Source of the DNA: Desulfoscipio gibsoniae DSM 7213
Lineage (GTDB): Bacteria > Bacillota > Desulfotomaculia > Desulfotomaculales > Desulfallaceae
Reading direction: 5' to 3'
Length of the DNA: 64,000 bases
NCBI RefSeq assembly: GCF_000233715.2
Contig: NC_021184.1
Coordinates: 992,001-1,056,000, forward strand
Under the pieces are notes generated by a model. That model was given only the letters and a program-made list of their open reading frames with translations. It made no database searches and was not told the origin of the DNA. This document shows positions 1 through 64,000 of this stretch, piece by piece. Made by a program: the position numbers and the translations under genes. Position 1 is the stretch's first letter; each line of letters starts with the position of its first letter.

Positions 1-2134
1 CACGGGCGTTAACCGATGCTGCCACGTTATCCCCGCCGGTGTTGCCCAGCCTGATGGTGCGCAGAATCTCATCTATTATTTCCGCTTTAACGGAGCCGTC
101 CTCCGGGGGCGTGGGGCGCAGGTAATCCGCCAGGGTATTGCCCAGCAGTACGGGTTGGGGGGTGATCCAGATTTCTTCTTCCTCCGCGCCCAGGGCGGCC
201 AGACCCTGGTTGCTCACCCAGGCATCCAAAAGGCCGCTTTGCTGCAGGGCTGCTTCCAGGTTGGCTTTTTGCTCCTCGCTGACCTGTGCCTTAAACTCAC
301 AAACCGCATAGAGGGGCGCACCTCCGGCACCTTTACCGCGCAGGCGGCGGGACCGTTCCCGGGCCTCGGAGCGGGGCGGCTCCGGGTCTTTAAGGTTTTT
401 CCATTCCTGCCACTGGTTCTGCAGACGCTCGTACTCTGCCTGGTGCTGGTTTTTTTGCTGGGTGATTTGCACGATTTGCTCATGCAAATGCAGATGGCAG
501 CGGTTATAGGCTTCCAGCACGGGCTCTTTTACCGCCTCGTAGGAAGCGTCCGGGAACAAGGCCAGGCGGTGTAAAATTGTTTGCAGCTCTGTATCACTGA
601 GCTGCAGTTCCTGCAGTTCTTTGCGCCAGGCAAAGATTTGCTCCTGGTAAGATTTTTGTACCAGCTCAAAGTTTTCTTCTTCAAAGCGGTAGCTGTCCTC
701 GGCGGTATCCCGTCTCTGGCGGGCCTGGCCTACTTCCCTTTCCGCCAGGTCCCGGGCATACTTCTTTTGATCCACTTGTTTGGCCATCTCCAGGGCCTGA
801 CTGATACGCTTGTGCTGGGAATCCAAATCATTTAGCCAATTGGGCCACTGGCTAAAGTCCTCGGGTATGTCCCGGTCCCAATAGCGGTGGTAGACATCAT
901 GCCGGGCAAAATCACATTCCCGGGCTGCAGCTTCCAGTTCATCAAGGGCATCTTTTTGTAATGCTGCATATTCCAGCACATCGCCCGCATATCTTTCCCG
1001 GTCCCGCTCGTACTCATCCTGCTTGGCCCGCCAGTAATCCAGGCTTCTAGTTATCCGCGCAGCCTGCTGGTCGGTTCTTTCTTTTTCCTGGCGCAGCAGG
1101 TTAAGCTTATCCCGTATTTCCAGCGCTTCGGAGGCGGCCAGCACCTCATGGCGGGCTTTGGTTTCCAGCAGCTGCGCAGTATGTTCCTCCAGCTTTTGGT
1201 TGTGCTCCTGCAGTGCCTCTCTGATTTCCTGCAGCTTTTCATCCAGTTCCCGGACGGTGCTTTGCTGGTTGTCCCACTGCTTTTTAGCCTGCAGCAACTG
1301 GCTGGAACGGCTATAGAGCAGGTATTTGTTGTATCGGTTGTAGACTTGCCACAGCTTTTCCGCTTCTCTGCGGTGCAGGCAGACCTCTTCCAGGTGGTCG
1401 TTGATTTGATCCATATCCTCCAATACTTCCGATAGGGGGCGCAGCTCTTCATCCTGCAGCGGGGGCAGGGCATTGCTTAAAATCTCATAAATTGTGGTTG
1501 GTTTGAAATCCTTGGAAAGCTTGGGGCTACGGAGCTGCAGCAGCAAGTCCAGCAATTCCTGGAAGGAATGTAAATCGTTATAGCCAAAGAGCAGCTTATT
1601 GACCATTTCCATATATTTGCCCTGCTCGGTGACCACCTGCCCGCCCTCACCGATGATGTTTTCCAGCTGCGAGCGGGTGAGGGGTATTTTTTGTTCCTGC
1701 CCCTGGCTGTAGTCCTGGTTGTAAAGCAATATTTCCCGGCCAATGCGGCGGTTGTCCGTAATGGCAAAGCCCCAGAAGTTCACGGGTGCATTGCGGCGCG
1801 CCCGCAGTCCGATGCCAATGGTTAAATAGCGGTTCTGGGCCGGGTGAAAAAATTCCAGGTAAAGGTAACCGATGCGGTCATGAATGCCGCTGTTGGGCTC
1901 CAGCAGCAGGTAATAGTCGATTTTGCGGTCCCTGGAGCCAAAAGGGTCCAGGCGGGCGGGGCGTTTATTGCCGTCCAGCACCAGGGGCAAAAAGCTTTGC
2001 ATGGTTACCGACTTGCCCGAGCCGTTGGTCCCCCGCAGGATCAACCGACCGTCCCGTAGGTGATACTGCACCTCATCGGTGTAATACCAGAAATTAAAAA
2101 TACCGGCTAAATTCATTTGCCAGCGGTTACGCAT
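1..2134 (-). CDS. jetC: Wadjet JetC, SMC/MukB-like ATPase (5' part, runs off left edge)
   Basis: This is the N-terminal 711 codons of a large SbcC/MukB-like ATPase (TIGR02680 family), the DNA-translocating motor of Wadjet systems that cleave circular plasmids. The frame is open from the ATG at 2134 to the window edge. A Walker A motif GTNGSGKS lies at residues 35-42. After the head domain the protein is rich in Q, E, K, R and L, as expected of a long coiled coil. The start overlaps the jetB stop as TAATG, so the genes are translationally coupled. The C-terminal Walker B part and jetD should lie left of the window. The family call is firm from Walker A plus the two specific neighbours. Confidence 0.9.
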   Translation of the reverse strand, partial: MRNRWQMNLAGIFNFWYYTDEVQYHLRDGRLILRGTNGSGKSVTMQSFLPLVLDGNKRPARLDPFGSRDRKIDYYLLLEPNSGIHDRIGYLYLEFFHPAQNRYLTIGIGLRARRNAPVNFWGFAITDNRRIGREILLYNQDYSQGQEQKIPLTRSQLENIIGEGGQVVTEQGKYMEMVNKLLFGYNDLHSFQELLDLLLQLRSPKLSKDFKPTTIYEILSNALPPLQDEELRPLSEVLEDMDQINDHLEEVCLHRREAEKLWQVYNRYNKYLLYSRSSQLLQAKKQWDNQQSTVRELDEKLQEIREALQEHNQKLEEHTAQLLETKARHEVLAASEALEIRDKLNLLRQEKERTDQQAARITRSLDYWRAKQDEYERDRERYAGDVLEYAALQKDALDELEAAARECDFARHDVYHRYWDRDIPEDFSQWPNWLNDLDSQHKRISQALEMAKQVDQKKYARDLAEREVGQARQRRDTAEDSYRFEEENFELVQKSYQEQIFAWRKELQELQLSDTELQTILHRLALFPDASYEAVKEPVLEAYNRCHLHLHEQIVQITQQKNQHQAEYERLQNQWQEWKNLKDPEPPRSEARERSRRLRGKGAGGAPLYAVCEFKAQVSEEQKANLEAALQQSGLLDAWVSNQGLAALGAEEEEIWITPQPVLLGNTLADYLRPTPPEDGSVKAEIIDEILRTIRLGNTGGDNVAASVNAR

Positions 2135-3309
2135 TATTCTTCATCCTCATTATTAAGATAATGGCCGTTCCAGCGGCCCAGGGCCGGGTGCAACAGTATT
2201 ATTTGCTCGTTTACTGTGGCCAGCCCCCAGCCTGTTAAGTGCTCCAGTAATTCCCGGGCCAGCTCGTTGCTTTTGACCTGGCGCAGCTGCTGGCTCCACA
2301 AAGATTTATGCTTTTCCCGCAGGCCTAGCAAAATGACCTCCAGCTCAGCCAGGGTCAGTGGTACACACCCCTGCTCATCGGTATAAATGCTGGTGTCTTG
2401 TTTATGCAATAGGCGCCGGATTTCCCCCGCCAGCAGCAAAGCAATATCAGATATGTTTTTGGCGGTGGGAAAAAGCTCAGTTTCCGCCGAATGGTCCGGG
2501 TAAAAGAAGATTAGCCCTTCCCGGTAACGCTGGCCTTCCAGGCCGAAACGGGTGGCGAGGTGCTCTAAAATGGTGTGCCGTTGGGTGAGCACATAGTAGC
2601 GCTCGTCCTGGCTCCACTCCCAGTCGTGGACCACCGGCTCCTGCAGCAGCCGGCGGTAAACCCTGTGCCTGCGGCGGCGCAGCTGTCCTTCCTGGTTATC
2701 AGGGTAAGCCAGTTCACCTAGTGACTCCAAGGAATCATAAGTAGTCAAATCCCTGGGAAAGTGCCTTAACACGTAGCGGGAGAGCATGGAACATTCGTAA
2801 AGGACATTTCTATCGCTGCCCGTACGGGCCCATTCCATTTCATCCCCGTCCACCGCCACCAGCACTTTGAGTTCCCTCATTTGTTTAAGCGCCCGGTACA
2901 TGGATTGCCGGTGCTGGTATAGGGTAAAATCCAGGGACATCGAGCTGCCCGTAAGGTGATTTTTTATTTCTTCAATCATTTCGGTTAGTAAAAACTGATC
3001 TGTTTCGCTTTTACCTTCGAGAAACCATAGACAATATGTAAAAAGGGCATAATCCAGAGGCTCATTAAGTAACTCCAGGCCCATCCAATCGTGGGCCCGC
3101 CCCGGTATTTTTTCCAGCCGGGCTATTTGCCTGGTTAAGAGCAGGCTGAAACCGCAGTATTCCTGGAACCAGTCCTTTAATTCCTGGTAATAGCTCCGAA
3201 TATTCTGGTATAGCTCGGGATCATCGGCTTTACTTACCCAGGGTCGGTTTAACAGGCTGATAAAGCAGTTTACCTTGTCCACCTGGTTATTGCGGGCCGC
3301 ACGGGCCAT
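2134..3309 (-). CDS. jetB: Wadjet JetB, TIGR02678/DUF2398 family
   Basis: The 391-residue protein matches the TIGR02678/DUF2398 family as I recall it (N-terminal segment RPWVSKADDPELY, then ARLEKIPGRAHDW). In Wadjet complexes this subunit is the MukE-like KITE partner that sits on the kleisin JetA and the ATPase JetC. The ATG at 3309 has AGGAGG eight bases upstream. It is 82 bases downstream of jetA and overlaps jetC by one base, giving the standard order jetA-jetB-jetC. No catalytic motif is expected. I remember this DUF2397/DUF2398 arrangement as type II; the type number is less sure than the family. Confidence 0.85.
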   Translation of the reverse strand: MARAARNNQVDKVNCFISLLNRPWVSKADDPELYQNIRSYYQELKDWFQEYCGFSLLLTRQIARLEKIPGRAHDWMGLELLNEPLDYALFTYCLWFLEGKSETDQFLLTEMIEEIKNHLTGSSMSLDFTLYQHRQSMYRALKQMRELKVLVAVDGDEMEWARTGSDRNVLYECSMLSRYVLRHFPRDLTTYDSLESLGELAYPDNQEGQLRRRRHRVYRRLLQEPVVHDWEWSQDERYYVLTQRHTILEHLATRFGLEGQRYREGLIFFYPDHSAETELFPTAKNISDIALLLAGEIRRLLHKQDTSIYTDEQGCVPLTLAELEVILLGLREKHKSLWSQQLRQVKSNELARELLEHLTGWGLATVNEQIILLHPALGRWNGHYLNNEDEE

Positions 3310-3391
3310 GTGTGGGTCCTCCTTTTTCTACTACTGAGCAAGGGTGGCACGGGCTTGTTGTAAGCCGTTTTAAAGGTATACGCTGTTGCAG

Positions 3392-4879
3392 TTAGACTTT
3401 ACGCTTAAAAGTCAAAGTATAATCGGGCATGTCGAGTTCCCCGTCCTCACAGTGTAAAACAGTACGCCGCCCGTTTGCCGGAAGCGAGAGTTTAATTTCA
3501 ATACCTTCCGGGGTGCGCATGTGCCGGGATTTGTTTGCCAGACACATACCGATCCACTGCAGCAGCTGCTGTCTGGTCAAAGCCGGGATGGTATCTAATG
3601 CAGATATGGTCACAGCGCCCCGCTCGATAAATTTACCCAGCAAGGCGGCCTGCTGCCTCTGGTGGGCCAGGTACTCGGCTTTGGCTTTGTGCTGCCGGTG
3701 GCTTTGGTTTTGCACCGGCTCGGGGCCGGAGCTGCGCAATCTTTTTCTGCTGCGGGAGCGCAAAGAGCGAATATTGGGGCCGGACTGCCACATGGAAATA
3801 TCCGGCGACTCGGTGTCCTTTTCATCTTCCCCCTGAAAGTGGCGGCAGCGGTACAGTCCGAAGGCGTAGGCTGCCAGGCGGTGCGCTTCACTCGCGGTGG
3901 GCAGGGCATAAAACCACTGGCCCAGGTAATCCAGCTCCCGCCTGCGGCTGATGCCCCAGCGGCGTTTTTCTTGAATGCGCAGCGCGGAGCGCACAATGCG
4001 GGCAATGGTGTTCTTGGTGGTTTGCTCCAAATAATAAACATCGCTGTTTTCGCCGGCCTCCCCTAAAAACCAGCGCTTTAGGCTTTGCCAGCGGTCCTGC
4101 AGCTGCTGCAAAACTTCTTCCGGGGTCGGTGGCTCATCGAGCTGGGGCCGGGCCAGTATAGCACTTTGCACCTTTAATAAAAAATTTTGCTGAGCCTTTT
4201 GATCAAACTGGGGAAGAATCCCTTCGATGCGATAAGCATGGCGCTGCAGACCCTGGACAAAGCCCTGCAAGTAATCGGTAACCGAATTTTTGTAGGCCAA
4301 AAAAGCCTCCGTTTGCATTAACTCCTCGGTTTTGCTGCTTTGCAGGCTGGCGATATAGTCAGCGGCATTTTCGGTCAGTTTAACAAAGTTATCATAAACT
4401 TCATCCCAGAGGAGCAAAGCCTCAGCAGCAGGGGCATCCTGGGGAAGCTCGATTATTTTTTGTAAAGTTAAAGCAATATTTTCAAATAAAGACGGTTCCA
4501 GTGAGCCGCCGTAGCCGTGGATATTTTCCAGCCCCACCACCATGCGTTCTATCTCCACCGAGTAAGGGGTCATCATATAGCGAAACTTTTTGCGCAGATA
4601 TTCTTCAACAGTGGTGGAACGCCCGCCATCGTGCTGGGGGACAAGATTTCTCCATTCCACCAGCTGGTTTAAATCCTGCTGGCATTGTTCGATAGTATAG
4701 TTTGGCAGCAGCCCGTAAGCCATGACGCCCCTATATACTTCCTCGGGCCGCAGCCAGTATTGCAAACGCTGGTGATGCTCATAAAAGCAGCGCATTAGGC
4801 AGCGATAGCGGTCGACATTTTGGGCGTTCAAATAGTTTGTTTCGAGTATGGGCTTTAATAAACTGTCGTTCATGGCCAT
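3392..4879 (-). CDS. jetA: Wadjet JetA, TIGR02677/DUF2397 family
   Basis: The 495-residue protein matches the TIGR02677/DUF2397 family, the MukF-like kleisin of Wadjet. The N-terminal segment MRCFYEHHQRLQYWLRPEEV is typical. The middle is helical and the C-terminal third is basic. Two ATGs (4879 and 4873) follow a GAGG. The second has the better spacing, so residue 1 may really be residue 3. It is the first gene of the visible operon. A decayed copy of its 5' part lies at 10782-10880. Confidence 0.85.
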   Translation of the reverse strand: MAMNDSLLKPILETNYLNAQNVDRYRCLMRCFYEHHQRLQYWLRPEEVYRGVMAYGLLPNYTIEQCQQDLNQLVEWRNLVPQHDGGRSTTVEEYLRKKFRYMMTPYSVEIERMVVGLENIHGYGGSLEPSLFENIALTLQKIIELPQDAPAAEALLLWDEVYDNFVKLTENAADYIASLQSSKTEELMQTEAFLAYKNSVTDYLQGFVQGLQRHAYRIEGILPQFDQKAQQNFLLKVQSAILARPQLDEPPTPEEVLQQLQDRWQSLKRWFLGEAGENSDVYYLEQTTKNTIARIVRSALRIQEKRRWGISRRRELDYLGQWFYALPTASEAHRLAAYAFGLYRCRHFQGEDEKDTESPDISMWQSGPNIRSLRSRSRKRLRSSGPEPVQNQSHRQHKAKAEYLAHQRQQAALLGKFIERGAVTISALDTIPALTRQQLLQWIGMCLANKSRHMRTPEGIEIKLSLPANGRRTVLHCEDGELDMPDYTLTFKRKV

Positions 4880-5043
4880 TTAACCTCAAAAAATGCGTTT
4901 CATTTTTCATGTAAACTTCTATTTAAATGGACCAAAAACCTGCCGGGTATTTTTACTCAGTTCTAAAACATATATGGTCTGGTTTAAGAAAACAGCACAT
5001 AAAACCGGTCCGGTCTTCAAACCGGTGAAAATATCATAAAATT

Positions 5044-5070
5044 AAGAGCACTAAACTACTCAGTGCTCTT
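5044..5070 (-). terminator. Hairpin terminator below MNT copy 1
   Basis: A perfect 9-bp inverted repeat (AAGAGCACT / AGTGCTCTT) with a 9-base loop. On the minus strand it is followed by a short T-rich stretch, so it probably ends the transcript of the MNT locus at 5141-5674. It also separates that locus from the jet operon. Confidence 0.55.
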
Positions 5071-5087
5071 TCCGTCACAATCACTTA

Positions 5088-5144
5088 TCAATATCTTTTA
5101 ATAACTGCTTGCAGATAAGATAAAGACAATTCATCAATCTTCAT
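5088..5144 (-). pseudogene. HEPN (HepT-like) remnant, copy 1
   Basis: The first nine codons (MKIDELSLS) are the same as those of the HEPN gene at 10072. The sequence then diverges and stops after 18 codons. It overlaps the MNT stop in the same ATGA fashion as copy 2. The toxin half of this copy has therefore been deleted, leaving the MNT gene alone. Confidence 0.7.
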
Positions 5145-5674
5145 AGATCCATTCCCCCAAGGAAACCCATTTTACCCGTGTCCCACTCCCAGGTATTATT
5201 TGTTCGGCTTTTTCTAGCGCCTAATTTTTCCAACAGATTTGCCGCTGAATTAATTATACTGGCAATGATATTTTCCGGATCGTAAATTAAATAATGGTAT
5301 TCAACAAGATCAAAGTATATGGGGTGAACCTTTAGTGCTTCTTCCCGAGTCAAAATATAAGGGGAAAGCTCAATGAAAATATCCTCTTGTTCATATAGTG
5401 TCTGAGCTAATTTTTCATGTTTCATTTCTACGTTCTCGACAAAATCACCAAGTCGGCGACTAAAACCGGGGGCACTGGTGAGGATTATCAACAGGTCCAG
5501 GTCCGAGTTTTTACGGTTGTCCCCGCGGGCATAGGATCCGAAGACGGCGCAGCCCACAAGGGAATCGCCGTAATAATTGATCACTTCATTCAGAACAGCG
5601 ATAATATACTGCCTGTGCAAAGGTGAAAATACCCTCATTTTCGGTAATATTTTTTCCATCAAGGCAACCACCAC
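5141..5674 (-). CDS. MNT-type nucleotidyltransferase (MntA-like antitoxin), copy 1
   Basis: The 177-residue protein has the minimal nucleotidyltransferase motif GSYARGDNRKNSDLD, which fits GSx10DxD with the ARG element of MntA-type antitoxins. In MNT/HEPN systems this protein adenylylates and silences a HEPN RNase. Only about 14 residues differ from the copy at 10069-10602. The frame opens at GTG 5674; the ATG at 5659 behind GGTGG is an alternative start. The partner HEPN gene is reduced to an 18-codon stub, so this copy is an orphan that could still act on the HEPN protein made elsewhere. Confidence 0.8.
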   Translation of the reverse strand: MVVALMEKILPKMRVFSPLHRQYIIAVLNEVINYYGDSLVGCAVFGSYARGDNRKNSDLDLLIILTSAPGFSRRLGDFVENVEMKHEKLAQTLYEQEDIFIELSPYILTREEALKVHPIYFDLVEYHYLIYDPENIIASIINSAANLLEKLGARKSRTNNTWEWDTGKMGFLGGMDL

Positions 5675-5749
5675 TGAAAATATTTAATGTACTCATAATA
5701 ACATAGGCAATAATTGGATGCAAATTAATAGTATCCAGATTCCGTTAAG

Positions 5750-5956
5750 TTTCAGAAACCGGGTGTAGGACTTGGCAAACAAGTGATAGCCTTATTTTGG
5801 GAATGGCGCAAGCCAAACCCAAAACCTACCCGAGCATTAGCCTATCTGAAAAATAAATACGTGCGATTATTCTGGCTCAACCAGAGTATATCCATAGAAA
5901 TCTTCGGTCAAATAACCAAAGAGGATGCAATTAAAATTGCCGAAAACCTAAAATAA
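5750..5956 (+). pseudogene. DUF4367-like C-terminal fragment
   Basis: An open stretch without a start codon encodes a tail with motifs VRLFWLNQSISIEIFG and ITKEDAIKIAENLK. These resemble the C-terminal repeat of DUF4367 proteins, which are often anti-sigma or secreted. The upstream part is missing. The 47 kb anti-sigma protein at 46383-47258 ends in a related pattern (WEYNGVYYKLDDMGDGIPLD). Confidence 0.55.
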
Positions 5957-6002
5957 CTTTGATTAACCTTTGCGTATATGCTTAATCTGCATCAGCTTAT
6001 AT

Positions 6003-6445
6003 TCATATTAAATTTTGCAAGAATGTTCGGTAATAACATGTTGGGGGTAGGGTAGAGGTGGGCCTTTTCGGAGCTCTGAATCTGTGAATTGTGCCCGCCC
6101 CTTTGTACACTAAATTTTGTCCGTTATCCCGTATATTTTCATCATCAATCCCGGCGAAGGCCTCGTCCAGGGAAATAATGTTAGGCGCTTCGGGATAACA
6201 GTCATTGTAGTGCGAGGTGGCTGCGAATAAGGGTATATACATGGACAGCACTTTTACCGCTGCTTATGGTGTTAATGCGGCTGTCGGTTAACTCCCGGTG
6301 GGGCTATTCGCCCTTCTCCAAGTACAGGGTGAATCGGAACCACCACCGGTAATCCAGTAGCCTGTAAATCCACTGGCGCAGGGTGTCATGCTGGTTGACC
6401 TCTTGCTTGACCCAGTTGAAAAAAACCTGCGTCTGGTTCGCACCG
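6003..6445 (-). pseudogene. JetC C-terminal remnant of a second Wadjet locus
   Basis: Reading right to left, segments LLDYRWWFRFTLYLEKGE, RELTDSRINTISSGKSA, YIPLFAATSHYNDCYPEAP and IISLDEAFAGIDDENIRD follow the order of the C-terminal ABC head of TIGR02680/JetC, including the Walker B region SLDEAFAG. A stop after KGE and at least one frame change break it. The intact jetC in this window runs off the left edge, so the two cannot be compared directly. The remnant shows that a second jet operon, or a displaced end of one, existed here. Confidence 0.75.
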
Positions 6446-6484
6446 GCAGGGGATGCCTACACCCGTATTATTTTAGTTCGTTAA

Positions 6485-7129
6485 TATATTGCCCTGGCGA
6501 GGGACTGTCCCCGAGCACTCATAGATTCCAATACAGAAAAAAGCGGGAAGTTAAGCAGATACCTTGCCATTATCAAGGAAAATGCTGAAAAAGGCTCCGA
6601 GCTTGTGCGGCAAATGCAATACACCACCGAACTTGAAAGTTGCGGTACAAATATAAGCGTAGTACCCATCAATATTACCTCATTCATGGAACAAAAAGTA
6701 CGTAATTACGAGTTGTAAGTAAAGCAGAAAGAGATAGGGATTACAACCGAGATACAAGGTGCAAGCGATAGGTGCTGTCTATTAGATACTGAAAAACTGG
6801 GACGCATCCTCGACAATATCATGTCCAATAGCCTGCAGTATACACCGAAGGGTGGTAGGATAAATATATTTGTGAAGCTAGAACAAAACAGAGTTTTTTA
6901 TGAAGTCAGTGATACTGGGACTGGTTTCAGTAAAAAAGATAGAGACAAAATTTTTGAAAAGTTCTATAGAGGCGATGAGGCGAGAGGAAGCAAAGAAGGT
7001 CATTCCGGATTCGGACTTTATATCGCAAAGCAATTAGTTGAAAAGCACGGTGGTTCCATAAAAGTTTATAATGTTAAAGACGGAGGCGCATGTGTAGCTT
7101 TCGATCTCGAAGTGTTTAATAACAGGTAA
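6485..7129 (+). pseudogene. Sensor histidine kinase, C-terminal fragment with in-frame stop
   Basis: The end of a dimerisation helix (SGKLSRYLAIIKENAEKG) runs into a complete HATPase domain: N box ILDNIMSNSLQYTP, G1 box SDTGTGF, and GFGLYIAKQLVEKHGG. A TAA at 6716-6718 interrupts the frame about 35 codons before the N box. No sensor domain or phospho-accepting histidine is left. It is inserted between the two jetC tail repeats. Confidence 0.75.
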
Positions 7130-7351
7130 AGAACGTTCAGAAATTTATTGCCCACAGAGAAGTTTGATATCAGCTAAATGAACAGTGAAATACCTACGGA
7201 AATGTGCATTAAATACCGCAGAACAGGAAATGCAGTCATTCTCTCCACTGCGCTGTCAAGGCTAAATACCTTTTTAGACAGCGAATTGGAACAAATTTTA
7301 TGCTTTGATACTGCAATCGACGCGGAAAAGTTTTGCAACACAAAATTTTTT

Positions 7352-7500
7352 AAATTTTGCAAGAGTGTTCGGTAATAACGTGCTGGGGGGTAGGGTAGAG
7401 GTGGGCCTTTTCAAAGCTCTGAGTCCGTGAATTGTGCCCGATCCTTTGCACACTAAATTTTGTCCGTTATCCCGTATATTTTCATCATCAATCTCGGCAA
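7352..7500 (-). pseudogene. Second copy of the JetC tail fragment (direct repeat of 6010-6158)
   Basis: About 150 bp repeats the 6010-6158 segment in the same orientation with roughly 90 percent identity. It includes the codons for IDDENIRDNGQNLV. It keeps only the last part of the head domain and the sequence beyond it. The two copies flank the histidine kinase fragment. Confidence 0.7.
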
Positions 7501-7556
7501 AACAGTTAATGTCTTAATGAAAAAGGTAACCATAGTTGCCAATGATTCCGGTTTTA

Positions 7557-7793
7557 TTATTTCCCTTTGAAGAAATGGTACATTTCCTCTACTGAAGCAA
7601 ATTTCAATTCCTTTGTAGCAATCTTGTGTATCAGACCGCTTCCCACATTCCCCTTATGCTTTGCATGAATTATACAAGTACGCTTAATTCCGTCTGGTCC
7701 GATGCCTTTCCAAACAGCAGACTTGCCCTGCCTTTTCATTCCCAAGTTACGGCAAATTTGTTCAATATCATCCCAGGTAAACGTATACCCCAT
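7557..7793 (-). CDS. HicA-like small toxin candidate
   Basis: The 78-residue protein has the HicA-like layout: an N-terminal helix (WDDIEQICRNLGM), a beta hairpin, then IIHAKHKGNVGSGLIHKIATKEL, which resembles the end of HicA mRNA interferases. The usual catalytic His in a GSHxxY context is absent; GKSAVWKG stands in its place. It overlaps the upstream antitoxin-like gene by one base (TAATG), as expected of a toxin-antitoxin pair. It could instead be a HicA-fold protein of other function. Confidence 0.5.
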   Translation of the reverse strand: MGYTFTWDDIEQICRNLGMKRQGKSAVWKGIGPDGIKRTCIIHAKHKGNVGSGLIHKIATKELKFASVEEMYHFFKGK

Positions 7794-8248
7794 TAACCTT
7801 CCAGCACCTTATTTAAATCTAGCACCCGGTAAATTTGATCCCTGTCCCCTTTACAGCGAATGATGCGCCTTAAGTACCAATAATGTGCACGGCGATCACC
7901 TGACGGACTTAAATAAAACGGTAAGTCATTTAAATAAACCTCAGTGTAGTCAACAATATTGTCAATAAAGTCTTCGATAGCTTCTCTTTTAGTCGGGCCT
8001 ACACCGTAAACACCGGTTTCCTGATTATATAATGAATAATGCTCGGTTTCCTCCGTGGGTTCGTCTATCCATTCAAATGAAAAAGTCTTAGTTTCACATA
8101 ATTCGTCAAGTAGTACCGTTGATATTAAGGAAACAGGTTTGTCATCTTTTCTTTTGGTATCCGCTAATATAAATTCTTTTCCTATAATGGCTTCCCGCCT
8201 TAATGCAGACAATTTATTCTTTGCCTCGTGGATAGGTACACTAGGCAT
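7793..8248 (-). CDS. Antitoxin-like protein: Phd/YefM-type N terminus, HicB-like C terminus
   Basis: I chose the ATG at 8248 because AGGAG lies about nine bases upstream. The 151-residue product starts VPIHEAKNKLSALRREA, the helix pattern of Phd/YefM antitoxins. Its C-terminal half (ETGVYGVGPTKREAIEDFID) has the HicB-like fold pattern of a short beta strand followed by a helix that runs on into an acidic helix. It is first in a two-gene operon with the HicA-like gene. The promoter carries a long inverted repeat, consistent with autoregulation. Confidence 0.6.
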   Translation of the reverse strand: MPSVPIHEAKNKLSALRREAIIGKEFILADTKRKDDKPVSLISTVLLDELCETKTFSFEWIDEPTEETEHYSLYNQETGVYGVGPTKREAIEDFIDNIVDYTEVYLNDLPFYLSPSGDRRAHYWYLRRIIRCKGDRDQIYRVLDLNKVLEG

Positions 8249-8282
8249 AAGCTTATCACTCCTTCTCAAATACCTTACCCTC

Positions 8283-8318
8283 ATTATAATAGAATATGGC
8301 TATTATAGCCATATTCTA
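8283..8318 (-). promoter_or_regulatory. Operator and promoter of the HicA/Phd-like pair
   Basis: A perfect 13-bp inverted repeat (TAGAATATGGCTA / TAGCCATATTCTA) with a 3-base centre lies at 8290-8318. A TATAAT -10 box on the minus strand at 8283-8288 adjoins it, and a weak -35 falls inside the repeat. A bound antitoxin would therefore block the polymerase. Confidence 0.65.
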
Positions 8319-8378
8319 TTAAGGGAAAATATATAATCGATTTTATAAGAATTATGATTAGCCCATATTGTTGTATTG

Positions 8379-8573
8379 TGGTCGGATGACTGTGAGGACA
8401 AGATTAAAATGCTTAAATCACTCGGAGTCTAGGAGCTGAAAGCCTGGGAGTAGGCAAACACGAGGAAAGACTACTGGAGAATCTCTAATCCCTCCAAGAT
8501 TAAATTGTCAGGTGTCAACAGCATGTTCCCAGGCCATCTAGGCTTATATAGAGTAGGACCGACGAACATTTAA
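8379..8573 (+). pseudogene. Group II intron reverse transcriptase (LtrA-like) C-terminal remnant
   Basis: The open frame is broken by two TAG codons. It reads MLKSLGV, then ANTRKDYWRISNP, then FPGHLGLYRV. This matches the C-terminal tail of intron-encoded maturases (ANTRKGYWRI-type motif followed by GLxSL). Catalytic domains and the intron RNA are gone. Confidence 0.65.
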
Positions 8574-8644
8574 AATTGCAGAAAACCGATCAGAAAGGGT
8601 ATAATATAATTAAGAGAAAATTTTCCAGTAAAGAGGATATATCA

Positions 8645-9721
8645 ATGCCCAAAAAACCTTGGCAACCTAAATACAATTATAGCGAAGCCATCGTAAAAGC
8701 TTTAATGAAAATTGAAGGTGCTAAAGCTGTAATGGATCATGTTACCTTACCTCCGGCGATTGAAAATGATCTTCGGCATCGCACCCGTGTGCGTTCGAGT
8801 CATTTCTCCACATTTATTGAGGGAAATAAGCTTACATTAAGTGAGGTAGCCGAAGTGTTGGAAGGGCAAGTGACAGCACTGCAAAATAGGGAACGAGACG
8901 TACTTGAGGTGCGGAATTATTGGAATGCCCTGCTAAAAGTTGAAAAGTGGGCAGCCAGTAAAACTGCATTAACAGAGAAATCAATACGGCAGTTGCATGC
9001 TATATTAGAAAAAGGTAAACGAGCAAAACCCACGCCCTACCGGGATGGCCAAAATACAGTTCGCGACAGTATAACCAGGAGCATTGTGTATATGCCTCCC
9101 GAAGCTAAAGATGTACCAATTTTAATGGGTGAAATGATAGCCTGGCTTAATAAAGTAGAAAAAGAAAACATTCCAATCCCAATTATAGCTTCTTTGATTC
9201 ATTATCAATTAGTAACTATTCATCCGTTTTGGGATGGCAATGGTAGAACAGCAAGATTGCTAGCAACTTTTATTCTGCATCGTGGAGGCTATGGAATAAA
9301 CGGTTTTTTTTCGCTTGAGGAACATCACGCAAGAGATCTCAACGGATATTATGATTCTCTAATGGTTCATCCCAATCATAACTACTACATGGGGCGGGCA
9401 GATGCAAGTCTAAATAAGTGGCTTGAATACTTTCTAAACACCCTGACATATGTTTTTAATGAAGCAAAGAACGAAGCACTGCATCTCCTTAAAAAGGAAC
9501 AGGAAGAACCAGCTTGGTTGAGTAAACTTGATCGCCGGGCAAGAGTAGTGGCAGGTCTTTTTTCAAGTGCTGAATATATTACATCTTCTGATGTAGCCGC
9601 TACATTGGGACTATCCCCCCGCATGGCTCGTGAACTTCTCAAAGAGTGGGTAAATGATGGATGGCTGATAGTAAGTAACTCATCTAAAAAAGGGCGACAG
9701 TATAGTTTAACGGCAAAATAA
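8645..9721 (+). CDS. Fic domain AMPylase with N-terminal inhibitory helix and winged-helix tail
   Basis: The 358-residue protein transfers AMP, or another nucleotide moiety, to target proteins. The Fic core HPFWDGNGR is at residues 193-201. The inhibitory motif S/TxxxEG/N is in the N-terminal part (STFIEGN, residues 55-61), which makes it a class II, self-inhibited Fic. The C-terminal segment ITSSDVAATLGLSPRMAREL is a winged-helix DNA-binding region. I chose ATG 8645 with AGAGG upstream over the open TTG at 8576, which has no ribosome site and overlaps the maturase scrap. It stands alone between two toxin-antitoxin loci. Confidence 0.88.
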   Translation: MPKKPWQPKYNYSEAIVKALMKIEGAKAVMDHVTLPPAIENDLRHRTRVRSSHFSTFIEGNKLTLSEVAEVLEGQVTALQNRERDVLEVRNYWNALLKVEKWAASKTALTEKSIRQLHAILEKGKRAKPTPYRDGQNTVRDSITRSIVYMPPEAKDVPILMGEMIAWLNKVEKENIPIPIIASLIHYQLVTIHPFWDGNGRTARLLATFILHRGGYGINGFFSLEEHHARDLNGYYDSLMVHPNHNYYMGRADASLNKWLEYFLNTLTYVFNEAKNEALHLLKKEQEEPAWLSKLDRRARVVAGLFSSAEYITSSDVAATLGLSPRMARELLKEWVNDGWLIVSNSSKKGRQYSLTAK

Positions 9722-9750
9722 CGGCAATTTAACGGCAATTTAACGGCAAT
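9719..9750. repeat. Short tandem repeat after fic
   Basis: The 11-bp unit AACGGCAATTT is repeated two full times and once partly, starting in the fic stop codon region. Confidence 0.7.
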
Positions 9751-9771
9751 ATGACATATCCAACTTTTATA

Positions 9772-10072
9772 TTAAATGTAAAAGCTTAATTCCCTTTCCT
9801 TACGCAGTCGCTTGGAAATCTTTTCAATGTCATCCTTCAACGAGGGTCGGGGGAAGCAAGGAACGGTGTTTCTCCAGTGTACGGCTCACGTCATGAACTT
9901 TAGGCACTTCAACTCCAATAGCCCTTAAAACAGCCTTCAGTAGGAGTTCTACCAATTCTTGAGCTTCCCTAACTACATCAGAGTACGCCTCGTTATCTTT
10001 GTAAAAGAATAATGCCTTAAAACGAACTTGTGCCTTTTTCAGATTAGATAAAGACAATTCATCAATCTTCAT
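9772..10072 (-). pseudogene. HEPN (HepT-like) toxin gene with a frameshift in a G5 run
   Basis: The open frame gives 80 residues ending in PTLVEG. Removing one base from the G5 run at 9849-9853 lets the frame continue as SLKDDIEKISKRLRKEREL to a stop at 9772, which is the usual amphipathic C-terminal helix of HEPN proteins. It overlaps the upstream MNT stop (ATGA). As sequenced, the toxin is truncated. The lesion could be a real inactivation, phase variation or a sequencing error. Confidence 0.7.
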
Positions 10073-10660
10073 AGATCCATTCCCCCAAGGAAACCCATTT
10101 TACCCGTGTCCCACTCCCAGGTATTATTTGTTCGGCTTTTTCTAGCGCCTGATTTTTCCAACAGATTTGCCGCTGAATTAATTATACGATCAATCATATT
10201 TTCCGGATCGTAAATGACATAATTATGTTCAATAAGGTCAAAGTATATGGGGTGAACCTTTAGTGCCTCTTCCCGCGTCAAAATATAAGGGGAAAGCTCA
10301 ATAAAAACATCCTTTTGTTCGTATAGTGTTTGAGCTAATTTTTCATGCTTCATTTCTACGTTCTCGACAAAATCACCAAGTCGGCGACTAAATCCGGGGG
10401 CACTGGTGAGGATTATCAACAGGTCCAGGTCCGAGTTTTTACGGTTGTCCCCGCGGGCATAGGAACCAAAGACGGCGCAGCCCACAAGAGAATCGCCGTA
10501 ATAATTGACCACTTCATTCAGCACAGCGATAATATACTGCCTGTGCAAAGGCGAAAATACCCTCATTTTCGGTAATATTTTTTCCGTCAAGGTAATCACC
10601 ACTTAAGCATTTCATTTAATGCATTTATAATAACACAGGTAATAATTGGGTGCAATTAAA
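10030..10660. repeat. Long direct repeat, copy 2 (pairs with 5084-5720)
   Basis: Same-orientation repeat of the MNT region. Similarity stops inside the HEPN gene on the left and in the promoter region on the right. Confidence 0.8.
10069..10602 (-). CDS. MNT-type nucleotidyltransferase (MntA-like antitoxin), copy 2
   Basis: The 177-residue protein carries the same GSx10DxD motif as copy 1 (GSYARGDNRKNSDLD). It sits directly upstream of the HEPN gene, overlapping as ATGA, in the standard antitoxin-toxin order for MNT/HEPN modules. Differences from copy 1 cluster at the N terminus and around residues 95-155. The ATG found in copy 1 at codon 6 is ACG here, so this copy must start at one of the GTG or TTG codons at its 5' end. 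Confidence 0.8.
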   Translation of the reverse strand: MVITLTEKILPKMRVFSPLHRQYIIAVLNEVVNYYGDSLVGCAVFGSYARGDNRKNSDLDLLIILTSAPGFSRRLGDFVENVEMKHEKLAQTLYEQKDVFIELSPYILTREEALKVHPIYFDLIEHNYVIYDPENMIDRIINSAANLLEKSGARKSRTNNTWEWDTGKMGFLGGMDL

Positions 10661-10781
10661 CTTGTATTATCCGGGTTACTCTGGAAGTCCTATATAATGG
10701 AACCTTAGCCCCCAAAATTAATTATCGAGGATCTTCTCTATTGCCATTTGAGCTACTGCATGTAAATTGCCAATTTCAGCG

Positions 10782-10880
10782 AAGCTGGTTTAGATCCAGC
10801 TGGTACTGTTCGATAGTGTGGTTTTGCAGCACCCGTAAGCCATGACGCCCCTGTATAATTCCTCGGGCCGCGGCCAGTAG
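10782..10880 (-). pseudogene. JetA 5' fragment of a second Wadjet locus
   Basis: About 100 bp matches jetA at 4662-4760, including the shared runs GTAAGCCATGACGCCCCT and CCTCGGGCCGC. Its reading frame is broken by substitutions and a base loss. No other jetA sequence flanks it. Together with the jetC tails at 6-7.5 kb it marks a dismantled second copy. Confidence 0.75.
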
Positions 10881-10995
10881 CACTCGCGCGGCTGCCAGTG
10901 TGATATGTTCAAGGAAACGGGATATCATAAAAGCAGTAAATGTTTTATTAAAGCATGTACAAGATATTTTTACCTTATGAGGGAGGATCTAATAA

Positions 10996-11385
10996 ATGTC
11001 CGACGTTGAAATGTTGGTAAAGGAAAAGCTTGTTTCTCTTAAAAAGCAGGCTATCAATGCTCTGGCTGAGAAAAATCCCCAGCTATATTCCTTGCTGAAC
11101 ATATATTTGACCGGGAAAAAGTACCGCTTTGGCTTGCAAATTACGGAGGATGGCAGAAAAGTAGATGATTTTACCATACTTAGCGAAGGACTGGATATAA
11201 CTGAAGTGCAAAGCGGGGTGCTGTCCCCCGAAGTGCAGCATCCCTTTGGAGTTATTAAACCTTATGCTATTATTGAAAAGGATGCCCTGGAGAAAATGTT
11301 ACAGGATGAACATGCCTTTGTTCATGAACCCTTTACTATGCTGCGTAAGTATATATCGGACATTACCATAAAGTTCATGAGATAA
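10996..11385 (+). CDS. Conserved-looking protein of unknown function
   Basis: The 129-residue soluble protein starts at ATG with GGGAGG upstream and is followed by a clear terminator. This makes it a solid single-gene unit. It is mixed alpha/beta with the segment KKYRFGLQITEDGRKVDDF and no cysteines or membrane segment. I do not recognise a family with certainty; the layout loosely recalls SCP2-like lipid-binding proteins, but I would not assign that. Confidence 0.75.
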   Translation: MSDVEMLVKEKLVSLKKQAINALAEKNPQLYSLLNIYLTGKKYRFGLQITEDGRKVDDFTILSEGLDITEVQSGVLSPEVQHPFGVIKPYAIIEKDALEKMLQDEHAFVHEPFTMLRKYISDITIKFMR

Positions 11386-11389
11386 AAAC

Positions 11390-11414
11390 AAGCACCTTCG
11401 GGTGCTTATTTTTA
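11390..11414 (+). terminator. Rho-independent terminator
   Basis: A 7-bp stem (AAGCACC / GGTGCTT) with a TTCG tetraloop is followed by ATTTTTAT. It ends the 10996-11385 transcript. Confidence 0.9.
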
Positions 11415-11495
11415 TGTGGGATTTGGCATTTTAACGGAAGGGTGAGGTAGGGAGCATGGGGCCGGCCCTTTTGTTTCTATATGGAGGCAAAAGAA

Positions 11496-11603
11496 ATGGA
11501 AGCAATAGAACCATCCTCATGCTTCCCGTGCTTTCTTGAATATTGCGCCTACCCCAAAGTTCAAAATTTGGTCACATTCAGTTCACAAACCGGTAAAAAA
11601 TAG
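11496..11603 (+). CDS. Possible 35-residue leader peptide
   Basis: An ATG behind GGAGG opens a 35-codon frame with three early cysteines (SSCFPCFLEYCAYP). It ends just before the start of the polyphosphate polymerase gene. It may be a translated leader of the VTC operon, but it overlaps the presumed promoter, so a chance frame is also possible. Confidence 0.3.
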   Translation: MEAIEPSSCFPCFLEYCAYPKVQNLVTFSSQTGKK

Positions 11604-11613
11604 CCGCTATAAT
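11566..11613 (+). promoter_or_regulatory. Candidate promoter with direct repeats for the VTC-DUF4956-cotH operon
   Basis: A TATAAT lies at 11608-11613. Upstream, the hexamer TCACAT/TCACAA occurs twice 11 bases apart (about 11571 and 11583). Pairs of half-sites at one helical turn are the usual target of OmpR/PhoB-type regulators, and such a regulator is encoded downstream at 15144. The link is inference. Confidence 0.4.
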
Positions 11614-11655
11614 AAAAAGCGTGTACTTCATTATAACAGGGAGGTGAGCAGCAAA

Positions 11656-12342
11656 ATGAAAACATTAAAATTCAGGCACGAGAAAAAACATTATATTAAT
11701 ATATCTGATTATTACAGTATCAAAAATAGGCTGAAGTATATAGCCAGCACGGACAAGTTTGCAGGAAATGATGGTACTTATAAAATCAGAAGCCTTTATT
11801 TCGACACCCCGGGTAATAAAGCGCTGGTAGAGAAGCTAGAAAGCTTTAATAACCGTGAAAAGTTCAGAATCCGGCTTTACAATAACGACCCTTCTTATAT
11901 CAAGCTGGAAAAGAAAAGCAAGACCAATGGTTTATGCTTGAAAAGATCGGCTCCATTAACCCGTGAACAATGTGAACAATTGATTAGCGGGGATATTGCG
12001 TGGCTTGTCGATTCTAAACATGAACTGCTGGTGGAGCTGTACGCCAAAATGAAGCACCAGCTTTTAAAGCCCAAAACAGTGGTTGATTATAAAAGGGAAG
12101 CGTACATTTACGAGCCGGGCAACATCAGAATAACTATTGATAGTGATATTCGCAGCGGATTATTTTCCAAAGATTTATTAAATCCGACTCTACCGACCAT
12201 CGGCATAATTTACGGGGGCTATATTGTTTTAGAGGTAAAGTTTGACGAATTTCTGCCGCAAATTATCCAGGACATTATTCAGACCAACCAGAGGCGCAGC
12301 ACGGCCATATCAAAATATGCTGCCTGCCGCATGTATGGTTAA
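11656..12342 (+). CDS. Polyphosphate polymerase (VTC) domain protein
   Basis: The 228-residue protein begins at ATG 11656 behind GGGAGG. The longer frame from 11536 has no ribosome site. It has the VTC/CYTH-like tunnel fold signature: FRHEKKHYI at the N terminus, YKIRSLYFDTP, KFRIRLYN, IKLEKKSK, and VLEVKFDEFLP near the end. In yeast Vtc4 this domain makes polyphosphate from ATP. In bacteria it is found beside DUF4956 membrane proteins and CotH, as here. The next gene follows after 18 bases. The substrate in bacteria is not settled. Confidence 0.85.
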   Translation: MKTLKFRHEKKHYINISDYYSIKNRLKYIASTDKFAGNDGTYKIRSLYFDTPGNKALVEKLESFNNREKFRIRLYNNDPSYIKLEKKSKTNGLCLKRSAPLTREQCEQLISGDIAWLVDSKHELLVELYAKMKHQLLKPKTVVDYKREAYIYEPGNIRITIDSDIRSGLFSKDLLNPTLPTIGIIYGGYIVLEVKFDEFLPQIIQDIIQTNQRRSTAISKYAACRMYG

Positions 12343-12360
12343 TGCATAGGAGGTATGAAA

Positions 12361-13050
12361 ATGAACAATGAACAACTAAATTTCAATGATATTTTTAAGT
12401 CCAACTTTTTAGACAAAGTAACCTCTTTTTCGATTTTGGACACAGCTGTCGCATTGAGTTTGGCATTTATACTGGGACTTTTTATATTTATGGTGTATAA
12501 AAAGACATTTAAGGGTGTTATGTACTCGGTAAGTTTTGGCGTATCTTTGCTTTCCATGACGCTCATCACTACGCTCATTATTATGGCGATAAGCTCAAAC
12601 GTAATTTTATCACTGGGTATGGTGGGCGCGCTGTCTATTGTAAGATTTCGTTCCGCCATCAAAGAACCCATCGACATAGCATTTTTATTTTGGGCCATTA
12701 GCTCGGGTATTGTTTTAGGCGCGGGGCTGATCCCCCTGGCGGTATTCGGTTCTTTGTTTATTGGTGTAATTATGCTGGTGTTTGTAAATAAGAAAAGTAC
12801 CGATAATCCCTATATATTAGTCATTAAATGTGATGGCGATGATAGCGAAAACGCGGCCATGAAGTATATCCAAAGCAGTGTTAAAAAACACGTTGTCAAA
12901 TCCAAGACCGTTGCCGCCGGAAGCGGTGTTGAACTGACTGTGGAAATAAGACTGAAAGACATGTCCACGAAATTTGTCAATGAAATCAGCGCTATTATGG
13001 GGGTAAACAGTGCCGTACTGGTTAGTTATAACGGCGAGTACTTATCATGA
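12361..13050 (+). CDS. DUF4956 membrane protein
   Basis: About 229 residues. I chose ATG 12361, six bases after GGAGGT; ATG 12355 abuts it. Four hydrophobic segments (about residues 25-45, 50-75, 80-100 and 105-135) include the conserved stretch MVGALSIVRFRSAIKEP. A soluble C-terminal ferredoxin-like domain follows. It lies between the VTC and CotH genes with short gaps, so a membrane complex with them is likely. Confidence 0.85.
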   Translation: MNNEQLNFNDIFKSNFLDKVTSFSILDTAVALSLAFILGLFIFMVYKKTFKGVMYSVSFGVSLLSMTLITTLIIMAISSNVILSLGMVGALSIVRFRSAIKEPIDIAFLFWAISSGIVLGAGLIPLAVFGSLFIGVIMLVFVNKKSTDNPYILVIKCDGDDSENAAMKYIQSSVKKHVVKSKTVAAGSGVELTVEIRLKDMSTKFVNEISAIMGVNSAVLVSYNGEYLS

Positions 13051-13065
13051 TGGTGGTGTAGGGGA

Positions 13066-14985
13066 ATGATAGACAGTAAACACGTAAATAAAATTGTAGT
13101 TGTATTTATGGTAGCTGCTGTTATCTTTACAAGCTTTTTAATGCTCTACCCGGACAGGTTCAGTGCCCCTGCCGCTGAACCTCAATACGTGGATAAGGTA
13201 TTTGACAAGGATAAGGTAACCCAAATTGATATAAAGATTGAACAGAAAGATTTTGACTGGCTGATCGAAAACGCAACCCGTGAGGAATATCGCGGCGCTG
13301 ATATAACTGTTAACGGTGAGACCTTTTATAATGTCGGTATCCGGCCCAAGGGTAATTCCAGTCTGAGGACGGTGGCCGGGGACGATACAACCGACCGTTT
13401 TAGTTTTAAGCTGGAGTTTGACACCTACGTTGATGGTCAAACTTGCTTTGGCCTCAACAAGCTGGTGCTGAATAATATGCATATGGATAAAACCTACATG
13501 AAGGAATACCTGGCATATGATGTATTTGCTTCCATGGGGGTAGTTACACCGCTTTATTCCTTCGCCAATATTACTGTAAACGGTGAACCATGGGGGCTTT
13601 ACCTGGCCGTTGAGGCTATGGAGGAAAGCTTTGCGGAGAGAAATTTCGGCAGCACATACGGAAATTTATATAAGCCGGAAGGGGCCGGTGCGGATCTAAA
13701 ATGGGCGGGTGAAAGCGCGTCTAATTATTCCGGCATAAGAAACGGCGCTGCATACAAGGTTACTGACAGTGATTTTGATAAGGTTATCGAAATGATTGAA
13801 CACCTGAACAGCGGTACCGATTTGGAAAAATATTTAGATGTGGACGCCATATTGAGGTATTTCGCGGTTAATACCGTGCTGGTTAATTTTGATAGTTATG
13901 CCTGTAATATGAAGCACAATTACTACTTGTATGAGGAAGGCGGTATGTTTACTATTTTGCCCTGGGATTTGAATTTAGCCTTTGCAGGTTTTGGCATAGG
14001 CAGCGGGGAGCAGGCGGTAAATTATCCGATAGATAAACCGGTTACCACCGACCTGAGCGAGCGCCCGTTGATCGGAAAACTGTTGGAGGTTCCGGAGTAC
14101 AAAGAGCTTTATTACAAATATTTAAGTGAAATTGTAGCTAATTATTTTGATAGCGGGCAATTTGAGCAAAACATACAAAAGGTAGACAAATTGATTAACA
14201 GTTATGTAAAAAATGATGCCACGGCGTTTTTTACATATGAGCAGTACCATAATGCACTTCCTGTGCTGCTTGAATTCGGCAAGCAGCGGGCTGCCAGCAT
14301 TACCGGCCAATTGGCGGGGGAACGATCATCAACTACTTGGGAGCAAAGTGAACCAACTTCCGGGTCGGGTAATGCTGCCAGTGTTGACCTAAGCGCTATT
14401 AATGGAGAAATGCGCGGAGACATGGGTGGTCCGGGCGGTCCGGGGGGCAATCGCAGGCAGGGTAATGCCGGACAGGTTGACAACAGAGATTTACCGGTAG
14501 TGGATACCGGTCAGCAAGTTGCAGGTGACCGTATGGAGGTTAATGATGGAGAAGCCGCAGGTGGCGTTGAGAGAGGCAATGACCGGGCAGGCGGAGGTGG
14601 ACCTTTGCCCCCTGAGCAAGGTGCCGGACCTCCTGCGTTTAATAACGCGGGCGGCGGAAATTGGGGTGGTGATATGCTTAACCGGGAGAATATGAGTAAA
14701 GCTATGGAAATAATCCAGGGCGCCAATGGCCAGGAACTTACTGATGAGCAAATGACCCAGCTTAAAGAACTGGGTTTGGACGAGGCCATGATTGAAAGGA
14801 TGAAGAATATGCCGGAGAGAATGGGCCCGCCCGGTGATGGCGGTTTTGGTGGTGGGTTTGGAGATCAAAATATGGGCTTCAGATTAACAACTGTTCAAAA
14901 AGAATATATCTCGGCCAGTGCAGCGCTGCTGTTAGCTGGATTATTGTTTGTAGCCAAGTTTAATAGGAGGAAATATTCCAGCTAA
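13066..14985 (+). CDS. cotH: CotH-type secreted protein kinase
   Basis: The 639-residue protein has an N-terminal membrane anchor (residues about 9-26), a CotH kinase domain (about 45-430), a Gly/Pro/Asn-rich linker and a C-terminal hydrophobic helix (ISASAALLLAGLLFVAKF). Kinase landmarks include GIRPKGNSS, NFDSYACN and FTILPWDLNLAF; the WDLN Asp/Asn pair matches the metal-binding region of CotH. CotH kinases phosphorylate spore coat proteins in Bacillus. Here the link with VTC and DUF4956 points to an envelope role, since both ends look membrane-bound. Confidence 0.88.
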   Translation: MIDSKHVNKIVVVFMVAAVIFTSFLMLYPDRFSAPAAEPQYVDKVFDKDKVTQIDIKIEQKDFDWLIENATREEYRGADITVNGETFYNVGIRPKGNSSLRTVAGDDTTDRFSFKLEFDTYVDGQTCFGLNKLVLNNMHMDKTYMKEYLAYDVFASMGVVTPLYSFANITVNGEPWGLYLAVEAMEESFAERNFGSTYGNLYKPEGAGADLKWAGESASNYSGIRNGAAYKVTDSDFDKVIEMIEHLNSGTDLEKYLDVDAILRYFAVNTVLVNFDSYACNMKHNYYLYEEGGMFTILPWDLNLAFAGFGIGSGEQAVNYPIDKPVTTDLSERPLIGKLLEVPEYKELYYKYLSEIVANYFDSGQFEQNIQKVDKLINSYVKNDATAFFTYEQYHNALPVLLEFGKQRAASITGQLAGERSSTTWEQSEPTSGSGNAASVDLSAINGEMRGDMGGPGGPGGNRRQGNAGQVDNRDLPVVDTGQQVAGDRMEVNDGEAAGGVERGNDRAGGGGPLPPEQGAGPPAFNNAGGGNWGGDMLNRENMSKAMEIIQGANGQELTDEQMTQLKELGLDEAMIERMKNMPERMGPPGDGGFGGGFGDQNMGFRLTTVQKEYISASAALLLAGLLFVAKFNRRKYSS

Positions 14986-15031
14986 ACAAAATAAAGGGGA
15001 ATCGTATCATAAATGTATAAATGCGAGTGAG

Positions 15032-15078
15032 TTTTAGGGAAATTTCGGGAGGCCCAACCTTTCAAAATTTCCCTAAAA
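15032..15078. promoter_or_regulatory. 14-bp perfect inverted repeat between cotH and the response regulator
   Basis: TTTTAGGGAAATTT and its exact complement are separated by a 19-base loop. No T tract follows on the plus strand. It is either a weak terminator or attenuator after cotH, or a regulator site ahead of the two-component genes. Confidence 0.6.
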
Positions 15079-15143
15079 TCTTAAATTTATAAATAAAGGA
15101 TGCATGTATGGGGTGTAGAAGAAATAACAGGGAGGTGGTCAAG

Positions 15144-15836
15144 GTGCCTGAATACGCCGGCACTATTTTAATTGTAGAAGATGAAGAACCAGTCAGGGAG
15201 CTAGCACGGCTATACCTGGAAAGGGAAGGTTTTCAAGTGAAAACGGCATTGGATGGTGAAGAGGCACTTCTTAGGGTATCAAGTTGTAGTCCGGACCTGA
15301 TCTTGTTGGATATTATGCTGCCCAAAATGGACGGTTGGGCAGTTTGCCGTGAAATCAGGAGGCAGCTTGCCACTCCCATAATTATGTTGACCGCCAGGGG
15401 CGAGGAACTGGACCGGGTGCTGGGTCTGGAAATGGGGGCGGATGATTATATAACCAAGCCTTTTTCCCCCAGGGAAATGGTGGCCCGGGTAAAGGCTGTT
15501 TTAAGACGGGTGCAGCAGGTGCAAACTAGACAAGATAACGAGGTAATTACATTACCTGGTTTAATTATAGATAACAGCGCCAGGCAGGTGGAATTGGATG
15601 GCCAAGCTATTCCAATGCCTCCCAAAGAGTTTGACTTGTTATGGTTTTTAGCCGGTAATCCCGGAAGGGTTTTTACACGTGAACAGCTACTGCAGCAAGT
15701 CTGGGAATATGACTATATGGGTGATCCCCGCACTGTGGATACCCATATTAAACGTCTGCGAGAAAAACTAAACGCCAATACGGGGCGGCGATACATTAAA
15801 ACAGTATGGGGCCGGGGCTATAAATTCGAGGTTTAA
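15144..15836 (+). CDS. OmpR/PhoB-family response regulator
   Basis: I chose GTG 15144, which has GGGAGGTGG upstream; the ATG at 15108 has none. The 230-residue protein has a receiver domain with acidic pair E12/D13, phospho-acceptor D56 (LLDIMLPKMDG) and the Lys of TKPF, then a winged-helix output domain (EFDLLWFLAGNPGRVFTREQ). Its histidine kinase follows after six bases. Its position right after the VTC-DUF4956-cotH genes suggests that it regulates them. Confidence 0.93.
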   Translation: MPEYAGTILIVEDEEPVRELARLYLEREGFQVKTALDGEEALLRVSSCSPDLILLDIMLPKMDGWAVCREIRRQLATPIIMLTARGEELDRVLGLEMGADDYITKPFSPREMVARVKAVLRRVQQVQTRQDNEVITLPGLIIDNSARQVELDGQAIPMPPKEFDLLWFLAGNPGRVFTREQLLQQVWEYDYMGDPRTVDTHIKRLREKLNANTGRRYIKTVWGRGYKFEV

Positions 15837-15842
15837 AGTAAA

Positions 15843-17828
15843 ATGTTCAATAGCTTATTCAGCAAATTAATATCTACATACATAATTGTCATCTTAATTA
15901 CCCTTTTGGTGCTGGGTGTGGCCATGTCTTACCTGTTGGGTGATTATTATTATTCAGCAGTGGAGCAGGAGCTGCTCAGTGAAAGCCGGGAGTTGGCGGA
16001 AATGATAGCCGAAAATACCGGACAGAATAGCATCTCCCCCAGCGTAATGGATGTTTTAAACCGTTTTAGAGAAAATCGCGTTTTTTTAATCAGTAAAGAA
16101 AACCTTATGCTTATGGCTAATGGTAAATTTATAAGTGATCCACCTGGTAATCCACCAGGCAATCCATATAATGATCTAACTAATGATCCACCACTTCCGC
16201 CTGACGGTTCGCGTAATGTCCCACCTGGCGTTAAATCGAATATTCCACCCAACGATCCACGTAATGATCCCAGGTATATCCGGCTGGACCCACTGGATGC
16301 CCAATTACTGTTGGAGGGAAAATCTATCACCCGGCGGGGAAATCTGTCACGATCCGACCAGGTTATTTTTGCTGTTGTACCAGTGCTGGTAAATGATGAG
16401 GTAAACGGGGCTTTATTTTCATCGGCACCGCTTGCTAATATTACCGAAGCGGTGGAGGCGGTACGCGGGATTATGCTTATTGCTGCGGTTCCCGCGCTTT
16501 TGCTTGCGGCACTAATTGGTTTGTTGATATCACGCTCCCTGGCCCGGCCGCTGCACCGGTTGAATGAGGCCACGGTACAAATTGCAGGTGGTGATTACCG
16601 GCAGAGGGTGGAGATTATCTCCGGCGATGAAATTGGCCAGCTTGCGCAAAATTTTAATCAAATGGCGTTGTCTTTAGAGGAAACTGTGGGTGCCCTGGCC
16701 CGGGAAAAGGGGAAAATAGAAAGTATTCTGGCTAATATGGCTGAGGGAGTATTGGCCGTGGACAATGACAACCGAGTGATTTTGCTTAACCGGCAGGCTA
16801 TAAACACTCTTGGTTCACCACAAAACCACCAGTTAACGGCTCAACATAAAATTCCACAAAGCATATCCGAAGATAATCAACAAACTGCCGGGTTGTCAAC
16901 ACAACCCGGTGCAGAGGTTATTGTACACAACCAGTTAAAAGAGCTTTTTGCAGCGGTACTGGCATCAGGTGAGTCGCGCAGCGAAGAATATACGCCCGAT
17001 TGTGGTCATACTTTTATCCAGGCCCATGTATCCCTGTTAAATGATCAGGACGGCAACAGCTTTGGAGCGGTGGGTGTACTACAGGATATAACGGAGATAA
17101 AAAAACTAGATCAACTGCGCCAGGATTTTGTAGCCAACGTATCCCACGAATTGCGCACTCCAATGACTTCTGTTCAGGGTTATATCGAAGCCATGCTGGA
17201 CAGCGCTATACCAATAGAGGAGCGGGATAAATATCTGGCTGTAATCTATCGGGAAACATTGCGTTTAAATAAACTGATTTATGATTTGTTGGATTTATCG
17301 CTGATTGAATCACACGGGGAAAAATGGGAGTTGAATGAAATAGATATACCGGAATTGGTAGGCCAGGTTTTGTTAAAATTACAGCCCCTCATGTATAAGC
17401 ATCAGGTAACCGTGGACAGCCGTTTTACTGGCCAGTTGCCGTTGGTGCCGGGCGATGAAGATCGGATAGAACAAGTTATTTTTAACCTGCTGGATAATGC
17501 CATTAAATTTTCACCGTCAGGGGGTGTAGTTACATTGCGTGCGGAGGAGGAAAACGACTTAATTAAGGTTTCCATCACCGATCAGGGGGCAGGTATTCCG
17601 GCTGAAGATATGGAGCATATTTGGGAACGTTTCCATAGAGTGGAAAAATCTCGTTCCCGAGCCCTGGGGGGCACCGGACTGGGGCTGGCTATAGTTAAGC
17701 AAATTGTAGAGGCTCACGGTGGTACGGTTAATGTGCATAGTGTTGTGGGGCAGGGCTCTACATTTAGTTTTACCTTACCTGCCAACCTTGTTGGGAAGCA
17801 CGGGGACGGTTCTCTGGCTTCCTTTTAA
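15843..17828 (+). CDS. Membrane sensor histidine kinase
   Basis: The 661-residue protein has two membrane helices (about 9-30 and 208-228) around an extracytoplasmic sensor. That sensor holds an unusual Pro/Asn/Asp-rich tract with repeats such as DPPGNPPGNPYND. HAMP, a PAS domain, HisKA with phospho-accepting His435 (NVSHELRTP) and HATPase (N box FNLLDNAIKF, DQGAGIP, GGTGLGLAIV) follow. It forms a cognate pair with the upstream regulator. The last few codons lie inside a long palindrome, and the stop codon is at its tip. Confidence 0.93.
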   Translation: MFNSLFSKLISTYIIVILITLLVLGVAMSYLLGDYYYSAVEQELLSESRELAEMIAENTGQNSISPSVMDVLNRFRENRVFLISKENLMLMANGKFISDPPGNPPGNPYNDLTNDPPLPPDGSRNVPPGVKSNIPPNDPRNDPRYIRLDPLDAQLLLEGKSITRRGNLSRSDQVIFAVVPVLVNDEVNGALFSSAPLANITEAVEAVRGIMLIAAVPALLLAALIGLLISRSLARPLHRLNEATVQIAGGDYRQRVEIISGDEIGQLAQNFNQMALSLEETVGALAREKGKIESILANMAEGVLAVDNDNRVILLNRQAINTLGSPQNHQLTAQHKIPQSISEDNQQTAGLSTQPGAEVIVHNQLKELFAAVLASGESRSEEYTPDCGHTFIQAHVSLLNDQDGNSFGAVGVLQDITEIKKLDQLRQDFVANVSHELRTPMTSVQGYIEAMLDSAIPIEERDKYLAVIYRETLRLNKLIYDLLDLSLIESHGEKWELNEIDIPELVGQVLLKLQPLMYKHQVTVDSRFTGQLPLVPGDEDRIEQVIFNLLDNAIKFSPSGGVVTLRAEEENDLIKVSITDQGAGIPAEDMEHIWERFHRVEKSRSRALGGTGLGLAIVKQIVEAHGGTVNVHSVVGQGSTFSFTLPANLVGKHGDGSLASF

Positions 17829-17851
17829 GGAAGCAAGAGAACCGTCCCCGT
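17800..17851. repeat. Long palindrome spanning the histidine kinase stop codon
   Basis: A 16-bp arm (ACGGGGACGGTTCTCT) and its exact complement enclose a second 8-bp stem (GCTTCCTT / AAGGAAGC) with a 2-base loop. The kinase TAA sits at the apex. The end of the kinase reading frame therefore appears to be supplied by this element, and the P1 peptidase ribosome site begins right after it. Confidence 0.85.
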
Positions 17852-17866
17852 ACGGAGGTGCGTTTT

Positions 17867-18847
17867 ATGTATCGAGGATATATAACTGACATAACTTGCA
17901 TAAAAGTTGGTCACGCCCAGGATTTTAGGGCCATGACCGGCTGTACGGTAATCATATGCGAGCAGGGCGCCACTACAGGCGTTGATGTTAGGGGATCTGC
18001 CCCTGGTACGAGGGAGACCGATCTGCTAAAGCCGGAGAAGCTGGTGGACAAAGTGCATGCAATTGTGTTATCCGGGGGAAGTGCCTTTGGCCTGGATGCG
18101 GCATCCGGTGTCATGGCTTTTTTAGAGGAAAAAGGTGTCGGTTTTGATGTTGGGGTTACTAAGGTCCCCATAGTGTGCAGCGCGGTGTTATTTGATTTAA
18201 ACATAGGGGATTACAGGATTAGACCTGATTATCAAATGGGCTACCGGGCCTGTATAAATGCTTTGGAAAACCAGAGACTGCAGGGCAATATAGGTGCCGG
18301 AACCGGGGCTACGGTGGGTAAAATATCAGGACCCGACAATGCCATGAAATCAGGTTTAGGAAGCGCCGGCCTGCAGATAGGCAATCTTTGGGTTGGTGCC
18401 ATTGTTGCAGTTAACAGCTATGGAGATGTGTATGATCATAAGACTAATGAGCTGCTTGCCGGGGCGATAGACAGGGAAACCGGGCAATTTTTAGTCAGCT
18501 TTCAGTATATGCAGAAAAACCAGGAGGAAAATAAAAAGGCAGCAGGTTTTCCCATGAGCAACACGACCATTGGGGTAGTGGCTACAAACGGTAAATTGTC
18601 CAAAGCCCAGGCCCATAAGGTGGCTCAGATGGCCCATGATGGCTTTGCCCGGTCAATTAACCCTATACATACCATGTTTGACGGGGATACCATATTTGCT
18701 ATGGCAACCGGAGAGATAGAGGCCGATATCAATCTTATCGGCACCCTGGCCAGCGAAGTTATGTCTATGGCTATAACCAATGGTGTCAAATCAGCCAAAG
18801 GGTGGGGGAATTTATTGGCCTGGCAGGATAGGCAGTCAAGTCTATAA
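17867..18847 (+). CDS. P1 family (DmpA/BapA-like) peptidase
   Basis: The 326-residue protein starts at ATG 17867 with GGAGGT upstream. The N-terminal part has VGHAQD and SGGSAFGLDAASGV, typical of the P1 family of self-processing N-terminal nucleophile aminopeptidases. The expected cleavage site lies before a Thr in SNTTIGVVATNG, and the later segment HTMFDGDTIFAMATGE is also typical. It probably cleaves small N-terminally blocked or D-amino-acid peptides. It stands alone after the two-component pair. Confidence 0.88.
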   Translation: MYRGYITDITCIKVGHAQDFRAMTGCTVIICEQGATTGVDVRGSAPGTRETDLLKPEKLVDKVHAIVLSGGSAFGLDAASGVMAFLEEKGVGFDVGVTKVPIVCSAVLFDLNIGDYRIRPDYQMGYRACINALENQRLQGNIGAGTGATVGKISGPDNAMKSGLGSAGLQIGNLWVGAIVAVNSYGDVYDHKTNELLAGAIDRETGQFLVSFQYMQKNQEENKKAAGFPMSNTTIGVVATNGKLSKAQAHKVAQMAHDGFARSINPIHTMFDGDTIFAMATGEIEADINLIGTLASEVMSMAITNGVKSAKGWGNLLAWQDRQSSL

Positions 18848-18996
18848 TTATGTTAATAATTTAATTGCTAAAAGCCTTCAAAACTCGTGTCAACCCTATA
18901 TTTGGTGTGGCTGATAGAAGGTGATGGGATCTAAGACTAAAGTCAGGGAGAACTTTATTAATGTTTGTTTGGGACCAAGGAACATCAGCTTTAGTA

Positions 18997-19026
18997 TTGA
19001 CATTATGTAATTAGCTGATATATAAT
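18997..19026 (+). promoter_or_regulatory. Consensus sigma-A promoter
   Basis: TTGACA at 18997-19002 and TATAAT at 19021-19026 with an 18-base spacer. No gene follows before the terminator at 19070-19108. Confidence 0.75.
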
Positions 19027-19032
19027 TTACTC

Positions 19033-19114
19033 GTGATTTAAACAGCATATTTAATAATATTAGGCAACGATGCCTTTTGAGGTTTAAAAACTGAACCTCA
19101 AAAGGCATATTTTA
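19033..19114 (+). ncRNA. Candidate small RNA
   Basis: A near-perfect promoter and a 15-bp terminator hairpin bracket about 80 bases with no start codon or ribosome site. The simplest reading is a small untranslated RNA. I know of no family match. It lies in the gap ahead of amtB, but a second terminator at 19215-19257 separates it from that gene. Confidence 0.45.
19070..19114 (+). terminator. Strong terminator of the candidate small RNA
   Basis: A perfect 15-bp stem (ATGCCTTTTGAGGTT and complement) with a 9-base loop is followed by ATTTTATTTTC. Confidence 0.9.
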
Positions 19115-19214
19115 TTTTCAATATAGCATCGTCCAACGTTGGGCGGAGGCAGAGGGGCCTAGGGGTTTTCGGTGATATTTTACCTGCTGGGAATTCTTTA
19201 TATTAAAAGCGAAG

Positions 19215-19257
19215 GCGCTTATTTTGAGCAATTATGCTCTAGTAAGCGCTTTTTTTG
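19215..19257 (+). terminator. Terminator-like hairpin in the amtB leader region
   Basis: Outer stem GCGCTTA/TAAGCGC and inner stem GAGCA/TGCTC are followed by seven T residues. It is about 150 bases upstream of amtB, so it could be a plain terminator or a leader attenuator. Confidence 0.75.
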
Positions 19258-19285
19258 TTTTTCTTTTCGAGGGAGGTGGTCCGTA

Positions 19286-19324
19286 TTGAAAGAGATACTT
19301 ATAGTATTTAAGGCAATAGAATAG
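19286..19324 (+). CDS. 12-codon leader or P-II remnant
   Basis: TTG behind GGAGGTGG encodes MKEILIVFKAIE and a stop. The pattern MKEIxxxxK is the usual start of P-II proteins. This may be a broken P-II start or a leader peptide ahead of amtB. Confidence 0.3.
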   Translation: MKEILIVFKAIE

Positions 19325-19409
19325 TAATTGCCGTCTAGGAATTTTATTGATGTTTATGGTATTTAACGTAATTTATTCGTAGATTCTAACCATTTGGGAG
19401 GTAAAGCCA

Positions 19410-20693
19410 ATGAAAAAGAGGCTAGCTTTAATCACATTAATTTCACTGATCATGATCTTTATATTCCCTATGTTCGCCTGGGCTGCTGAAGAAGGCATCG
19501 ATACGGGTGACACTGCTTGGGTTATTATTTCAACGGCTCTGGTATTTCTGATGATACCTGGAATAGCCCTGTTTTATGGTGGTATGGTACGTCAGAAAAA
19601 CGTGCTTAACACAATGATGATGTCCTTTATCTGCCTGGGTGTTGTTACGATTCTATGGCTTGTCTATGGCTATAGCCTGGCATTTGGTCCTGACATTAGT
19701 AAATTTATCGGTGACTTGAGTTACTTTGGCTTAAAAGGTGTGGGCCTGGAGCCAACCGGAACCATTCCACACCAGTTATTCGTAGTCTTCCAAATGATGT
19801 TTGCCGTACTTACCCCGGCGCTGATTACCGGAGCCATTGTGGAACGGATGCGTTTTCCAGCTTTCTTGCTGTTCCTGGTGCTGTGGACCACACTGGTGTA
19901 TGACCCGATCTGCCACTGGGTGTGGGGTGGTGGCTGGCTGATGGAACTGGGGGCCCTTGATTTCGCCGGCGGCACTGTGGTGCATATTTCATCCGGTATT
20001 TCGGCCCTGGTGGCTGCCCTTGTACTTGGCAGGCGCAAAGGGTATGGCACTGAAAGAATGGTGCCCCATAATATACCTTACGTGGTTTTAGGCGCGGCAC
20101 TGCTCTGGTTCGGCTGGTTTGGATTCAACTCGGGCAGTGCCCTGGCCGCTAACGGCCTGGCGGCCAGTGTATTTATAAACACACAATTAGCCACCGGTGC
20201 TGCCCTGATGTCCTGGGTAATGGCGGAGTGGCTGCGGCACGGTAAACCAACCATGTTAGGTGCGGCTTCCGGTGCCATTGCCGGACTGGTGGCCATTACG
20301 CCGGCCTGCGCTTTCGTAACCCCCATGGGATCACTCGCAATTGGACTTGTTGCCGGCATATTATGCTACTTTACAGTGAGCTATGTCAAAGTTAAGATGG
20401 GGTACGACGACTCCCTGGATGTTTTTGGCATCCATGGTGTTGGCGGCATGTGGGGAGCCCTGGCTACCGGGTTATTTTCAGTGGCCGAAGGCGCCGAGGG
20501 CCTCTTTTATGGCAATGCCGCACAGTTGGGCATTCAGGCTGTCAGTGTAGCTGCCACAATCGTATTTGCCTCCGTGGCGACGTTTGTAATCCTTAAGGTT
20601 GTTGGCGCTATCACCAGGCTGCGCGTTGATGATGAAGCCGAGATTTTGGGTTTGGATGTTAACGAGCATAGTGAAAGAGCTTACTCCGTTTAA
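19410..20693 (+). CDS. amtB: Ammonium transporter AmtB
   Basis: The 427-residue protein has a cleavable-looking signal peptide (to about AWA, residue 25) and eleven hydrophobic segments. The pore histidines are visible in DFAGGTVVHISSG and DVFGIHGVGGMWG. It moves ammonium/ammonia across the membrane. A P-II gene follows 53 bases later, the classic amtB-glnK pair in which P-II plugs the channel when nitrogen is plentiful. GGGAGG precedes the ATG. Confidence 0.95.
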   Translation: MKKRLALITLISLIMIFIFPMFAWAAEEGIDTGDTAWVIISTALVFLMIPGIALFYGGMVRQKNVLNTMMMSFICLGVVTILWLVYGYSLAFGPDISKFIGDLSYFGLKGVGLEPTGTIPHQLFVVFQMMFAVLTPALITGAIVERMRFPAFLLFLVLWTTLVYDPICHWVWGGGWLMELGALDFAGGTVVHISSGISALVAALVLGRRKGYGTERMVPHNIPYVVLGAALLWFGWFGFNSGSALAANGLAASVFINTQLATGAALMSWVMAEWLRHGKPTMLGAASGAIAGLVAITPACAFVTPMGSLAIGLVAGILCYFTVSYVKVKMGYDDSLDVFGIHGVGGMWGALATGLFSVAEGAEGLFYGNAAQLGIQAVSVAATIVFASVATFVILKVVGAITRLRVDDEAEILGLDVNEHSERAYSV

Positions 20694-20746
20694 GAAACAT
20701 GAGAACTGGCTAGTAAATTAATAACATAAGGGAAAGGGTGCTTTTG

Positions 20747-21085
20747 ATGGTTAAAATTGAGGCTGTTGTCAGGCCTGGCGTACTGGAGGACATCAAGGAC
20801 GGCCTATCTAAGTACGGGATTCACGGTATGACCGTAGCCCAGGTAATGGGCTGCGGGTTGCAAAAAGGCCGTAAAGAAGTCTACCGGGGCACGGAATATA
20901 GTATTAACCTGCTGCCTAAAGTAAAAATTGAAATCGTTGCGGCTGATAAGGACGCGGACGGGGTGGTAGAAGTAATTATTAAGGCGGCTAGAACCGGAGA
21001 AATAGGTGATGGCAAAATATTTATTACCAAGATTGAAAACGCTATCCGTATTCGCACCGGTGAAAAAGGTGATGCGGCTGTGTAA
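20747..21085 (+). CDS. glnK: P-II nitrogen regulatory protein GlnK
   Basis: The 112-residue protein begins at ATG 20747 after AAGGGAAAGGGTG. The T loop contains YRGTEYSINLLPKVKIEI, with the tyrosine that can be uridylylated in other bacteria. The C-terminal signature TGEIGDGKIFI binds ATP and 2-oxoglutarate. It follows amtB and is expected to block it. A strong terminator comes next. Confidence 0.95.
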   Translation: MVKIEAVVRPGVLEDIKDGLSKYGIHGMTVAQVMGCGLQKGRKEVYRGTEYSINLLPKVKIEIVAADKDADGVVEVIIKAARTGEIGDGKIFITKIENAIRIRTGEKGDAAV

Positions 21086-21102
21086 CCAGCTAATGAACAA
21101 AA

Positions 21103-21141
21103 AATGTCCGGTCATCCCCAGGGATGCCGGGCATTAATTTT
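21103..21141 (+). terminator. Terminator after glnK
   Basis: Interrupted stem AATGTCCGG-(TC)ATCCC / GGGAT(G)-CCGGGCATT followed by AATTTTTC. Confidence 0.9.
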
Positions 21142-21181
21142 TCGTCTTCTAATTCATAGTATAATAACATAGGACCTCCTT

Positions 21182-21199
21182 ACCTCACTAAAGTGAGGG
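21182..21199. repeat. Small hairpin CCTCAC-TAAA-GTGAGG
   Basis: A 6-bp inverted repeat followed by GGACATCC. It resembles the right-end hairpin of the IS200/IS605 element (56217-56234, followed by GTCACATCC). It may be a leftover element end; this is weak evidence. Confidence 0.35.
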
Positions 21200-21374
21200 A
21201 CATCCGGGAAAAATTAAACCTTACCCATTTTTCTACATTTTTCTTCATACTTCTCTTTAAAAGATTAGTAGCCTTCAAACAATTATCTTTTGAGGGCCTA
21301 AATTGTAGCAATTATGGTATCAATTACATATATTGGTAGCGTAAGTAAAAAAATTTTTAAGGAGGCAAAAAAAT

Positions 21375-22127
21375 ATGTATGAAATTGATGCTGTTGCAGC
21401 AGAAAAAGCAGTAAAAAAACAGGATTTGGATGTTAAAGCTACTACGGAGCCATTGTGTGAAAATACGCCCGAAGCCCCGGTAACGATAACAACAGCCACA
21501 GTTAAAGTGCCGGTTGTTCTTGCCGAATTGACTGTACAGGTTAACGTAGATGCAAAAATAAACCTACCTGAGCCCGCCATCGAGATAAAACGCGTAGGAA
21601 AGCGTTTAAAAGTTACCCAGTGCCGGCTTTTGCAAAATACAAATAAATTATTTATTAGTGGATTCGTCCGCAAGAACATTGAATACTCCACTCGTAAATT
21701 TTCAAATCGCGAAGGTATTTGCGGTAATATCAACCACTGTTCAGTCGATGTACCCTGGAGTTGCGTAACAGCTGTTGATTTCAACGTTGGCACTCCGGTC
21801 GATGTGGCTTTTAATACTGTAGATCAATTCGAATACTTGGTAGAACAAAATCTCGGCCCTAAATTCCCGGCCAAAGACCAATTAATGTCCGGTGACCTAA
21901 CCGAGCTTAACCAGGTGACTACCGAATTCTTTAACGAGCTTCCGTTCTGTGAATTAATTAGCGCCACCATTACTGAGTTTAATGAAGCAGTCAACCGCAA
22001 GGACCCGTTCGGCGTAAATCCTTTTGAGGAATTTGAATTCACAGCTATTCAGGAAAAAATGGTTATTGACCTTACCCTTAAAATACTGCAAAATCAACAG
22101 GTTGCAATCAACGGCAGCGGTGCCTAA
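21375..22127 (+). CDS. CsxC-like spore surface (exosporium) protein
   Basis: The 250-residue protein has VTITTATVKVPVVLAELTVQ, then INLPEPAIEIKRVGKRLKVTQC, then LFISGFVRKNIEYSTRK, then the repeated pattern CSVDVPWSCVTAV. As I recall, this is the layout of CsxC-family and DUF3794 (SPOCS)-related coat proteins of clostridia. It has no signal peptide, which fits assembly on the forespore from the mother cell. AAGGAGG precedes the ATG, and a terminator follows. Expression late in sporulation is inferred, not shown. Confidence 0.7.
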   Translation: MYEIDAVAAEKAVKKQDLDVKATTEPLCENTPEAPVTITTATVKVPVVLAELTVQVNVDAKINLPEPAIEIKRVGKRLKVTQCRLLQNTNKLFISGFVRKNIEYSTRKFSNREGICGNINHCSVDVPWSCVTAVDFNVGTPVDVAFNTVDQFEYLVEQNLGPKFPAKDQLMSGDLTELNQVTTEFFNELPFCELISATITEFNEAVNRKDPFGVNPFEEFEFTAIQEKMVIDLTLKILQNQQVAINGSGA

Positions 22128-22162
22128 AAATTAGTAGCCAGTATTTTAATTAAACATGCTGA

Positions 22163-22198
22163 AGAAGCCAAGATAAATATTGTCTTGGCTTCTTTTTA
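22163..22198 (+). terminator. Terminator after the CsxC-like gene
   Basis: A perfect 11-bp stem (AGAAGCCAAGA and complement) with a 9-base loop is followed by TTTTTAT. The minus-strand gene at 22196-22468 ends against it, so it may serve both sides. Confidence 0.88.
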
Positions 22199-22468
22199 TA
22201 ACACAGTTTTTTGTTTGATTAAGGTTACGGTAATCATATTAACTTTAACAGTTGCTTCTTTAATTGGTATGACCTTGTGAACTTTAGCAGGTAATTCGCA
22301 GATTAGTAAAGGCTCAGTCTTATTATATACCCTGCTGAATTTGTTTTTTTTCTTTTTCTTTTGTTTTTGTTTAAGTACCAAGTCCAGTTTCATACTTGAT
22401 ATTTTTTCTAAATCTTCCTTGGTATTTATTTCTATAGTAATAGTATCTAGGGGATGGCTAACATCCAC
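22196..22468 (-). CDS. Small basic protein of unknown function
   Basis: The 90-residue protein starts at GTG behind AAGGAGG with good spacing, which supports a real gene. It has a run of lysines in the middle (KQKQKKKKKNKF) and beta-like segments on either side (ITIEINTKEDL, ATVKVNMITVTLI). The valine-rich alternating pattern echoes the CsxC-like neighbour. A spore surface role is possible but only suggested by position. Confidence 0.6.
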   Translation of the reverse strand: MDVSHPLDTITIEINTKEDLEKISSMKLDLVLKQKQKKKKKNKFSRVYNKTEPLLICELPAKVHKVIPIKEATVKVNMITVTLIKQKTVL

Positions 22469-22722
22469 AATGATCCCTCCTTTTAACCGATCATGCTAAT
22501 AAAAAAATTTACTGCAGAAAGAAACTAATGGGCAAGTTTATTGATTTTTCCAGTATCATCTGTGATATATATTATGCGTGTTTAGTTTTTTTTTGATTTG
22601 AAAATAATGCGTATCTCTTAAAAATATTATAGTTATTTAATGGAAAGTATTTTTTTGTAACGCAACTTTGGAGGCATGAATATTTAAATATTATATGAAA
22701 AAGTTTATTGGAGGTATTATTT

Positions 22723-23046
22723 ATGGCCTGGGTACCGGGTTTTGTGGAGTTTACAACATCAATTGAGCAGCAAGACTATTTTGAAGGAAACATACAGATT
22801 ACGAAGGTAAACGAAATAGTTTTTCACGGCGTAGTTACGGATGGTAACGAAAAGAAACCTGTTTCAGGAGCACTAGTCAAGGTATTTGCCCGTTTAAGTG
22901 ATAATAAAGAATTACCCCTTAGTCATTCTTTTAGTGGTAATGACGGTCACTATTTACTATATGTTGATAGGGGGATTATACCAGACGGTACCACTGCAAT
23001 TATTGTCAGAGTAAGTGCTGGTAATCCTGCCTCCGGCACCGACTAA
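22723..23046 (+). CDS. Carboxypeptidase-regulatory-like domain protein
   Basis: The 107-residue protein begins at ATG 22723 behind GGAGG. It is a single beta-sandwich of the carboxypeptidase regulatory-like type: VFHGVVTDGNEKKPVSGALVKV, then LSHSFSGNDGHYLLYVD. It has no signal peptide. A longer paralogue follows at 23168. Such repeats occur in spore surface proteins of clostridia, and the CsxC-like gene nearby supports that. Confidence 0.7.
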   Translation: MAWVPGFVEFTTSIEQQDYFEGNIQITKVNEIVFHGVVTDGNEKKPVSGALVKVFARLSDNKELPLSHSFSGNDGHYLLYVDRGIIPDGTTAIIVRVSAGNPASGTD

Positions 23047-23167
23047 AAATCTTGCTAGACCTGACCCCCGTTAAAGGGGATATGAGATTAGCTTGCCGGT
23101 AGATTGTTAAAGAATTTTCTTTATATAAAGGTATATTGTGTAATTCACACCCGGGGAGCGGATTGTT

Positions 23168-23905
23168 ATGGAAAAAAACATAACCGGGCGGGCTGATGAA
23201 ATCCAAGGTTTGGTGTACCCGGAAATTGGTGATCGTATATACTTTCACGGTAAAGTGAAGGACAGTAAAGGTTTGGATATCGACGGCGCCATTGTACTGT
23301 TATTGGCTTGTTTTACCGATGGAATTGAAAAACCTTTGGCTTATACCTTTTCTGACCAGGAGGGAGAATACCTAATTTCTATACCAAGGCTTTCGGGTTA
23401 TCACGATCTTTTAGGATATAAAGTGAGGGCCGGTAAGCCGCACATAGCAGCTAAGGTATTTAATTGTCCGGATTGTTGCCAAAAAACAACGAGTAAAGAG
23501 CCGGAACCGGATACTGATCAAGATTCTTTAAAAGAATCTACAGAAGAACAAGATAACACTATTTATGAAGTGTATTTTAGTTCGGGACAAGATAAAATAA
23601 CTAAGGAGATAAATTTTTGCTTGTCTGCTGAAGATTATGTTGTCAAGGTACTTAACTTAGTTAAGGTAGGAGATAGTGAATGCCACTGGAAGCCTTCGGA
23701 AGAGGATATTGGGGGTGAACTAGAAGACCGCCAAGCATCCTTTGATAACTCGCTAATAGAACCCGTTAGGAAACAAATGGAAAAGTTTAAGGATGTTTCA
23801 AGAATAAATGAATATACTTTTTCTGCTCTGCCCTTTTTAATGTTACTCAGCCTATTTGGTTTTGTTATAACGCAAAAGAAGTTTTTCCGGACAATCATAA
23901 AATGA
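23168..23905 (+). CDS. Carboxypeptidase-regulatory-like protein with C-terminal membrane helix
   Basis: The 245-residue protein carries the same domain as its neighbour (IYFHGKVKDSKGLDIDGAIV, then TFSDQEGEYLISIP). A Cys-containing segment (CPDCC), an acidic linker and a hydrophobic C terminus (FSALPFLMLLSLFGFVI) follow. The tail suggests anchoring in a membrane with the domain on the cytoplasmic or mother-cell side. It lies 121 bases after the shorter paralogue. Confidence 0.7.
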   Translation: MEKNITGRADEIQGLVYPEIGDRIYFHGKVKDSKGLDIDGAIVLLLACFTDGIEKPLAYTFSDQEGEYLISIPRLSGYHDLLGYKVRAGKPHIAAKVFNCPDCCQKTTSKEPEPDTDQDSLKESTEEQDNTIYEVYFSSGQDKITKEINFCLSAEDYVVKVLNLVKVGDSECHWKPSEEDIGGELEDRQASFDNSLIEPVRKQMEKFKDVSRINEYTFSALPFLMLLSLFGFVITQKKFFRTIIK

Positions 23906-23912
23906 ACGTTTT

Positions 23913-24026
23913 TTAATTGACTATATTGCTGTAAACAAACATAATCAGTCCCAGGACGGTAATAACACCACCTGGAATGATTAATTTTTTTCGCCCTAAC
24001 TTATCAGAAAGATTACTTGCTAATTA
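23913..24026 (-). pseudogene. MFS transporter fragment
   Basis: About 36 codons read LSDKLGRKKLIIPGG and then VITVLGLIMFVYSN, the loop motif and following helix of a major facilitator transporter. A stop lies just upstream in frame. The rest of the gene is absent. Confidence 0.5.
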
Positions 24027-24181
24027 ACAAAAGTAATGCTCCAAATAAAATTGCCTTGATTATCTGTCTATTGGAACAATATATATTTTATAAACGTCAT
24101 ATTAAACAATCCAGCTGGAAAGAATCTGATTCTCACATGCCGATTTAGCTCGGTGGAGTCTAATTGAGGAGGTTTTATATT

Positions 24182-24910
24182 TTGAAATCTAAATTTCTAT
24201 TCATTGTATTGCTGTCCGCTTTGTCTTTAATCTTTTTTAGTACCACTTGTTTTGCCAGTGCGGAAACTGAGCTAACCAACGTGATTTCAGTAAGCGGGAG
24301 TGGGGTTATCAAGTTGGCCCCCAATGTGGCTGACATAAATTTTTCGGTAATTACCGAAGCAGATGAGGCAGGAATAGCTCAAGCTAAAAATTCTGAGATA
24401 GTCAATAAAGTTATAAATTCATTACAAAATAGTGGCATACCTGCCACTGACATTTACACTGCCGGATATTACCTTAACCCCAAGTATATTTACGAGGAAA
24501 GGAAATCCCCCCAAATTAGTGGTTATGAGGTGTGTAACGAGATAACAGTTACGGTGCGGGATACAGCTCTGATAGGTAAAGTTATAGACCTGGCTGTAAA
24601 GAGTGGAATTAATCAGGTACAAAATATCAGTTTTTATGTTGAAGGTGGTATGGAGCAAAAAGCTAAGGCACTAACCCAGGCAATAGAGGACGCCAGGGCA
24701 AAAGCTGAGGTTATTGCAGCAGCAATAGACAAAAAAATTGTTGGTATTAAGTCCGCCAGTGGCAACTGGTATGATGATGCGCCATCACCTATTATTTTTG
24801 AGAAAAGATTAGCTGCTGGAGCTGGCGCAGATAGTGCCACGTCTACACCAATTAATCCCGGATTAGTAGAAATTAGAGCAAGTGCGGAGATTATTTATTT
24901 AATCAATTAA
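24182..24910 (+). CDS. SIMPL (DUF541) domain exported protein
   Basis: The 242-residue protein starts at TTG 24182 eight bases after GAGGAGG. A signal peptide ends near CFASA. The mature part has VSGSGVIKLAPNVADINFSV, then TAGYYLNPKY, then ISGYEVCNEITVTVRD, the SIMPL/DUF541 pattern of proteins that form oligomeric rings at the cell surface. Its function in Bacillota is unclear. It stands alone after the spore surface group. Confidence 0.88.
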   Translation: MKSKFLFIVLLSALSLIFFSTTCFASAETELTNVISVSGSGVIKLAPNVADINFSVITEADEAGIAQAKNSEIVNKVINSLQNSGIPATDIYTAGYYLNPKYIYEERKSPQISGYEVCNEITVTVRDTALIGKVIDLAVKSGINQVQNISFYVEGGMEQKAKALTQAIEDARAKAEVIAAAIDKKIVGIKSASGNWYDDAPSPIIFEKRLAAGAGADSATSTPINPGLVEIRASAEIIYLIN

Positions 24911-25054
24911 CATATGTTAACAGCCATCATTAGCTTGTAAAAAAAGCTACCGTATAGTGACATAGATGAACCCGCCAGTTTTGCAACCGGATAAAAATGC
25001 TTTAATGTTAAGTTATCATTATGTGAAATTCGTGGGCAAAAGAAGATTGTCGAT

Positions 25055-25103
25055 CTTGGGTCGATTTTGGGAGTGGTTCAGCTAAGTCCAAAACCGACCC
25101 AAG
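25055..25103. repeat. 16-bp inverted repeat in an empty stretch
   Basis: CTTGGGTCGATTTTGG and CCAAAACCGACCCAAG are complementary except at one position, with a 17-base loop. There is no T tract. Apart from this I see nothing in 24911-25159. Confidence 0.7.
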
Positions 25104-25159
25104 TGCAAGAAACAGTGAAATGGGACCAAGTTAATGGCGGTAGCAATACAAGGACGCCT

Positions 25160-25288
25160 TTATTTGGTTAGAGACTCGATTAATATATCCTCAAAAGACG
25201 TGCATCCCAAGGACACCACTTCTCCGCTGCCGGACAATGCCAACCATTGCCCCTCGCATTGTACAAAAATTGGTAACTCAAGTGTCAT
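25160..25288 (-). CDS. 42-residue protein, unknown, behind an attenuator
   Basis: ATG 25288 has a perfect AAAGGAGGGG upstream. The product begins MTLELPIFVQCEGQWLALSG and ends in a short acidic helix. It is not hydrophobic and has two cysteines. I do not recognise it. The longer in-frame ORF to 25372 runs through a terminator hairpin, so I reject that start. Confidence 0.55.
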   Translation of the reverse strand: MTLELPIFVQCEGQWLALSGSGEVVSLGCTSFEDILIESLTK

Positions 25289-25303
25289 TATAACCCCTCC
25301 TTT

Positions 25304-25335
25304 GAAAAAAATAAGACCACCCACTAAGGGTGGTC
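25304..25335 (-). promoter_or_regulatory. Terminator-type hairpin just ahead of a ribosome site
   Basis: On the minus strand GACCACCC-TTAGT-GGGTGGTC is followed by TTATTTTTTTC, a complete intrinsic terminator. Its T tract runs straight into the AAAGGAGG of the 42-residue gene. It either ends the upstream transcript or attenuates this small gene. Confidence 0.7.
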
Positions 25336-25362
25336 CGGTATTCTTAAATCTGTTATAACACG

Positions 25363-25491
25363 CTATCCACACCGTATTGGGAGTAATGATCTTTTAAATT
25401 TTGGCAACACAAAAAGCCCATTCATACGCATACCCATGCACATGAGGGTTGTTGTAATACCCATGAAATTGTGTTGTGCTGCGCTTATCAT
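25363..25491 (-). CDS. Possible 42-residue Met-rich peptide
   Basis: The frame opens at ATG 25489-25491, nine bases after GGGAGG, and is rich in methionine (LMCMGMRMNG). It lies upstream of the attenuator and the next small gene on the same strand. Its reality rests only on the ribosome site. Confidence 0.35.
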   Translation of the reverse strand: MISAAQHNFMGITTTLMCMGMRMNGLFVLPKFKRSLLPIRCG

Positions 25492-25778
25492 GGTCATTTA
25501 CCTCCCAATAAAAGTAAAAAACTTTGTATACAGTATATCACCTGTCAGGCATTCTGTAAACATTTATCTCCAAGTACACCAGCGCGTTATTATGTAACCG
25601 CGTGCCACCCTGATTACTGTGCCGGCCAATTCCGCCCATCCGGTGACCGGTTTGGCTACTAAAGTTACCATTGGGTCTCGCTTATAAGATTAAGTCCCGT
25701 GGCTGTGGCAACGTAATTCTTTTTTCGCCATTGATCTGCTCGGCATTTGATAATCTAAGCCAATGCTCAACAGATTCT

Positions 25779-26429
25779 TTACCTATCCGGTTCTGGTTCA
25801 TTTCGATCATAAATAATGTCTAACCTATCCTTGCAAAAAGATGAATTTTGTGCGACATCTAATATAAAGGAACGCACAGTTCTGATAAAATGCTGTTTTA
25901 GGTTAATATCTTTAAATAACCTTTTTCTCAGGGCAAAAGTAATCTCTAATTGAATTCCTTTACCCCTGCGGCCGCGGTTGCAAATATTGGTCTGTCGCCG
26001 GCCTCTATACTGGGCTGTACTCTCCCTAATGGTAAAGCCCGCTTCTATAAATGCCACTATTAGCCTATTACCCAGTTCTACATCTAATCCGCCCACCATG
26101 ATAAATTCTTCAGTTCCATTACGAAGTCCGTGAATGGTTAAAACTATATCCGCCCGGGCGGCAGCCGCTAAGGCCAACGGTTCGTCAAAATGGTGGCTGG
26201 TGATATGCAGGTCCCGGCTATTGTTGGTTTTAATCCCCTCAAAAATATAAAGGTCAAAATCATCTTCGGCAATCCACTCGGCAATATCAGCAGTGTAAGG
26301 CTCTATTTTCCCACCATGCGGTGCCATAATTAGAACAGGATACTTGCCGTTTCTGACCTTTATTCGATAATCCCGGTCTTCTTTTTCGTACGTTTGTAAT
26401 TCACGAAAACTTCCATAACGATCTGACAT
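25779..26429 (-). CDS. Poly-gamma-glutamate hydrolase family protein
   Basis: The 216-residue protein resembles the phage and Bacillus PghP/YmaC family of zinc hydrolases that cut poly-gamma-glutamate. Metal-site candidates are His in MAPHGG, Glu in YIFEG and His in TIHGLRN; the glutamate in QLEITFALR is the likely catalytic one. There is no signal peptide. I chose ATG 26429 (MSDRYGS) over the upstream ATG at 26471. Confidence 0.8.
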   Translation of the reverse strand: MSDRYGSFRELQTYEKEDRDYRIKVRNGKYPVLIMAPHGGKIEPYTADIAEWIAEDDFDLYIFEGIKTNNSRDLHITSHHFDEPLALAAAARADIVLTIHGLRNGTEEFIMVGGLDVELGNRLIVAFIEAGFTIRESTAQYRGRRQTNICNRGRRGKGIQLEITFALRKRLFKDINLKQHFIRTVRSFILDVAQNSSFCKDRLDIIYDRNEPEPDR

Positions 26430-26561
26430 CAGTATCACCCATTTTATATGTTCCTTATGATAAAATACCACTAAAATGAACCGAATGGCCAGATAAAATT
26501 GTAAGGAATATAATATCTTTCTGACAACATATGTGAGTAAGATAGTATAAGGGTGATAATA

Positions 26562-27329
26562 TTGAAATCAATCAATAAGTTTTACGCAGTTAGCATAGCA
26601 TTACTGATCCTGCTCTTTGCGGTAATAGGATGTAATAATACTATCAACACAAAAAGTGCCGGCAGTAATATTGCTGTAAGTACGCACAGTGCTGAAAATA
26701 CTTCAGAGCCTGATAGGAGCCTTCCCCAGGGGTTCGTGTACTTAGATGAAGTTATACCGGATGCGGTATACGATATCAGATATTATGGTGAACATAATTT
26801 TGTAGGCAGGCAAATCGACGGGTTCCTGGCTCCCAGGGCAATTATAACGGCACCGGCAGCGGAAGCACTGAAAAAGGTGCAGGAAGACTTAAAAGAACAA
26901 GGGTTAGGCTTAAAAATATACGATGCATACCGCCCCACACAAGCAGTAGATCACTTTGTGAGGTGGGCTCAAAACGCCGATGATACTGAGATGAAGGAAG
27001 AGTTTTACCCCAACATAGAAAAAAGCAACCTGTTTGCACAGGGTTACATCGCCAAAAGGTCAGGACACTCACGGGGTAGTACGGTTGACTTAACCATTAT
27101 AATGTTGGACACCAAAAAAGAACTTGATATGGGGAGCGCTTTTGATTTATTGGATCCAATTTCCCATCATGATACCACGTTGATTACTGATGAACAGCGG
27201 GAAAACCGCAGGCTGCTGAGGCATGTCATGGAGGAGAACGGTTTTAGAGCATACTACAAAGAATGGTGGCATTATACTCTAATCAACGAACCCTATCCCG
27301 AAAAGTATTTTAATTTTCCTGTGCAATAG
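26562..27329 (+). CDS. VanX/DdpX-type D-Ala-D-Ala dipeptidase, lipoprotein
   Basis: The 255-residue protein starts at TTG 26562 behind AAGGGTG. A lipobox FAVIGC places it on the outer face of the membrane. The M15 zinc-peptidase motifs are present: SGHSRGSTVD for two metal ligands and EWWHYT for the catalytic Glu and third ligand. It splits D-Ala-D-Ala or related dipeptides. No van genes are nearby, so a role in wall recycling is more likely than vancomycin resistance. Confidence 0.88.
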   Translation: MKSINKFYAVSIALLILLFAVIGCNNTINTKSAGSNIAVSTHSAENTSEPDRSLPQGFVYLDEVIPDAVYDIRYYGEHNFVGRQIDGFLAPRAIITAPAAEALKKVQEDLKEQGLGLKIYDAYRPTQAVDHFVRWAQNADDTEMKEEFYPNIEKSNLFAQGYIAKRSGHSRGSTVDLTIIMLDTKKELDMGSAFDLLDPISHHDTTLITDEQRENRRLLRHVMEENGFRAYYKEWWHYTLINEPYPEKYFNFPVQ

Positions 27330-27370
27330 GATTATGAACATTCATGTTTATACATTCGATGATATAAAAA

Positions 27371-27409
27371 TGCCAATGACGGTGGGGACTTCTCTCACCG
27401 TCATTGGCA
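27371..27409. terminator. Terminator between convergent genes
   Basis: A perfect 14-bp stem (TGCCAATGACGGTG and complement) with an 11-base loop, lying after the VanX-like gene and facing the HAD gene. Confidence 0.75.
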
Positions 27410-27515
27410 ACATTGTTTATATTCATATGCCATGATTAAATAATTATAATCCCAGCACGCTAACAGTTTGAGGGCAAATATATTCAATAAAAAACTTATC
27501 CGACTTCTTTCTGCT

Positions 27516-28190
27516 TTAGAAATTAATTGATTTTAATGCTGCGGGTAGTTCAGTTAATTGATTCAAAACAATATCCGGCCTTTTTTGTATTAGCGTTTCC
27601 CTCTGATTCTCACCTCCCAGGACAAGGCCAATTTTTATTCCCGCATCTCTTGCTGCCTCCAGATCGGAGAGACTGTCTCCTATATGGATGATATTTTCTT
27701 TCTTAACCCCGGCCCAGTCTATAACTTTGAGTAGACCTTCATTGGCGGGTTTTAATAATCTGACGTCGTTTCTTGTCACAACCAACCCAAAACTGTTTTG
27801 CAGGTTGAATGACGGTAGTACTTGCTCTAAAACCTTTTTACCTATATTGGACACTAATGCTATTCTGTAGTCCTTTAATCGGCTCAATGTATCGAGAAGT
27901 CCTTGAACCGGACTCCACCGGGAAGCTGCATCAAGGTCATAACGGTCATAAAGATTATCGAGCAATGACCCAAGGTAATTATCAGGGAACTCCCATTCTT
28001 TACCTTTTATTTGGACTAGATTATAAATGGCTGCATAATTCATGTTGCTAAACTTTTCTTTAGGAATCCCTTTTTCCGAAAGAATAGTTATGGTCTCATT
28101 GATTGCTTCAGTTATATTCCATTGAAAACTAACTAATGTTCCCTCAAAGTCCAAGGATATTACTTTAGTATTTTTCATTATTTCTATCAT
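27516..28190 (-). CDS. HAD-superfamily hydrolase
   Basis: The 224-residue protein has HAD motif I as DFEGTLV, motif II in ALVSNIG, a Lys before RLLKPAN, and motif III/IV as IHIGDSLSDLEAA. The second residue of motif I is Glu instead of the usual Asp in DxDxT. A phosphoglycolate-phosphatase-like phosphatase is the best guess; the substrate is unknown. GAAGGCGG lies before the ATG. Confidence 0.82.
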   Translation of the reverse strand: MIEIMKNTKVISLDFEGTLVSFQWNITEAINETITILSEKGIPKEKFSNMNYAAIYNLVQIKGKEWEFPDNYLGSLLDNLYDRYDLDAASRWSPVQGLLDTLSRLKDYRIALVSNIGKKVLEQVLPSFNLQNSFGLVVTRNDVRLLKPANEGLLKVIDWAGVKKENIIHIGDSLSDLEAARDAGIKIGLVLGGENQRETLIQKRPDIVLNQLTELPAALKSINF

Positions 28191-28255
28191 TTACCGCCTT
28201 CCTAAATTTACTTAAAACTAGCGAAATCTAGGCGGAAACCTATCACGGTTTCCGT

Positions 28256-28940
28256 TTAATTCATCTGCGCCAACAGGTTACACCTAGTGTAATCCCAGGC
28301 CACAGTGTACGTGGTACGACTTAAGTCTTCCACATAGCCGAGGCGCGGCAATAAATTTTCTTTTTTGGCTATATTAATAGCACTATTTAAGTCCCTGCTA
28401 AGTGTCGTATGACAGTTAGGGCAGGTAAAGACCCGTACCGTTAGGTCTTTCTTTTCTTCATGGCCGCAGAAAGAGCAGGTTTTAGTTGTTCCTTCCTCCG
28501 CCACTTCCGTGAAATGCTTGCCGGACTTCTCCATTACCCAGGCAATAATTTTCCTAGCCTTAGCAATAACCGTCTGGTTTAACATTGATCGGTGCATATT
28601 ATCATACTTAGCCGTTTCTAGGGATGGAGTATAATCACCCATAAGAACTAAGTCATAGTCTCTAGCCAGTTGGTTAGCGATTGCATATAATCCTTGCTTA
28701 ATCTGTTCTCGCCGGGCGGCGTTACATGCCTTGTCCAAGGCCTTATTAATTCTTAGCAAACGCCTACTGGGCTGCCAATAGCCTCTGCCTTCGTAGGTTT
28801 CAACGAACTTTGCTTTACGGAGGCAGACATCCCGTTTTGATTTTAGCCGGTCAATCACTTTGTCCTAGTATTTAATTTGAGGCAAGTTCTTAAACTCATA
28901 ACTAACACCATCTTGGTTAATACTAGCTCCAGCACCCCTC
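28256..28940 (-). pseudogene. TnpB fragment (RuvC and zinc finger part) with an internal stop
   Basis: The open frame of about 200 codons covers the C-terminal half of an IS200/IS605-type TnpB RNA-guided nuclease. It has the zinc finger TCSFCGHEE-CPNCH and the last RuvC Asp in SRDLNSAINIA. Upstream of a TAG at about 28868 the same frame continues (SINQDGVSYEFKNLPQIKY). The N-terminal half, the first RuvC Asp and any tnpA are gone. The usual Glu position reads LVLMGD, while a Glu sits just before the zinc finger (VAEEGTTKTC). Confidence 0.75.
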
Positions 28941-29210
28941 CTTTAAAAGATAACCTGATACAAAACCTACTATAAACCATATTACCATATCTCATGCTTC
29001 CTTGGCTCCTATTATTTTAATAATTCAAATAATTCAGTAAAAATTTATAGGATGTATTAGATATGGATTCATAGGTGATTCACACATGTATTACTATGTT
29101 TTTCGAATAATAAAATTTATGCAAAGAGAGTGCTGCATATTCTTTTTTAGCTCTTACCCGATGACCCAGGCTATTTCCAACAGGATTATTGCAATTGGAA
29201 GATAAGAAAA
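28941..29210. other. No gene seen
   Basis: An AT-rich stretch between the TnpB scrap and the stalk-domain gene. I see no ribosome site with a usable frame and no repeat. Confidence 0.5.
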
Positions 29211-29246
29211 GAGAGCTGCCTTTATAAAAGTTAGCTCTCATTTTTG
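29211..29246. terminator. Bidirectional terminator
   Basis: Stem GAGAGCT/AGCTCTC with T-rich tails on both strands. It ends the stalk-domain gene on the minus strand. Confidence 0.8.
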
Positions 29247-29251
29247 CGGTG

Positions 29252-30154
29252 CTATTCAAAAACCCTGATAAATTCTGCTCCACCCTGCACGGGGTAGATC
29301 ATTAGCACAGGTCCGCCAAAGAAGGCTTCCACGGTAATACCTTCTTTTAAACGATCCACTGGCAGAAGTTCATCAGTATCACCTTTATAAACTTTAGTGG
29401 TATTGGTAATCATGACGGTTGCTTTATCATAAGAGGTACCTTTATTGTTTTCGCCTTCCACAAATATGCCGGTTATCTCCTTATTTTCATTGAAAACCAG
29501 TTTGGTGACTTTCCCGATGACATCAACTTTTTCCAGGGATGTGACGTACCAATTGTTATCCTGTTTTTTCACGGTTACGTATTCTTTCATCAAAAATGTG
29601 TTTTTCGTAGAATCCGTATAGGTGAAGACCACTTCAAACTTAATGGTATCATTATCAATTTTACTTTTTTCATTGATCTCATATTTTTCCACCCACGGGC
29701 TTGATGTCCCGGTGGTCCAGTCATTCTCAGCAAACTTCTCACGCCACTTTCTCTTCAGCTCTGGTTCCATAACAGCATACTGTAAAGCTCCGTTTCTTGT
29801 TTTGATCCCTTCGGCCCATGTCCCTGCAGCGGACACAGCTTCTTTAGCCGCAAGCGCTTTTTCCAGACCAGCTACCCGGGAGTCTGATACCTGTGTATTA
29901 TCTGGCACCTGTGTTTTATCGGTAAGAATCTGGACGGTGTTGCTTTCAGTATCCCAGGTTACATTTGCGCCTAGTTTTTCTGAAATAACCCTGATGGGTA
30001 CCATTACTCTCCCTTTTTCAATAACCGGTGCCACGTCAGATTCTAATACATCTCCGTCAAACACAATTTTTATTGGAGAAAGAGCATAGGCAGATGCAAC
30101 AAAAACTGTAGAAAACATAAATAGTATAAAAAAAGTTAAAATTTTCTTTTTCAT
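29252..30154 (-). CDS. Exported stalk-domain (copper amine oxidase N-terminal-like) protein
   Basis: About 300 residues from ATG 30154; the ATG at 30163 is too close to the ribosome site. A signal peptide ends around AYA. A stalk domain follows (IKIVFDGDVLESDVAPVIE, RVMVPIRVISEKLGANVTWD), which is common in surface proteins of Bacillota. The rest is a beta-rich domain with a possible binding role. No catalytic copper residues are expected. It is a single gene. Confidence 0.82.
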   Translation of the reverse strand: MKKKILTFFILFMFSTVFVASAYALSPIKIVFDGDVLESDVAPVIEKGRVMVPIRVISEKLGANVTWDTESNTVQILTDKTQVPDNTQVSDSRVAGLEKALAAKEAVSAAGTWAEGIKTRNGALQYAVMEPELKRKWREKFAENDWTTGTSSPWVEKYEINEKSKIDNDTIKFEVVFTYTDSTKNTFLMKEYVTVKKQDNNWYVTSLEKVDVIGKVTKLVFNENKEITGIFVEGENNKGTSYDKATVMITNTTKVYKGDTDELLPVDRLKEGITVEAFFGGPVLMIYPVQGGAEFIRVFE

Positions 30155-30399
30155 CCGACCCATCCTTTAATTAGATAAAATAGGCACCTTTAATTAATGT
30201 AGACGAAATATTATATTAGTTGTTCCACTTCGTTCTGCTAGGATTTTTTAATTTTATTTGTTAATATCCTACCTGTCTAATCCTGATGTACTGAACATTT
30301 AAGTTGCCGGTATGATTAAACTATGCAAAGCCCCAATTTTAAATAAACTTTTACTATAAGCCGTTGGGTTTTATTAAAATTCAGTCACCAGTTGCCTGG
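30155..30399. other. No gene seen
   Basis: An AT-rich spacer upstream of the stalk-domain gene that probably contains its promoter. No distinct motif is recognised. Confidence 0.5.
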
Positions 30400-30495
30400 T
30401 TAATTATCAGTTAAATTTTCGGGATTCATTAATTTTCTCGTAAGCAGTGGGACGCCAAACGCACCCAGCAGCACCATAACTATAGCAGTTAACAT
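30400..30495 (-). CDS. 31-residue single-helix membrane peptide
   Basis: ATG with AAAGGAG upstream. The product has one hydrophobic helix (LTAIVMVLLGAFGVPLL) followed by a basic and then acidic tail ending NPENLTDN. The pattern of one helix followed by NPE is reminiscent of KdpF, but no kdp genes are in the window. It is too short for the usual gene finders. Confidence 0.5.
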   Translation of the reverse strand: MLTAIVMVLLGAFGVPLLTRKLMNPENLTDN

Positions 30496-30642
30496 ACTAT
30501 CAGCTCCTTTAATAATTATTATAAAACCATGCCGGTTGGACTCTTATTATTTTAGTGAATCGCCTATTAGTTCTTTATGGTTTAAAAATAGTGAATTTAA
30601 CCGGTTATTTCCCAATTTAATAAAAATAGACGATTTAAAGAA

Positions 30643-31014
30643 ATGATATGTTCCATGGAATTTACTGCCAGAAGGCAAGGGGAGACAAGGGGTGCTCAAA
30701 TACAGGGGCTGTTGGTGCAGGGCGATCTGGCCAAACGCGCTCAGGCCGCCGGTGTTCAGGTTATGGTAGAAGGCCTGGGGCATGTGCCTCTTAACCATGT
30801 GGAAGCTACTATGAAACTGCAAAAAAGACTGTGCAACAACACACCTTACTTTATCCTGGGCACATTGGCGACGGATGTTGCCCCGGGCTACGACAACATT
30901 ACCGGTGCCATCGGAGGTGCCTTCGCCGGTGCCTGTGGTGCAGATTTTCTTTGCTACCTAACTCCGGCAGAGCTTTTGGGACTGCCTTTGAAGGAAGCTT
31001 TGAATAGAGCCTAA
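30643..31014 (+). pseudogene. thiC: thiC internal fragment
   Basis: The roughly 120 codons read [52 protein letters not shown] and FLCYLTPAE. This is the central barrel of phosphomethylpyrimidine synthase, with the usual MVEGPGH changed to MVEGLGH. The N-terminal two thirds and the C-terminal CxxCxxxxC cluster-binding motif are missing, so it cannot be active. Confidence 0.85.
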
Positions 31015-31154
31015 GTTGTTCATTGAATATATACCTAAAAATTTTTGCACTCGACAAGACCTGACAGAGTTTCGGAAGGCGATTGGTTTGCAATTGTCAA
31101 AATTATTTAATAAGATTTCAAACACATGCTTGGGCAAGGAGGCAAAATAAGCGA

Positions 31155-32321
31155 TTGAATATGCCAAATGAACTGGAATTACGCAAGTTTGTCGCGCCCG
31201 AATTCATCTTTGGGATAGGGGCGCAACACCTGGCGGGCCGTTATGCGAAGAATTTTGGCGCGCGCAAGGTATTGGTCGTAACTGATCCCGGGATAATCGC
31301 CGCGGGATGGGCGGAACGAGTTACAGACAGTATAGAAGACGTCGGTATTCCGTATACTGTCTTTTCGGAGGTCACCCCCAATCCGCGTGACCAAGAAGTT
31401 ATGGCCGGGGCTGAAATCTACCAAAGCGACCGGTGTAATGTCATCGTAGCGGTAGGTGGCGGCAGTCCCATGGACTGTGCCAAGGGCATAGGCATTGTAA
31501 GTTCCAACAAAAGACACATTGTCGAGTTTGAGGGCGTTGATCAGGTACCGGTTCCTTGTCCGCCTTTAATCTGTATTCCGACGACCTCAGGCAGTTCGGC
31601 AGATCTTTCTCAGTTTGCAATTATCACAGACATGCAGCAAATGGTTAAAATAGCTATTGTCAGTAAAACACTTGTCCCCGATATTGCTTTAATTGACCCC
31701 CAAACAAATGTTACAATGTCATCGTTTTTGACAGCCAGTACCGGTTTCGATGCGCTTACCCATGCTATCGAAGCTTTTGTTTCAAATGCCCATTCACCAG
31801 TTACAGATCTGCATGCTTTAGAAGCAATCCGCTTGATTAACGCAAACTTGCTTTCGACAATAAAAGAACCAGATAACCTTGATCTGCGCGGCAAGATGAT
31901 GCTGGGCAGTTTACATGCCGGACTGGCGTTTTCCAATGCTATACTGGGTGCAGTTCATGCAATGGCCCATAGCCTGGGGGGCCTTTTAGATCTTGCTCAT
32001 GGGGAATGCTGTGCCGTTTTATTGAGACATGTTATAGCTTATAATTTCGACGCTGCCGCTGAACGATACCAGTTAATAGGCGAAACGATGGGGCTTAACC
32101 TGCGTGGGATGTTCTTTGAAGAGAAAAAGTCAGCCATCCTTGAGACTATATACTATCTGCAAAAAGCCCTGGGTTTTGATAGGACTCTTGGTCAACTCGG
32201 CGTGCAACGGAGTGATATTCCTGTTCTTGCCAGCAAAGCGATGAAGGATCCTTGTATGGCAACCAACCCGCGCCGGCCAAAACAGAGGGATATCGAGGTT
32301 TTATATGAAGAAGCGCTATAA
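31155..32321 (+). CDS. Iron-containing alcohol dehydrogenase
   Basis: The 388-residue protein belongs to the group III iron-dependent alcohol dehydrogenases: the cofactor loop VGGGSPMDCAKGI, the IPTTSGSSAD segment, and iron ligands in GFDALTHAIEAF and AHSLGG, then LAHGECCAVLL. TTG 31155, 12 bases after AGGAGG, is the likeliest start; ATG 31161 is the alternative. Its last codons overlap a histidine kinase gene by 17 bases, so the two are co-translated. The substrate alcohol is unknown. Confidence 0.9.
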   Translation: MNMPNELELRKFVAPEFIFGIGAQHLAGRYAKNFGARKVLVVTDPGIIAAGWAERVTDSIEDVGIPYTVFSEVTPNPRDQEVMAGAEIYQSDRCNVIVAVGGGSPMDCAKGIGIVSSNKRHIVEFEGVDQVPVPCPPLICIPTTSGSSADLSQFAIITDMQQMVKIAIVSKTLVPDIALIDPQTNVTMSSFLTASTGFDALTHAIEAFVSNAHSPVTDLHALEAIRLINANLLSTIKEPDNLDLRGKMMLGSLHAGLAFSNAILGAVHAMAHSLGGLLDLAHGECCAVLLRHVIAYNFDAAAERYQLIGETMGLNLRGMFFEEKKSAILETIYYLQKALGFDRTLGQLGVQRSDIPVLASKAMKDPCMATNPRRPKQRDIEVLYEEAL

Positions 32322-33594
32322 TTCTCCTGATTGCTGGAAAACATTGCGCGAAAAATTAATTGGACTTGGGGAGCATTCTATCCGGAAAAGCTATTATCCC
32401 GAGCTTCAGCAGCGTCTTATAGAACTGGAGGTCATCGAGAATGAGTTAAGAAAACATCAAAATCACCTTGAGTCTTTGGTTAAAGAGAGAACAAGCGAAC
32501 TGAAATCGGCTAATGAACAGCTAAAGCAAGAAATTGCAGAGCGTAAGCAAGCAGAAGAGGCCCTTCGATTATCCGAGGAATTTTTTTCTAAAGCTTTTAA
32601 TTCAAGCCCAATTATGATGTCAATAATTAGATTCTCAGATTATCGATACATAAATGTGAACGATACTTTTTTACATTATACGGGTTACTCTCGTGAAGAG
32701 GTTATAGGCCGCACAGCAGTTGATTTAAATGTCTGGATAGATGTAAATAAAGAAACCGGCTTATTGCGTTTACTTCAAGAACAAGGGGCGGTCTACAACA
32801 AAGAGCTGCGGCTGAGAACCAAGTCAGGGGATATCCGTGAGGTGATTGTTTCAAAAATTATAAATAACATTAATGGCGAAAAATGTATTTTAGGCGTGGC
32901 ACAGGATATAACTGAAAAAAAACAGTTTGAAAAAGAAATAGCCCGCCTTGAACGTCTTAACCTTGTAGGTCAAATAGCTGCCGGAATTGGCCATGAAATA
33001 AGGAACCCCATGACCACGGTGCGTGGTTTCCTGCAAATTCTTGGGGGAAAAGAGAAATGTATTGAATATAAGAAATTTTTTAATCTTATGATCGAAGAAC
33101 TGGACAGAGCCAATTTTATAATTACAGAATTCCTCTCCCTGGCTAATCACAAGGCGCTGGATAAAAAAGATCAAAATATAAATGCTGTACTAAAAACACT
33201 GTTACCGTTAATGCAGGCCGACAGCATGAACATTGATAAATATGTTGTTGTAGAGCTGGGAGAGACCCCTGACTTTCTGATGAACGAAAAGGAAATCCGT
33301 CAACTTGTCTTAAACCTTGTTCGCAACGGGCTGGAAGCAATGCCCCCCGGTGGAACTCTGAAAATAAAAACATTTACGGATGGTGGCGAAGTGGTTTTAT
33401 CGGTGCAGGATCAGGGTATGGGTATCGAGCCTGATGTAATTGAGAAAATAGGAACCCCTTTCTTCACTACAAAAGATAATGGGACGGGCTTGGGGCTGGC
33501 GGTATGTTATAGCATTGCCGCCCGGCATAACGCAATAATTAAAGTAGAAACCAGTCCCACAGGAACCACCTTTTTTGTTAGGTTCAAGATTTAA
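32305..33594 (+). CDS. Soluble PAS histidine kinase coupled to the alcohol dehydrogenase
   Basis: The 429-residue cytoplasmic kinase has an N-terminal coiled coil (about 40-95), a PAS domain (about 95-215), HisKA with His in GIGHEIRNPMTTVRG, and HATPase (LVLNLVRNGLEAMPPGG, DQGMGIEP, GTGLGLAV). The layout resembles sporulation-type kinases such as KinA/KinE that lack membrane segments. No response regulator is adjacent. The overlap with the dehydrogenase suggests that it senses a related metabolic signal, or that it feeds a phosphorelay. Confidence 0.88.
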   Translation: MKKRYNSPDCWKTLREKLIGLGEHSIRKSYYPELQQRLIELEVIENELRKHQNHLESLVKERTSELKSANEQLKQEIAERKQAEEALRLSEEFFSKAFNSSPIMMSIIRFSDYRYINVNDTFLHYTGYSREEVIGRTAVDLNVWIDVNKETGLLRLLQEQGAVYNKELRLRTKSGDIREVIVSKIINNINGEKCILGVAQDITEKKQFEKEIARLERLNLVGQIAAGIGHEIRNPMTTVRGFLQILGGKEKCIEYKKFFNLMIEELDRANFIITEFLSLANHKALDKKDQNINAVLKTLLPLMQADSMNIDKYVVVELGETPDFLMNEKEIRQLVLNLVRNGLEAMPPGGTLKIKTFTDGGEVVLSVQDQGMGIEPDVIEKIGTPFFTTKDNGTGLGLAVCYSIAARHNAIIKVETSPTGTTFFVRFKI

Positions 33595-33647
33595 TAGCCC
33601 CGTCTCCTTGTCACCTTGTACCAAGAAAACACAATAATTAAAGCATT

Positions 33648-33673
33648 ATCCCGCAAGGAATTGCGGGATTTTT
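33648..33673 (+). terminator. Terminator after the kinase gene
   Basis: A 9-bp stem ATCCCGCAA/TTGCGGGAT with a GGAA loop followed by TTTTT. Confidence 0.9.
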
Positions 33674-33774
33674 ATGTTCGCCCGGCACTTTATTTAGCAA
33701 GTTATTTGCACTCGCTCATGTATTCACCGTGCTCTGCTTCAGTTAGTAAAATTCCTTTACTGTAAAAAACCTGT

Positions 33775-34070
33775 CTAAAAATTAATTATCTCCTTCATCA
33801 ACTGCACAGCCTGATCAAGTTGCTCATCTCCGGGCAAGTCACACTGGCTTGTACGCCGTTCATTTGAGCCGGCGTATCTCATAAACTTGCATTACGATAA
33901 GTAAGCCTCCTTAACCCTTACCACTAAGCCCAATCCACCGAAAGAGCCATGAATCTGTTCATCCATCAGTTGCTTAAACGTTTCCGCATCCAGGTAAACC
34001 GAATACGGGTCTCCCAACGCATTAACCATACTCCGAATGGTCCCGTCGACCAAAGTAGAGGTAATTATCT
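33775..34070 (-). pseudogene. ctpA fragment with internal deletion
   Basis: The sequence matches the intact ctpA at 58560-59726 in two pieces. About 60 bases correspond to the very C terminus, and about 220 bases cover the N-terminal part from around STLVDGTIR to the first PDZ strands. The protease core between them, with the catalytic Ser and Lys, is deleted. Identity of the larger piece is very high, so the duplication is recent. Confidence 0.9.
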
Positions 34071-34078
34071 CCTCAGTT

Positions 34079-34555
34079 TTATTCCTTCAATAACGGTATA
34101 TTATTAACTTCACACCAATCCCGCGCTATTTGGCTTAATGACTTATGCTTATAAGCATACCAGCTATCCTCCAGGTCATACCGTATTATTGCGTCTTTGA
34201 ACCGCCGAAACGCACCCCTGCCGGAAATAGCGTTACAGAGCTTGTTACTTAGCCTTTCATTTTCTATTGAATAACAAAACTTTTCCATTATGCTATATTC
34301 GTGGATCTCATATTTGTCCGGCAGCTCAATATAATCATCCCAATTATCTATAATGTCAATGGCTTCTTTGATTGCTTCCTGCTCCCAGTCACTATTTTCG
34401 CTAAAATCATCTTCTTCACCCGATTCCTCGGCAATAGCTAAATACTCAACTTGTATCTCTGTAATTTGGCCGGTTTTCTTGTTATAGTACCTTTTCCAGC
34501 CATCCATAAGGCAATCCAAATATTCTACAATGTCGTTTAATTTTACAGGTTTCAT
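34079..34555 (-). CDS. UPF0158 family protein
   Basis: The 158-residue protein begins at ATG 34555 behind GGAGGTGGG. It has the UPF0158 pattern: an N-terminal LNDIVEYLDCL helix, an acidic middle, YELPDKYEIHEYSIMEKFC-like segments, and the C-terminal FRRFKDAI and YAYKHKSLSQIARDWCE. The function of this family is unknown. It sits just after hsdR on the same strand. Its C-terminal end is also found as a fragment at 58400-58495. Confidence 0.85.
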   Translation of the reverse strand: MKPVKLNDIVEYLDCLMDGWKRYYNKKTGQITEIQVEYLAIAEESGEEDDFSENSDWEQEAIKEAIDIIDNWDDYIELPDKYEIHEYSIMEKFCYSIENERLSNKLCNAISGRGAFRRFKDAIIRYDLEDSWYAYKHKSLSQIARDWCEVNNIPLLKE

Positions 34556-34602
34556 GGCCCACCTCCAATTAATATGTTGAATATTTCCTGTCAATTCCAC
34601 AC

Positions 34603-37600
34603 CTATTTATGAGTTAATTCCTCTGCAATCAGTTCAGCCTGTTTCAATACTGTTTCTGTTGCAAGTTTCTGCATATCCGGCGGATAACCATATTTCCTTA
34701 AAGTGCGCTTTACGATTACTTTTAATTTTGCTTTTACGCTTTCTTTTATTGTCCAGTCTATTGATGCATTTTCTTTCACTTTTTCAAATAATACAACAGC
34801 CAGTTCCCTCAATTTATCTTTTTGCATTAATTCCCTGGCGCTTTCATTGTTGGCAATGGCTGTATAAAAAGCATATTCATATTCCGACAAACCCATTTCT
34901 TGAGGCTCTTTATCCATTTTTTGAATATCTTTACCAAGTGCAATCAATTCTTCGATAACTTCTGCCGCTGTTAAGATCTTGTTGTGATATTTTTTAATTG
35001 AATTCTCCAACATTTCCATCAAAGCTTTGCTCTGAATCAGGTTCTTTTTAGTTCTTGATTTTATCTCATCATTGAGTAATTTCTTAAGGACTTCAAGAGC
35101 AACATTTTTATGCTCCATATTTTTAACTTCCAAAAGAAATTCTTCTGAAAGTATGGAAATATCCGGTTTTTTAATACCCGCCGCATCAAAAACATCGATC
35201 ACTTGCTCGGTTATCAGGGCTTTATCAATAACCTGCCTGATGGCGGTTTCCATTTCTTCGTTTGTTTTACCTGCGCCGGTGCTGTCGAACTTTGCCAATC
35301 TGGACTTAACAGCTTGAAAAAAAGAAACTTCATCTTTCACATCCATTGCCTGTTCATGTGGAATAGCAATGGCAAAAGCTTTGGATAAGGCCGTTACCTC
35401 ATCAATATATCTTTTTTTACCGTTTACGAGGCCCAGAATATGCTCCTCTGCTGCCAGGATAATCGATAATTTTGTTGATGTATCCGCATCAAAATAATTC
35501 TCATAAGCAAACCCATGGTACATCTGCGCAACAACTTCTATTTTTTCCAACATAAATTGCACTGCTTTTTCCTGGCTAATTGCAGGGTCGCCTTTTCCTC
35601 CACTGTTAGAATAGAAAGCCAGAGCTTTTTTCAGGTCTGATGCAATGCCAAGATAATCCACCACCAAACCACCGGGCTTGTCCTTATATACCCTGTTAAC
35701 CCTGGCAATGGCCTGCATCAGGTTATGGCCTTTCATAGGCTTATCGATGTACAGGGTATGCATTGAAGGAACATCAAAACCGGTAAGCCACATATCCCGG
35801 ACAATGACCAGTTTCAAATCATCTTCCGGGTCCTTCATCCTGTCAGCCAGTGCTCTTCTCTGTTCTTTCGTCGTGTGATGTTTTGAAATTTCCGGCCCAT
35901 CGGAAGAATTAGAAGTCATAACCACTTTAATGACACCTTTTTTTAAATCAGCACTGTGCCACTGTGGTTTGATTTTAATTATTTCATCATACAAGTCGGC
36001 GGCAATCCTTCTGGACATGGACACAATCATTGCCTTGCCTTCAAATACTTCCTGTCTTTGTTCAAAATGATTAATAATATCCCGGGCAACCTGTTTTACG
36101 CGATCGGCACTTCCGATCAAAGCTTCCAGTTGCGTCCATTTCGCCTTAGCTTTTTGAGTTTCTGTCAAACCATCCTTATCCAATTCTTCGTCCAAATCAG
36201 CAACCAGCTTTTTACCTTCTTCACTGAGATTGATTTTAGCCAATCTGCTTTCGTAATAAATCCTTACGGTTGCTCCATCATCAACGGCCTGCATTATATC
36301 GTAGACATCAATGTAATTACCAAATACAGCCGGGGTATTTATATCTGTGCTCTCAATCGGCGTTCCCGTAAAACCAAGATAGGTGGCATTGGGCAGGGCA
36401 TCACGCATATATTTTGCGAAACCGTAGACAATTTTTTTACCGATTACAGTTCCTTGTTCATCCCTATCATCAATTGTTTTCGCCTTAAAACCATATTGTG
36501 TCCTATGCGCTTCATCTGCTATGACAATGATATTTTCCCTGACTGAAAGCTGCTCAAAAACATTGCCTTCATCTGGTTGAAACTTTTGAATGGTTGTAAA
36601 AACCACGCCGCCCGAGGCAACTTTTAGAAGTTCTTTCAGGTGTTCTCTGTCTTCTGCCTGCACGGGGTCTTGTCTGAGAAGTTGTTTTGAAGACGCAAAG
36701 GTATCAAACAACTGATCGTCCAAATCGTTTCGGTCTGTTATAATTACTACGGTTGGGTTATTCATGGCGAGTACAATTTTTCCGGTATAAAATACCATCG
36801 ATAATGATTTTCCGCTTCCCTGCGTATGCCAGACCACGCCGCCTTTACGGTCTCCGACCGGTTGTTGCTTTACCCCGGCGACACCATAACTCTCAGGTGA
36901 TTCCATTACAATACTTAAACTATGCTTTCCAGATATGAAAGAATATCCTGCGGCTCTCAATGTGGATTCTACCGCTCTGTTTACTGCGTAATATTGATGA
37001 TAGGCCGCTAATTTCTTGACCGTTTGGATGGTGATGATGCCGGTTTTCTTATCTTCTTTTTTGGATTTTTCAAATACGATAAAATGCCGGATCAGGTCTA
37101 ACAATGTTTCCTTATTAAGCATGCCTTTAAGTAGAGTTTCCAGTTGCCCGATAAGATGAGATGCTTCAATTTTTCCGTCAGATGATTTCCATGTCATAAA
37201 GCGGCTTAAACCGGCAGAAAGTGAACCTGCTTTTGCTTCCAGACCATCGGAAATAACCATGATGGCATTGAAGGTGAAGAGGTTCGGGATGGCTTGTATG
37301 TAGGTTTGTAATTGTTTGTATGCCGATTTTACTGTTGCATTTTCATCCGCGGGATTTTTCAGTTCGATCACGACCAACGGCAAACCGTTTACAAAAAGAA
37401 TAATATCCGGGCGCTTATTTACTCCTTTTTCGATTACCGTAAATTGATTGGTAACAATAAAATCGTTATTGTCTGGGTTTTTATAATCAATCAGCCAGAC
37501 ATAATCCCCTCTTTCATTTCCGTCTTTCTGATAGCTTACTTTGATCCCTTCGGTAAGCATTCGGTGAAACGCTTCGTTATTGGTTATCAGTTCAGGTGAA

Positions 37601-37845
37601 TTTAAACGCTGTATTTGTTTTATGGCATCTTCCCGAACATCTGCCGGCATTTTAGGGTTTATTCTGCCAACGGCTGTTTGTAGACAATCCAGCAACAGTA
37701 CCTCTTCAAAGGATTGCCTCTCCGGGGTAGCACTGTCGGGCGCGATATCCGGGGCGTAGATGTATTGGTAGCCAGCTTTCTCCAACAGCTCAATGGCAAA
37801 TTCTTCTATTGCATTCTCAGTTATTCTATTCTTCACCTTCTTCAC
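34603..37845 (-). CDS. hsdR: Type I restriction enzyme R subunit
   Basis: The 1080-residue motor and nuclease subunit has the PD-(D/E)xK nuclease site at D147 and E161/K163 (RPDIILF, VIELKNP). The helicase motifs follow: Walker A TQGSGKS (341-347), DEAH (444-447), then LGFTGTPI and later QAIARVNR. It translocates DNA and cuts it far from the site when unmethylated. It is the last gene of the operon and overlaps the preceding Abi_C gene by 20 bases. Confidence 0.95.
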   Translation of the reverse strand: MKKVKNRITENAIEEFAIELLEKAGYQYIYAPDIAPDSATPERQSFEEVLLLDCLQTAVGRINPKMPADVREDAIKQIQRLNSPELITNNEAFHRMLTEGIKVSYQKDGNERGDYVWLIDYKNPDNNDFIVTNQFTVIEKGVNKRPDIILFVNGLPLVVIELKNPADENATVKSAYKQLQTYIQAIPNLFTFNAIMVISDGLEAKAGSLSAGLSRFMTWKSSDGKIEASHLIGQLETLLKGMLNKETLLDLIRHFIVFEKSKKEDKKTGIITIQTVKKLAAYHQYYAVNRAVESTLRAAGYSFISGKHSLSIVMESPESYGVAGVKQQPVGDRKGGVVWHTQGSGKSLSMVFYTGKIVLAMNNPTVVIITDRNDLDDQLFDTFASSKQLLRQDPVQAEDREHLKELLKVASGGVVFTTIQKFQPDEGNVFEQLSVRENIIVIADEAHRTQYGFKAKTIDDRDEQGTVIGKKIVYGFAKYMRDALPNATYLGFTGTPIESTDINTPAVFGNYIDVYDIMQAVDDGATVRIYYESRLAKINLSEEGKKLVADLDEELDKDGLTETQKAKAKWTQLEALIGSADRVKQVARDIINHFEQRQEVFEGKAMIVSMSRRIAADLYDEIIKIKPQWHSADLKKGVIKVVMTSNSSDGPEISKHHTTKEQRRALADRMKDPEDDLKLVIVRDMWLTGFDVPSMHTLYIDKPMKGHNLMQAIARVNRVYKDKPGGLVVDYLGIASDLKKALAFYSNSGGKGDPAISQEKAVQFMLEKIEVVAQMYHGFAYENYFDADTSTKLSIILAAEEHILGLVNGKKRYIDEVTALSKAFAIAIPHEQAMDVKDEVSFFQAVKSRLAKFDSTGAGKTNEEMETAIRQVIDKALITEQVIDVFDAAGIKKPDISILSEEFLLEVKNMEHKNVALEVLKKLLNDEIKSRTKKNLIQSKALMEMLENSIKKYHNKILTAAEVIEELIALGKDIQKMDKEPQEMGLSEYEYAFYTAIANNESARELMQKDKLRELAVVLFEKVKENASIDWTIKESVKAKLKVIVKRTLRKYGYPPDMQKLATETVLKQAELIAEELTHK

Positions 37846-38482
37846 CTTCTTTAAATGCCTTATGTTCTGTTAAATAGGCTGGGTAATCTACATGAAATAA
37901 AATTTCGCTTGCTGTATATGAATACTCACCCATTACAAACTCACCATAAGCGTTATCCCAGAATTCGTTAAAATCTTCATTTTTACTATACACCAGTTTA
38001 CTTTCAACTGTTTCTCTTTTAAGCCTTGGGTTCTCATTTTCGAAAGTTCTGATCAGAAAGCAAGCAACAATCACTGTAGCATCAATAAAAAATTCTTTTG
38101 TCAGTTCATCAACTTTATGATTACGTTCTTTTAATTCTTCCAAAGATTTACCATGTGAAGTTGCTCCTATCTCATTTCTAAGTATACCCATCTGCTGACC
38201 GATAGTTGCTAAAGCAGAGGAAATTTGGGTTACCATGTCAGTGCTTGTATAGCCAATAGCTGTAAATGCTTTTTTTAATACATTATTAATACTTGCAGTT
38301 GCCTCAATCTCTATCTCTTTTGAACAGCAAATTTCTTTAGAAATAGTTTCTAATAGAGCTTTTGCATTCTCCAATGATTGGCTAAAATCAGATGAGATAT
38401 GGGTTTCAATTCTATTAGTATACTCTGTTAATGCTGACCACCTTCCGTATCGCTCGATTACTTTTTTTAACTTCTCCATCAA
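37826..38482 (-). CDS. Abi_C (abortive infection C-terminal) domain protein in the hsd operon
   Basis: The 218-residue protein has a central segment LENAKALLETISKEIC and LATIGQQMGILRNEIGATSHG, which matches the Abi_C pattern of abortive infection proteins (an RNEIGxxHG-like helix that resembles a HEPN core). It lies between hsdS and hsdR and overlaps both (4 and 20 bases), so it is an integral member of the operon. It may be a HEPN-type RNase that kills the cell if restriction fails; that is inference. Confidence 0.65.
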   Translation of the reverse strand: MMEKLKKVIERYGRWSALTEYTNRIETHISSDFSQSLENAKALLETISKEICCSKEIEIEATASINNVLKKAFTAIGYTSTDMVTQISSALATIGQQMGILRNEIGATSHGKSLEELKERNHKVDELTKEFFIDATVIVACFLIRTFENENPRLKRETVESKLVYSKNEDFNEFWDNAYGEFVMGEYSYTASEILFHVDYPAYLTEHKAFKEGEEGEE

Positions 38483-39684
38483 TCTAAGCCTCGTTTGTCT
38501 TCATATTCAATTCTTACTTCACCGCTCATTAGTTTAGGCAGCAAAGTATCCCGCAGTTTTTTAAGGGTGCGGATTTGGGATTGGTTTGCATCTATTTTAG
38601 TATATATAAAAACTAAATTGTCTTTTAATGATTTTATTTTCTCAACTGGCGGAATGACCATTTTTATTTCTTTTAATCCGCTTATTGTTAATGCTGATTG
38701 AGTACTACCAATCTTTATTCCTTCTAATCTTTCCTTTCCAATACTTGACTTTAGCCAGCAATAAATTATAATGCTTGGAATATTATTAAAGTTTTTAAAC
38801 CAAGTTAAGTTTCCATCTTTAAAATAGAACGTATCATTTTTCTTTACTCTATATGGAATACCTAAAGTACCAACTGAAGTAAGTAAAATGTCCCCTGCAA
38901 TGGGAGCACCGAAATTTTCTTTTATTCCATTGAATCTATTTTGAGATATATAAAGATCACTTCTAGTACTTCCTGTGTTATGAAGTTCTATTATTTCTTT
39001 ACTTCTGTAAAAAGGGATGCCTGATTCTGTATATTCCGAATAGAAAATTCTCTTACTGGAGGTAATTGTGCATAATTCCCCCAGTGCTTTCTCCTCCCAA
39101 TTCTCTTCAACTTCTTCCACAAACCACTGTCTGAAAAGCGTTTCTGCAATTGCTTCGAGGGTTTTATTCTGGCGGTGGAGCAGGTCTATTTTATCGTCAA
39201 GACTACTCAGAACAGAGGCTATGGCTTTTTGTTCGAGAAGCGGAGGGAATGCGAAAGAATGATTCTTTACAACATCAATTTGAACTCTTTGTCTACCCGA
39301 ACTTCCTGTCATAGATAGTATTGCAATGTCCCTGAATTCAGGCGATATTGCAAAATAATATAAATAATGTTTATCACTTACATTCCGTTTCTCTCTTAAA
39401 ACAATAAATTCTGTAGAACCAAATGCAACTTCATCATTGTTGAGTATGTCAACATAAGCTGTTTTACCATTTTCTAGACAGGGAGTAATACGGGCAATTA
39501 AAGTGTCCCCATTCTTAAATTTCATACCTCCCCTATATCTCATAATTGAAAAACTAGGTATTTTTTTCGTAAATGGTTGAAGAACTTCCATTGGTATTTT
39601 TTTTGCTTTTTCTCCTATTATAAGGCTTTCAGTAGGATTAACTATTGCTATATTATCTAGTATATCTACTTTCCACTCACTCAT
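38479..39684 (-). CDS. hsdS: Type I restriction enzyme specificity subunit
   Basis: The 401-residue protein has two target-recognition domains, each followed by a conserved helix (LEQKAIASVLSSLDDKIDLL and the C-terminal RTLKKLRDTLLPKLMSGEV). It determines which split DNA sequence is methylated and restricted. It overlaps its neighbours by 8 and 4 bases. The recognised sequence cannot be read from the protein. Confidence 0.93.
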   Translation of the reverse strand: MSEWKVDILDNIAIVNPTESLIIGEKAKKIPMEVLQPFTKKIPSFSIMRYRGGMKFKNGDTLIARITPCLENGKTAYVDILNNDEVAFGSTEFIVLREKRNVSDKHYLYYFAISPEFRDIAILSMTGSSGRQRVQIDVVKNHSFAFPPLLEQKAIASVLSSLDDKIDLLHRQNKTLEAIAETLFRQWFVEEVEENWEEKALGELCTITSSKRIFYSEYTESGIPFYRSKEIIELHNTGSTRSDLYISQNRFNGIKENFGAPIAGDILLTSVGTLGIPYRVKKNDTFYFKDGNLTWFKNFNNIPSIIIYCWLKSSIGKERLEGIKIGSTQSALTISGLKEIKMVIPPVEKIKSLKDNLVFIYTKIDANQSQIRTLKKLRDTLLPKLMSGEVRIEYEDKRGLD

Positions 39685-40495
39685 TGTTATTGCCCTCCAG
39701 CCTTTTAATTCTTGAACTATCGGTTAAAATCCGCATTTGCTGTATGGCAATTTTATTCAGTCTATCAAGCCGAGTTTCTTGTGGCAGTCCTTCGGTGATA
39801 AAAAGCGCATTAAGGTTTTCAAGATTGGCAAGGCAGACCAACTGTGAAACATCAGCATAATCTCTGATATTCCCTTTCTTATCGGGGTTTTTATCCCGCC
39901 ACTGGGCAGCCGTCATTCCAAAAAGAGCCATATTTAAAATGTCCGCCTCAGATGCGTAGATATTGCTAATCTGTGATTTACTTAGCTTTGCCGGTATGAG
40001 GTTTTCCTTAATGGCGTCGGTGTGAATACGGTAGTTTATTTTGGTCAGGTTTCTTCTGATATCCCAACCGAGCTGTTTTCTTTCTTCATCTTTGAGTCGC
40101 TGAAACTCCTTTATGAGATACAGTTTGAACTGGGGGGATATCCAGGAAGCAAACTCAAAAGCAATGTCTTTATGTGCATAAGTTCCGCCGTATCTTCCAG
40201 CTTTAGCAATAATACCCTTTGAGTTTGTTTTTTCTACCCATTGCTTTACGGACAAAACGAATCTGTTTAACCCGGCTTGATTTTTAATTCCCTCGAATTC
40301 GGGGGAATTAAAATTCGGGTTGTATATTTCTTCCCAAATACCAAGGAACTCAATGGTGTTTTTATTTCTTAACCATTTCTCAATAAGCGCCAATCCGTTT
40401 TCAATATTCTTGACCATATCTGTCAGCGAAATAAAATCGTTTTCCTCGTATTGATAATAGGTAATTTCCGTTCCCAGCACATTAATCTTTGCCAT
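39677..40495 (-). CDS. KilA-N domain protein in the hsd operon
   Basis: The 272-residue protein begins [20 protein letters not shown], and a KilA-N DNA-binding domain follows ([39 protein letters not shown], then [19 protein letters not shown]). The C-terminal part is a distinct helical domain ([14 protein letters not shown]). KilA-N proteins are common in phages. Here the gene overlaps hsdM by 14 bases and hsdS by 8, so it is co-expressed with the restriction system. It might regulate the operon or detect phage DNA. Confidence 0.85.
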
Positions 40496-42041
40496 TGTTA
40501 ATCACCACCTTGGCTAGATTTTCAATAATTAGTGCATTCAGCTTTTCTTCTTCTTTAAGCTGTTCTTCAAACTCTTTTTTTAGCTTTGTAAATCGTTCGT
40601 TAAAATTAAAATCATCTTCATCTTCAGGTAAACCGACATATCTGCCCGGCGTGAGCACATAATCCAGTTCTCTTACCCTTTCAATGGATGCAGAATTACA
40701 AAAACCTTTTATATCTTCATAATTACCGTCAGGATTACGCCAGTTATGATAAGTTTCTGCTATTTTTTGGATATCTTCTTTCGAAAGTTCCCGTGTTCTT
40801 CTATTTATCAGATGTCCCATATTTCGGGCATCAATAAATAAAATTTCATCTCTTCTATTACGAAATTTACCGTTTTCTTTGTTCCTGCTCAGAAACCACA
40901 AGCTGGCAGGAATTTGGGTATTTAAAAAAAGTTTTGCCGGCAGATTTATAATGCAATCAATCAATCGAGCTTCAACAAGCTCTTTTCTAATATCGCCTTC
41001 ACCGGAACTTTTAGAAGTCAAAGCTCCTTTTGCCAAAACAAAACCGGCTTGTCCACTGGGGCTAAGATGATAGATGAAGTGCTGTATCCAGGCATAGTTT
41101 GCGTTACCGGTGGGTGGTGTGCCATATTTCCATCTACCGTCTTTTCTAAGTAAATCACCACCCCAGTCGCTGTCATTAAAAGGTGGGTTGGCAATGACAT
41201 AGTCGGCTTTTAAATCTTTATGACTATCATTCAAAAAAGAACCTTCGCTGTTCCATTTTACTTGTGAACTGTCAATCCCCCGGATGGCGAGGTTCATTTT
41301 TGCTAAACGCCAGGTCGTTTGGTTGCTCTCCTGTCCGAAAATGGAGATATCGTTTACTCTTCCCTGACGGTCTTTTACAAATTTTTCCGACTGAACAAAC
41401 ATGCCGCCCGAACCGCAGCAAGGGTCAAACACTCTGCCTTTGTACGGCTCCAACATTTCTACCAGTAACTCAACAACGCTTCTCGGGGTGTAGAATTGCC
41501 CGCCCTTTTTCCCTTCCGCCAAGGCAAACTCGCCAAGGAAATACTCAAAAACATGACCGAGAATATCGGCACTTCTGGCTTTTGCCTCACCAAGAGCAAT
41601 ATTTCCGACCAAGTCAATCAATCCGCCTAGATTTGTGGGGTCAAGGTTGCCTCTTGCATAAACTTTCGGCAAAACGTCCTTGAGGGATGGGTTTTCTTTT
41701 TCAATGGCATCCATTGCATCATCCACGTCTTTACCGATTTCCGGTAGTTTCGCCCTGGATTGCAGATAAGACCAGCGGGCCTTTTCCGGAACAAAAAAGA
41801 CATTTTCTGCTTTATACTCGTCTTTGTCTTCAGGGTCGGCACCGGCATATTCCCCTTCACCTTTTTCTAATTTCTGGTATAACTCTTCAAAAGCATTAGA
41901 TATGTATTTTAAAAATATCAAGCCTAATATAATATGTTTATATTCGGCTGCATCAATATTTTTTCTGAGTTTATCTGCGGCTTTCCATAGCTGTTTTTCA
42001 ATTGGTTCTTCTTTTTTGCCGTTCATATTATTCTTCGCCAT
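40482..42041 (-). CDS. hsdM: Type I restriction enzyme methylation subunit
   Basis: The 519-residue adenine methyltransferase starts at ATG 42041 behind AAAGGATG. It has an N-terminal helical HsdM domain, the SAM-binding motif [11 protein letters not shown] (205-214) and the catalytic motif NPPF (285-288), then a C-terminal specificity-subunit contact region. It is first in the operon. Methylation by HsdM with HsdS protects the host genome. Confidence 0.95.
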
Positions 42042-42119
42042 TTTGCACATCCTTTATTTTTATGGTATTTCATGGCATTATTATAACGCATAAAATACTA
42101 ACTTCAACCTTACTTAGAC

Positions 42120-42180
42120 AACTAATGCTTATTTTCGGGAAACATTATTATACAACAGAACTGTTGTAATAAAATACCGG
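42120..42180 (-). promoter_or_regulatory. Promoter of the hsd operon with inverted repeat
   Basis: On the minus strand a TATAAT directly follows the inverted repeat ACAACAG-TT-CTGTTGT. A repeat overlapping the -10 box is a likely operator for control of restriction genes. Confidence 0.45.
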
Positions 42181-42227
42181 CTGTGCGAAAGTTGAGTTAA
42201 AAAACAATAAAAGTTGTATTTTTTGCT

Positions 42228-42320
42228 TTGTTAAAGGAAATTAGGACCAATTGGCGAATAACCGTAGTAGCAACTAGTGCCGGCATCCTCGTGAATGCTG
42301 GCATTTTGTCTTATAACGGC
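42228..42320. repeat. Intergenic element with terminator hairpin, copy 1
   Basis: AAAGGAAATTAGGAC, the hairpin TGCCGGCAT/ATGCTGGCA (42278-42303) with a TTTT tail, and then AACGGCGAAAAATG recur at 60288-60398. The stretch TCTATAATTGGAAGTTTGT further on (about 42508) also recurs after the second copy. Confidence 0.75.
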
Positions 42321-42568
42321 GAAAAATGAATTTTATTAAATTGCTATCCGCAAAATGAATAGATAAATGAGCATTGCCCAACATCCCGGTAGGGTAAGGG
42401 ATGGCTGATTTTGATTAAATAGATATGAAAAAACCTACCATTTTTGTCCAAAGGAGTTTGATTAAGTAAACGTTTCTGGTTTTTATCATCAATATATTTA
42501 GCTAATGTCTATAATTGGAAGTTTGTATCCGTGAGATAGGTATTAATTTTAAAGATAAGGAGAAAAAA

Positions 42569-44158
42569 ATGCTAAAAGGATTAACTATTGAGGGATTTAA
42601 AGCGTTCTCAAAGAAACAGATATTTAAATTGGCGCCAATAACTTTAATATTTGGTGCCAATAGCGCGGGCAAAAGTTCATTGCTTCAGTCGTTGTTATTG
42701 CTTAAGCAAACTCTTGAAGAGTCCGAGAGCGGAGATGCTGTACTAGTACCGAAAGGCAAAATTGTCAACCTTGGCAGTTACAAGGAGATGATCTATGGAC
42801 ACGAGACTGAAAAAAATATAACCTTTAGCATGAATTTCAGTCTATCTCAGCGTGACTATATTGATTATAGAGGTTTTAATAAGAATAAAATGGATGAGGT
42901 TGGCTGTGAAATTAAGTTCTGTTTGACTGAAAAAAATAAAATTGATTTATCAAGTTTAACTTATTCCATTAATAAAATACCTTTAATAACATATGGCAAA
43001 ACATCAATTAACGAAACAAGAAATATTAAGCAGCGGATATTTAGAGTAAGAGGAAAGTATGGCAACTTATATCTTAAGCCAATAAAAATATATGAAGATA
43101 ATCCTGTGATAAACGATATTTATGATCAATTTATGAATAGAAAAAGCAACTTAATAAAGATATTAAAAGAAAAGAGTGGCGTCGAGAATTATACAATAAA
43201 AAATCAAGATAACGTTTTGTTTGATGATTTAATTGAATATAAGGAATCAATGCATGGTCACGATTTGACAAATTACATTATGCGACTATCATCATATGAC
43301 TATAACTATTTTTGTGAGGATTTTTTTAATATAAATTACACCGATTATCTGAGTTGTGATTGTTTCTTACCAGTTGGCACACATTTGGGAAATAGCAAGA
43401 TAAATGATTATTCCATTTCATTGGGTTTGCTCAGAGAATACTATCCGACTCTATCTAGAATACCAATGCATTTTTCTTCTTTGGCAAGAAATTTTTTTAA
43501 TAAAACGATATATCTTGGCCCTTTAAGAGAATATCCTGAAAGACATTATATATACTCAGGTAACATGCCATCCAATGTTGGAAAGAGTGGAAAAAATATG
43601 GCCGATTTATTGTTTACGAATAAAGACCTAACCCAGAAAGCCAATGAATGGTTTGATAAATTTAACATACATTATAATCTTTTAGTAAAAAGAATCGATG
43701 ACCCAGATGTAGAAGATGTATTTTCACTTAGGCTAATCGATAGAAACACAGGCATTAGTGTAAGTCCATTGGATGTTGGTTTTGGCATTAGTCAAATATT
43801 GCCGATAATTGTTCAAGGTTTACTATCAAATTCATCAGTTATTATAATTGAACAGCCAGAAATACACATACATCCAAAATTACAAGCCACATTTGGCTCA
43901 TTTCTTGAGGATTGTGTAAAGAATAATAATAATAAATTTATTATTGAAACACATAGTGAGCATTTAATGTTATGAATTCAGAAATTGGTTGAAAAAGGTG
44001 ATCTGGATCCAAGTGATGTATCCGTTCTTTATATTAAACAAACTTCTGATGGTGCATTTTGCACGCATTTAAGAATGGATAGTGAAGGAGATTTTTTGGA
44101 TGAATGGCCTGATGGTTTTTTTGAAGAGGATTTTGAGGAGGTATTTTCGAAGAAATGA
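42569..44158 (+). pseudogene. AAA ATPase (DUF3696-type) with an in-frame TGA
   Basis: From ATG 42569 (AAGGAG upstream) the protein has Walker A GANSAGKS (29-36), a long insert, Walker B VIIIEQPEIHIHP, and IIETHSEHLML. Codon 469 (43973-43975) is TGA. The frame then continues in register as IQKLVEKGDLDPSDVSVLYI, then DSEGDFLDEWPDGFFEEDF, the normal end of such DUF3696-like ATPases, to TGA at 44158. Homologues have Arg after HSEHLxL, so CGA has probably become TGA. A 468-residue form may still work, since all ATPase motifs lie before the stop. The next gene overlaps the distal stop as ATGA. Confidence 0.75.
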
Positions 44159-45141
44159 TATTTACTACCATTCATCATCCATTAATATATAAATTAGAAG
44201 AAAATAATTATTCTATATTATTAATGATTATAAATGAATGTTTGGAAAACATGTTGCTAATTTGCGATAATGAAAGAAAAATAATTAATACCATCACGGA
44301 GTATACATTGCTATGGCCGCAAAAACATAGAAAAAGAATACAAGAATTTTTTAAAAAAATGAAAAAAAAGAACAGAATTATATATATTGATAAAATTAAT
44401 AATATAAATAGCGAAATGGATTGCAAAACAGAACTATGCGATAATATCTTGTCAATTATTTCTGATGATATTGATTTGATATTGTGTGGTTCTTCTTGCG
44501 TCAATTGTTTCGATAAATACTCCCGTAATATTGTTAATATTGATGAATATTCTGTGTCCGGATTTTTAATTAAAAGACGTAGATCCAATTCAGTTATTAT
44601 TGAAGCGAATAAGTATTCAGTGGAGCAATTTTCAAGAGAATATTTGTATCCAATTTTTAAATATGCTAAATCGATAAAAATTATTGATAGAGTCTTAGGA
44701 TATCATATAGATAACCATCCAGGTGAGCTGAGTGAAAATTACAGGAGAGGCTTAGAGTTAATTATTAAATCCATTGTTGAATCATCATTAAAAAAAGAAC
44801 TATTAATAGATATATATACTACACTTTGCTTATCAGTTAATATACTTCACATTGATGAAACAAGGGAGAATATCGTAGCTTTTATTTGTTACCTTGAGAA
44901 AAAATTTTCAACAAAAATCAATCTCTTTTTTAAGGGTGATCTTGATAGTAAATTTGTCCACGATAGGTTTATTGTAACCAATCAAATATCAATTCAAATC
45001 GGAAGAGGTATTGATATAGTTTCAGAAAATGGCATGATAAGAGATACGGTTATTAGTCTTGTGAATAATCCAGGTAATTTTATGTTTAATATTAATACAC
45101 TACCCGATATTGGAGGCAACAAAAAACAAGATGTGTCTTAG
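44155..45141 (+). CDS. Unnamed effector candidate with a PLD-like (MIT_C-type) C terminus
   Basis: The 328-residue AT-rich gene starts in an ATGA overlap with the ATPase. I recognise no named family for the N-terminal 230 residues. Near the C terminus, FVHDRFIVTNQISIQIGRGI resembles the HDRxI...IGRGLD core of MIT_C, a phospholipase D-like fold. No HxKxxxxD catalytic pair is seen, so it may bind membranes or nucleic acid rather than cleave. The coupling to an AAA ATPase beside a restriction system suggests a defence role, by inference. Confidence 0.6.
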   Translation: MIFTTIHHPLIYKLEENNYSILLMIINECLENMLLICDNERKIINTITEYTLLWPQKHRKRIQEFFKKMKKKNRIIYIDKINNINSEMDCKTELCDNILSIISDDIDLILCGSSCVNCFDKYSRNIVNIDEYSVSGFLIKRRRSNSVIIEANKYSVEQFSREYLYPIFKYAKSIKIIDRVLGYHIDNHPGELSENYRRGLELIIKSIVESSLKKELLIDIYTTLCLSVNILHIDETRENIVAFICYLEKKFSTKINLFFKGDLDSKFVHDRFIVTNQISIQIGRGIDIVSENGMIRDTVISLVNNPGNFMFNINTLPDIGGNKKQDVS

Positions 45142-45385
45142 CTTAAGGTAAATAAAGCATAACATTCTTTCGTTAATTATCACGTATTTTAAAAAAGCTA
45201 TTTCAATAATGTTGCTACCCATTATTCATATTAGGCTAATAATGGGAATCTAAACAACCATTTGTGAATTTACTATTGTTTATAAAACATGAAGATAAAC
45301 AGGAATTTTCTGTATAGTTAATAAGCTTTCACCATATAAAATGCGAACATTAGCTATTAAATGACAAACTACTAGGAGAAATTTT
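45142..45385. other. No gene seen
   Basis: An AT-rich spacer. GGAGA at its right end belongs to the methyltransferase stub. Confidence 0.5.
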
Positions 45386-45451
45386 ATGGAAACAAATGAT
45401 ATTTTTGAACAGATGGCATGCCAATATGATACAGAGGATAGAGTAAACTGA
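45386..45451 (+). pseudogene. Methyltransferase N-terminal stub
   Basis: Twenty-one codons behind AGGAGA begin METNDIFEQMACQYDTEDRV, the usual start of small class I SAM methyltransferases, and then stop. The rest is gone. It may now act as a leader for the AlkD-like gene 16 bases downstream. Confidence 0.5.
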
Positions 45452-45467
45452 TGAAAGGTAAAACGAT

Positions 45468-46160
45468 ATGAGCAGTACAGAAGAAGAGATACGGCGCCGG
45501 CTATTCGAGCTGCGGGATCTGAAATACAAAGAGTTTGCGTGCAAACTCATGCCGACGGTGAATCCGGAAACCGTGATCGGCGTCCGCACGCCGGATCTGC
45601 GGAAACTCGCCCGGGAGTTTTCCAAAACGTCGGAGGCTTCGGAGTTTCTCAAAATCCTGCCGCACGCGTATTATGAAGAAAATAACCTGCACGGCTTCCT
45701 GATTGAAACGATCAAGGATTATGATGCCGCCGTTGCCGCCGTTGACGAGTTTCTGCCGTATATAGGCAACTGGGCGACCTGTGACCTGATTTCACCGAAG
45801 ATATTTAAAAAACATTTGCCCAAGCTGTATGAAAAAATCAAAGTTTGGCTGATATCCGACCGGACCTATACGCTGCGCTTCGGGATCGGAATGCTGATGA
45901 GCTTCTATCTCGATGATGATTTCCGGCCGGAGATGCTTGAGCTTGTGGCGTGTATACGGTTGGAAGAATATTATGTAAACATGATGATCGCCTGGTATTT
46001 TGCAACGGCATTGGCCAAGCAGTACGAAGCGGCTTTGCCGTACATTCAGGAACAGCGTTTGGAGAAGTGGACGCACAACAAAGCTATCCAGAAAGCGATT
46101 GAGAGCTATCGGATCGGTGACGAAACAAAGGCGTACCTGCGGACGCTGAAAGTAAAATAA
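45468..46160 (+). CDS. DNA alkylation repair protein (AlkD-like HEAT glycosylase)
   Basis: The 230-residue protein is built of HEAT-like helical repeats, with GVRTPDLRKLAREF, then NWATCDLISPKIF (the WxxxD pattern of AlkD-type enzymes), then RFGIGMLMSFYLDD and MIAWYFATALAKQ. It removes alkylated purines without base flipping. Its base composition is clearly more GC-rich than the preceding defence genes. Confidence 0.88.
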   Translation: MSSTEEEIRRRLFELRDLKYKEFACKLMPTVNPETVIGVRTPDLRKLAREFSKTSEASEFLKILPHAYYEENNLHGFLIETIKDYDAAVAAVDEFLPYIGNWATCDLISPKIFKKHLPKLYEKIKVWLISDRTYTLRFGIGMLMSFYLDDDFRPEMLELVACIRLEEYYVNMMIAWYFATALAKQYEAALPYIQEQRLEKWTHNKAIQKAIESYRIGDETKAYLRTLKVK

Positions 46161-46325
46161 GGCCGGGATTCCAAATAACTGCTCCCTGAGTACACGTTCC
46201 ATTATAACGGGCGCAATAGAGTAAAACGACTCAACCCAACCGCAAAGATCCCAGCGATTCGATTGCTTTTCTCCGGAGCCAAGAGCCGTATATGATTAAG
46301 CAGTCGATGGCTTTAATTAACTAAC

Positions 46326-46354
46326 GCAACACCCCCGAAATCCGGGGGTGTTGC
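46326..46354. terminator. Strong hairpin between convergent genes
   Basis: An 11-bp stem GCAACACCCCC/GGGGGTGTTGC with a short loop. It probably terminates the anti-sigma transcript from the right and the AlkD-like transcript from the left. Confidence 0.75.
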
Positions 46355-46382
46355 TGACTTGTGCAAAATTCAATTTAACTTT

Positions 46383-47258
46383 TTATGGTGTTGCAATCTG
46401 ATAACTGATGACCGATTTAGCCGCATTTTTCAGTTCATCCAGCGGTATGCCATCTCCCATATCATCCAATTTGTAGTAAACTCCATTGTATTCCCAGGTC
46501 AGTGAATGAATGACTTTGATCCCTGTCGGCTTCTGGGTGACATCGTTTGTTTTAACTCCATTCTTCTCAATAATGGGGTATACAGGCAGGGGGCGTTCAC
46601 AATAGTACAATGTATTATTTTCCACCTGCACTTCTTTTCTGTTGTCTCCGTTTTCTTTGGCAACCTGCAGTAAATAGTTCTGATCGGTAATGCTCAAAAC
46701 AAGTCTGGATTTTTCTTTCCGGTAAAGCTTGGAAATTTCTTTTTTATCCGATCCGTCTACCTGGATAACACTATTGTCAGCCAACTCATATCCGCCTTCC
46801 AGTGCTTGTGGTGCATTAAAATCAAACCCGACTTCTTTTGCAAGTTCTTTATCATTTAAAACAGTGGTATTGCCTTCACAATAACCTATATACACATCTT
46901 CGGCTGAAACCTGTGCCATTTCGTATTTACCGCTTTCTTCTTTTACCACTACATAAACCATTGAAGCAATTTTGTTGATTCCCTCCTGGGCGAGCACCCT
47001 GACAGGCTGGATAAAAGTACACATTAAAACAGCTGCCACGGCAATGCTGCAAACCAGAACGGCAGGCCTTTTAACCTTGGATTTCAGGTCGTAAAAATGA
47101 TCATTTATTCTTTTCATAATTCTTTCCTTTCTACCTTCCTTTTCAGTATTTATTCTGTATTTAATTTTTTTCAGGCAATTCATGTCTGCCTCAAGGGTTT
47201 CAACTCCTTGCAGCAAAGCCGCTTTTATGGATTTTTCAAGCTGCGCTTGTTTATTCAT
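46383..47258 (-). CDS. Anti-sigma factor (membrane, DUF4179/DUF4367-like)
   Basis: The 291-residue protein has a cytoplasmic helical N terminus, one membrane helix (VLVCSIAVAAVLMCTFI, about 66-82) and an extracellular C-terminal part ending LTWEYNGVYYKLDD and LDELKNAAKSV, a DUF4367-like pattern. It overlaps the ECF sigma gene by 8 bases, so it is its likely anti-sigma factor. A similar C-terminal fragment is found at 5750-5956. Confidence 0.82.
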   Translation of the reverse strand: MNKQAQLEKSIKAALLQGVETLEADMNCLKKIKYRINTEKEGRKERIMKRINDHFYDLKSKVKRPAVLVCSIAVAAVLMCTFIQPVRVLAQEGINKIASMVYVVVKEESGKYEMAQVSAEDVYIGYCEGNTTVLNDKELAKEVGFDFNAPQALEGGYELADNSVIQVDGSDKKEISKLYRKEKSRLVLSITDQNYLLQVAKENGDNRKEVQVENNTLYYCERPLPVYPIIEKNGVKTNDVTQKPTGIKVIHSLTWEYNGVYYKLDDMGDGIPLDELKNAAKSVISYQIATP

Positions 47259-47868
47259 GGGTTACACTCTCCTTTTTCAAACATCCCGGCATCATTCTAA
47301 TAGATAAATTACCGGGCTTGCTTTTCAATTCTCTGGCCAGCTTTTTTCTACCGTTAAGCAGCCTGGATTTTACCGTACCCTGGAAACAATTCATTATTTG
47401 TGATATTTCTTTAACAGACATATCATTGTAGTAATAGAGAATCATTGTAGTCCTCAAGGGAATGCTCAGCTTGTTAATCGCCTGACGTATTACCTGACTT
47501 TCCTGATTCGCTTCCACAACCTCAAGTACATCCTGCCGGTCCGGCAGGCGTTCCATGTCATTAGCATTAAGGCTTTCATAAATTACTTTTCTTTCTCTTG
47601 AGGCCATACGCCAGCTTATCCTTACCAGGAGCCGGTTGAACCAAACCTGAAACAATTCCGGAGTGCGCAGTTTCTTGATATCGCGGTAGCATTCAAAGAA
47701 TGCCTCCTGCATGATATCCTCGGCAATGTTTTTATTGCCAACCAGTAAATAGGCTGTTCGCAGGGCTTTTGTCGCATATGTTTGATACAATTCATCAAAA
47801 GCTTCTCCCTCTCCCTGTTGACAACGTTTAATCAAACCGGTATCGACCAATTGTCCAACTCCTTCCAT
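47251..47868 (-). CDS. ECF RNA polymerase sigma factor
   Basis: The 205-residue protein starts at ATG 47868, six bases after AAGGTG. Region 2 is seen as AEDIMQEAFFECYRDI, and region 4 as LRTTMILYYYNDMSVKEISQIM with a helix-turn-helix (GTVKSRLLNGRKKL). It directs polymerase to a stress regulon. Co-translation with its membrane anti-sigma factor follows from the overlap. Confidence 0.92.
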   Translation of the reverse strand: MEGVGQLVDTGLIKRCQQGEGEAFDELYQTYATKALRTAYLLVGNKNIAEDIMQEAFFECYRDIKKLRTPELFQVWFNRLLVRISWRMASRERKVIYESLNANDMERLPDRQDVLEVVEANQESQVIRQAINKLSIPLRTTMILYYYNDMSVKEISQIMNCFQGTVKSRLLNGRKKLARELKSKPGNLSIRMMPGCLKKESVTHE

Positions 47869-47934
47869 AAGATGCACCTTATATTATATAAGGGAGTGAT
47901 TGATCTATACAGGTTCACTCATACAGCTGTATTT

Positions 47935-48361
47935 TTAAAAAAACATCACCCGAACAGGTGACTGAGAAAGGTTTTTAATAAAAAAACACCCCTGCCTGTA
48001 ATGCAAGGGCGTTTCCAATGTTGAACAATGCAGGGATCTGGCGATGAATTGGCCGGTTTGGGCCGGACCAAGGGGCGTTAGGGAAATATGCCGCACAGGT
48101 ATCTCCGCTTTTTGCAGCTCCGTCAGGATTGCCGGCAGCGGGTGCGTCCCTGTGACTTCGTTATCCCTGTACGTACCGATCAAAAGCAGGTAACGGATAG
48201 CCGGATCGTCGATTAAATATATCAACTGGGTTGGCAATTTCCTTTTTGAGCACCTTAATGATAACCGGTGACTGGTCCTGAATCGTATGACCACGAAAGA
48301 TTCTTAAATGATTATTTTCATAAATTTGTTCACTAATTATGTAACCAGATATTATCGTCAT
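47935..48361 (-). pseudogene. Trifunctional Ser/Thr kinase-ATPase remnant with large deletion
   Basis: The N-terminal part (YIISEQIYENNHLRIFRG, then VIIKVLKKE) is the start of a kinase domain. After a frame change it jumps to the ATPase section (YLLLIGTYRDNEV, then HISLTPLGPAQTGQFIA) seen in large AAA-containing kinase-sensor proteins. Several hundred codons between them and everything after are lost. Confidence 0.7.
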
Positions 48362-48483
48362 TTAAGTCTTACTCCATTCGCACTTACATAAGCCGTAAGA
48401 ATTATCTTTATAAAATTAGGAGGTATTCGGTTATTCCTGGCTCTAGTACATGAGCGTACAAGGATCGGTTTATTCATCCGTTT

Positions 48484-49275
48484 TTAGTCAAGGAGAAAAT
48501 TGGTGATCATCTCCCAGACCGTAGGGTCAACGAACCAACTGCCGTGTCCGGCTTCGAGTAACTCGTAGCGAGCGCCCGGTATTTGGTCAGCCAGCGCTCG
48601 TATTATCTCAGGCGGGCAGCAACCGTCATAGCGACCGCCAAAAACGAGGGTCGAAGCAGTTATCTGAGGCAAACGGTCATAGGAGTTGTGCTTTAACACG
48701 GCGTTTATCTGGTTGTTGTAGCCCCTAATATGTGCTGGATTGTCCTGCCAGGCTTCTCTGACGGCCAGGAACCTTGCTTTGAATTGCCTAACCATTTCCG
48801 GATGGGCAGCGGCCCAAGCTTCGTCCTGCCTGGTATCGGATAGCCTAAGCTGTTCCAAAGTGGACATTTTATCAAGTTTATCCACTAGTACAGGCCCTGC
48901 ATTTTTACCTCCTGCATTGGTTACGCCGAGAATAAGCTTTTGAACCACAACGGGATGCCGAAGAATCAGTTCCTGAGCTACCATCCCTCCCATCGAGGCA
49001 CCGAATACATGATACCGGTCCCAACCAACGGCTGATGCTAAACCGGCAGCATCATCTGCCATATCGGCAATAGTGCATGGTATGGTTGGGCTGTCCGATT
49101 CCCCGAGTCCCCTGGGATCGAAAGCGAGCACGGTAAACTGCTGTGGGAGAGGGGTATCGAAAATTCTGGGGGGGTTCTTCAGATCAGCTCCAAAACCGTT
49201 GATAAACAGGACTCTGGGACCCGTTCCTCGGATTTCATAATGAAAATTGATGTTATTAACCTTAGCAAATGCCAT
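48484..49275 (-). CDS. Alpha/beta hydrolase
   Basis: The 263-residue protein has an oxyanion region (FINGFGAD), the nucleophile elbow GASMGG with the active Ser, an acidic residue after FGGRYD, and the catalytic His in LEAGHGSWF. It is a soluble esterase or related hydrolase; the substrate is unknown. AAGGAGTG precedes the ATG. It is next to a divergent-type cluster of TetR regulators but not in an operon with them. Confidence 0.88.
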   Translation of the reverse strand: MAFAKVNNINFHYEIRGTGPRVLFINGFGADLKNPPRIFDTPLPQQFTVLAFDPRGLGESDSPTIPCTIADMADDAAGLASAVGWDRYHVFGASMGGMVAQELILRHPVVVQKLILGVTNAGGKNAGPVLVDKLDKMSTLEQLRLSDTRQDEAWAAAHPEMVRQFKARFLAVREAWQDNPAHIRGYNNQINAVLKHNSYDRLPQITASTLVFGGRYDGCCPPEIIRALADQIPGARYELLEAGHGSWFVDPTVWEMITNFLLD

Positions 49276-49490
49276 CTATAATCACTCCTTTATAATATTA
49301 TCAGACTCTACTTAGGCTCATGCTTAATCCCATAATACAAAGATCAACGTACTGCTCAATAACTTCGTATGGCTTGAATTTTTAAATGTTTATGTCTCAA
49401 CACAAAAGCCAACGGATGGCTATGTAGACTTGGTATTTTTTATTTACCTATCTTTTCTATTTGTCTTTTTCGCAAACCCTCAAAATATCT
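49276..49490. other. No gene seen
   Basis: A spacer between the hydrolase and the TetR gene. I see no distinct motif. Confidence 0.5.
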
Positions 49491-50111
49491 TTAATTTGTT
49501 GGCGAAACTTTTTCGATAAACATGCCAATAAGTATATTAGCATCCGGAGCTTTAAACTTCTCACCTTGTACTGCATTATATATTGCGAGGCCGTTTAACG
49601 ATGTCCAGAAAACCACGGCCATATCCTTCGCATCGTATTTTTTGAATGTACCATCTTTCTGACCGTCAGTTATAATCCGGGTAATTACGTCGTATAGCAA
49701 AAATCTGCCTTTGACAATCTCTTTAGCCTCATCTGGTATGGCTTCAAATATAGACGCTTGATTAATAAGCAGATAATAATATGCAGTATCCTTATTTTCA
49801 TCAAATCCTTGAAGGAGCTTTTCTATTGCCATTTTGATTTTTTCGAGGGGGCTTAACGGAAGGCTTTCTAAAACCAGTGCAGCCGCGATCATCTTGTCAT
49901 ATGCGTCTCGAAGAAGTTCAACAAAAATTTGCTCTTTAGACTTGTAATAATGATATAAAAGACCCTGTGAAATATTAGAAGCAGTAGAAATATCTGTTAT
50001 TTTCGTTGCAGCAAGTCCCTTTCTCGCAAACAACTTTAATGCATTAGAGAGTATTTGTTCTCTGCGCGCATCCTTGATTTCCTCATTTAGCTCTTTATTT
50101 CTTGGAGACAT
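49491..50111 (-). CDS. TetR/AcrR family regulator
   Basis: The 206-residue protein starts at ATG 50111 behind AAAGGAG; the ORF to 50147 has no ribosome site. The N-terminal helix-turn-helix is clear (ITDISTASNISQGLLYHYY), and a variable ligand-binding half follows. A palindrome overlaps its 5' region and is probably its own operator. The target genes are not obvious. Confidence 0.9.
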   Translation of the reverse strand: MSPRNKELNEEIKDARREQILSNALKLFARKGLAATKITDISTASNISQGLLYHYYKSKEQIFVELLRDAYDKMIAAALVLESLPLSPLEKIKMAIEKLLQGFDENKDTAYYYLLINQASIFEAIPDEAKEIVKGRFLLYDVITRIITDGQKDGTFKKYDAKDMAVVFWTSLNGLAIYNAVQGEKFKAPDANILIGMFIEKVSPTN

Positions 50112-50136
50112 ATATACTCCTTTTTTATTGATTGAG

Positions 50137-50153
50137 ATTTTATTCAATAAAAT
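50137..50153. promoter_or_regulatory. Candidate TetR operator
   Basis: ATTTTATT-C-AATAAAAT, a perfect 8-bp palindrome around one base, lies 26 bases upstream of the TetR start codon. Confidence 0.5.
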
Positions 50154-50442
50154 TATATTCTATTTATAAAATATGTCAAGACCATAGCTGTCAATTGCTC
50201 GACGAATGAATGAACAAAATTGAATTGGTGACATACGTGCATTTATTGATTATTTTATAACCGTACATGATATATTTGTAAAATATGTATAGTAGTAATG
50301 GATGTCTTGGGATCATTTTACCTATTGACATAGCAATAAATTTAGTAGAAAATATAAATGTATTTACACATTGTATATTAATGCACTTTGTATATTAACG
50401 GTTTTTCTTTATTTTTAAAAACCAATAGCAGGAGGTCGTCAA
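50154..50442. other. Divergent intergenic region
   Basis: An AT-rich stretch between the two TetR genes. A near-tandem repeat TTTGTATATTAATGCAC/TTGTATATTAACGG lies at about 50373-50400, just upstream of the second TetR gene, and may hold its promoter or operator. Confidence 0.4.
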
Positions 50443-51084
50443 ATGGAGCCAGTAGATAGGCCCGGCGAGAGCAGGCTTGAACGAAAGAAAAAGGAAACGC
50501 GGCGGAAGATTATTACAACAGCCCTGGATTTATTCCGGCGGCAGGGGTTCGATAATACAACCATGGAGCAAATAGCGGAAAAGGCTGACATTGCCAGGAA
50601 AACCCTTTATAATCATTTTCCTGTCAAGGAGGCCATTGTTGACGAGTATATGCGGGACATATCCAGCGAACTTGCCGGTAAAACAATGGAATCCATAAAA
50701 AAACTGCCTGATACCAGATCCCGCTTAATGGCCGCGCTGGATAAAGCCTACCAGTGGGTGGAAAATAACCCGGAGTTTACAGGAATCTGCCTGGGTTATC
50801 GCATGAAAAATATGTGTCGGGGATCAAAAGATGAAAGTGCCGAGAAAGGCACCCGGAGTATTGTTTCAGAAATTATACGCCTGGGTCAGGAAAACGGTGA
50901 AATTAGGCGTGATTTCCCAGTGAGTGTACTGGCCACACAAATAGATATTCTCCGGAGTGCCGTGGTATTGGATTGGTTGAAGGATATGTCCAAGTTTGAA
51001 CTCCGCCGGAAAATGGCCGGGGTTATAGACCTTTTTTTGAACGGGGCAACTAACAGAAAAAACGCTGACCAAACAAAAGGATAA
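50443..51084 (+). CDS. TetR family regulator
   Basis: The 213-residue protein has a basic N terminus (ESRLERKKKETRRKI) and the helix-turn-helix MEQIAEKADIARKTLYNHF. AGGAGG is upstream. The PEP-synthase-like gene begins 51 bases later on the same strand, so this regulator probably controls it and itself. Confidence 0.9.
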   Translation: MEPVDRPGESRLERKKKETRRKIITTALDLFRRQGFDNTTMEQIAEKADIARKTLYNHFPVKEAIVDEYMRDISSELAGKTMESIKKLPDTRSRLMAALDKAYQWVENNPEFTGICLGYRMKNMCRGSKDESAEKGTRSIVSEIIRLGQENGEIRRDFPVSVLATQIDILRSAVVLDWLKDMSKFELRRKMAGVIDLFLNGATNRKNADQTKG

Positions 51085-51134
51085 AAGCCTTTAAGTATTT
51101 CAACAATCCTATCATTCCAAAGGAGGTTGACAAA

Positions 51135-53864
51135 GTGACACAGTCCGTAACAAAATGTTTTTTAAATTGGGCGGAAGCTTTTCACTTCGGTGCCCGGCAT
51201 GCCGGTGGCAAAGGATGGAACCTGGGGCGTCTGGCCAGGTACGGCTTTAGTATTCCCGCGGGTGGAGTTCTAACTACCCGGGCTTACGCGGAATTTATGA
51301 GCTTCAATGGACTTCAGGAACTGGTGCAAAACATTGCCTCGTCAGTAACTGCGGCAAACCTAAATGAAACTGAAAGCCAGGACAGGTTAACCGAATTAAG
51401 AAATAAAATACGGGGCGGTGCCGTGCCCCAACATGTCACAGCAGAAATAATCAACCTGCTGAAAAGCCCGGACCTGGCAGATAAGTCATTGGCCGTGAGA
51501 TCATCGGCAGCGGCCGAAGATTCAGCGCTGGCCTCCTTTGCCGGTATTCATGAATCATTTTTGAATGTACACGGCCTGGACAATATACTGACGGCAGTAA
51601 AAGAATGTTATGCCTCTTTGTGGTCACCCCGGGCTGTGGCCTATCGAAGAAAAATAAATATCAGCGACAATGATACAGCCATGGCGGTGGTAATCATGGC
51701 CATGGTTGAGGCACGGGCCGCCGGTGTAGGTTTCACCTGTGATCCCCGGTCGGGCCGCCAGGACGTTTTAGTGGTCAGCGCTAATTTTGGCCTGGGCGAA
51801 TCGGTGGTAACCGGAGCTGTGGAACCGGATACCTATTATCTGGATGCTTTGCCTTGGAAAGCAGTACCCGGGCTAATTGAACGTAAAACCGGGCGCAAGG
51901 AAGGGGTAACCATTCTCAAAAAGGAATGGGGACACACCTCTGCTTTGGGGTCATCACTTGAGGGTCGAGGAATGTCCCCAAATAAGGAATGGGGGACTCA
52001 ATTTGTACATGATGAACAATTATCCCGCCGGCAGGTATTGTCCGACAAGGAAATTGAAGAACTAGGCCTACTCCTTCTGAGGGTGCTTGACGCCCTGGGA
52101 GACGGTGAGCAGCACCAGGATGTGGAATGGGTCTTTGACGGCCGCAATTTTGTTTTGGTTCAGGCCAGGCCGGTGACAGCCCTGCCCCGCAACACCTTTG
52201 CCGCCATAAAAGATCAGCCGGATATCTGGTCCAACGGTAATTACCGGGATGCCGTGCCTATGGTCCAGTCACCTCTGAACCGCCGGTTATCCATCGATAT
52301 GATAGACACCATCCACGAAGCCTCTTATACTCGCATCGGGTACCAACTGCCCCAAGGCTTCAGGTTTTCCAAATTTTTTAATGGTAGGCTTTATGCCAAT
52401 ATTGCTGCTTTGCAGTGGGCCTGGTACGATTCCATGGGCATATTGCCCCGGGATGTTAATAGCTTTTGGGGAGGCCACCAGCCGGAAATAGAGATCAAGG
52501 AGCCCGAACCGTATCAAGGAGACACAGGCATGAAAAGACTGGAGCGATTGCAAAAAAGCGGTCTGTTGATGGATGAGGCCGTGAAGAATGCTCCGGAAAC
52601 ATTTAGTCGTGTATTGCACTCCGTCAAAATACTAATCGAAAAAGATTTCGGGCAATGGCAGGACACGGAATTCATTAATATTTATAATGAATTAGGTCGG
52701 TTGGTTAAGGAGTATGCCCGTGAATTTAGATTTTTGAGCGGCACAGGCGCTTCGGCAGTGAGTTCGCTGTTTACGGTTCTCACCCAATATTTGGGCCACA
52801 GGGCCGCCATGGCTTTCAATGCTTTGATGGTGGGCAGTGACGCGGGCATAACCAGCGCGGACCACGGTTACAGGCTGGTGGAACTGGCCGAATTGGCCCG
52901 CCGGGACAATGATGCTGCCGGATTTTTTAACGCTACTGTTTTTAAACCGCTTACATGGGAGGAACAGCTGCCCGAGGATTCTCCCTTCAAGCAGGCCTTC
53001 CGGGAGTTTCTCAATGAATTCGGGCACCGGGCCGTCTATGAACTGGACATAAGGAACCCCAGGTGGCAGGAAGATCCTACTTACCTGCTGGACGTTATCC
53101 GCAGCACTATCGACACCGCCGACTTTGGAAAACTTAGGGCGGGACAAAAGGATAAATATGAGCAAGTCTGGCGGGAAATTAAAAATAACGTGCCCGTAAA
53201 CGAGCACTCTTCCATCGAAAAGTGGGTCGGGGAGGCTCAGGCCGGGGCCGCGGTGCGGGAAATGACTAAATCGGTGGTGGTAAAGGCCATTAACGTATAC
53301 CGGATAATGGCTTTGGAGTTGGGCTCCCGTTTTTGTTTAAGGGGGATTATAGCAGAACAGGCAGATATCTTTTTCTGCACCTGGCCGGAATTATTCTCAG
53401 TGTTAACCGGCGCATGGGACGGTGCCGGGCTAAAGGAACTAATTGTTAGAAGAAAGGCTCTAATGAATAAAATGGAATCCATTTCCCCGCCGGATATCAT
53501 TTTTGGTGAAACACCCAGGTATACAGAGCCGGTTACTCTCAATTTAGACAGCGGCCTGCAGGGGGTGGCGGTTGCCGCAGGGAAAGCCTCCGGCGCTGCG
53601 TGCTTGATCAATCACCCCGCTGAAGGAACCGAATTGCAACCGGGCGATGTACTGGTGGCACCGTCCACCGACCCGGCCTGGACTCCGTTATTTTTAAAAG
53701 CCTGCGCAGTGGTTATGGAAACCGGCGGATTTATGTCCCACGGCGCTATTGTAGCCAGGGAATACGGCATTCCAGCAGTAGTTAACATTCCAGGTATTAT
53801 GAAGGTTATTAAAGACGGACAAAAAATAACAGTGGATGGTGATGAGGGCAGGGTCTTTGTGTAG
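51135..53864 (+). CDS. PEP synthase / rifampicin phosphotransferase-like enzyme
   Basis: The 909-residue protein has an N-terminal ATP-grasp domain (GGKGWNLGRL; LAVRSSAAAEDSALASFAG) and a C-terminal swivelling His domain (TGGFMSHGAIVAREYGIPAVV, with the phosphorylated His). A long middle domain unlike the PEP-binding barrel of true PEP synthase lies between them. That three-part layout is also that of rifampicin phosphotransferase and related enzymes, so the acceptor may be a small molecule. GTG start with GGAGG. A 63-bp insertion adds 21 residues near 263-283. Confidence 0.8.
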   Translation: MTQSVTKCFLNWAEAFHFGARHAGGKGWNLGRLARYGFSIPAGGVLTTRAYAEFMSFNGLQELVQNIASSVTAANLNETESQDRLTELRNKIRGGAVPQHVTAEIINLLKSPDLADKSLAVRSSAAAEDSALASFAGIHESFLNVHGLDNILTAVKECYASLWSPRAVAYRRKINISDNDTAMAVVIMAMVEARAAGVGFTCDPRSGRQDVLVVSANFGLGESVVTGAVEPDTYYLDALPWKAVPGLIERKTGRKEGVTILKKEWGHTSALGSSLEGRGMSPNKEWGTQFVHDEQLSRRQVLSDKEIEELGLLLLRVLDALGDGEQHQDVEWVFDGRNFVLVQARPVTALPRNTFAAIKDQPDIWSNGNYRDAVPMVQSPLNRRLSIDMIDTIHEASYTRIGYQLPQGFRFSKFFNGRLYANIAALQWAWYDSMGILPRDVNSFWGGHQPEIEIKEPEPYQGDTGMKRLERLQKSGLLMDEAVKNAPETFSRVLHSVKILIEKDFGQWQDTEFINIYNELGRLVKEYAREFRFLSGTGASAVSSLFTVLTQYLGHRAAMAFNALMVGSDAGITSADHGYRLVELAELARRDNDAAGFFNATVFKPLTWEEQLPEDSPFKQAFREFLNEFGHRAVYELDIRNPRWQEDPTYLLDVIRSTIDTADFGKLRAGQKDKYEQVWREIKNNVPVNEHSSIEKWVGEAQAGAAVREMTKSVVVKAINVYRIMALELGSRFCLRGIIAEQADIFFCTWPELFSVLTGAWDGAGLKELIVRRKALMNKMESISPPDIIFGETPRYTEPVTLNLDSGLQGVAVAAGKASGAACLINHPAEGTELQPGDVLVAPSTDPAWTPLFLKACAVVMETGGFMSHGAIVAREYGIPAVVNIPGIMKVIKDGQKITVDGDEGRVFV
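51921..51994 (+). repeat. 63-bp in-frame insertion flanked by an 11-bp direct repeat
   Basis: AAGGAATGGGG occurs at 51921 and again at 51984, exactly 63 bases apart. Between them lie TGGGGACA (51927-51934) and its complement TGTCCCCA (51973-51980). The protein reads KKEWG, 17 extra residues, then KEWG and TQFVHDEQLS, so the insertion keeps the frame. Confidence 0.75.
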
Positions 53865-54243
53865 CGAATGGTAAAACGGCTATGAAACTTTAAATTCGAC
53901 CCCAGATCGTGTTATATATATACCTTATTGAATTAGTTGTCAAGAAATATTTGGTAATAGCAGTATGCTTCAGACATATATATAGCATTACCGCAAGGAC
54001 ACGGCTGAAATGGGGTATTGCCCTAGACTAATCGAGTCGGTGACCATAACTTGGATAGCGCCGCCCCGGTTCCTGGCGCAAAGGTATTGTACGGTGAAGT
54101 CAGGGTAAGATATCCCATGGTTGAGGGTAAACAATCAGCAGCACTCCCATAGCTTAAAAGATTGATGCTCCCATACCATACGATTCTTTGATCCATAACT
54201 GCGAACTTTTGGTGAATATTTTCTTTTAGAAACTTGGGGGAGC
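53865..54243. other. No gene seen
   Basis: About 380 bases between the PEP-synthase-like gene and the IS palindrome. I find no ribosome site with an open frame and no recognisable gene remnant. Confidence 0.5.
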
Positions 54244-54299
54244 ACGAGGGGGTCCGTGTATCCCCTCAATTCATTGAGGGGATACACGGACCCCCTCGT
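54244..54299. repeat. Perfect 27-bp-stem palindrome next to the IS left end
   Basis: The arm starting ACGAGGGGGTCCGTGTATCC and its exact complement are separated by only two bases. No T tract follows. It directly adjoins the IS200/IS605 left-end hairpin. Confidence 0.95.
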
Positions 54300-54360
54300 C
54301 CGGGCGTAAGCCCGGCAATTTCCCCTCGCAAACATAGGTTTGCTGTGATATAATAATGGT

Positions 54361-54789
54361 ATGAAAAACCAAACTTGGAAGTCAACAGGCACAGCAGTTT
54401 ACAACATCAACTATCACTTTGTATGGTCAACCAAGTATCGCAAAAAAGCGCTAACACCGCCCATCGAAGAAACCCTAAAGGCGGTTATCATTGACCTTTG
54501 CGAGGGGCACGGATATGAGCTAATCACAATGGAGGTGATGCCGGATCATGTGCATATTTTCCTATCCGCGCCCCCGAAAATAGCCCCGGCGGTAATTGCT
54601 AAAATACTCAAAGGAGCCAGTGCCAGAATGCTATTCACCCAGCGCCCGGAACTAAAGAAGAAACTATGGGGCGGTCACCTGTGGAACCCGTCCTATTACG
54701 TGGGTACCGCCGGTGACATGTCCAAAGAGACTATCCAGCGCTATATCGAAACCCAAAAGGAAGGCGGTGAAGCCGGTGCTGCTCACTGA
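54361..54789 (+). CDS. tnpA: IS200/IS605 transposase TnpA (Y1 HUH)
   Basis: The 142-residue protein has the HUH motif in PDHVHIF and the single catalytic tyrosine in the helix SYYVGTAGDMSKETIQRYIE. It cuts and joins the top strand at the element ends, which it recognises as hairpins. TATAAT lies about 10 bases before the ATG and there is no clear ribosome site, consistent with weak expression. Length and motifs are intact. Confidence 0.95.
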   Translation: MKNQTWKSTGTAVYNINYHFVWSTKYRKKALTPPIEETLKAVIIDLCEGHGYELITMEVMPDHVHIFLSAPPKIAPAVIAKILKGASARMLFTQRPELKKKLWGGHLWNPSYYVGTAGDMSKETIQRYIETQKEGGEAGAAH

Positions 54790-56089
54790 GAAGGTCGTCC
54801 TTTCACCGACCCCAAAACAGGAACAGTGGCTCTGGCAAATGAGTATGGCCGCCACAAAGCTGTATAATATCGCCCTGCAACAGCGCAGGTGGCACTTTTA
54901 CCGGCAGCACGGCACCGCCCAAAGCCTAAGTTATACTTACCAGAACAGTCAACTGGTAGAGTTAAAAAAAGCGTTCCCTTGCTTCAAACAACTTTACAGC
55001 CTGGTCGCCCAAGAGGTCCTGAGACTAGTTAACAAAGACTATCGTTCATTCTGGGGCCGTTTAAAAAACCAGCGGCTAAACGGCGATGAGGTTACTGCCA
55101 GGCCACCCCGGTTCAAAAGTGCACTTAAATACTTTACGCTACCCTATATTCAAAGCGGTTTTGAGCTGGACGATGAATATTTGGTAGTTTCCGGCGGCAT
55201 GGAGTCTTATAAAACCAGCAAAGGCAAAACAAAGCGTCGTCAGCATAAAGAACGCATCAAGATCGAAGGCTACCGTAACCTGCCGGACAATATCCATAGT
55301 CTGACCATCTCCTACGAGAAGGGCAAATATTATGCCAACCTGGTGTATGAAATAACCCCTGCCAAGCTGGGCAGCGAACGTCCCCTAAAGGTTGTCGCCT
55401 TTGACCCCGGCGTTAAGACGTTCCTGACCGGGGCCACCGACAGCGGGTGCCTTATAGAGGTACACTCTACCGTTAATCGCAGCACCAGGTACTTCGACAA
55501 AGAAATCGACCTCGTAAAATCCAAACTCGACCGGTGCAAGAAAGGTTCCCGGCGCTGGAGGAGACTAAAAAAAGCACTAAGCACACTTTATCAGCGTCGC
55601 GCTGGCCAGATAAACGGTACCCTGCACGCCACAGCAAAACTACTGGCTAACAGCCGTCACGATATTATTTCCGTTGGTAATCCCAACAAACTGGGGATGG
55701 CATCAAGCGACCCGGCCAAAGGTAAAGGCAACCAACGTATCAACCGTGCCGTACAGAATAACTGGCCCCATAAGAAGTTCCTCGGCTACCTCGGCTATAA
55801 GACAGAAAGCCGCGGTAAGTATACTCACAAAGCCGACGAACGGTATAGCACCCAGACGTGCTCTAATTGCGGCAACCGGCAGAAACTCAAGCCCACGATA
55901 CGCACCTACAAATGCCCCAAATGCGCTATGGTGCTAGGTAGGGACGATAACGCCGCAATCAACCTGCTGAATAACTTATTAACCAGCTTCTACAGGCCGA
56001 AAGTGAACTACAGGGACTATCGCAAGAAGAAGATATATAGCCGTACCCTAAGTGGTCAGTGGTATGTGGCCTATAAGAAGGTTGGCTAA
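54776..56089 (+). CDS. tnpB: TnpB RNA-guided nuclease
   Basis: The 437-residue protein starts at GTG 54776, overlapping tnpA by 14 bases. The first RuvC Asp is in VVAFDPGVKTFLTG, the zinc finger is TCSNCG and CPKCA, and the last Asp is in GRDDNAAINL. The usual RuvC-II Glu after the hydrophobic strand is replaced (IISVGNPNKLG), while a Glu stands just before the zinc finger (ADERYSTQTC). I recall that some TnpB groups use a relocated Glu there. The protein is intact. Its guide RNA should come from the tnpB 3' end and the right end. Confidence 0.9.
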   Translation: MLLTEKVVLSPTPKQEQWLWQMSMAATKLYNIALQQRRWHFYRQHGTAQSLSYTYQNSQLVELKKAFPCFKQLYSLVAQEVLRLVNKDYRSFWGRLKNQRLNGDEVTARPPRFKSALKYFTLPYIQSGFELDDEYLVVSGGMESYKTSKGKTKRRQHKERIKIEGYRNLPDNIHSLTISYEKGKYYANLVYEITPAKLGSERPLKVVAFDPGVKTFLTGATDSGCLIEVHSTVNRSTRYFDKEIDLVKSKLDRCKKGSRRWRRLKKALSTLYQRRAGQINGTLHATAKLLANSRHDIISVGNPNKLGMASSDPAKGKGNQRINRAVQNNWPHKKFLGYLGYKTESRGKYTHKADERYSTQTCSNCGNRQKLKPTIRTYKCPKCAMVLGRDDNAAINLLNNLLTSFYRPKVNYRDYRKKKIYSRTLSGQWYVAYKKVG

Positions 56090-56094
56090 ACCTA

Positions 56095-56240
56095 AAAGTT
56101 ATTGCCTCTTGTGGCCGGGCCATATCGAAAGGTATGTGCCGTAGCAATGCGGAAATCTCTGGGATGCTGAAAAAAGCTCCCGGCTCTAAGTTGACTATCT
56201 TGGGTTAACTTGGATGCCCCTCACTTTAGAGGGGAGGAGG
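56095..56240 (+). ncRNA. Predicted omega (right-end) RNA scaffold of TnpB
   Basis: About 145 bases between the tnpB stop and the element end are non-coding. They end in the hairpin CCCCTC-ACTTTA-GAGGGG. By analogy with known IS605 elements this is the region from which TnpB guide RNA is made, with the guide coming from the flanking DNA at about 56240 onward. Folding was not computed. Confidence 0.5.
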
Positions 56241-56252
56241 TCACATCCATTA

Positions 56253-57010
56253 TTAAGAACTTTTGGTGCTACTGATAACATTTTACCGTATGCTAAAGAT
56301 TACATATTTATAATCTTATTGGGTTCTGTATTTTAAAATGGATTGGATTTATACCCGACTTTAAAGTTATTCAAGAGATTATTTTAATTGGCTTACCTTC
56401 GTTTATTATGATGTCGTCCTCCAGCTTGATGGTGGTTTCTGTTAACTGGATGCTGTTGATCTTTGGCAGCGAAATTCATATTGCCGTTTTTGGTATTATT
56501 AACCGGGTTATGGCTTTTGCCTATCTGCCTATTACTGGGATTGTGCAAGGAATGCAGCCGATCATTGGCTATAATTATGGCGCTAAATTACAGGGAAGAG
56601 TTACACAAACCTTTAAACTAGGGTTAACGTATCAACGATTATAGCCTCCATTGTTTGGGTTGTACCGATGGTTATTCCGGAGTTATTGATGAACATTTTC
56701 TCTAATGATAATCACGTAATTGCCAACGGAACGAATGCTTTAAGATTGATTTTTCTGTTAGCACCAATCATCGGCTTTCAAATGGTAACTACAGGTCTTT
56801 ATCAAGCATTAGGAAAAGCTAAAACATCTTTAATGTTATCGATGTCAAGACAACTTTTGTTCCTTATTCCTATCGTTTTAACACTCCCACATTTATACGG
56901 GTTGAAAGGTGTGTGGATGTCATTTCCAATTGCGGATTTATTAGCCTTACTTTTGGCATTGATTGTTTTATTAAAGGACCGAAAAGTGTTTTTCCCCAAC
57001 CTCTCCTGCG
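56253..57010 (+). pseudogene. MATE exporter, truncated and frameshifted
   Basis: The sequence starts mid-protein (RTFGATDNILPYAKDYIF), closely like LRSFGASSEVLPYAKDYMG of the MATE gene at 63523. It then has a stop near 56334 with an internal deletion, continues (IQEIILIGLPSFIMM, INRVMAFAYLPITGIVQGMQ), shifts frame near 56640 and ends with YGLKGVWMSFPIADLLALLL. The N-terminal ~100 residues are missing exactly where the IS lies. Confidence 0.85.
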
Positions 57011-57253
57011 AAGGACGCCGGCGTTGATCCGGTGGTGCTAACAGATAACCGGATTGAACTTAGGCCGGTTAATACAGGGGGGCATAGGGAGAGTATTGAA
57101 ATAACAGTAGGTCTGGCGGCAAGGGAAGTAATTATCCGGGACGGTATTCTGGATTTAAAGGAGAATGCCAGGTTTACCAACGCATTCCTCGGCTTAATAT
57201 CCTGCCGCACTACAACCTCGTATTCCCGCACCTACAGTTCGGTAATTTCTTAA
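57011..57253 (+). pseudogene. Fragment of an unrecognised protein
   Basis: In a frame without a start it reads DPVVLTDNRIELRPVNTGG, ITVGLAAREVIIRDG and LKENARFTNAFLG to a stop at about 57252. The coding-like character is fair, but I cannot name the family. It directly joins the MATE remnant. Confidence 0.35.
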
Positions 57254-57540
57254 TTCCTGTCCTCAAGGAAGTCCTATATAGGTATCAACACTTAACAAAT
57301 CGCATCATTCGCCATAGATACCTTCTATTCCTGCCAACCTCTGCCCTAAATGGTTATTCTTGAATGATATTCCATAGTATTATCGAATTGTGCAAATGCA
57401 ACAAGATACAATCGCTGGGTTACGGAAATCCAGTGCCCTTAAGGCGATAGAGCGCTATTACTTAACGCCAAAACTTTAACAAAAAGCCCTTTGGAGATAG
57501 TATAAATCCTGATATAATGAAAGTAAGTTTTATTCTTAGG
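57254..57540. other. No gene seen
   Basis: About 290 bases without a supported frame or repeat. Confidence 0.5.
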
Positions 57541-57550
57541 GGTGATAATG

Positions 57551-57796
57551 ATGAAGTGGGCTGAAGTTAGAGAACTTTATCCAAATAAGTTTATTAAATT
57601 TGAGGTTCTTGATTATAATACCATTGACAATAAAAGGCATGTTAATGATATAGCTATAATTAAAGTTATTAATGATGGAAAGGAAGCCATGAAAGAATTC
57701 TCCCTATGCAAAGAAGGACAGTTTGTTTATAGCACCAAAAATGAGCAAATTGCAATTGAGGTAGTTAAATATATCGGGATTAGAAGGAGTTCTTGA
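57551..57796 (+). CDS. Small partner of the retropepsin-like protease
   Basis: The 81-residue protein starts at one of two adjacent ATGs (57548, 57551) after AGGGGTG. It is acidic-to-neutral and alpha/beta (KFIKFEVLDYNTIDNKRHVND, then KNEQIAIEVVKYIG). It is one base from the next start codon, so the two are translated together. I know of similar small proteins beside retropepsin-like genes in Bacillota but not their function. Confidence 0.7.
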   Translation: MKWAEVRELYPNKFIKFEVLDYNTIDNKRHVNDIAIIKVINDGKEAMKEFSLCKEGQFVYSTKNEQIAIEVVKYIGIRRSS

Positions 57797-57797
57797 A

Positions 57798-58184
57798 ATG
57801 TATCGCTTGCAATTTAAGAATGGTTTACTATATGCAGATATTGTTATTGCTCATCATGGTGAGAAAATTACGATAAATGATGTCATTATTGATACTGGTG
57901 CCAGTCATAGTATTATCTTACCTGACTTTTTACATGAACATGATATTGGATTTGACGATAGTGACGAACTGGTTGTTATGTCTGGTATTGGAGGAGTTGA
58001 AGTTTCTGCCGTGAGAAAGAAAATTGATACTATATCAATTGGTGATATAACTCTGGAAGGCATGATTGTTGATTTTGGCGTTATTGATCCAAAGGATAGA
58101 GTAAACGGCCTGATAGGACTAGATTTCCTGAAATCTGCAAAAGTAATCATTAACGTTGATGAATTGACCCTATATACAAAGTAA
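57798..58184 (+). CDS. Retropepsin-like aspartic protease
   Basis: The 128-residue single-domain protein has the catalytic triad DTGAS (IIDTGASHSIILPD), a flap-like VVMSGIGGVEV, and the closing NGLIGLDFL. It is half a pepsin fold and must dimerise to act, like retroviral proteases. There is no signal peptide, so it is cytoplasmic. AGGAG lies before the ATG within the end of the partner gene. Confidence 0.85.
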   Translation: MYRLQFKNGLLYADIVIAHHGEKITINDVIIDTGASHSIILPDFLHEHDIGFDDSDELVVMSGIGGVEVSAVRKKIDTISIGDITLEGMIVDFGVIDPKDRVNGLIGLDFLKSAKVIINVDELTLYTK

Positions 58185-58206
58185 GGGTTTCTCCCCCCTC
58201 CAATTA

Positions 58207-58320
58207 TTACCATCCATAATATTGTTCAGGTGACTCTTCTTTAGCTTCAACAATTACAGGCTTTATTGGCAGTACCGATTTTTTATCTATGCTCAGAAGC
58301 TCAACATCGAATTCCCATCA
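58207..58320 (-). pseudogene. C-terminal fragment, perhaps pRiA4b ORF-3-like
   Basis: A short open stretch reads WEFDVELLSIDKKSVLPIKP and ends EESPEQYYGW, with a stop just upstream. The pattern fits the end of plasmid pRiA4b ORF-3-like proteins, but the match is from memory and short. Confidence 0.35.
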
Positions 58321-58399
58321 AATGAAACGGTGTTATTGTTATCCACGTTTTCCCCTCTCTCATCTTTACATCACTGGTATTAGCATGTTTTTTCCCATC

Positions 58400-58495
58400 G
58401 TTATTCCTTGACTAACTGTATATTATTAACTTCGCACCAATCTCGCGCTATTCCGTTTAATGACTTATGCTTAAAAAGCATACTTTTGAGAACCA
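58400..58495 (-). pseudogene. UPF0158 C-terminal fragment
   Basis: About 95 bases match the 3' end of the UPF0158 gene at 34079-34170, including GTATATTATTAACTTC and TTAATGACTTATGCTTA. Nothing of the rest remains. It lies 65 bases from ctpA. Confidence 0.8.
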
Positions 58496-58559
58496 ATCAA
58501 ACCAATGCTTGCAGTACAAAATATAATAAATTTGGTAAACCTTCATTTTGAAAACCCGT

Positions 58560-59726
58560 CTAAGAATTAATCATTTCCTTCATCAACTGCACGGCTCGAT
58601 CGAGTTGCTCATCTCCAGGTAAATCATCCCTGTTTATCACCACAATGTCGGGTTGGATTCCTTTGTTGTGGATATCATTTTTATTTGGAGTCAGATATCG
58701 TGCGGTGGTTAGCTTTAACCCAGCCCCGTTGTCCAAGGGAAACAGTGTCTGTACAATGCCCTTGCCAAATGTAGTGGTACCGACTAGAACGCCGGTTTCG
58801 GTGTCTCGAATAGCGCCGGCCAGAATCTCGGCGGCGCTGGCGCTATATTCATTTATCAGCACTGCCAGGGGTAACTGCAGGTAACTGTCGTCCGCATTCT
58901 TTACATCCTTACCACCGGAACGATAATCTATATACACTATTGGCCCTTTGGGGACAAAATTATCCGCTACCTGAGTAGTAGCAACCAGTTCACCACCGGG
59001 ATTGTCCCGCAAGTCAAGAATGATTCCACGCATGCCTTGATCCAGCAAACCGGCAAGTGTTTGCAGCATTTCATTTGGAGTTTTCTCAGTGAAATTGGAG
59101 ATCATGATATAACCGATCCGGGAATCCGACAGCATTTTACTCTCAACAGTTGGAATAATGATTTCTTCCCTGGTAATCTCGAACTGAACAGGCTCATGTC
59201 TGCCCTCGCGCAAAACATACAACTCAATCTGCGTCCCTACCGGGCCTCGCATTAATTCGCCAGCAGTTTCCAGGTCTATGCCCCGTACGTCACGGTCATT
59301 GATCTTAATAATTCGGTCACTGGCTTGCACGCCGTTAACGTAAGCCGGCGTATCCTCATAAACTTGCATTACGGTAAGTAAGCCGTCTTTAACCCCTACC
59401 ACTAAGCCCAATCCACCGAAGGAGCCATGAATCTGTTCATCCATCAGTTGCTTAAACGTTTCCGCATCCAGGTAAACCGAATACGGGTCTCCCAACGCAT
59501 TAACCATACCCCGAATGGTCCCGTCGACCAAAGTAGAGGTATTTATCTCCTCAATGCACTGGGTCCGGATTAAGGTAAACACTTTTATAAAATTGCCCAG
59601 TTGATTATAGTCAGTTCCTATTATTCTGACTGCTGCTACTAAAAAAGCAAAAAAAATTAACACCAAAACCGTACCCAAAACCTTTTTCTTGAATCCGTCT
59701 CCATGTATACCATGTCCGCCCATCAT
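58560..59726 (-). CDS. ctpA: C-terminal processing (S41) protease CtpA
   Basis: The 388-residue protein starts at ATG 59726, seven bases after GTAGGTGG. It has an N-terminal membrane anchor (VLGTVLVLIFFAFLVAAV), a PDZ domain (GGLGLVVGVKDGLL through GIDLETAGELMRG) and the S41 protease core with Ser in NEYSASAAEIL and Lys in TTFGKGIVQT. It trims C termini of envelope or spore proteins. A truncated copy lies at 33775-34070. Confidence 0.93.
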   Translation of the reverse strand: MMGGHGIHGDGFKKKVLGTVLVLIFFAFLVAAVRIIGTDYNQLGNFIKVFTLIRTQCIEEINTSTLVDGTIRGMVNALGDPYSVYLDAETFKQLMDEQIHGSFGGLGLVVGVKDGLLTVMQVYEDTPAYVNGVQASDRIIKINDRDVRGIDLETAGELMRGPVGTQIELYVLREGRHEPVQFEITREEIIIPTVESKMLSDSRIGYIMISNFTEKTPNEMLQTLAGLLDQGMRGIILDLRDNPGGELVATTQVADNFVPKGPIVYIDYRSGGKDVKNADDSYLQLPLAVLINEYSASAAEILAGAIRDTETGVLVGTTTFGKGIVQTLFPLDNGAGLKLTTARYLTPNKNDIHNKGIQPDIVVINRDDLPGDEQLDRAVQLMKEMINS

Positions 59727-59889
59727 AAAACAGCCACCTACCAGCAATAATTTGTAAAATTGTATACCATATTACAGAGCCTCAACTACCAATTCACCAT
59801 CAATGGTTATAGCCCACTTCACAAATTCAGACTATATTTAACATCAAAGAAATTTCAGTTAAAGTATACACTTTATTATCATTTAAACC
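59727..59889. other. Upstream region of ctpA
   Basis: An AT-rich stretch that should contain the ctpA promoter. No gene seen. Confidence 0.4.
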
Positions 59890-60055
59890 ATGTCTTAGAC
59901 GGATTCAGGCGGGGTTCCTGTTGCACTCGGCGATCATCGCGCGCGAATAGCGAATCCCGTAGCCACCGGTAAAGCCACCCGGCTTTTACATGACGGCAGG
60001 TTGTGACGGTGAACGGCAGCAGCGGCATAATCATCGGATGAGCTTATGTCATATC
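59890..60055. other. GC-rich structured patch
   Basis: A GC-rich island in AT-rich surroundings with short hairpins such as AAAGCC-ACCC-GGCTTT. I see no gene. It resembles in style the patch at 62170-62300; both contain ACATGACGG. Confidence 0.4.
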
Positions 60056-60115
60056 CTTTAGTATAACAAAATATTCTTTATCCTGGGGTTTTTAACCTGA
60101 CTAATTTGCGTAAGT

Positions 60116-60204
60116 CTCCCACTTCTATAAGTGGGAGTACAACGCCAACTAAGTCATGCATTTTGCAGTTCTAAAATTCAGGGGGAGTTGAATCTCCCCC
60201 TGAA
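60116..60204. repeat. Two tandem hairpins
   Basis: CTCCCACTT-CTAT-AAGTGGGAG (60116-60137) and an 11-bp stem TTCAGGGGGAG/CTCCCCCTGAA with a 6-base loop (60177-60204) lie 39 bases apart. Such hairpins are typical of IS200/IS605 ends or their guide RNA region, so this may be an element end without its genes. Confidence 0.5.
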
Positions 60205-60287
60205 TTATATCAGGTTGGGGTAGTAGATGTATGCTAGGTGTATTAAAGCTCATGGTCGCAATAGAAAATAATAAAAGGTTTCATTTA

Positions 60288-60398
60288 CTAAAGGAAATTT
60301 AGGACTGTTTGGAGAAGACTGTTTGGAGAATTAACATATTATCAACCAGTGTCAGCATCCTTGTGAATGCTGGCATTTTATCTTTTAACGGCGAAAAA
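60288..60398. repeat. Intergenic element with terminator hairpin, copy 2
   Basis: Matches 42228-42320: AAAGGAAATTTAGGAC, the hairpin TGTCAGCAT/ATGCTGGCA (60350-60375) with a TTTTA tail, and AACGGCGAAAAATG. This copy has an extra short tandem duplication of GACTGTTTGGAGAA. Confidence 0.75.
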
Positions 60399-60579
60399 TG
60401 TATCATCTAAAAACTAATATCTATAACTGGAAGTTTGTGGAACGAGTAAGGAATTTAATTATTTTGTAAAAGGGGCTATATAGATAGTTGTGATGCTGCT
60501 TATTCTAAAGTATAAGTGGCACTAGATCGTGAAATGGAAGTTTTTTCAGCATAATTTTATATTAGGAAGTGAAATTTTA

Positions 60580-61335
60580 GTGGGCAATCAAAGCGAGGTT
60601 CGGAAAAATTTTGGGCAAAGAGCTTCAAACTATAGATTGAGTAATACTCATGGAAATCCGATCGATCTTGAAAGAATGGTTAATCTGTTAAAACCGCAGT
60701 CAGACGCAATTGCCTTAGACGTTGCAACCGGAGGAGGGCATACAGCTATTGCTCTAGCCAGTTGTGTCAATAAGGTGGTTGCTATTGATATAACCCCAGA
60801 AATGTTGGCAGAGGCGGAAGTGGCATCAAAACAATCCGATATAAACAATATTGTGGTTCAGATAGAAGATGTACATAACTTGAATTTTCCTGATGGCCAA
60901 TTTGACATTGTTGCCTCAAGATTTGCTGCCCATCATTTTTTCGACGTTAAAAAAGCCGTTCGCGAAATGTGTAGGGTATTAAAGCCAGGAGGGAAACTCT
61001 ACATACTTGATTGCTCGGTTTTTAATGGGGATGAAACGGAAAAAGAAATTAATCGTATTGAGCTTTTAAGAGACAGTTCACACCAATGTTCTTATTCGCC
61101 ACGTCAGTGGAACCATATATTAAATAAATTACCATTGACTATACAATATACCTCTCTCTTAAAAGAACAATATAAACTGCCACAGTGGTTTGACAGAATG
61201 GGAACAAGCCCAAAAAATCAACAGGAAATCTTTCGAATACTTAATAACCTATCGGAAGATAGTAAAGTCCTTTATCACTTCGGAGATGATTACATAACCA
61301 CATACCGCTATGAGATTTTAGCAATCAAAGTCTAA
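60580..61335 (+). CDS. Class I SAM-dependent methyltransferase (UbiE-like)
   Basis: The 251-residue protein begins at GTG 60580 behind AGGAAGTG. It has motif I LDVATGGGHTAIAL, the acidic residue in VVAIDITPEMLAEA, VQIEDVHNLNFPDGQFDIV and VLKPGGKLYILD. The substrate is probably a small molecule; the tail is typical of the YcgJ/UbiE group. It stands alone behind the repeat element. Confidence 0.88.
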   Translation: MGNQSEVRKNFGQRASNYRLSNTHGNPIDLERMVNLLKPQSDAIALDVATGGGHTAIALASCVNKVVAIDITPEMLAEAEVASKQSDINNIVVQIEDVHNLNFPDGQFDIVASRFAAHHFFDVKKAVREMCRVLKPGGKLYILDCSVFNGDETEKEINRIELLRDSSHQCSYSPRQWNHILNKLPLTIQYTSLLKEQYKLPQWFDRMGTSPKNQQEIFRILNNLSEDSKVLYHFGDDYITTYRYEILAIKV

Positions 61336-61492
61336 AGTGGAAAAAACAGCAAGCCTTCTTTTAGAAAAAAATGCTTGTCGTTCCTAAGGCTGCTTAAAGA
61401 ATGGAAACATTAAAGCCAGGGCAGAAACCCTGGCTTTGTAATTCAGCTGATACAGCAGCCTTTTATATAGAGAAAAAAGCTACTACTCAATT

Positions 61493-61724
61493 TCAAACTG
61501 TATGTTGACTCCCTAATCCAGACCTGGTGGAACCCTTGCCTGATACCGCCGCCAATAGCATTGCCTCCAGCAGTAAAGCCAGCGAGAAAATGTAGAATCC
61601 CGTACTCTCCCTGGGCAATTTCCCAGACTGACCCACCAGCACCGGGCCGAAGAACATACCGAAGCCCCAGAAGAGGTAGTATGCACCGGATATAGTGCCC
61701 TTTAGCGAATGTTCGGTCCTGAAA
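61493..61724 (-). pseudogene. MFS transporter C-terminal fragment
   Basis: A frame without a start reads LKGTISGAYYLFWGFGMFFG, PVLVGQSGKLPRESTGFYIF and SLALLLEAMLL to a stop at 61493. These are the last membrane helices of a major facilitator transporter. The 97-codon ORF at 61443-61736 is its out-of-frame shadow. Confidence 0.7.
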
Positions 61725-61900
61725 CAATGAAACCACCTTCTTTGTTCTGAAATTTGCTTATTTGCGCTGTGGTTATAATCATGGTCAAGGTTTGATCACC
61801 AGCCTCCTTTCCCGGCAAAAAGCGCACCTGGTTAGTTACCTTAAACTCTGCTATTCTGTGGCGACACATGTAGAAACTACAGGTAAAGGTTAGCACAAAA

Positions 61901-61931
61901 CAAGCAAAAAGCCGTGCACTAAGCGCACGGC
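61901..61931 (-). terminator. Terminator of the CxxC small gene
   Basis: Stem GCCGTGC/GCACGGC followed on the minus strand by TTTTTGCTTG, downstream of 62041-62139. Confidence 0.8.
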
Positions 61932-62040
61932 GGATTAATCGATAATACATTATTCATGCCACAGCCGTCATCCTAACATAAAGTACCGGGGGGGAGAAAC
62001 GCCTACCCGGATGTAGATATTTAATTCTGAGTTAGGATAA

Positions 62041-62139
62041 TTAACGGCATTGGGCACAACCCTCTTGTTTATATTCCAAGGTTAATACTATCAGTTCACC
62101 GGTGCAGTTGGAACAGGTGATTATTCCAATACTCGCCAT
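62041..62139 (-). CDS. 32-residue CxxC protein
   Basis: ATG with AGGAGGG upstream. The product begins MASIGIITCSNCTGEL and ends GCAQCR, with two CxxC pairs that could bind zinc or a metal cluster. The start resembles CGGC-domain proteins (MxxIGIITCxxC), which are much longer, so this is either a truncated relative or an independent small zinc ribbon. It has its own terminator. Confidence 0.6.
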   Translation of the reverse strand: MASIGIITCSNCTGELIVLTLEYKQEGCAQCR

Positions 62140-62169
62140 TTAATTCCCTCCTAAAAAAGTTTGTACATA

Positions 62170-62300
62170 CCCAATGCATTCGTCGAAGTCAGTTAACACT
62201 GACTTCCAGCGGCAACCTGGGCCGCTGGCGTACAACGCGCGCAGCGCGGCGTACATGACGGGGTTTACAGGGCACCTTGCCGGCTTTAGTTGCAGGAAGA
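62170..62300. other. GC-rich palindromic patch
   Basis: Three nested palindromes lie in a row: AAGTCAGT-TAAC-ACTGACTT, CCAGCGGC...GCCGCTGG and GCGTAC...GCGTAC around CGCGCGCAGCGCG. No gene is seen. It is sharply richer in GC than its surroundings. Confidence 0.5.
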
Positions 62301-62586
62301 TGAATCTTACTGTTGCGTTCCACAAAGTGTTTTTCTGTGCCCATAATGGGAAACCCCTTTCGTTTTCAGGTAACATTATTATACAATACTGATACTGATA
62401 CTGCTTATAGGGACTTAATTAAGCCACTATCAACTGATAAGCCGGGTGGTTTTTGAATTCATATCTTTGAGAGGCGTTGTTAAGCTCGTTAATCCCCGGG
62501 CCCCTTATGCTTTTAATCCGACTGGACCTGAATCCCATCATTTGAATATGATTTTAAGTAATACTAACCTTGTGCGAGGAACTTTT
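62301..62586. other. Upstream region of the AraC gene
   Basis: Contains ACTGATACTGATACTG direct repeats near 62379-62402. No supported gene; the open frame to 62446 in front of the AraC gene lacks a ribosome site. Confidence 0.4.
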
Positions 62587-63441
62587 ATGAACTATATTGA
62601 AATAGTTAATGATGCCATACAATATATTGAGTTTAATTTGCACCGAAAGCTGTGCTTGGAAGAACTGGCGTTTCGGTATTACATTTCTCCTATGCATTTT
62701 TATCGAATCTTTCGGGCAGCGACCAATCAAACTGTTAAATCATATATTCTAGGAAGAAAGTTATCTGAAGCAGCCATTGCATTAAGGGCAACTGATCGTA
62801 ACATCACAGACATTGCTTTTCAATATGGTTTTAATTCCCATGAACAGTTTACGCGGGATTTTAAAAAAATGTTTCGCGTTACCCCGAGCCGCTATAGAAA
62901 GGACAATATTCAGGTTTCATTGATGGATAGGTTGGATATTGTTGAACGGGATTTTAAAAATGCAAATAGAGATATTATTATTAACTACTGCTGCCGGGAT
63001 ATAAAAGAAATAAAACTCCTGGGAAAGGAAATGCTTTTCCATCCGGAGATTACCTGTGAATTGGAAGAAGCAATCCGCAAGGGATATGAATTTGAAGAGG
63101 AATACTTTATCAAAGGTACTGCCGGAAGGCTGTTTAATGTTATGCGTATTTATATCAGCGATGATCCCCTCGTTTCTTGTTTTTCCGGTATACCCGCGGA
63201 AGAGTACATTGGAGACACTTCCAGCTTGGAAGACAGAATTATTCCAGGTTCGAAGTTCGCTGTATTTAGATATCCGGACATTACGGGATTAATCTTTCAT
63301 ACGATACGAGAAGATTTGTATAGATGGCTCTGTGTAACAAATTTAACGTTAAATAATGCAATCGATATTGATATGTTTACATTACGAACTAAAGATTATG
63401 AGCGAACTCGAAATCATTTTTTATATGTACCTATACTTTGA
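62587..63441 (+). CDS. AraC family regulator with effector-binding domain
   Basis: The 284-residue protein starts at ATG 62587 after GAGGAA. Two helix-turn-helix units are at the N terminus (CLEELAFRYYISPMHFYRIF and ITDIAFQYGFNSHEQFTRDF). A GyrI-like effector-binding domain follows. This is the MarA/Rob-like layout of drug-sensing activators. The MATE exporter begins 81 bases downstream on the same strand and is its likely target. Confidence 0.9.
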   Translation: MNYIEIVNDAIQYIEFNLHRKLCLEELAFRYYISPMHFYRIFRAATNQTVKSYILGRKLSEAAIALRATDRNITDIAFQYGFNSHEQFTRDFKKMFRVTPSRYRKDNIQVSLMDRLDIVERDFKNANRDIIINYCCRDIKEIKLLGKEMLFHPEITCELEEAIRKGYEFEEEYFIKGTAGRLFNVMRIYISDDPLVSCFSGIPAEEYIGDTSSLEDRIIPGSKFAVFRYPDITGLIFHTIREDLYRWLCVTNLTLNNAIDIDMFTLRTKDYERTRNHFLYVPIL

Positions 63442-63522
63442 ATTGATTACTGTAAAAAACCTCAGGATTTTATCCTCCATCTCAGGTATCGTTTTAGATA
63501 TAACCAGAGAGGGGGTTTTTTT

Positions 63523-64000
63523 ATGAAAGAAAACAAAGAGGATAATATCGGGCAATTAGGCGAGGAAAAAATACCGGCGCTATTATTAAAATTCTCTTTA
63601 CCTGTGGTTATTGCCCTACTTGTCAACGCGCTATATAATTTTGTGGACAGAATTTTTATCGGAAACGGTGTCGGATCTCTTGGCATTGCCGGTATTACCA
63701 TAGTGTATCCAATTATGCTGGTGATGGGGGCATGTGCAACACTGGTTGGTACAGGGGCGGCTTCCCTAATTTCAATCAGACTTGGCGAGAAGAAAGCTAA
63801 TGTGGCTGAGCGAGTACTTGGAAATGCAATAGTGCTGTTGATTATGCTTTCGATAATAATAACAATATCAGGATTGCTTTTTATTAACCCGATTTTAAGA
63901 TCCTTCGGAGCAAGTAGCGAAGTGCTTCCCTATGCAAAAGATTATATGGGTATAATTATGTTGGGAACTATATTTCAAGTACTTGGGCTGGGTATGAACT
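63523..64000 (+). CDS. MATE family efflux transporter (5' part, runs off right edge)
   Basis: The first 159 codons start at ATG 63523 with GAGAGGGGG upstream. The beginning KIPALLLKFSLPVVIALLVN and the segment YNFVDRIFIGNGVGSLGIAG are typical of MATE sodium- or proton-driven multidrug exporters. Four membrane helices are visible. The AraC regulator upstream probably controls it. The broken MATE gene at 56253 is a relative. Confidence 0.93.
   Translation, partial: MKENKEDNIGQLGEEKIPALLLKFSLPVVIALLVNALYNFVDRIFIGNGVGSLGIAGITIVYPIMLVMGACATLVGTGAASLISIRLGEKKANVAERVLGNAIVLLIMLSIIITISGLLFINPILRSFGASSEVLPYAKDYMGIIMLGTIFQVLGLGMN

Follow-up and report, generated by a model that had tools for sequence, protein, structure and literature searches.

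PrrC is the textbook case of a suicide nuclease guarded by a restriction enzyme, and a preprint reportedly treats defence genes that are embedded inside other defence systems. In the account given in PMC2610378, EcoprrI keeps PrrC silent until Stp of phage T4 releases it, and the catalytic residues of PrrC are Arg320, Glu324 and His356. HEPN genes in restriction-modification (R-M) operons were predicted in 2012-13; AbiJ is listed as a HEPN protein with a conserved motif (PMC3710099), and the same paper (Anantharaman et al., 2013) states that R-M operons are a more frequent setting for AbiJ proteins that have no N-terminal domains. Toxins embedded in type I and type III operons, their repeated replacement, PrrC and the AbiJ solos of R-M operons are all described in the published record (PMC3506569; PMC3710099; PMC2610378; review PMC12707154). 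The operon of Desulfoscipio gibsoniae DSM 7213 that we analyze here was named in no title or abstract beginning found by our literature searches.

This operon lies on the minus strand of a 64,000-nucleotide stretch of contig NC_021184.1, to which we refer as the window, and consists of hsdM, a KilA-N gene (K), hsdS, an Abi_C gene (A) and hsdR, in this order (M-K-S-A-R). The type I DNA methyltransferase subunit HsdM (40482..42050; 522 residues) has Pfam HsdM_N (99 bits) and N6_Mtase (371 bits) domains, a PADLOC MTase_I match of 660 bits and a readable NPPF motif; the hsdM start at 42041 in the preliminary description corresponds to an internal ATG. K (39677..40495) encodes a KilA-N protein of 272 residues (Pfam KilA-N, 84.5 bits; PADLOC PDC-S22), and hsdS (38479..39684) a specificity subunit of 401 residues with Methylase_S in two stretches (Pfam, 84.7 bits). 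A (37826..38482), starting either from the ATG at 38479 or from the TTG at 38482, encodes an Abi_C (AbiJ-type HEPN) protein of 217-218 residues (Pfam Abi_C, 33.0 bits; cut-off 24). The restriction subunit HsdR (34603..37845; 1080 residues) combines the Pfam domains HSDR_N, SWI2_SNF2 and T1RH-like_C and matches PADLOC REase_I with 1290 bits and TIGR00348 with 594 bits. Judged by the diagnostic domains of HsdM, HsdS and HsdR, the operon is a predicted type I R-M system. Adjacent genes overlap throughout, by 14 nt (M/K), 8 nt (K/S), 1 or 4 nt (S/A, with the ATG or the TTG start of A, respectively) and 20 or 11 nt (A/R, depending on the GTG used), so that the gene order and the overlaps proposed for the five genes are borne out, with a range of 1-20 instead of 4-20 nt. 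The interval assigned to them (34079-42041) also takes in a sixth gene, left out of its title, a UPF0158 gene (34079..34600, minus strand; Pfam 28.6 bits, cut-off 21.1) situated 2 nt behind hsdR; a UPF0158 match was labelled in none of the 42 related operons that we mapped. Divergent from hsdM, on the plus strand at 42515-45141, lie a gene for an AAA_15/AAA_21 ATPase of 486 residues that resembles PADLOC NsnB and HEC-03B and a gene for a 328-residue protein without a Pfam or PADLOC match; this pair is perhaps a second defence system.

At E 0.001, A is the only Abi_C match in the window's genome. The Paraburkholderia copy of A reaches 72.7 bits against the Pfam Abi_C cut-off of 24, and the copies from A. 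baumannii and Picosynechococcus stay below it (19.7 and 16.6 bits). Across ten aligned copies, with identities down to 21%, R101, N102, S108, H109 and G110 are invariant in all ten and make up the motif RN-x5-SHG (R101-G110, numbered from the ATG at 38479); I24 and K48 are likewise invariant. The same holds for Y164, N171, D175, S191, L194, D198, A201 and Y202 in a C-terminal tail formed by residues 164-202. A thus possesses the conserved Arg...His motif of active HEPN RNases and is a putative RNase. The spacing usually quoted for these enzymes, RX4-6H, is shorter than the RX7H of the window copy, and the Picosynechococcus copy reads RX4H. A structure predicted from the single sequence had a mean pLDDT of 41.5, and a search of the PDB with the A profile gave no match better than E 0.15; the HEPN fold predicted for A therefore rests on Pfam and the motif. 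Five of the eight stand-alone Abi_C proteins that we scanned carry AbiJ_NTD3 or AbiJ_NTD5 at their N-terminus, which ties Abi_C to the AbiJ HEPN family. We compared two copies of A, those of the window and of A. baumannii, with PADLOC and PHROGs, and the window copy with NCBIfam: neither of the two matched a PADLOC model or a PHROG, and NCBIfam yielded no informative model. The Paraburkholderia copy weakly matched a PHROG entry of unknown function. The A family is apparently absent from these catalogues, Pfam covering only the general Abi_C domain.

Searching 398 genomes of the phylum with the A protein identified three carriers, the window's genome among them, and a profile search of 113 genomes of the class added two full-length copies, in G433 and G463. 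In all 15 copies whose surroundings we viewed, from five genomes of this phylum and ten plasmid records (Cyanobacteria and three proteobacterial classes), intact A resides between hsdS and hsdR. The order is M-RhuM-K-S-A-R in G097, M-S-A-R in G312, M-RhuM-S-A-(hsdR start fragment)-RhuM-R in G433, M-x-S-A-AAA-subtilase-R in G463, and M-MNT-DUF86-S-A-R on the Picosynechococcus plasmid, whose A protein has 29% identity. M-S-A-R is also found in the Paraburkholderia record and on pSymA of S. meliloti, where the gene in the S position is annotated as hypothetical and matches the hsdS profile at E 4e-24. Seven A. baumannii records of two types show S-A-R; in two of them hsdS is shortened and preceded by an IS element. 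Beyond these 15, hsdS is annotated at the match in each of five further A. baumannii records.

A profile built from eight A members separates this family from its relatives in the 398 genomes. Of the 15 places that it detected, three are full-length, reach the end of the tail and are located at hsd genes. The other 12 match the core only (two marginally, with E 0.005 and 0.008, and two near contig ends); none of them has an hsd gene in the fetched surroundings, and none has the tail. In eleven of them the match extends no further than profile position 162; that of the twelfth, in G203, runs on to position 180 through stop codons, the protein itself ending seven residues after Abi_C. Against a perfectly clean split between Abi_C proteins with and without hsd counts G484, one of four further core-only genomes from the 113-genome search, in which an AbiJ_NTD3-Abi_C gene is located about 2 kb upstream of an hsd operon. 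An intact, tail-bearing A away from hsd was found in none of the searches that we made. By these profile matches, A is a subfamily that appears dedicated to type I restriction operons. We also considered A as a phage gene and rejected this: the A. baumannii copy had no match in 50,697 phage records, and viral contigs yielded one truncated relic. The relic (IMGVR_UViG_3300045146_000225; L158 7990-8150) corresponds to the first ~50 codons of A at 70% identity and is frame-broken; its 120-kb contig is classed as viral, and the hsdM, hsdS and hsdR profiles gave no match in the 16 kb around it.

The position of A between hsdS and hsdR, its R-N...S-H-G motif and the confinement of its tail to the hsd-linked copies seen lend themselves to a model patterned on PrrC, which we find the most likely, with a confidence that is evenly balanced: A could be an hsd-dedicated HEPN effector, a back-up RNase that the restriction complex keeps silent and sets free once restriction breaks down. 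The sequence of RNase activity, silencing, release and growth arrest that we infer would run as follows. The RNase would be made together with the restriction enzyme and kept inactive via contact with the M-S-R complex, probably through its tail. A phage anti-restriction protein, or the loss of a subunit, would break or occupy the complex and release A; the freed enzyme would cut host RNA (tRNA or mRNA), and growth would stop before phage production. The restriction enzyme would then be both the first line of defence and the antitoxin. Such a function would account for the lack of intact A genes without hsd in our searches, in which K and other Abi_C proteins did turn up without it.

The nearest operon that we found, in G086 (95% identity for M, 95% for K and 90% for R), does not contain A. 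Its S-R spacer carries, directly before hsdR, 13 residues (KHKAFIEWEEGEN) that match the end of A with a score of 41.2, compared with a maximum of 22.8 in 60 base shuffles and 25.2 for the next-best locus without A among the 43 scored. A second match, between the beginning of the spacer and the first codons of A, is short (score 17.6) and would not stand by itself. We read this spacer as a putative deletion scar of A. At locus L119 (G116) the score was 23.8, with shuffles reaching 20.8 at most; this signal may be a shorter scar or merely the start of hsdR, and we left it out of the scar count. A is hence dispensable, G086 having dropped it and retained the operon, and in G011 a SIR2 protein of 995 residues occupies the S-R slot instead. 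For the three unsaturated pairs out of ten (saturated pairs being excluded from the comparison), dN/dS of A amounts to 0.20, 0.25 and 0.29; the values for M and R are 0.03-0.06 and those for K 0.04-0.12, apart from one close K pair at 0.29. A is evolutionarily constrained, yet evolves faster than its neighbours. Since S, A and R co-occur in distant genomes and A is under purifying selection, their association in the operon is not due to chance.

These data also bear on a different role, that of a modulator of the restriction enzyme, in which the HEPN domain would serve for binding instead of cleavage and control the assembly or translation of hsdR. Consistent with it, every copy of A that we viewed sits between hsdS and hsdR, A and hsdR overlap in the window, the 3' end of A contains the sequence that precedes the start of hsdR, and for some HEPN domains a non-catalytic binding role is assumed (discussed in PMC3710099). 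We nevertheless consider a modulator improbable: a pure binder would not obviously need the motif residues that are invariant in ten out of ten aligned copies, the close operons of G086 and G011 keep a full-length hsdR without A, and other genes separate A from hsdR in G433 and G463. Against the PrrC-like RNase held in check by the restriction complex count the dispensability of A in G086, the varying Arg-to-His spacing, the lack of an ATPase, the low-confidence structural model with no solved structure matching better than E 0.15, and the A. baumannii and Picosynechococcus scores below the Abi_C cut-off.

K is a full-length member of PADLOC PDC-S22 (residues 3-270, 440 bits) and matches PHROG 2657, a transcriptional regulator, with 214 bits. 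The 80 best-scoring K loci, at 62-79% identity to K, are spread over many phyla. Our script made a K call in 79 of these; the exception, L055, has an hsdM-like tblastn match beside K. An hsd gene is present within 7 kb of K at 17 of these 79 best-scoring loci, nine of the 17 having the order M-K-S; 18 of the other 62 have less than 2 kb of DNA on one side. K is found in 51 contigs of the viral collection, and one copy in a P. multocida record lies behind phage tail genes. Among the best-scoring loci, we counted 30 same-strand genes within 60 bp of a stand-alone K and scanned 29 of their products, omitting one of 2913 residues. Seven of the 29 have a ResIII helicase domain; Cse1, Cas3, Mrr and methylases are also represented, as are NUDIX and respiratory-chain proteins; K is thus often, but not always, placed beside defence genes. 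The structural model of K, computed from 33 sequences, has a mean pLDDT of 65, with most of the C-terminal half above 85 and a poor KilA-N half. The best structural match to the modelled C-terminal half is DdrC of Deinococcus (Z 9.8, rmsd 4.1 over 114 aligned residues, values that helical bundles can reach by chance; the following row of the search has 5.3), and by sequence K matched no solved structure, DdrC included. We treat the possible likeness to this DNA-binding protein as a lead only. K is a facultative, putatively DNA-binding cargo gene of the hsdM-hsdS slot, separate from A and probably derived from phage.

Both K and A are present in G000 and G097, and K is a protein of the DNA-binding type, as one would expect if the two formed a toxin-antitoxin pair or a jointly regulated module of the hsd operon with K controlling A. 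Their distributions largely refute such a module, which we regard as hardly tenable. Three of the five genomes with A (G312, G433 and G463) lack K; K occurs without A in G086, in G011 and in a second operon of G116; none of the 80 best-scoring K loci has an A match; and a KilA-N gene is annotated near A in none of the five plasmid records that show at least 5 kb on each side. We therefore rejected K and A as a fixed pair. The preliminary description had proposed that both extra genes are part of the restriction machine and had named a survey of hsd operons for the five-gene order as a check. Both do recur in other hsd operons, but independently of each other. For A the proposal is supported by the position between hsdS and hsdR, which all 15 intact copies viewed share across phyla, and by a PrrC gene in that slot of a related operon. 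For K, the M-K-S order in several phyla favours it weakly, and the mostly stand-alone or phage-borne loci speak against it. As K and A are each found without the other, the proposal was too strong: the recurrent unit is hsd plus an interchangeable S-R effector, and K is facultative cargo.

That the hsdS-hsdR junction is an exchangeable slot is apparent from its occupants. We listed 51 hsdR places in the 398 genomes and mapped 42, the remaining nine being the window itself, seven fragments and the second piece of one locus; open reading frames and labels came from our own script with blastp and local HMMs. Five loci (L120, L122, L128, L136, L146) were dropped for want of a separate M or S or of an intact R, leaving 37 operons in which M, S and R share a strand. 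If any S-R gene of 100 codons or more that does not encode a transposase is taken as cargo, 21 of these 37 are occupied, or 22 of 38 with the window. L119 and L130 (IS element at S or the junction) and L148 (integrase between hsdS pieces) were counted as unoccupied, and hsdR is split into two frames in the occupied loci L127 and L153. The 21 occupants comprise four FRG proteins, two each of A, OLD-type ATPases, GmrSD and DUF1829, single cases of SIR2, DUF3644, reverse transcriptase, HerA, RloC-like AAA_13 and K, and three proteins without a Pfam match (L150, L151, L153). Occupants of the M-S slot are K, RhuM, YhcG and Schlafen-type genes. In Methylicorpusculum (L057 5790-16364) the order is M-x-K-S-PrrC-YhcG-R, the PrrC homologue (377 residues, PADLOC 486 bits) having an apparently complete R-X3-E-X31-H triad with the spacing of the PrrC catalytic residues. 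A layout with K in the first slot and a HEPN-class gene in the second therefore exists with a known type of suicide effector.

Several of these operons show further rearrangements. In G433 (L168 5225-6518), a RhuM gene between A and hsdR is preceded by a 73-codon fragment of the hsdR start, as if RhuM had inserted at the 5' end of hsdR and left behind a broken duplicate of this start. In G463 (L169 9804-13237), genes for an AAA ATPase and a subtilisin-like protease follow A as cargo, which places two effectors in one S-R slot. The Picosynechococcus plasmid carries a nucleotidyltransferase and DUF86 pair of the MNT-HEPN type (L157 6090-6733) in the M-S slot of its A-bearing operon. Inverted hsdS pieces beside phage-integrase genes within the hsd operons of L151 and L148, with a similar layout in L154, are likely a phase-variable specificity switch.

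The diversity of the slot could also point to a less intimate relation, in which A would be an autonomous abortive-infection gene, physically unconnected with HsdMSR, responding to a phage trigger of its own and carried in the operon for joint expression and transfer. Many unrelated defence-type genes use the same slot, several are catalogued singly as PADLOC candidates, and A can be lost without loss of hsd. Such a gene should, however, also occur alone, as K does, and the searches gave no intact tail-bearing A outside hsd, only the 12 core-only matches without hsd in view; we hold this explanation to be possible, though rather unlikely. The PrrC-like silencing that we prefer for A can also be extended to the slot as a whole. 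The S-R junction might be a general socket for interchangeable guard effectors, with the assembled restriction complex as safety catch and a docking piece on each effector, which would be the tail in A and an HsdR-like C-terminal piece in one FRG effector. The last 40-50 or so residues of this FRG protein, encoded in the S-R slot of G326 (L154 5765-7057), are similar to the C-terminal end of HsdR (E 3e-5 with T1RH-like_C and likewise 3e-5 with our own profile; next-best cargo protein, 0.14) and are possibly a docking mimic, and one PADLOC PDC-S15 model also matches the C-terminus of the window's HsdR. When sought in the other cargo proteins, the HsdR-like piece was convincing in this FRG protein and in no others, and a pattern search for the A-like tail found it in members of the A family alone. 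We consider the general socket doubtful; were it true, one restriction enzyme could arm many different suicide devices.

PrrC is among the systems described so far that come closest to A. As in the E. coli prr locus with the type Ic enzyme EcoprrI, a HEPN-class gene is embedded in a type I hsd operon, and the PrrC homologue of L057, in an operon with K, occupies the same hsdS-hsdR slot. The differences are substantial: A has no ABC ATPase domain (no ATPase match in Pfam), so that a different trigger would be needed; it lacks the R-X3-E-X31-H triad, reading R101-N-E-I-G...H109 instead; it is little more than half as long as PrrC, with a C-terminal tail of its own; and silencing by the restriction enzyme, known for PrrC, is proposed for A by analogy. 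Like the AbiJ solos of R-M operons, A has an Abi_C (AbiJ) domain and no AbiJ N-terminal domain, and the text on these solos in PMC3710099 does not mention the hsdS-hsdR position, the tail or the partner K. The rlo genes of Campylobacter jejuni hsd loci and RloC are likewise variable genes of type I loci, relatives of the anticodon nuclease (ACNase) among them, but belong to other protein families (PMC2610378, citing Miller et al., 2005). Among the PADLOC phage-defence candidates, K is PDC-S22 and the slot-mates of related operons are PDC-S05 (RhuM), PDC-S15 (FRG), PDC-S19 (DUF3644) and PDC-S06 (RloC-like), whereas the two A copies scanned, of the window and A. baumannii, fit no PADLOC model. 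A offers a simple system in which to ask whether type I enzymes generally act as the safety catch of embedded toxins; if they do, host suicide would be a common consequence of phage anti-restriction proteins. The operon is a new example of a known arrangement, not a new kind of system: a HEPN-family gene that is smaller than PrrC, differs from it in architecture, occupies the same slot in three phyla and bears a tail seen there alone.
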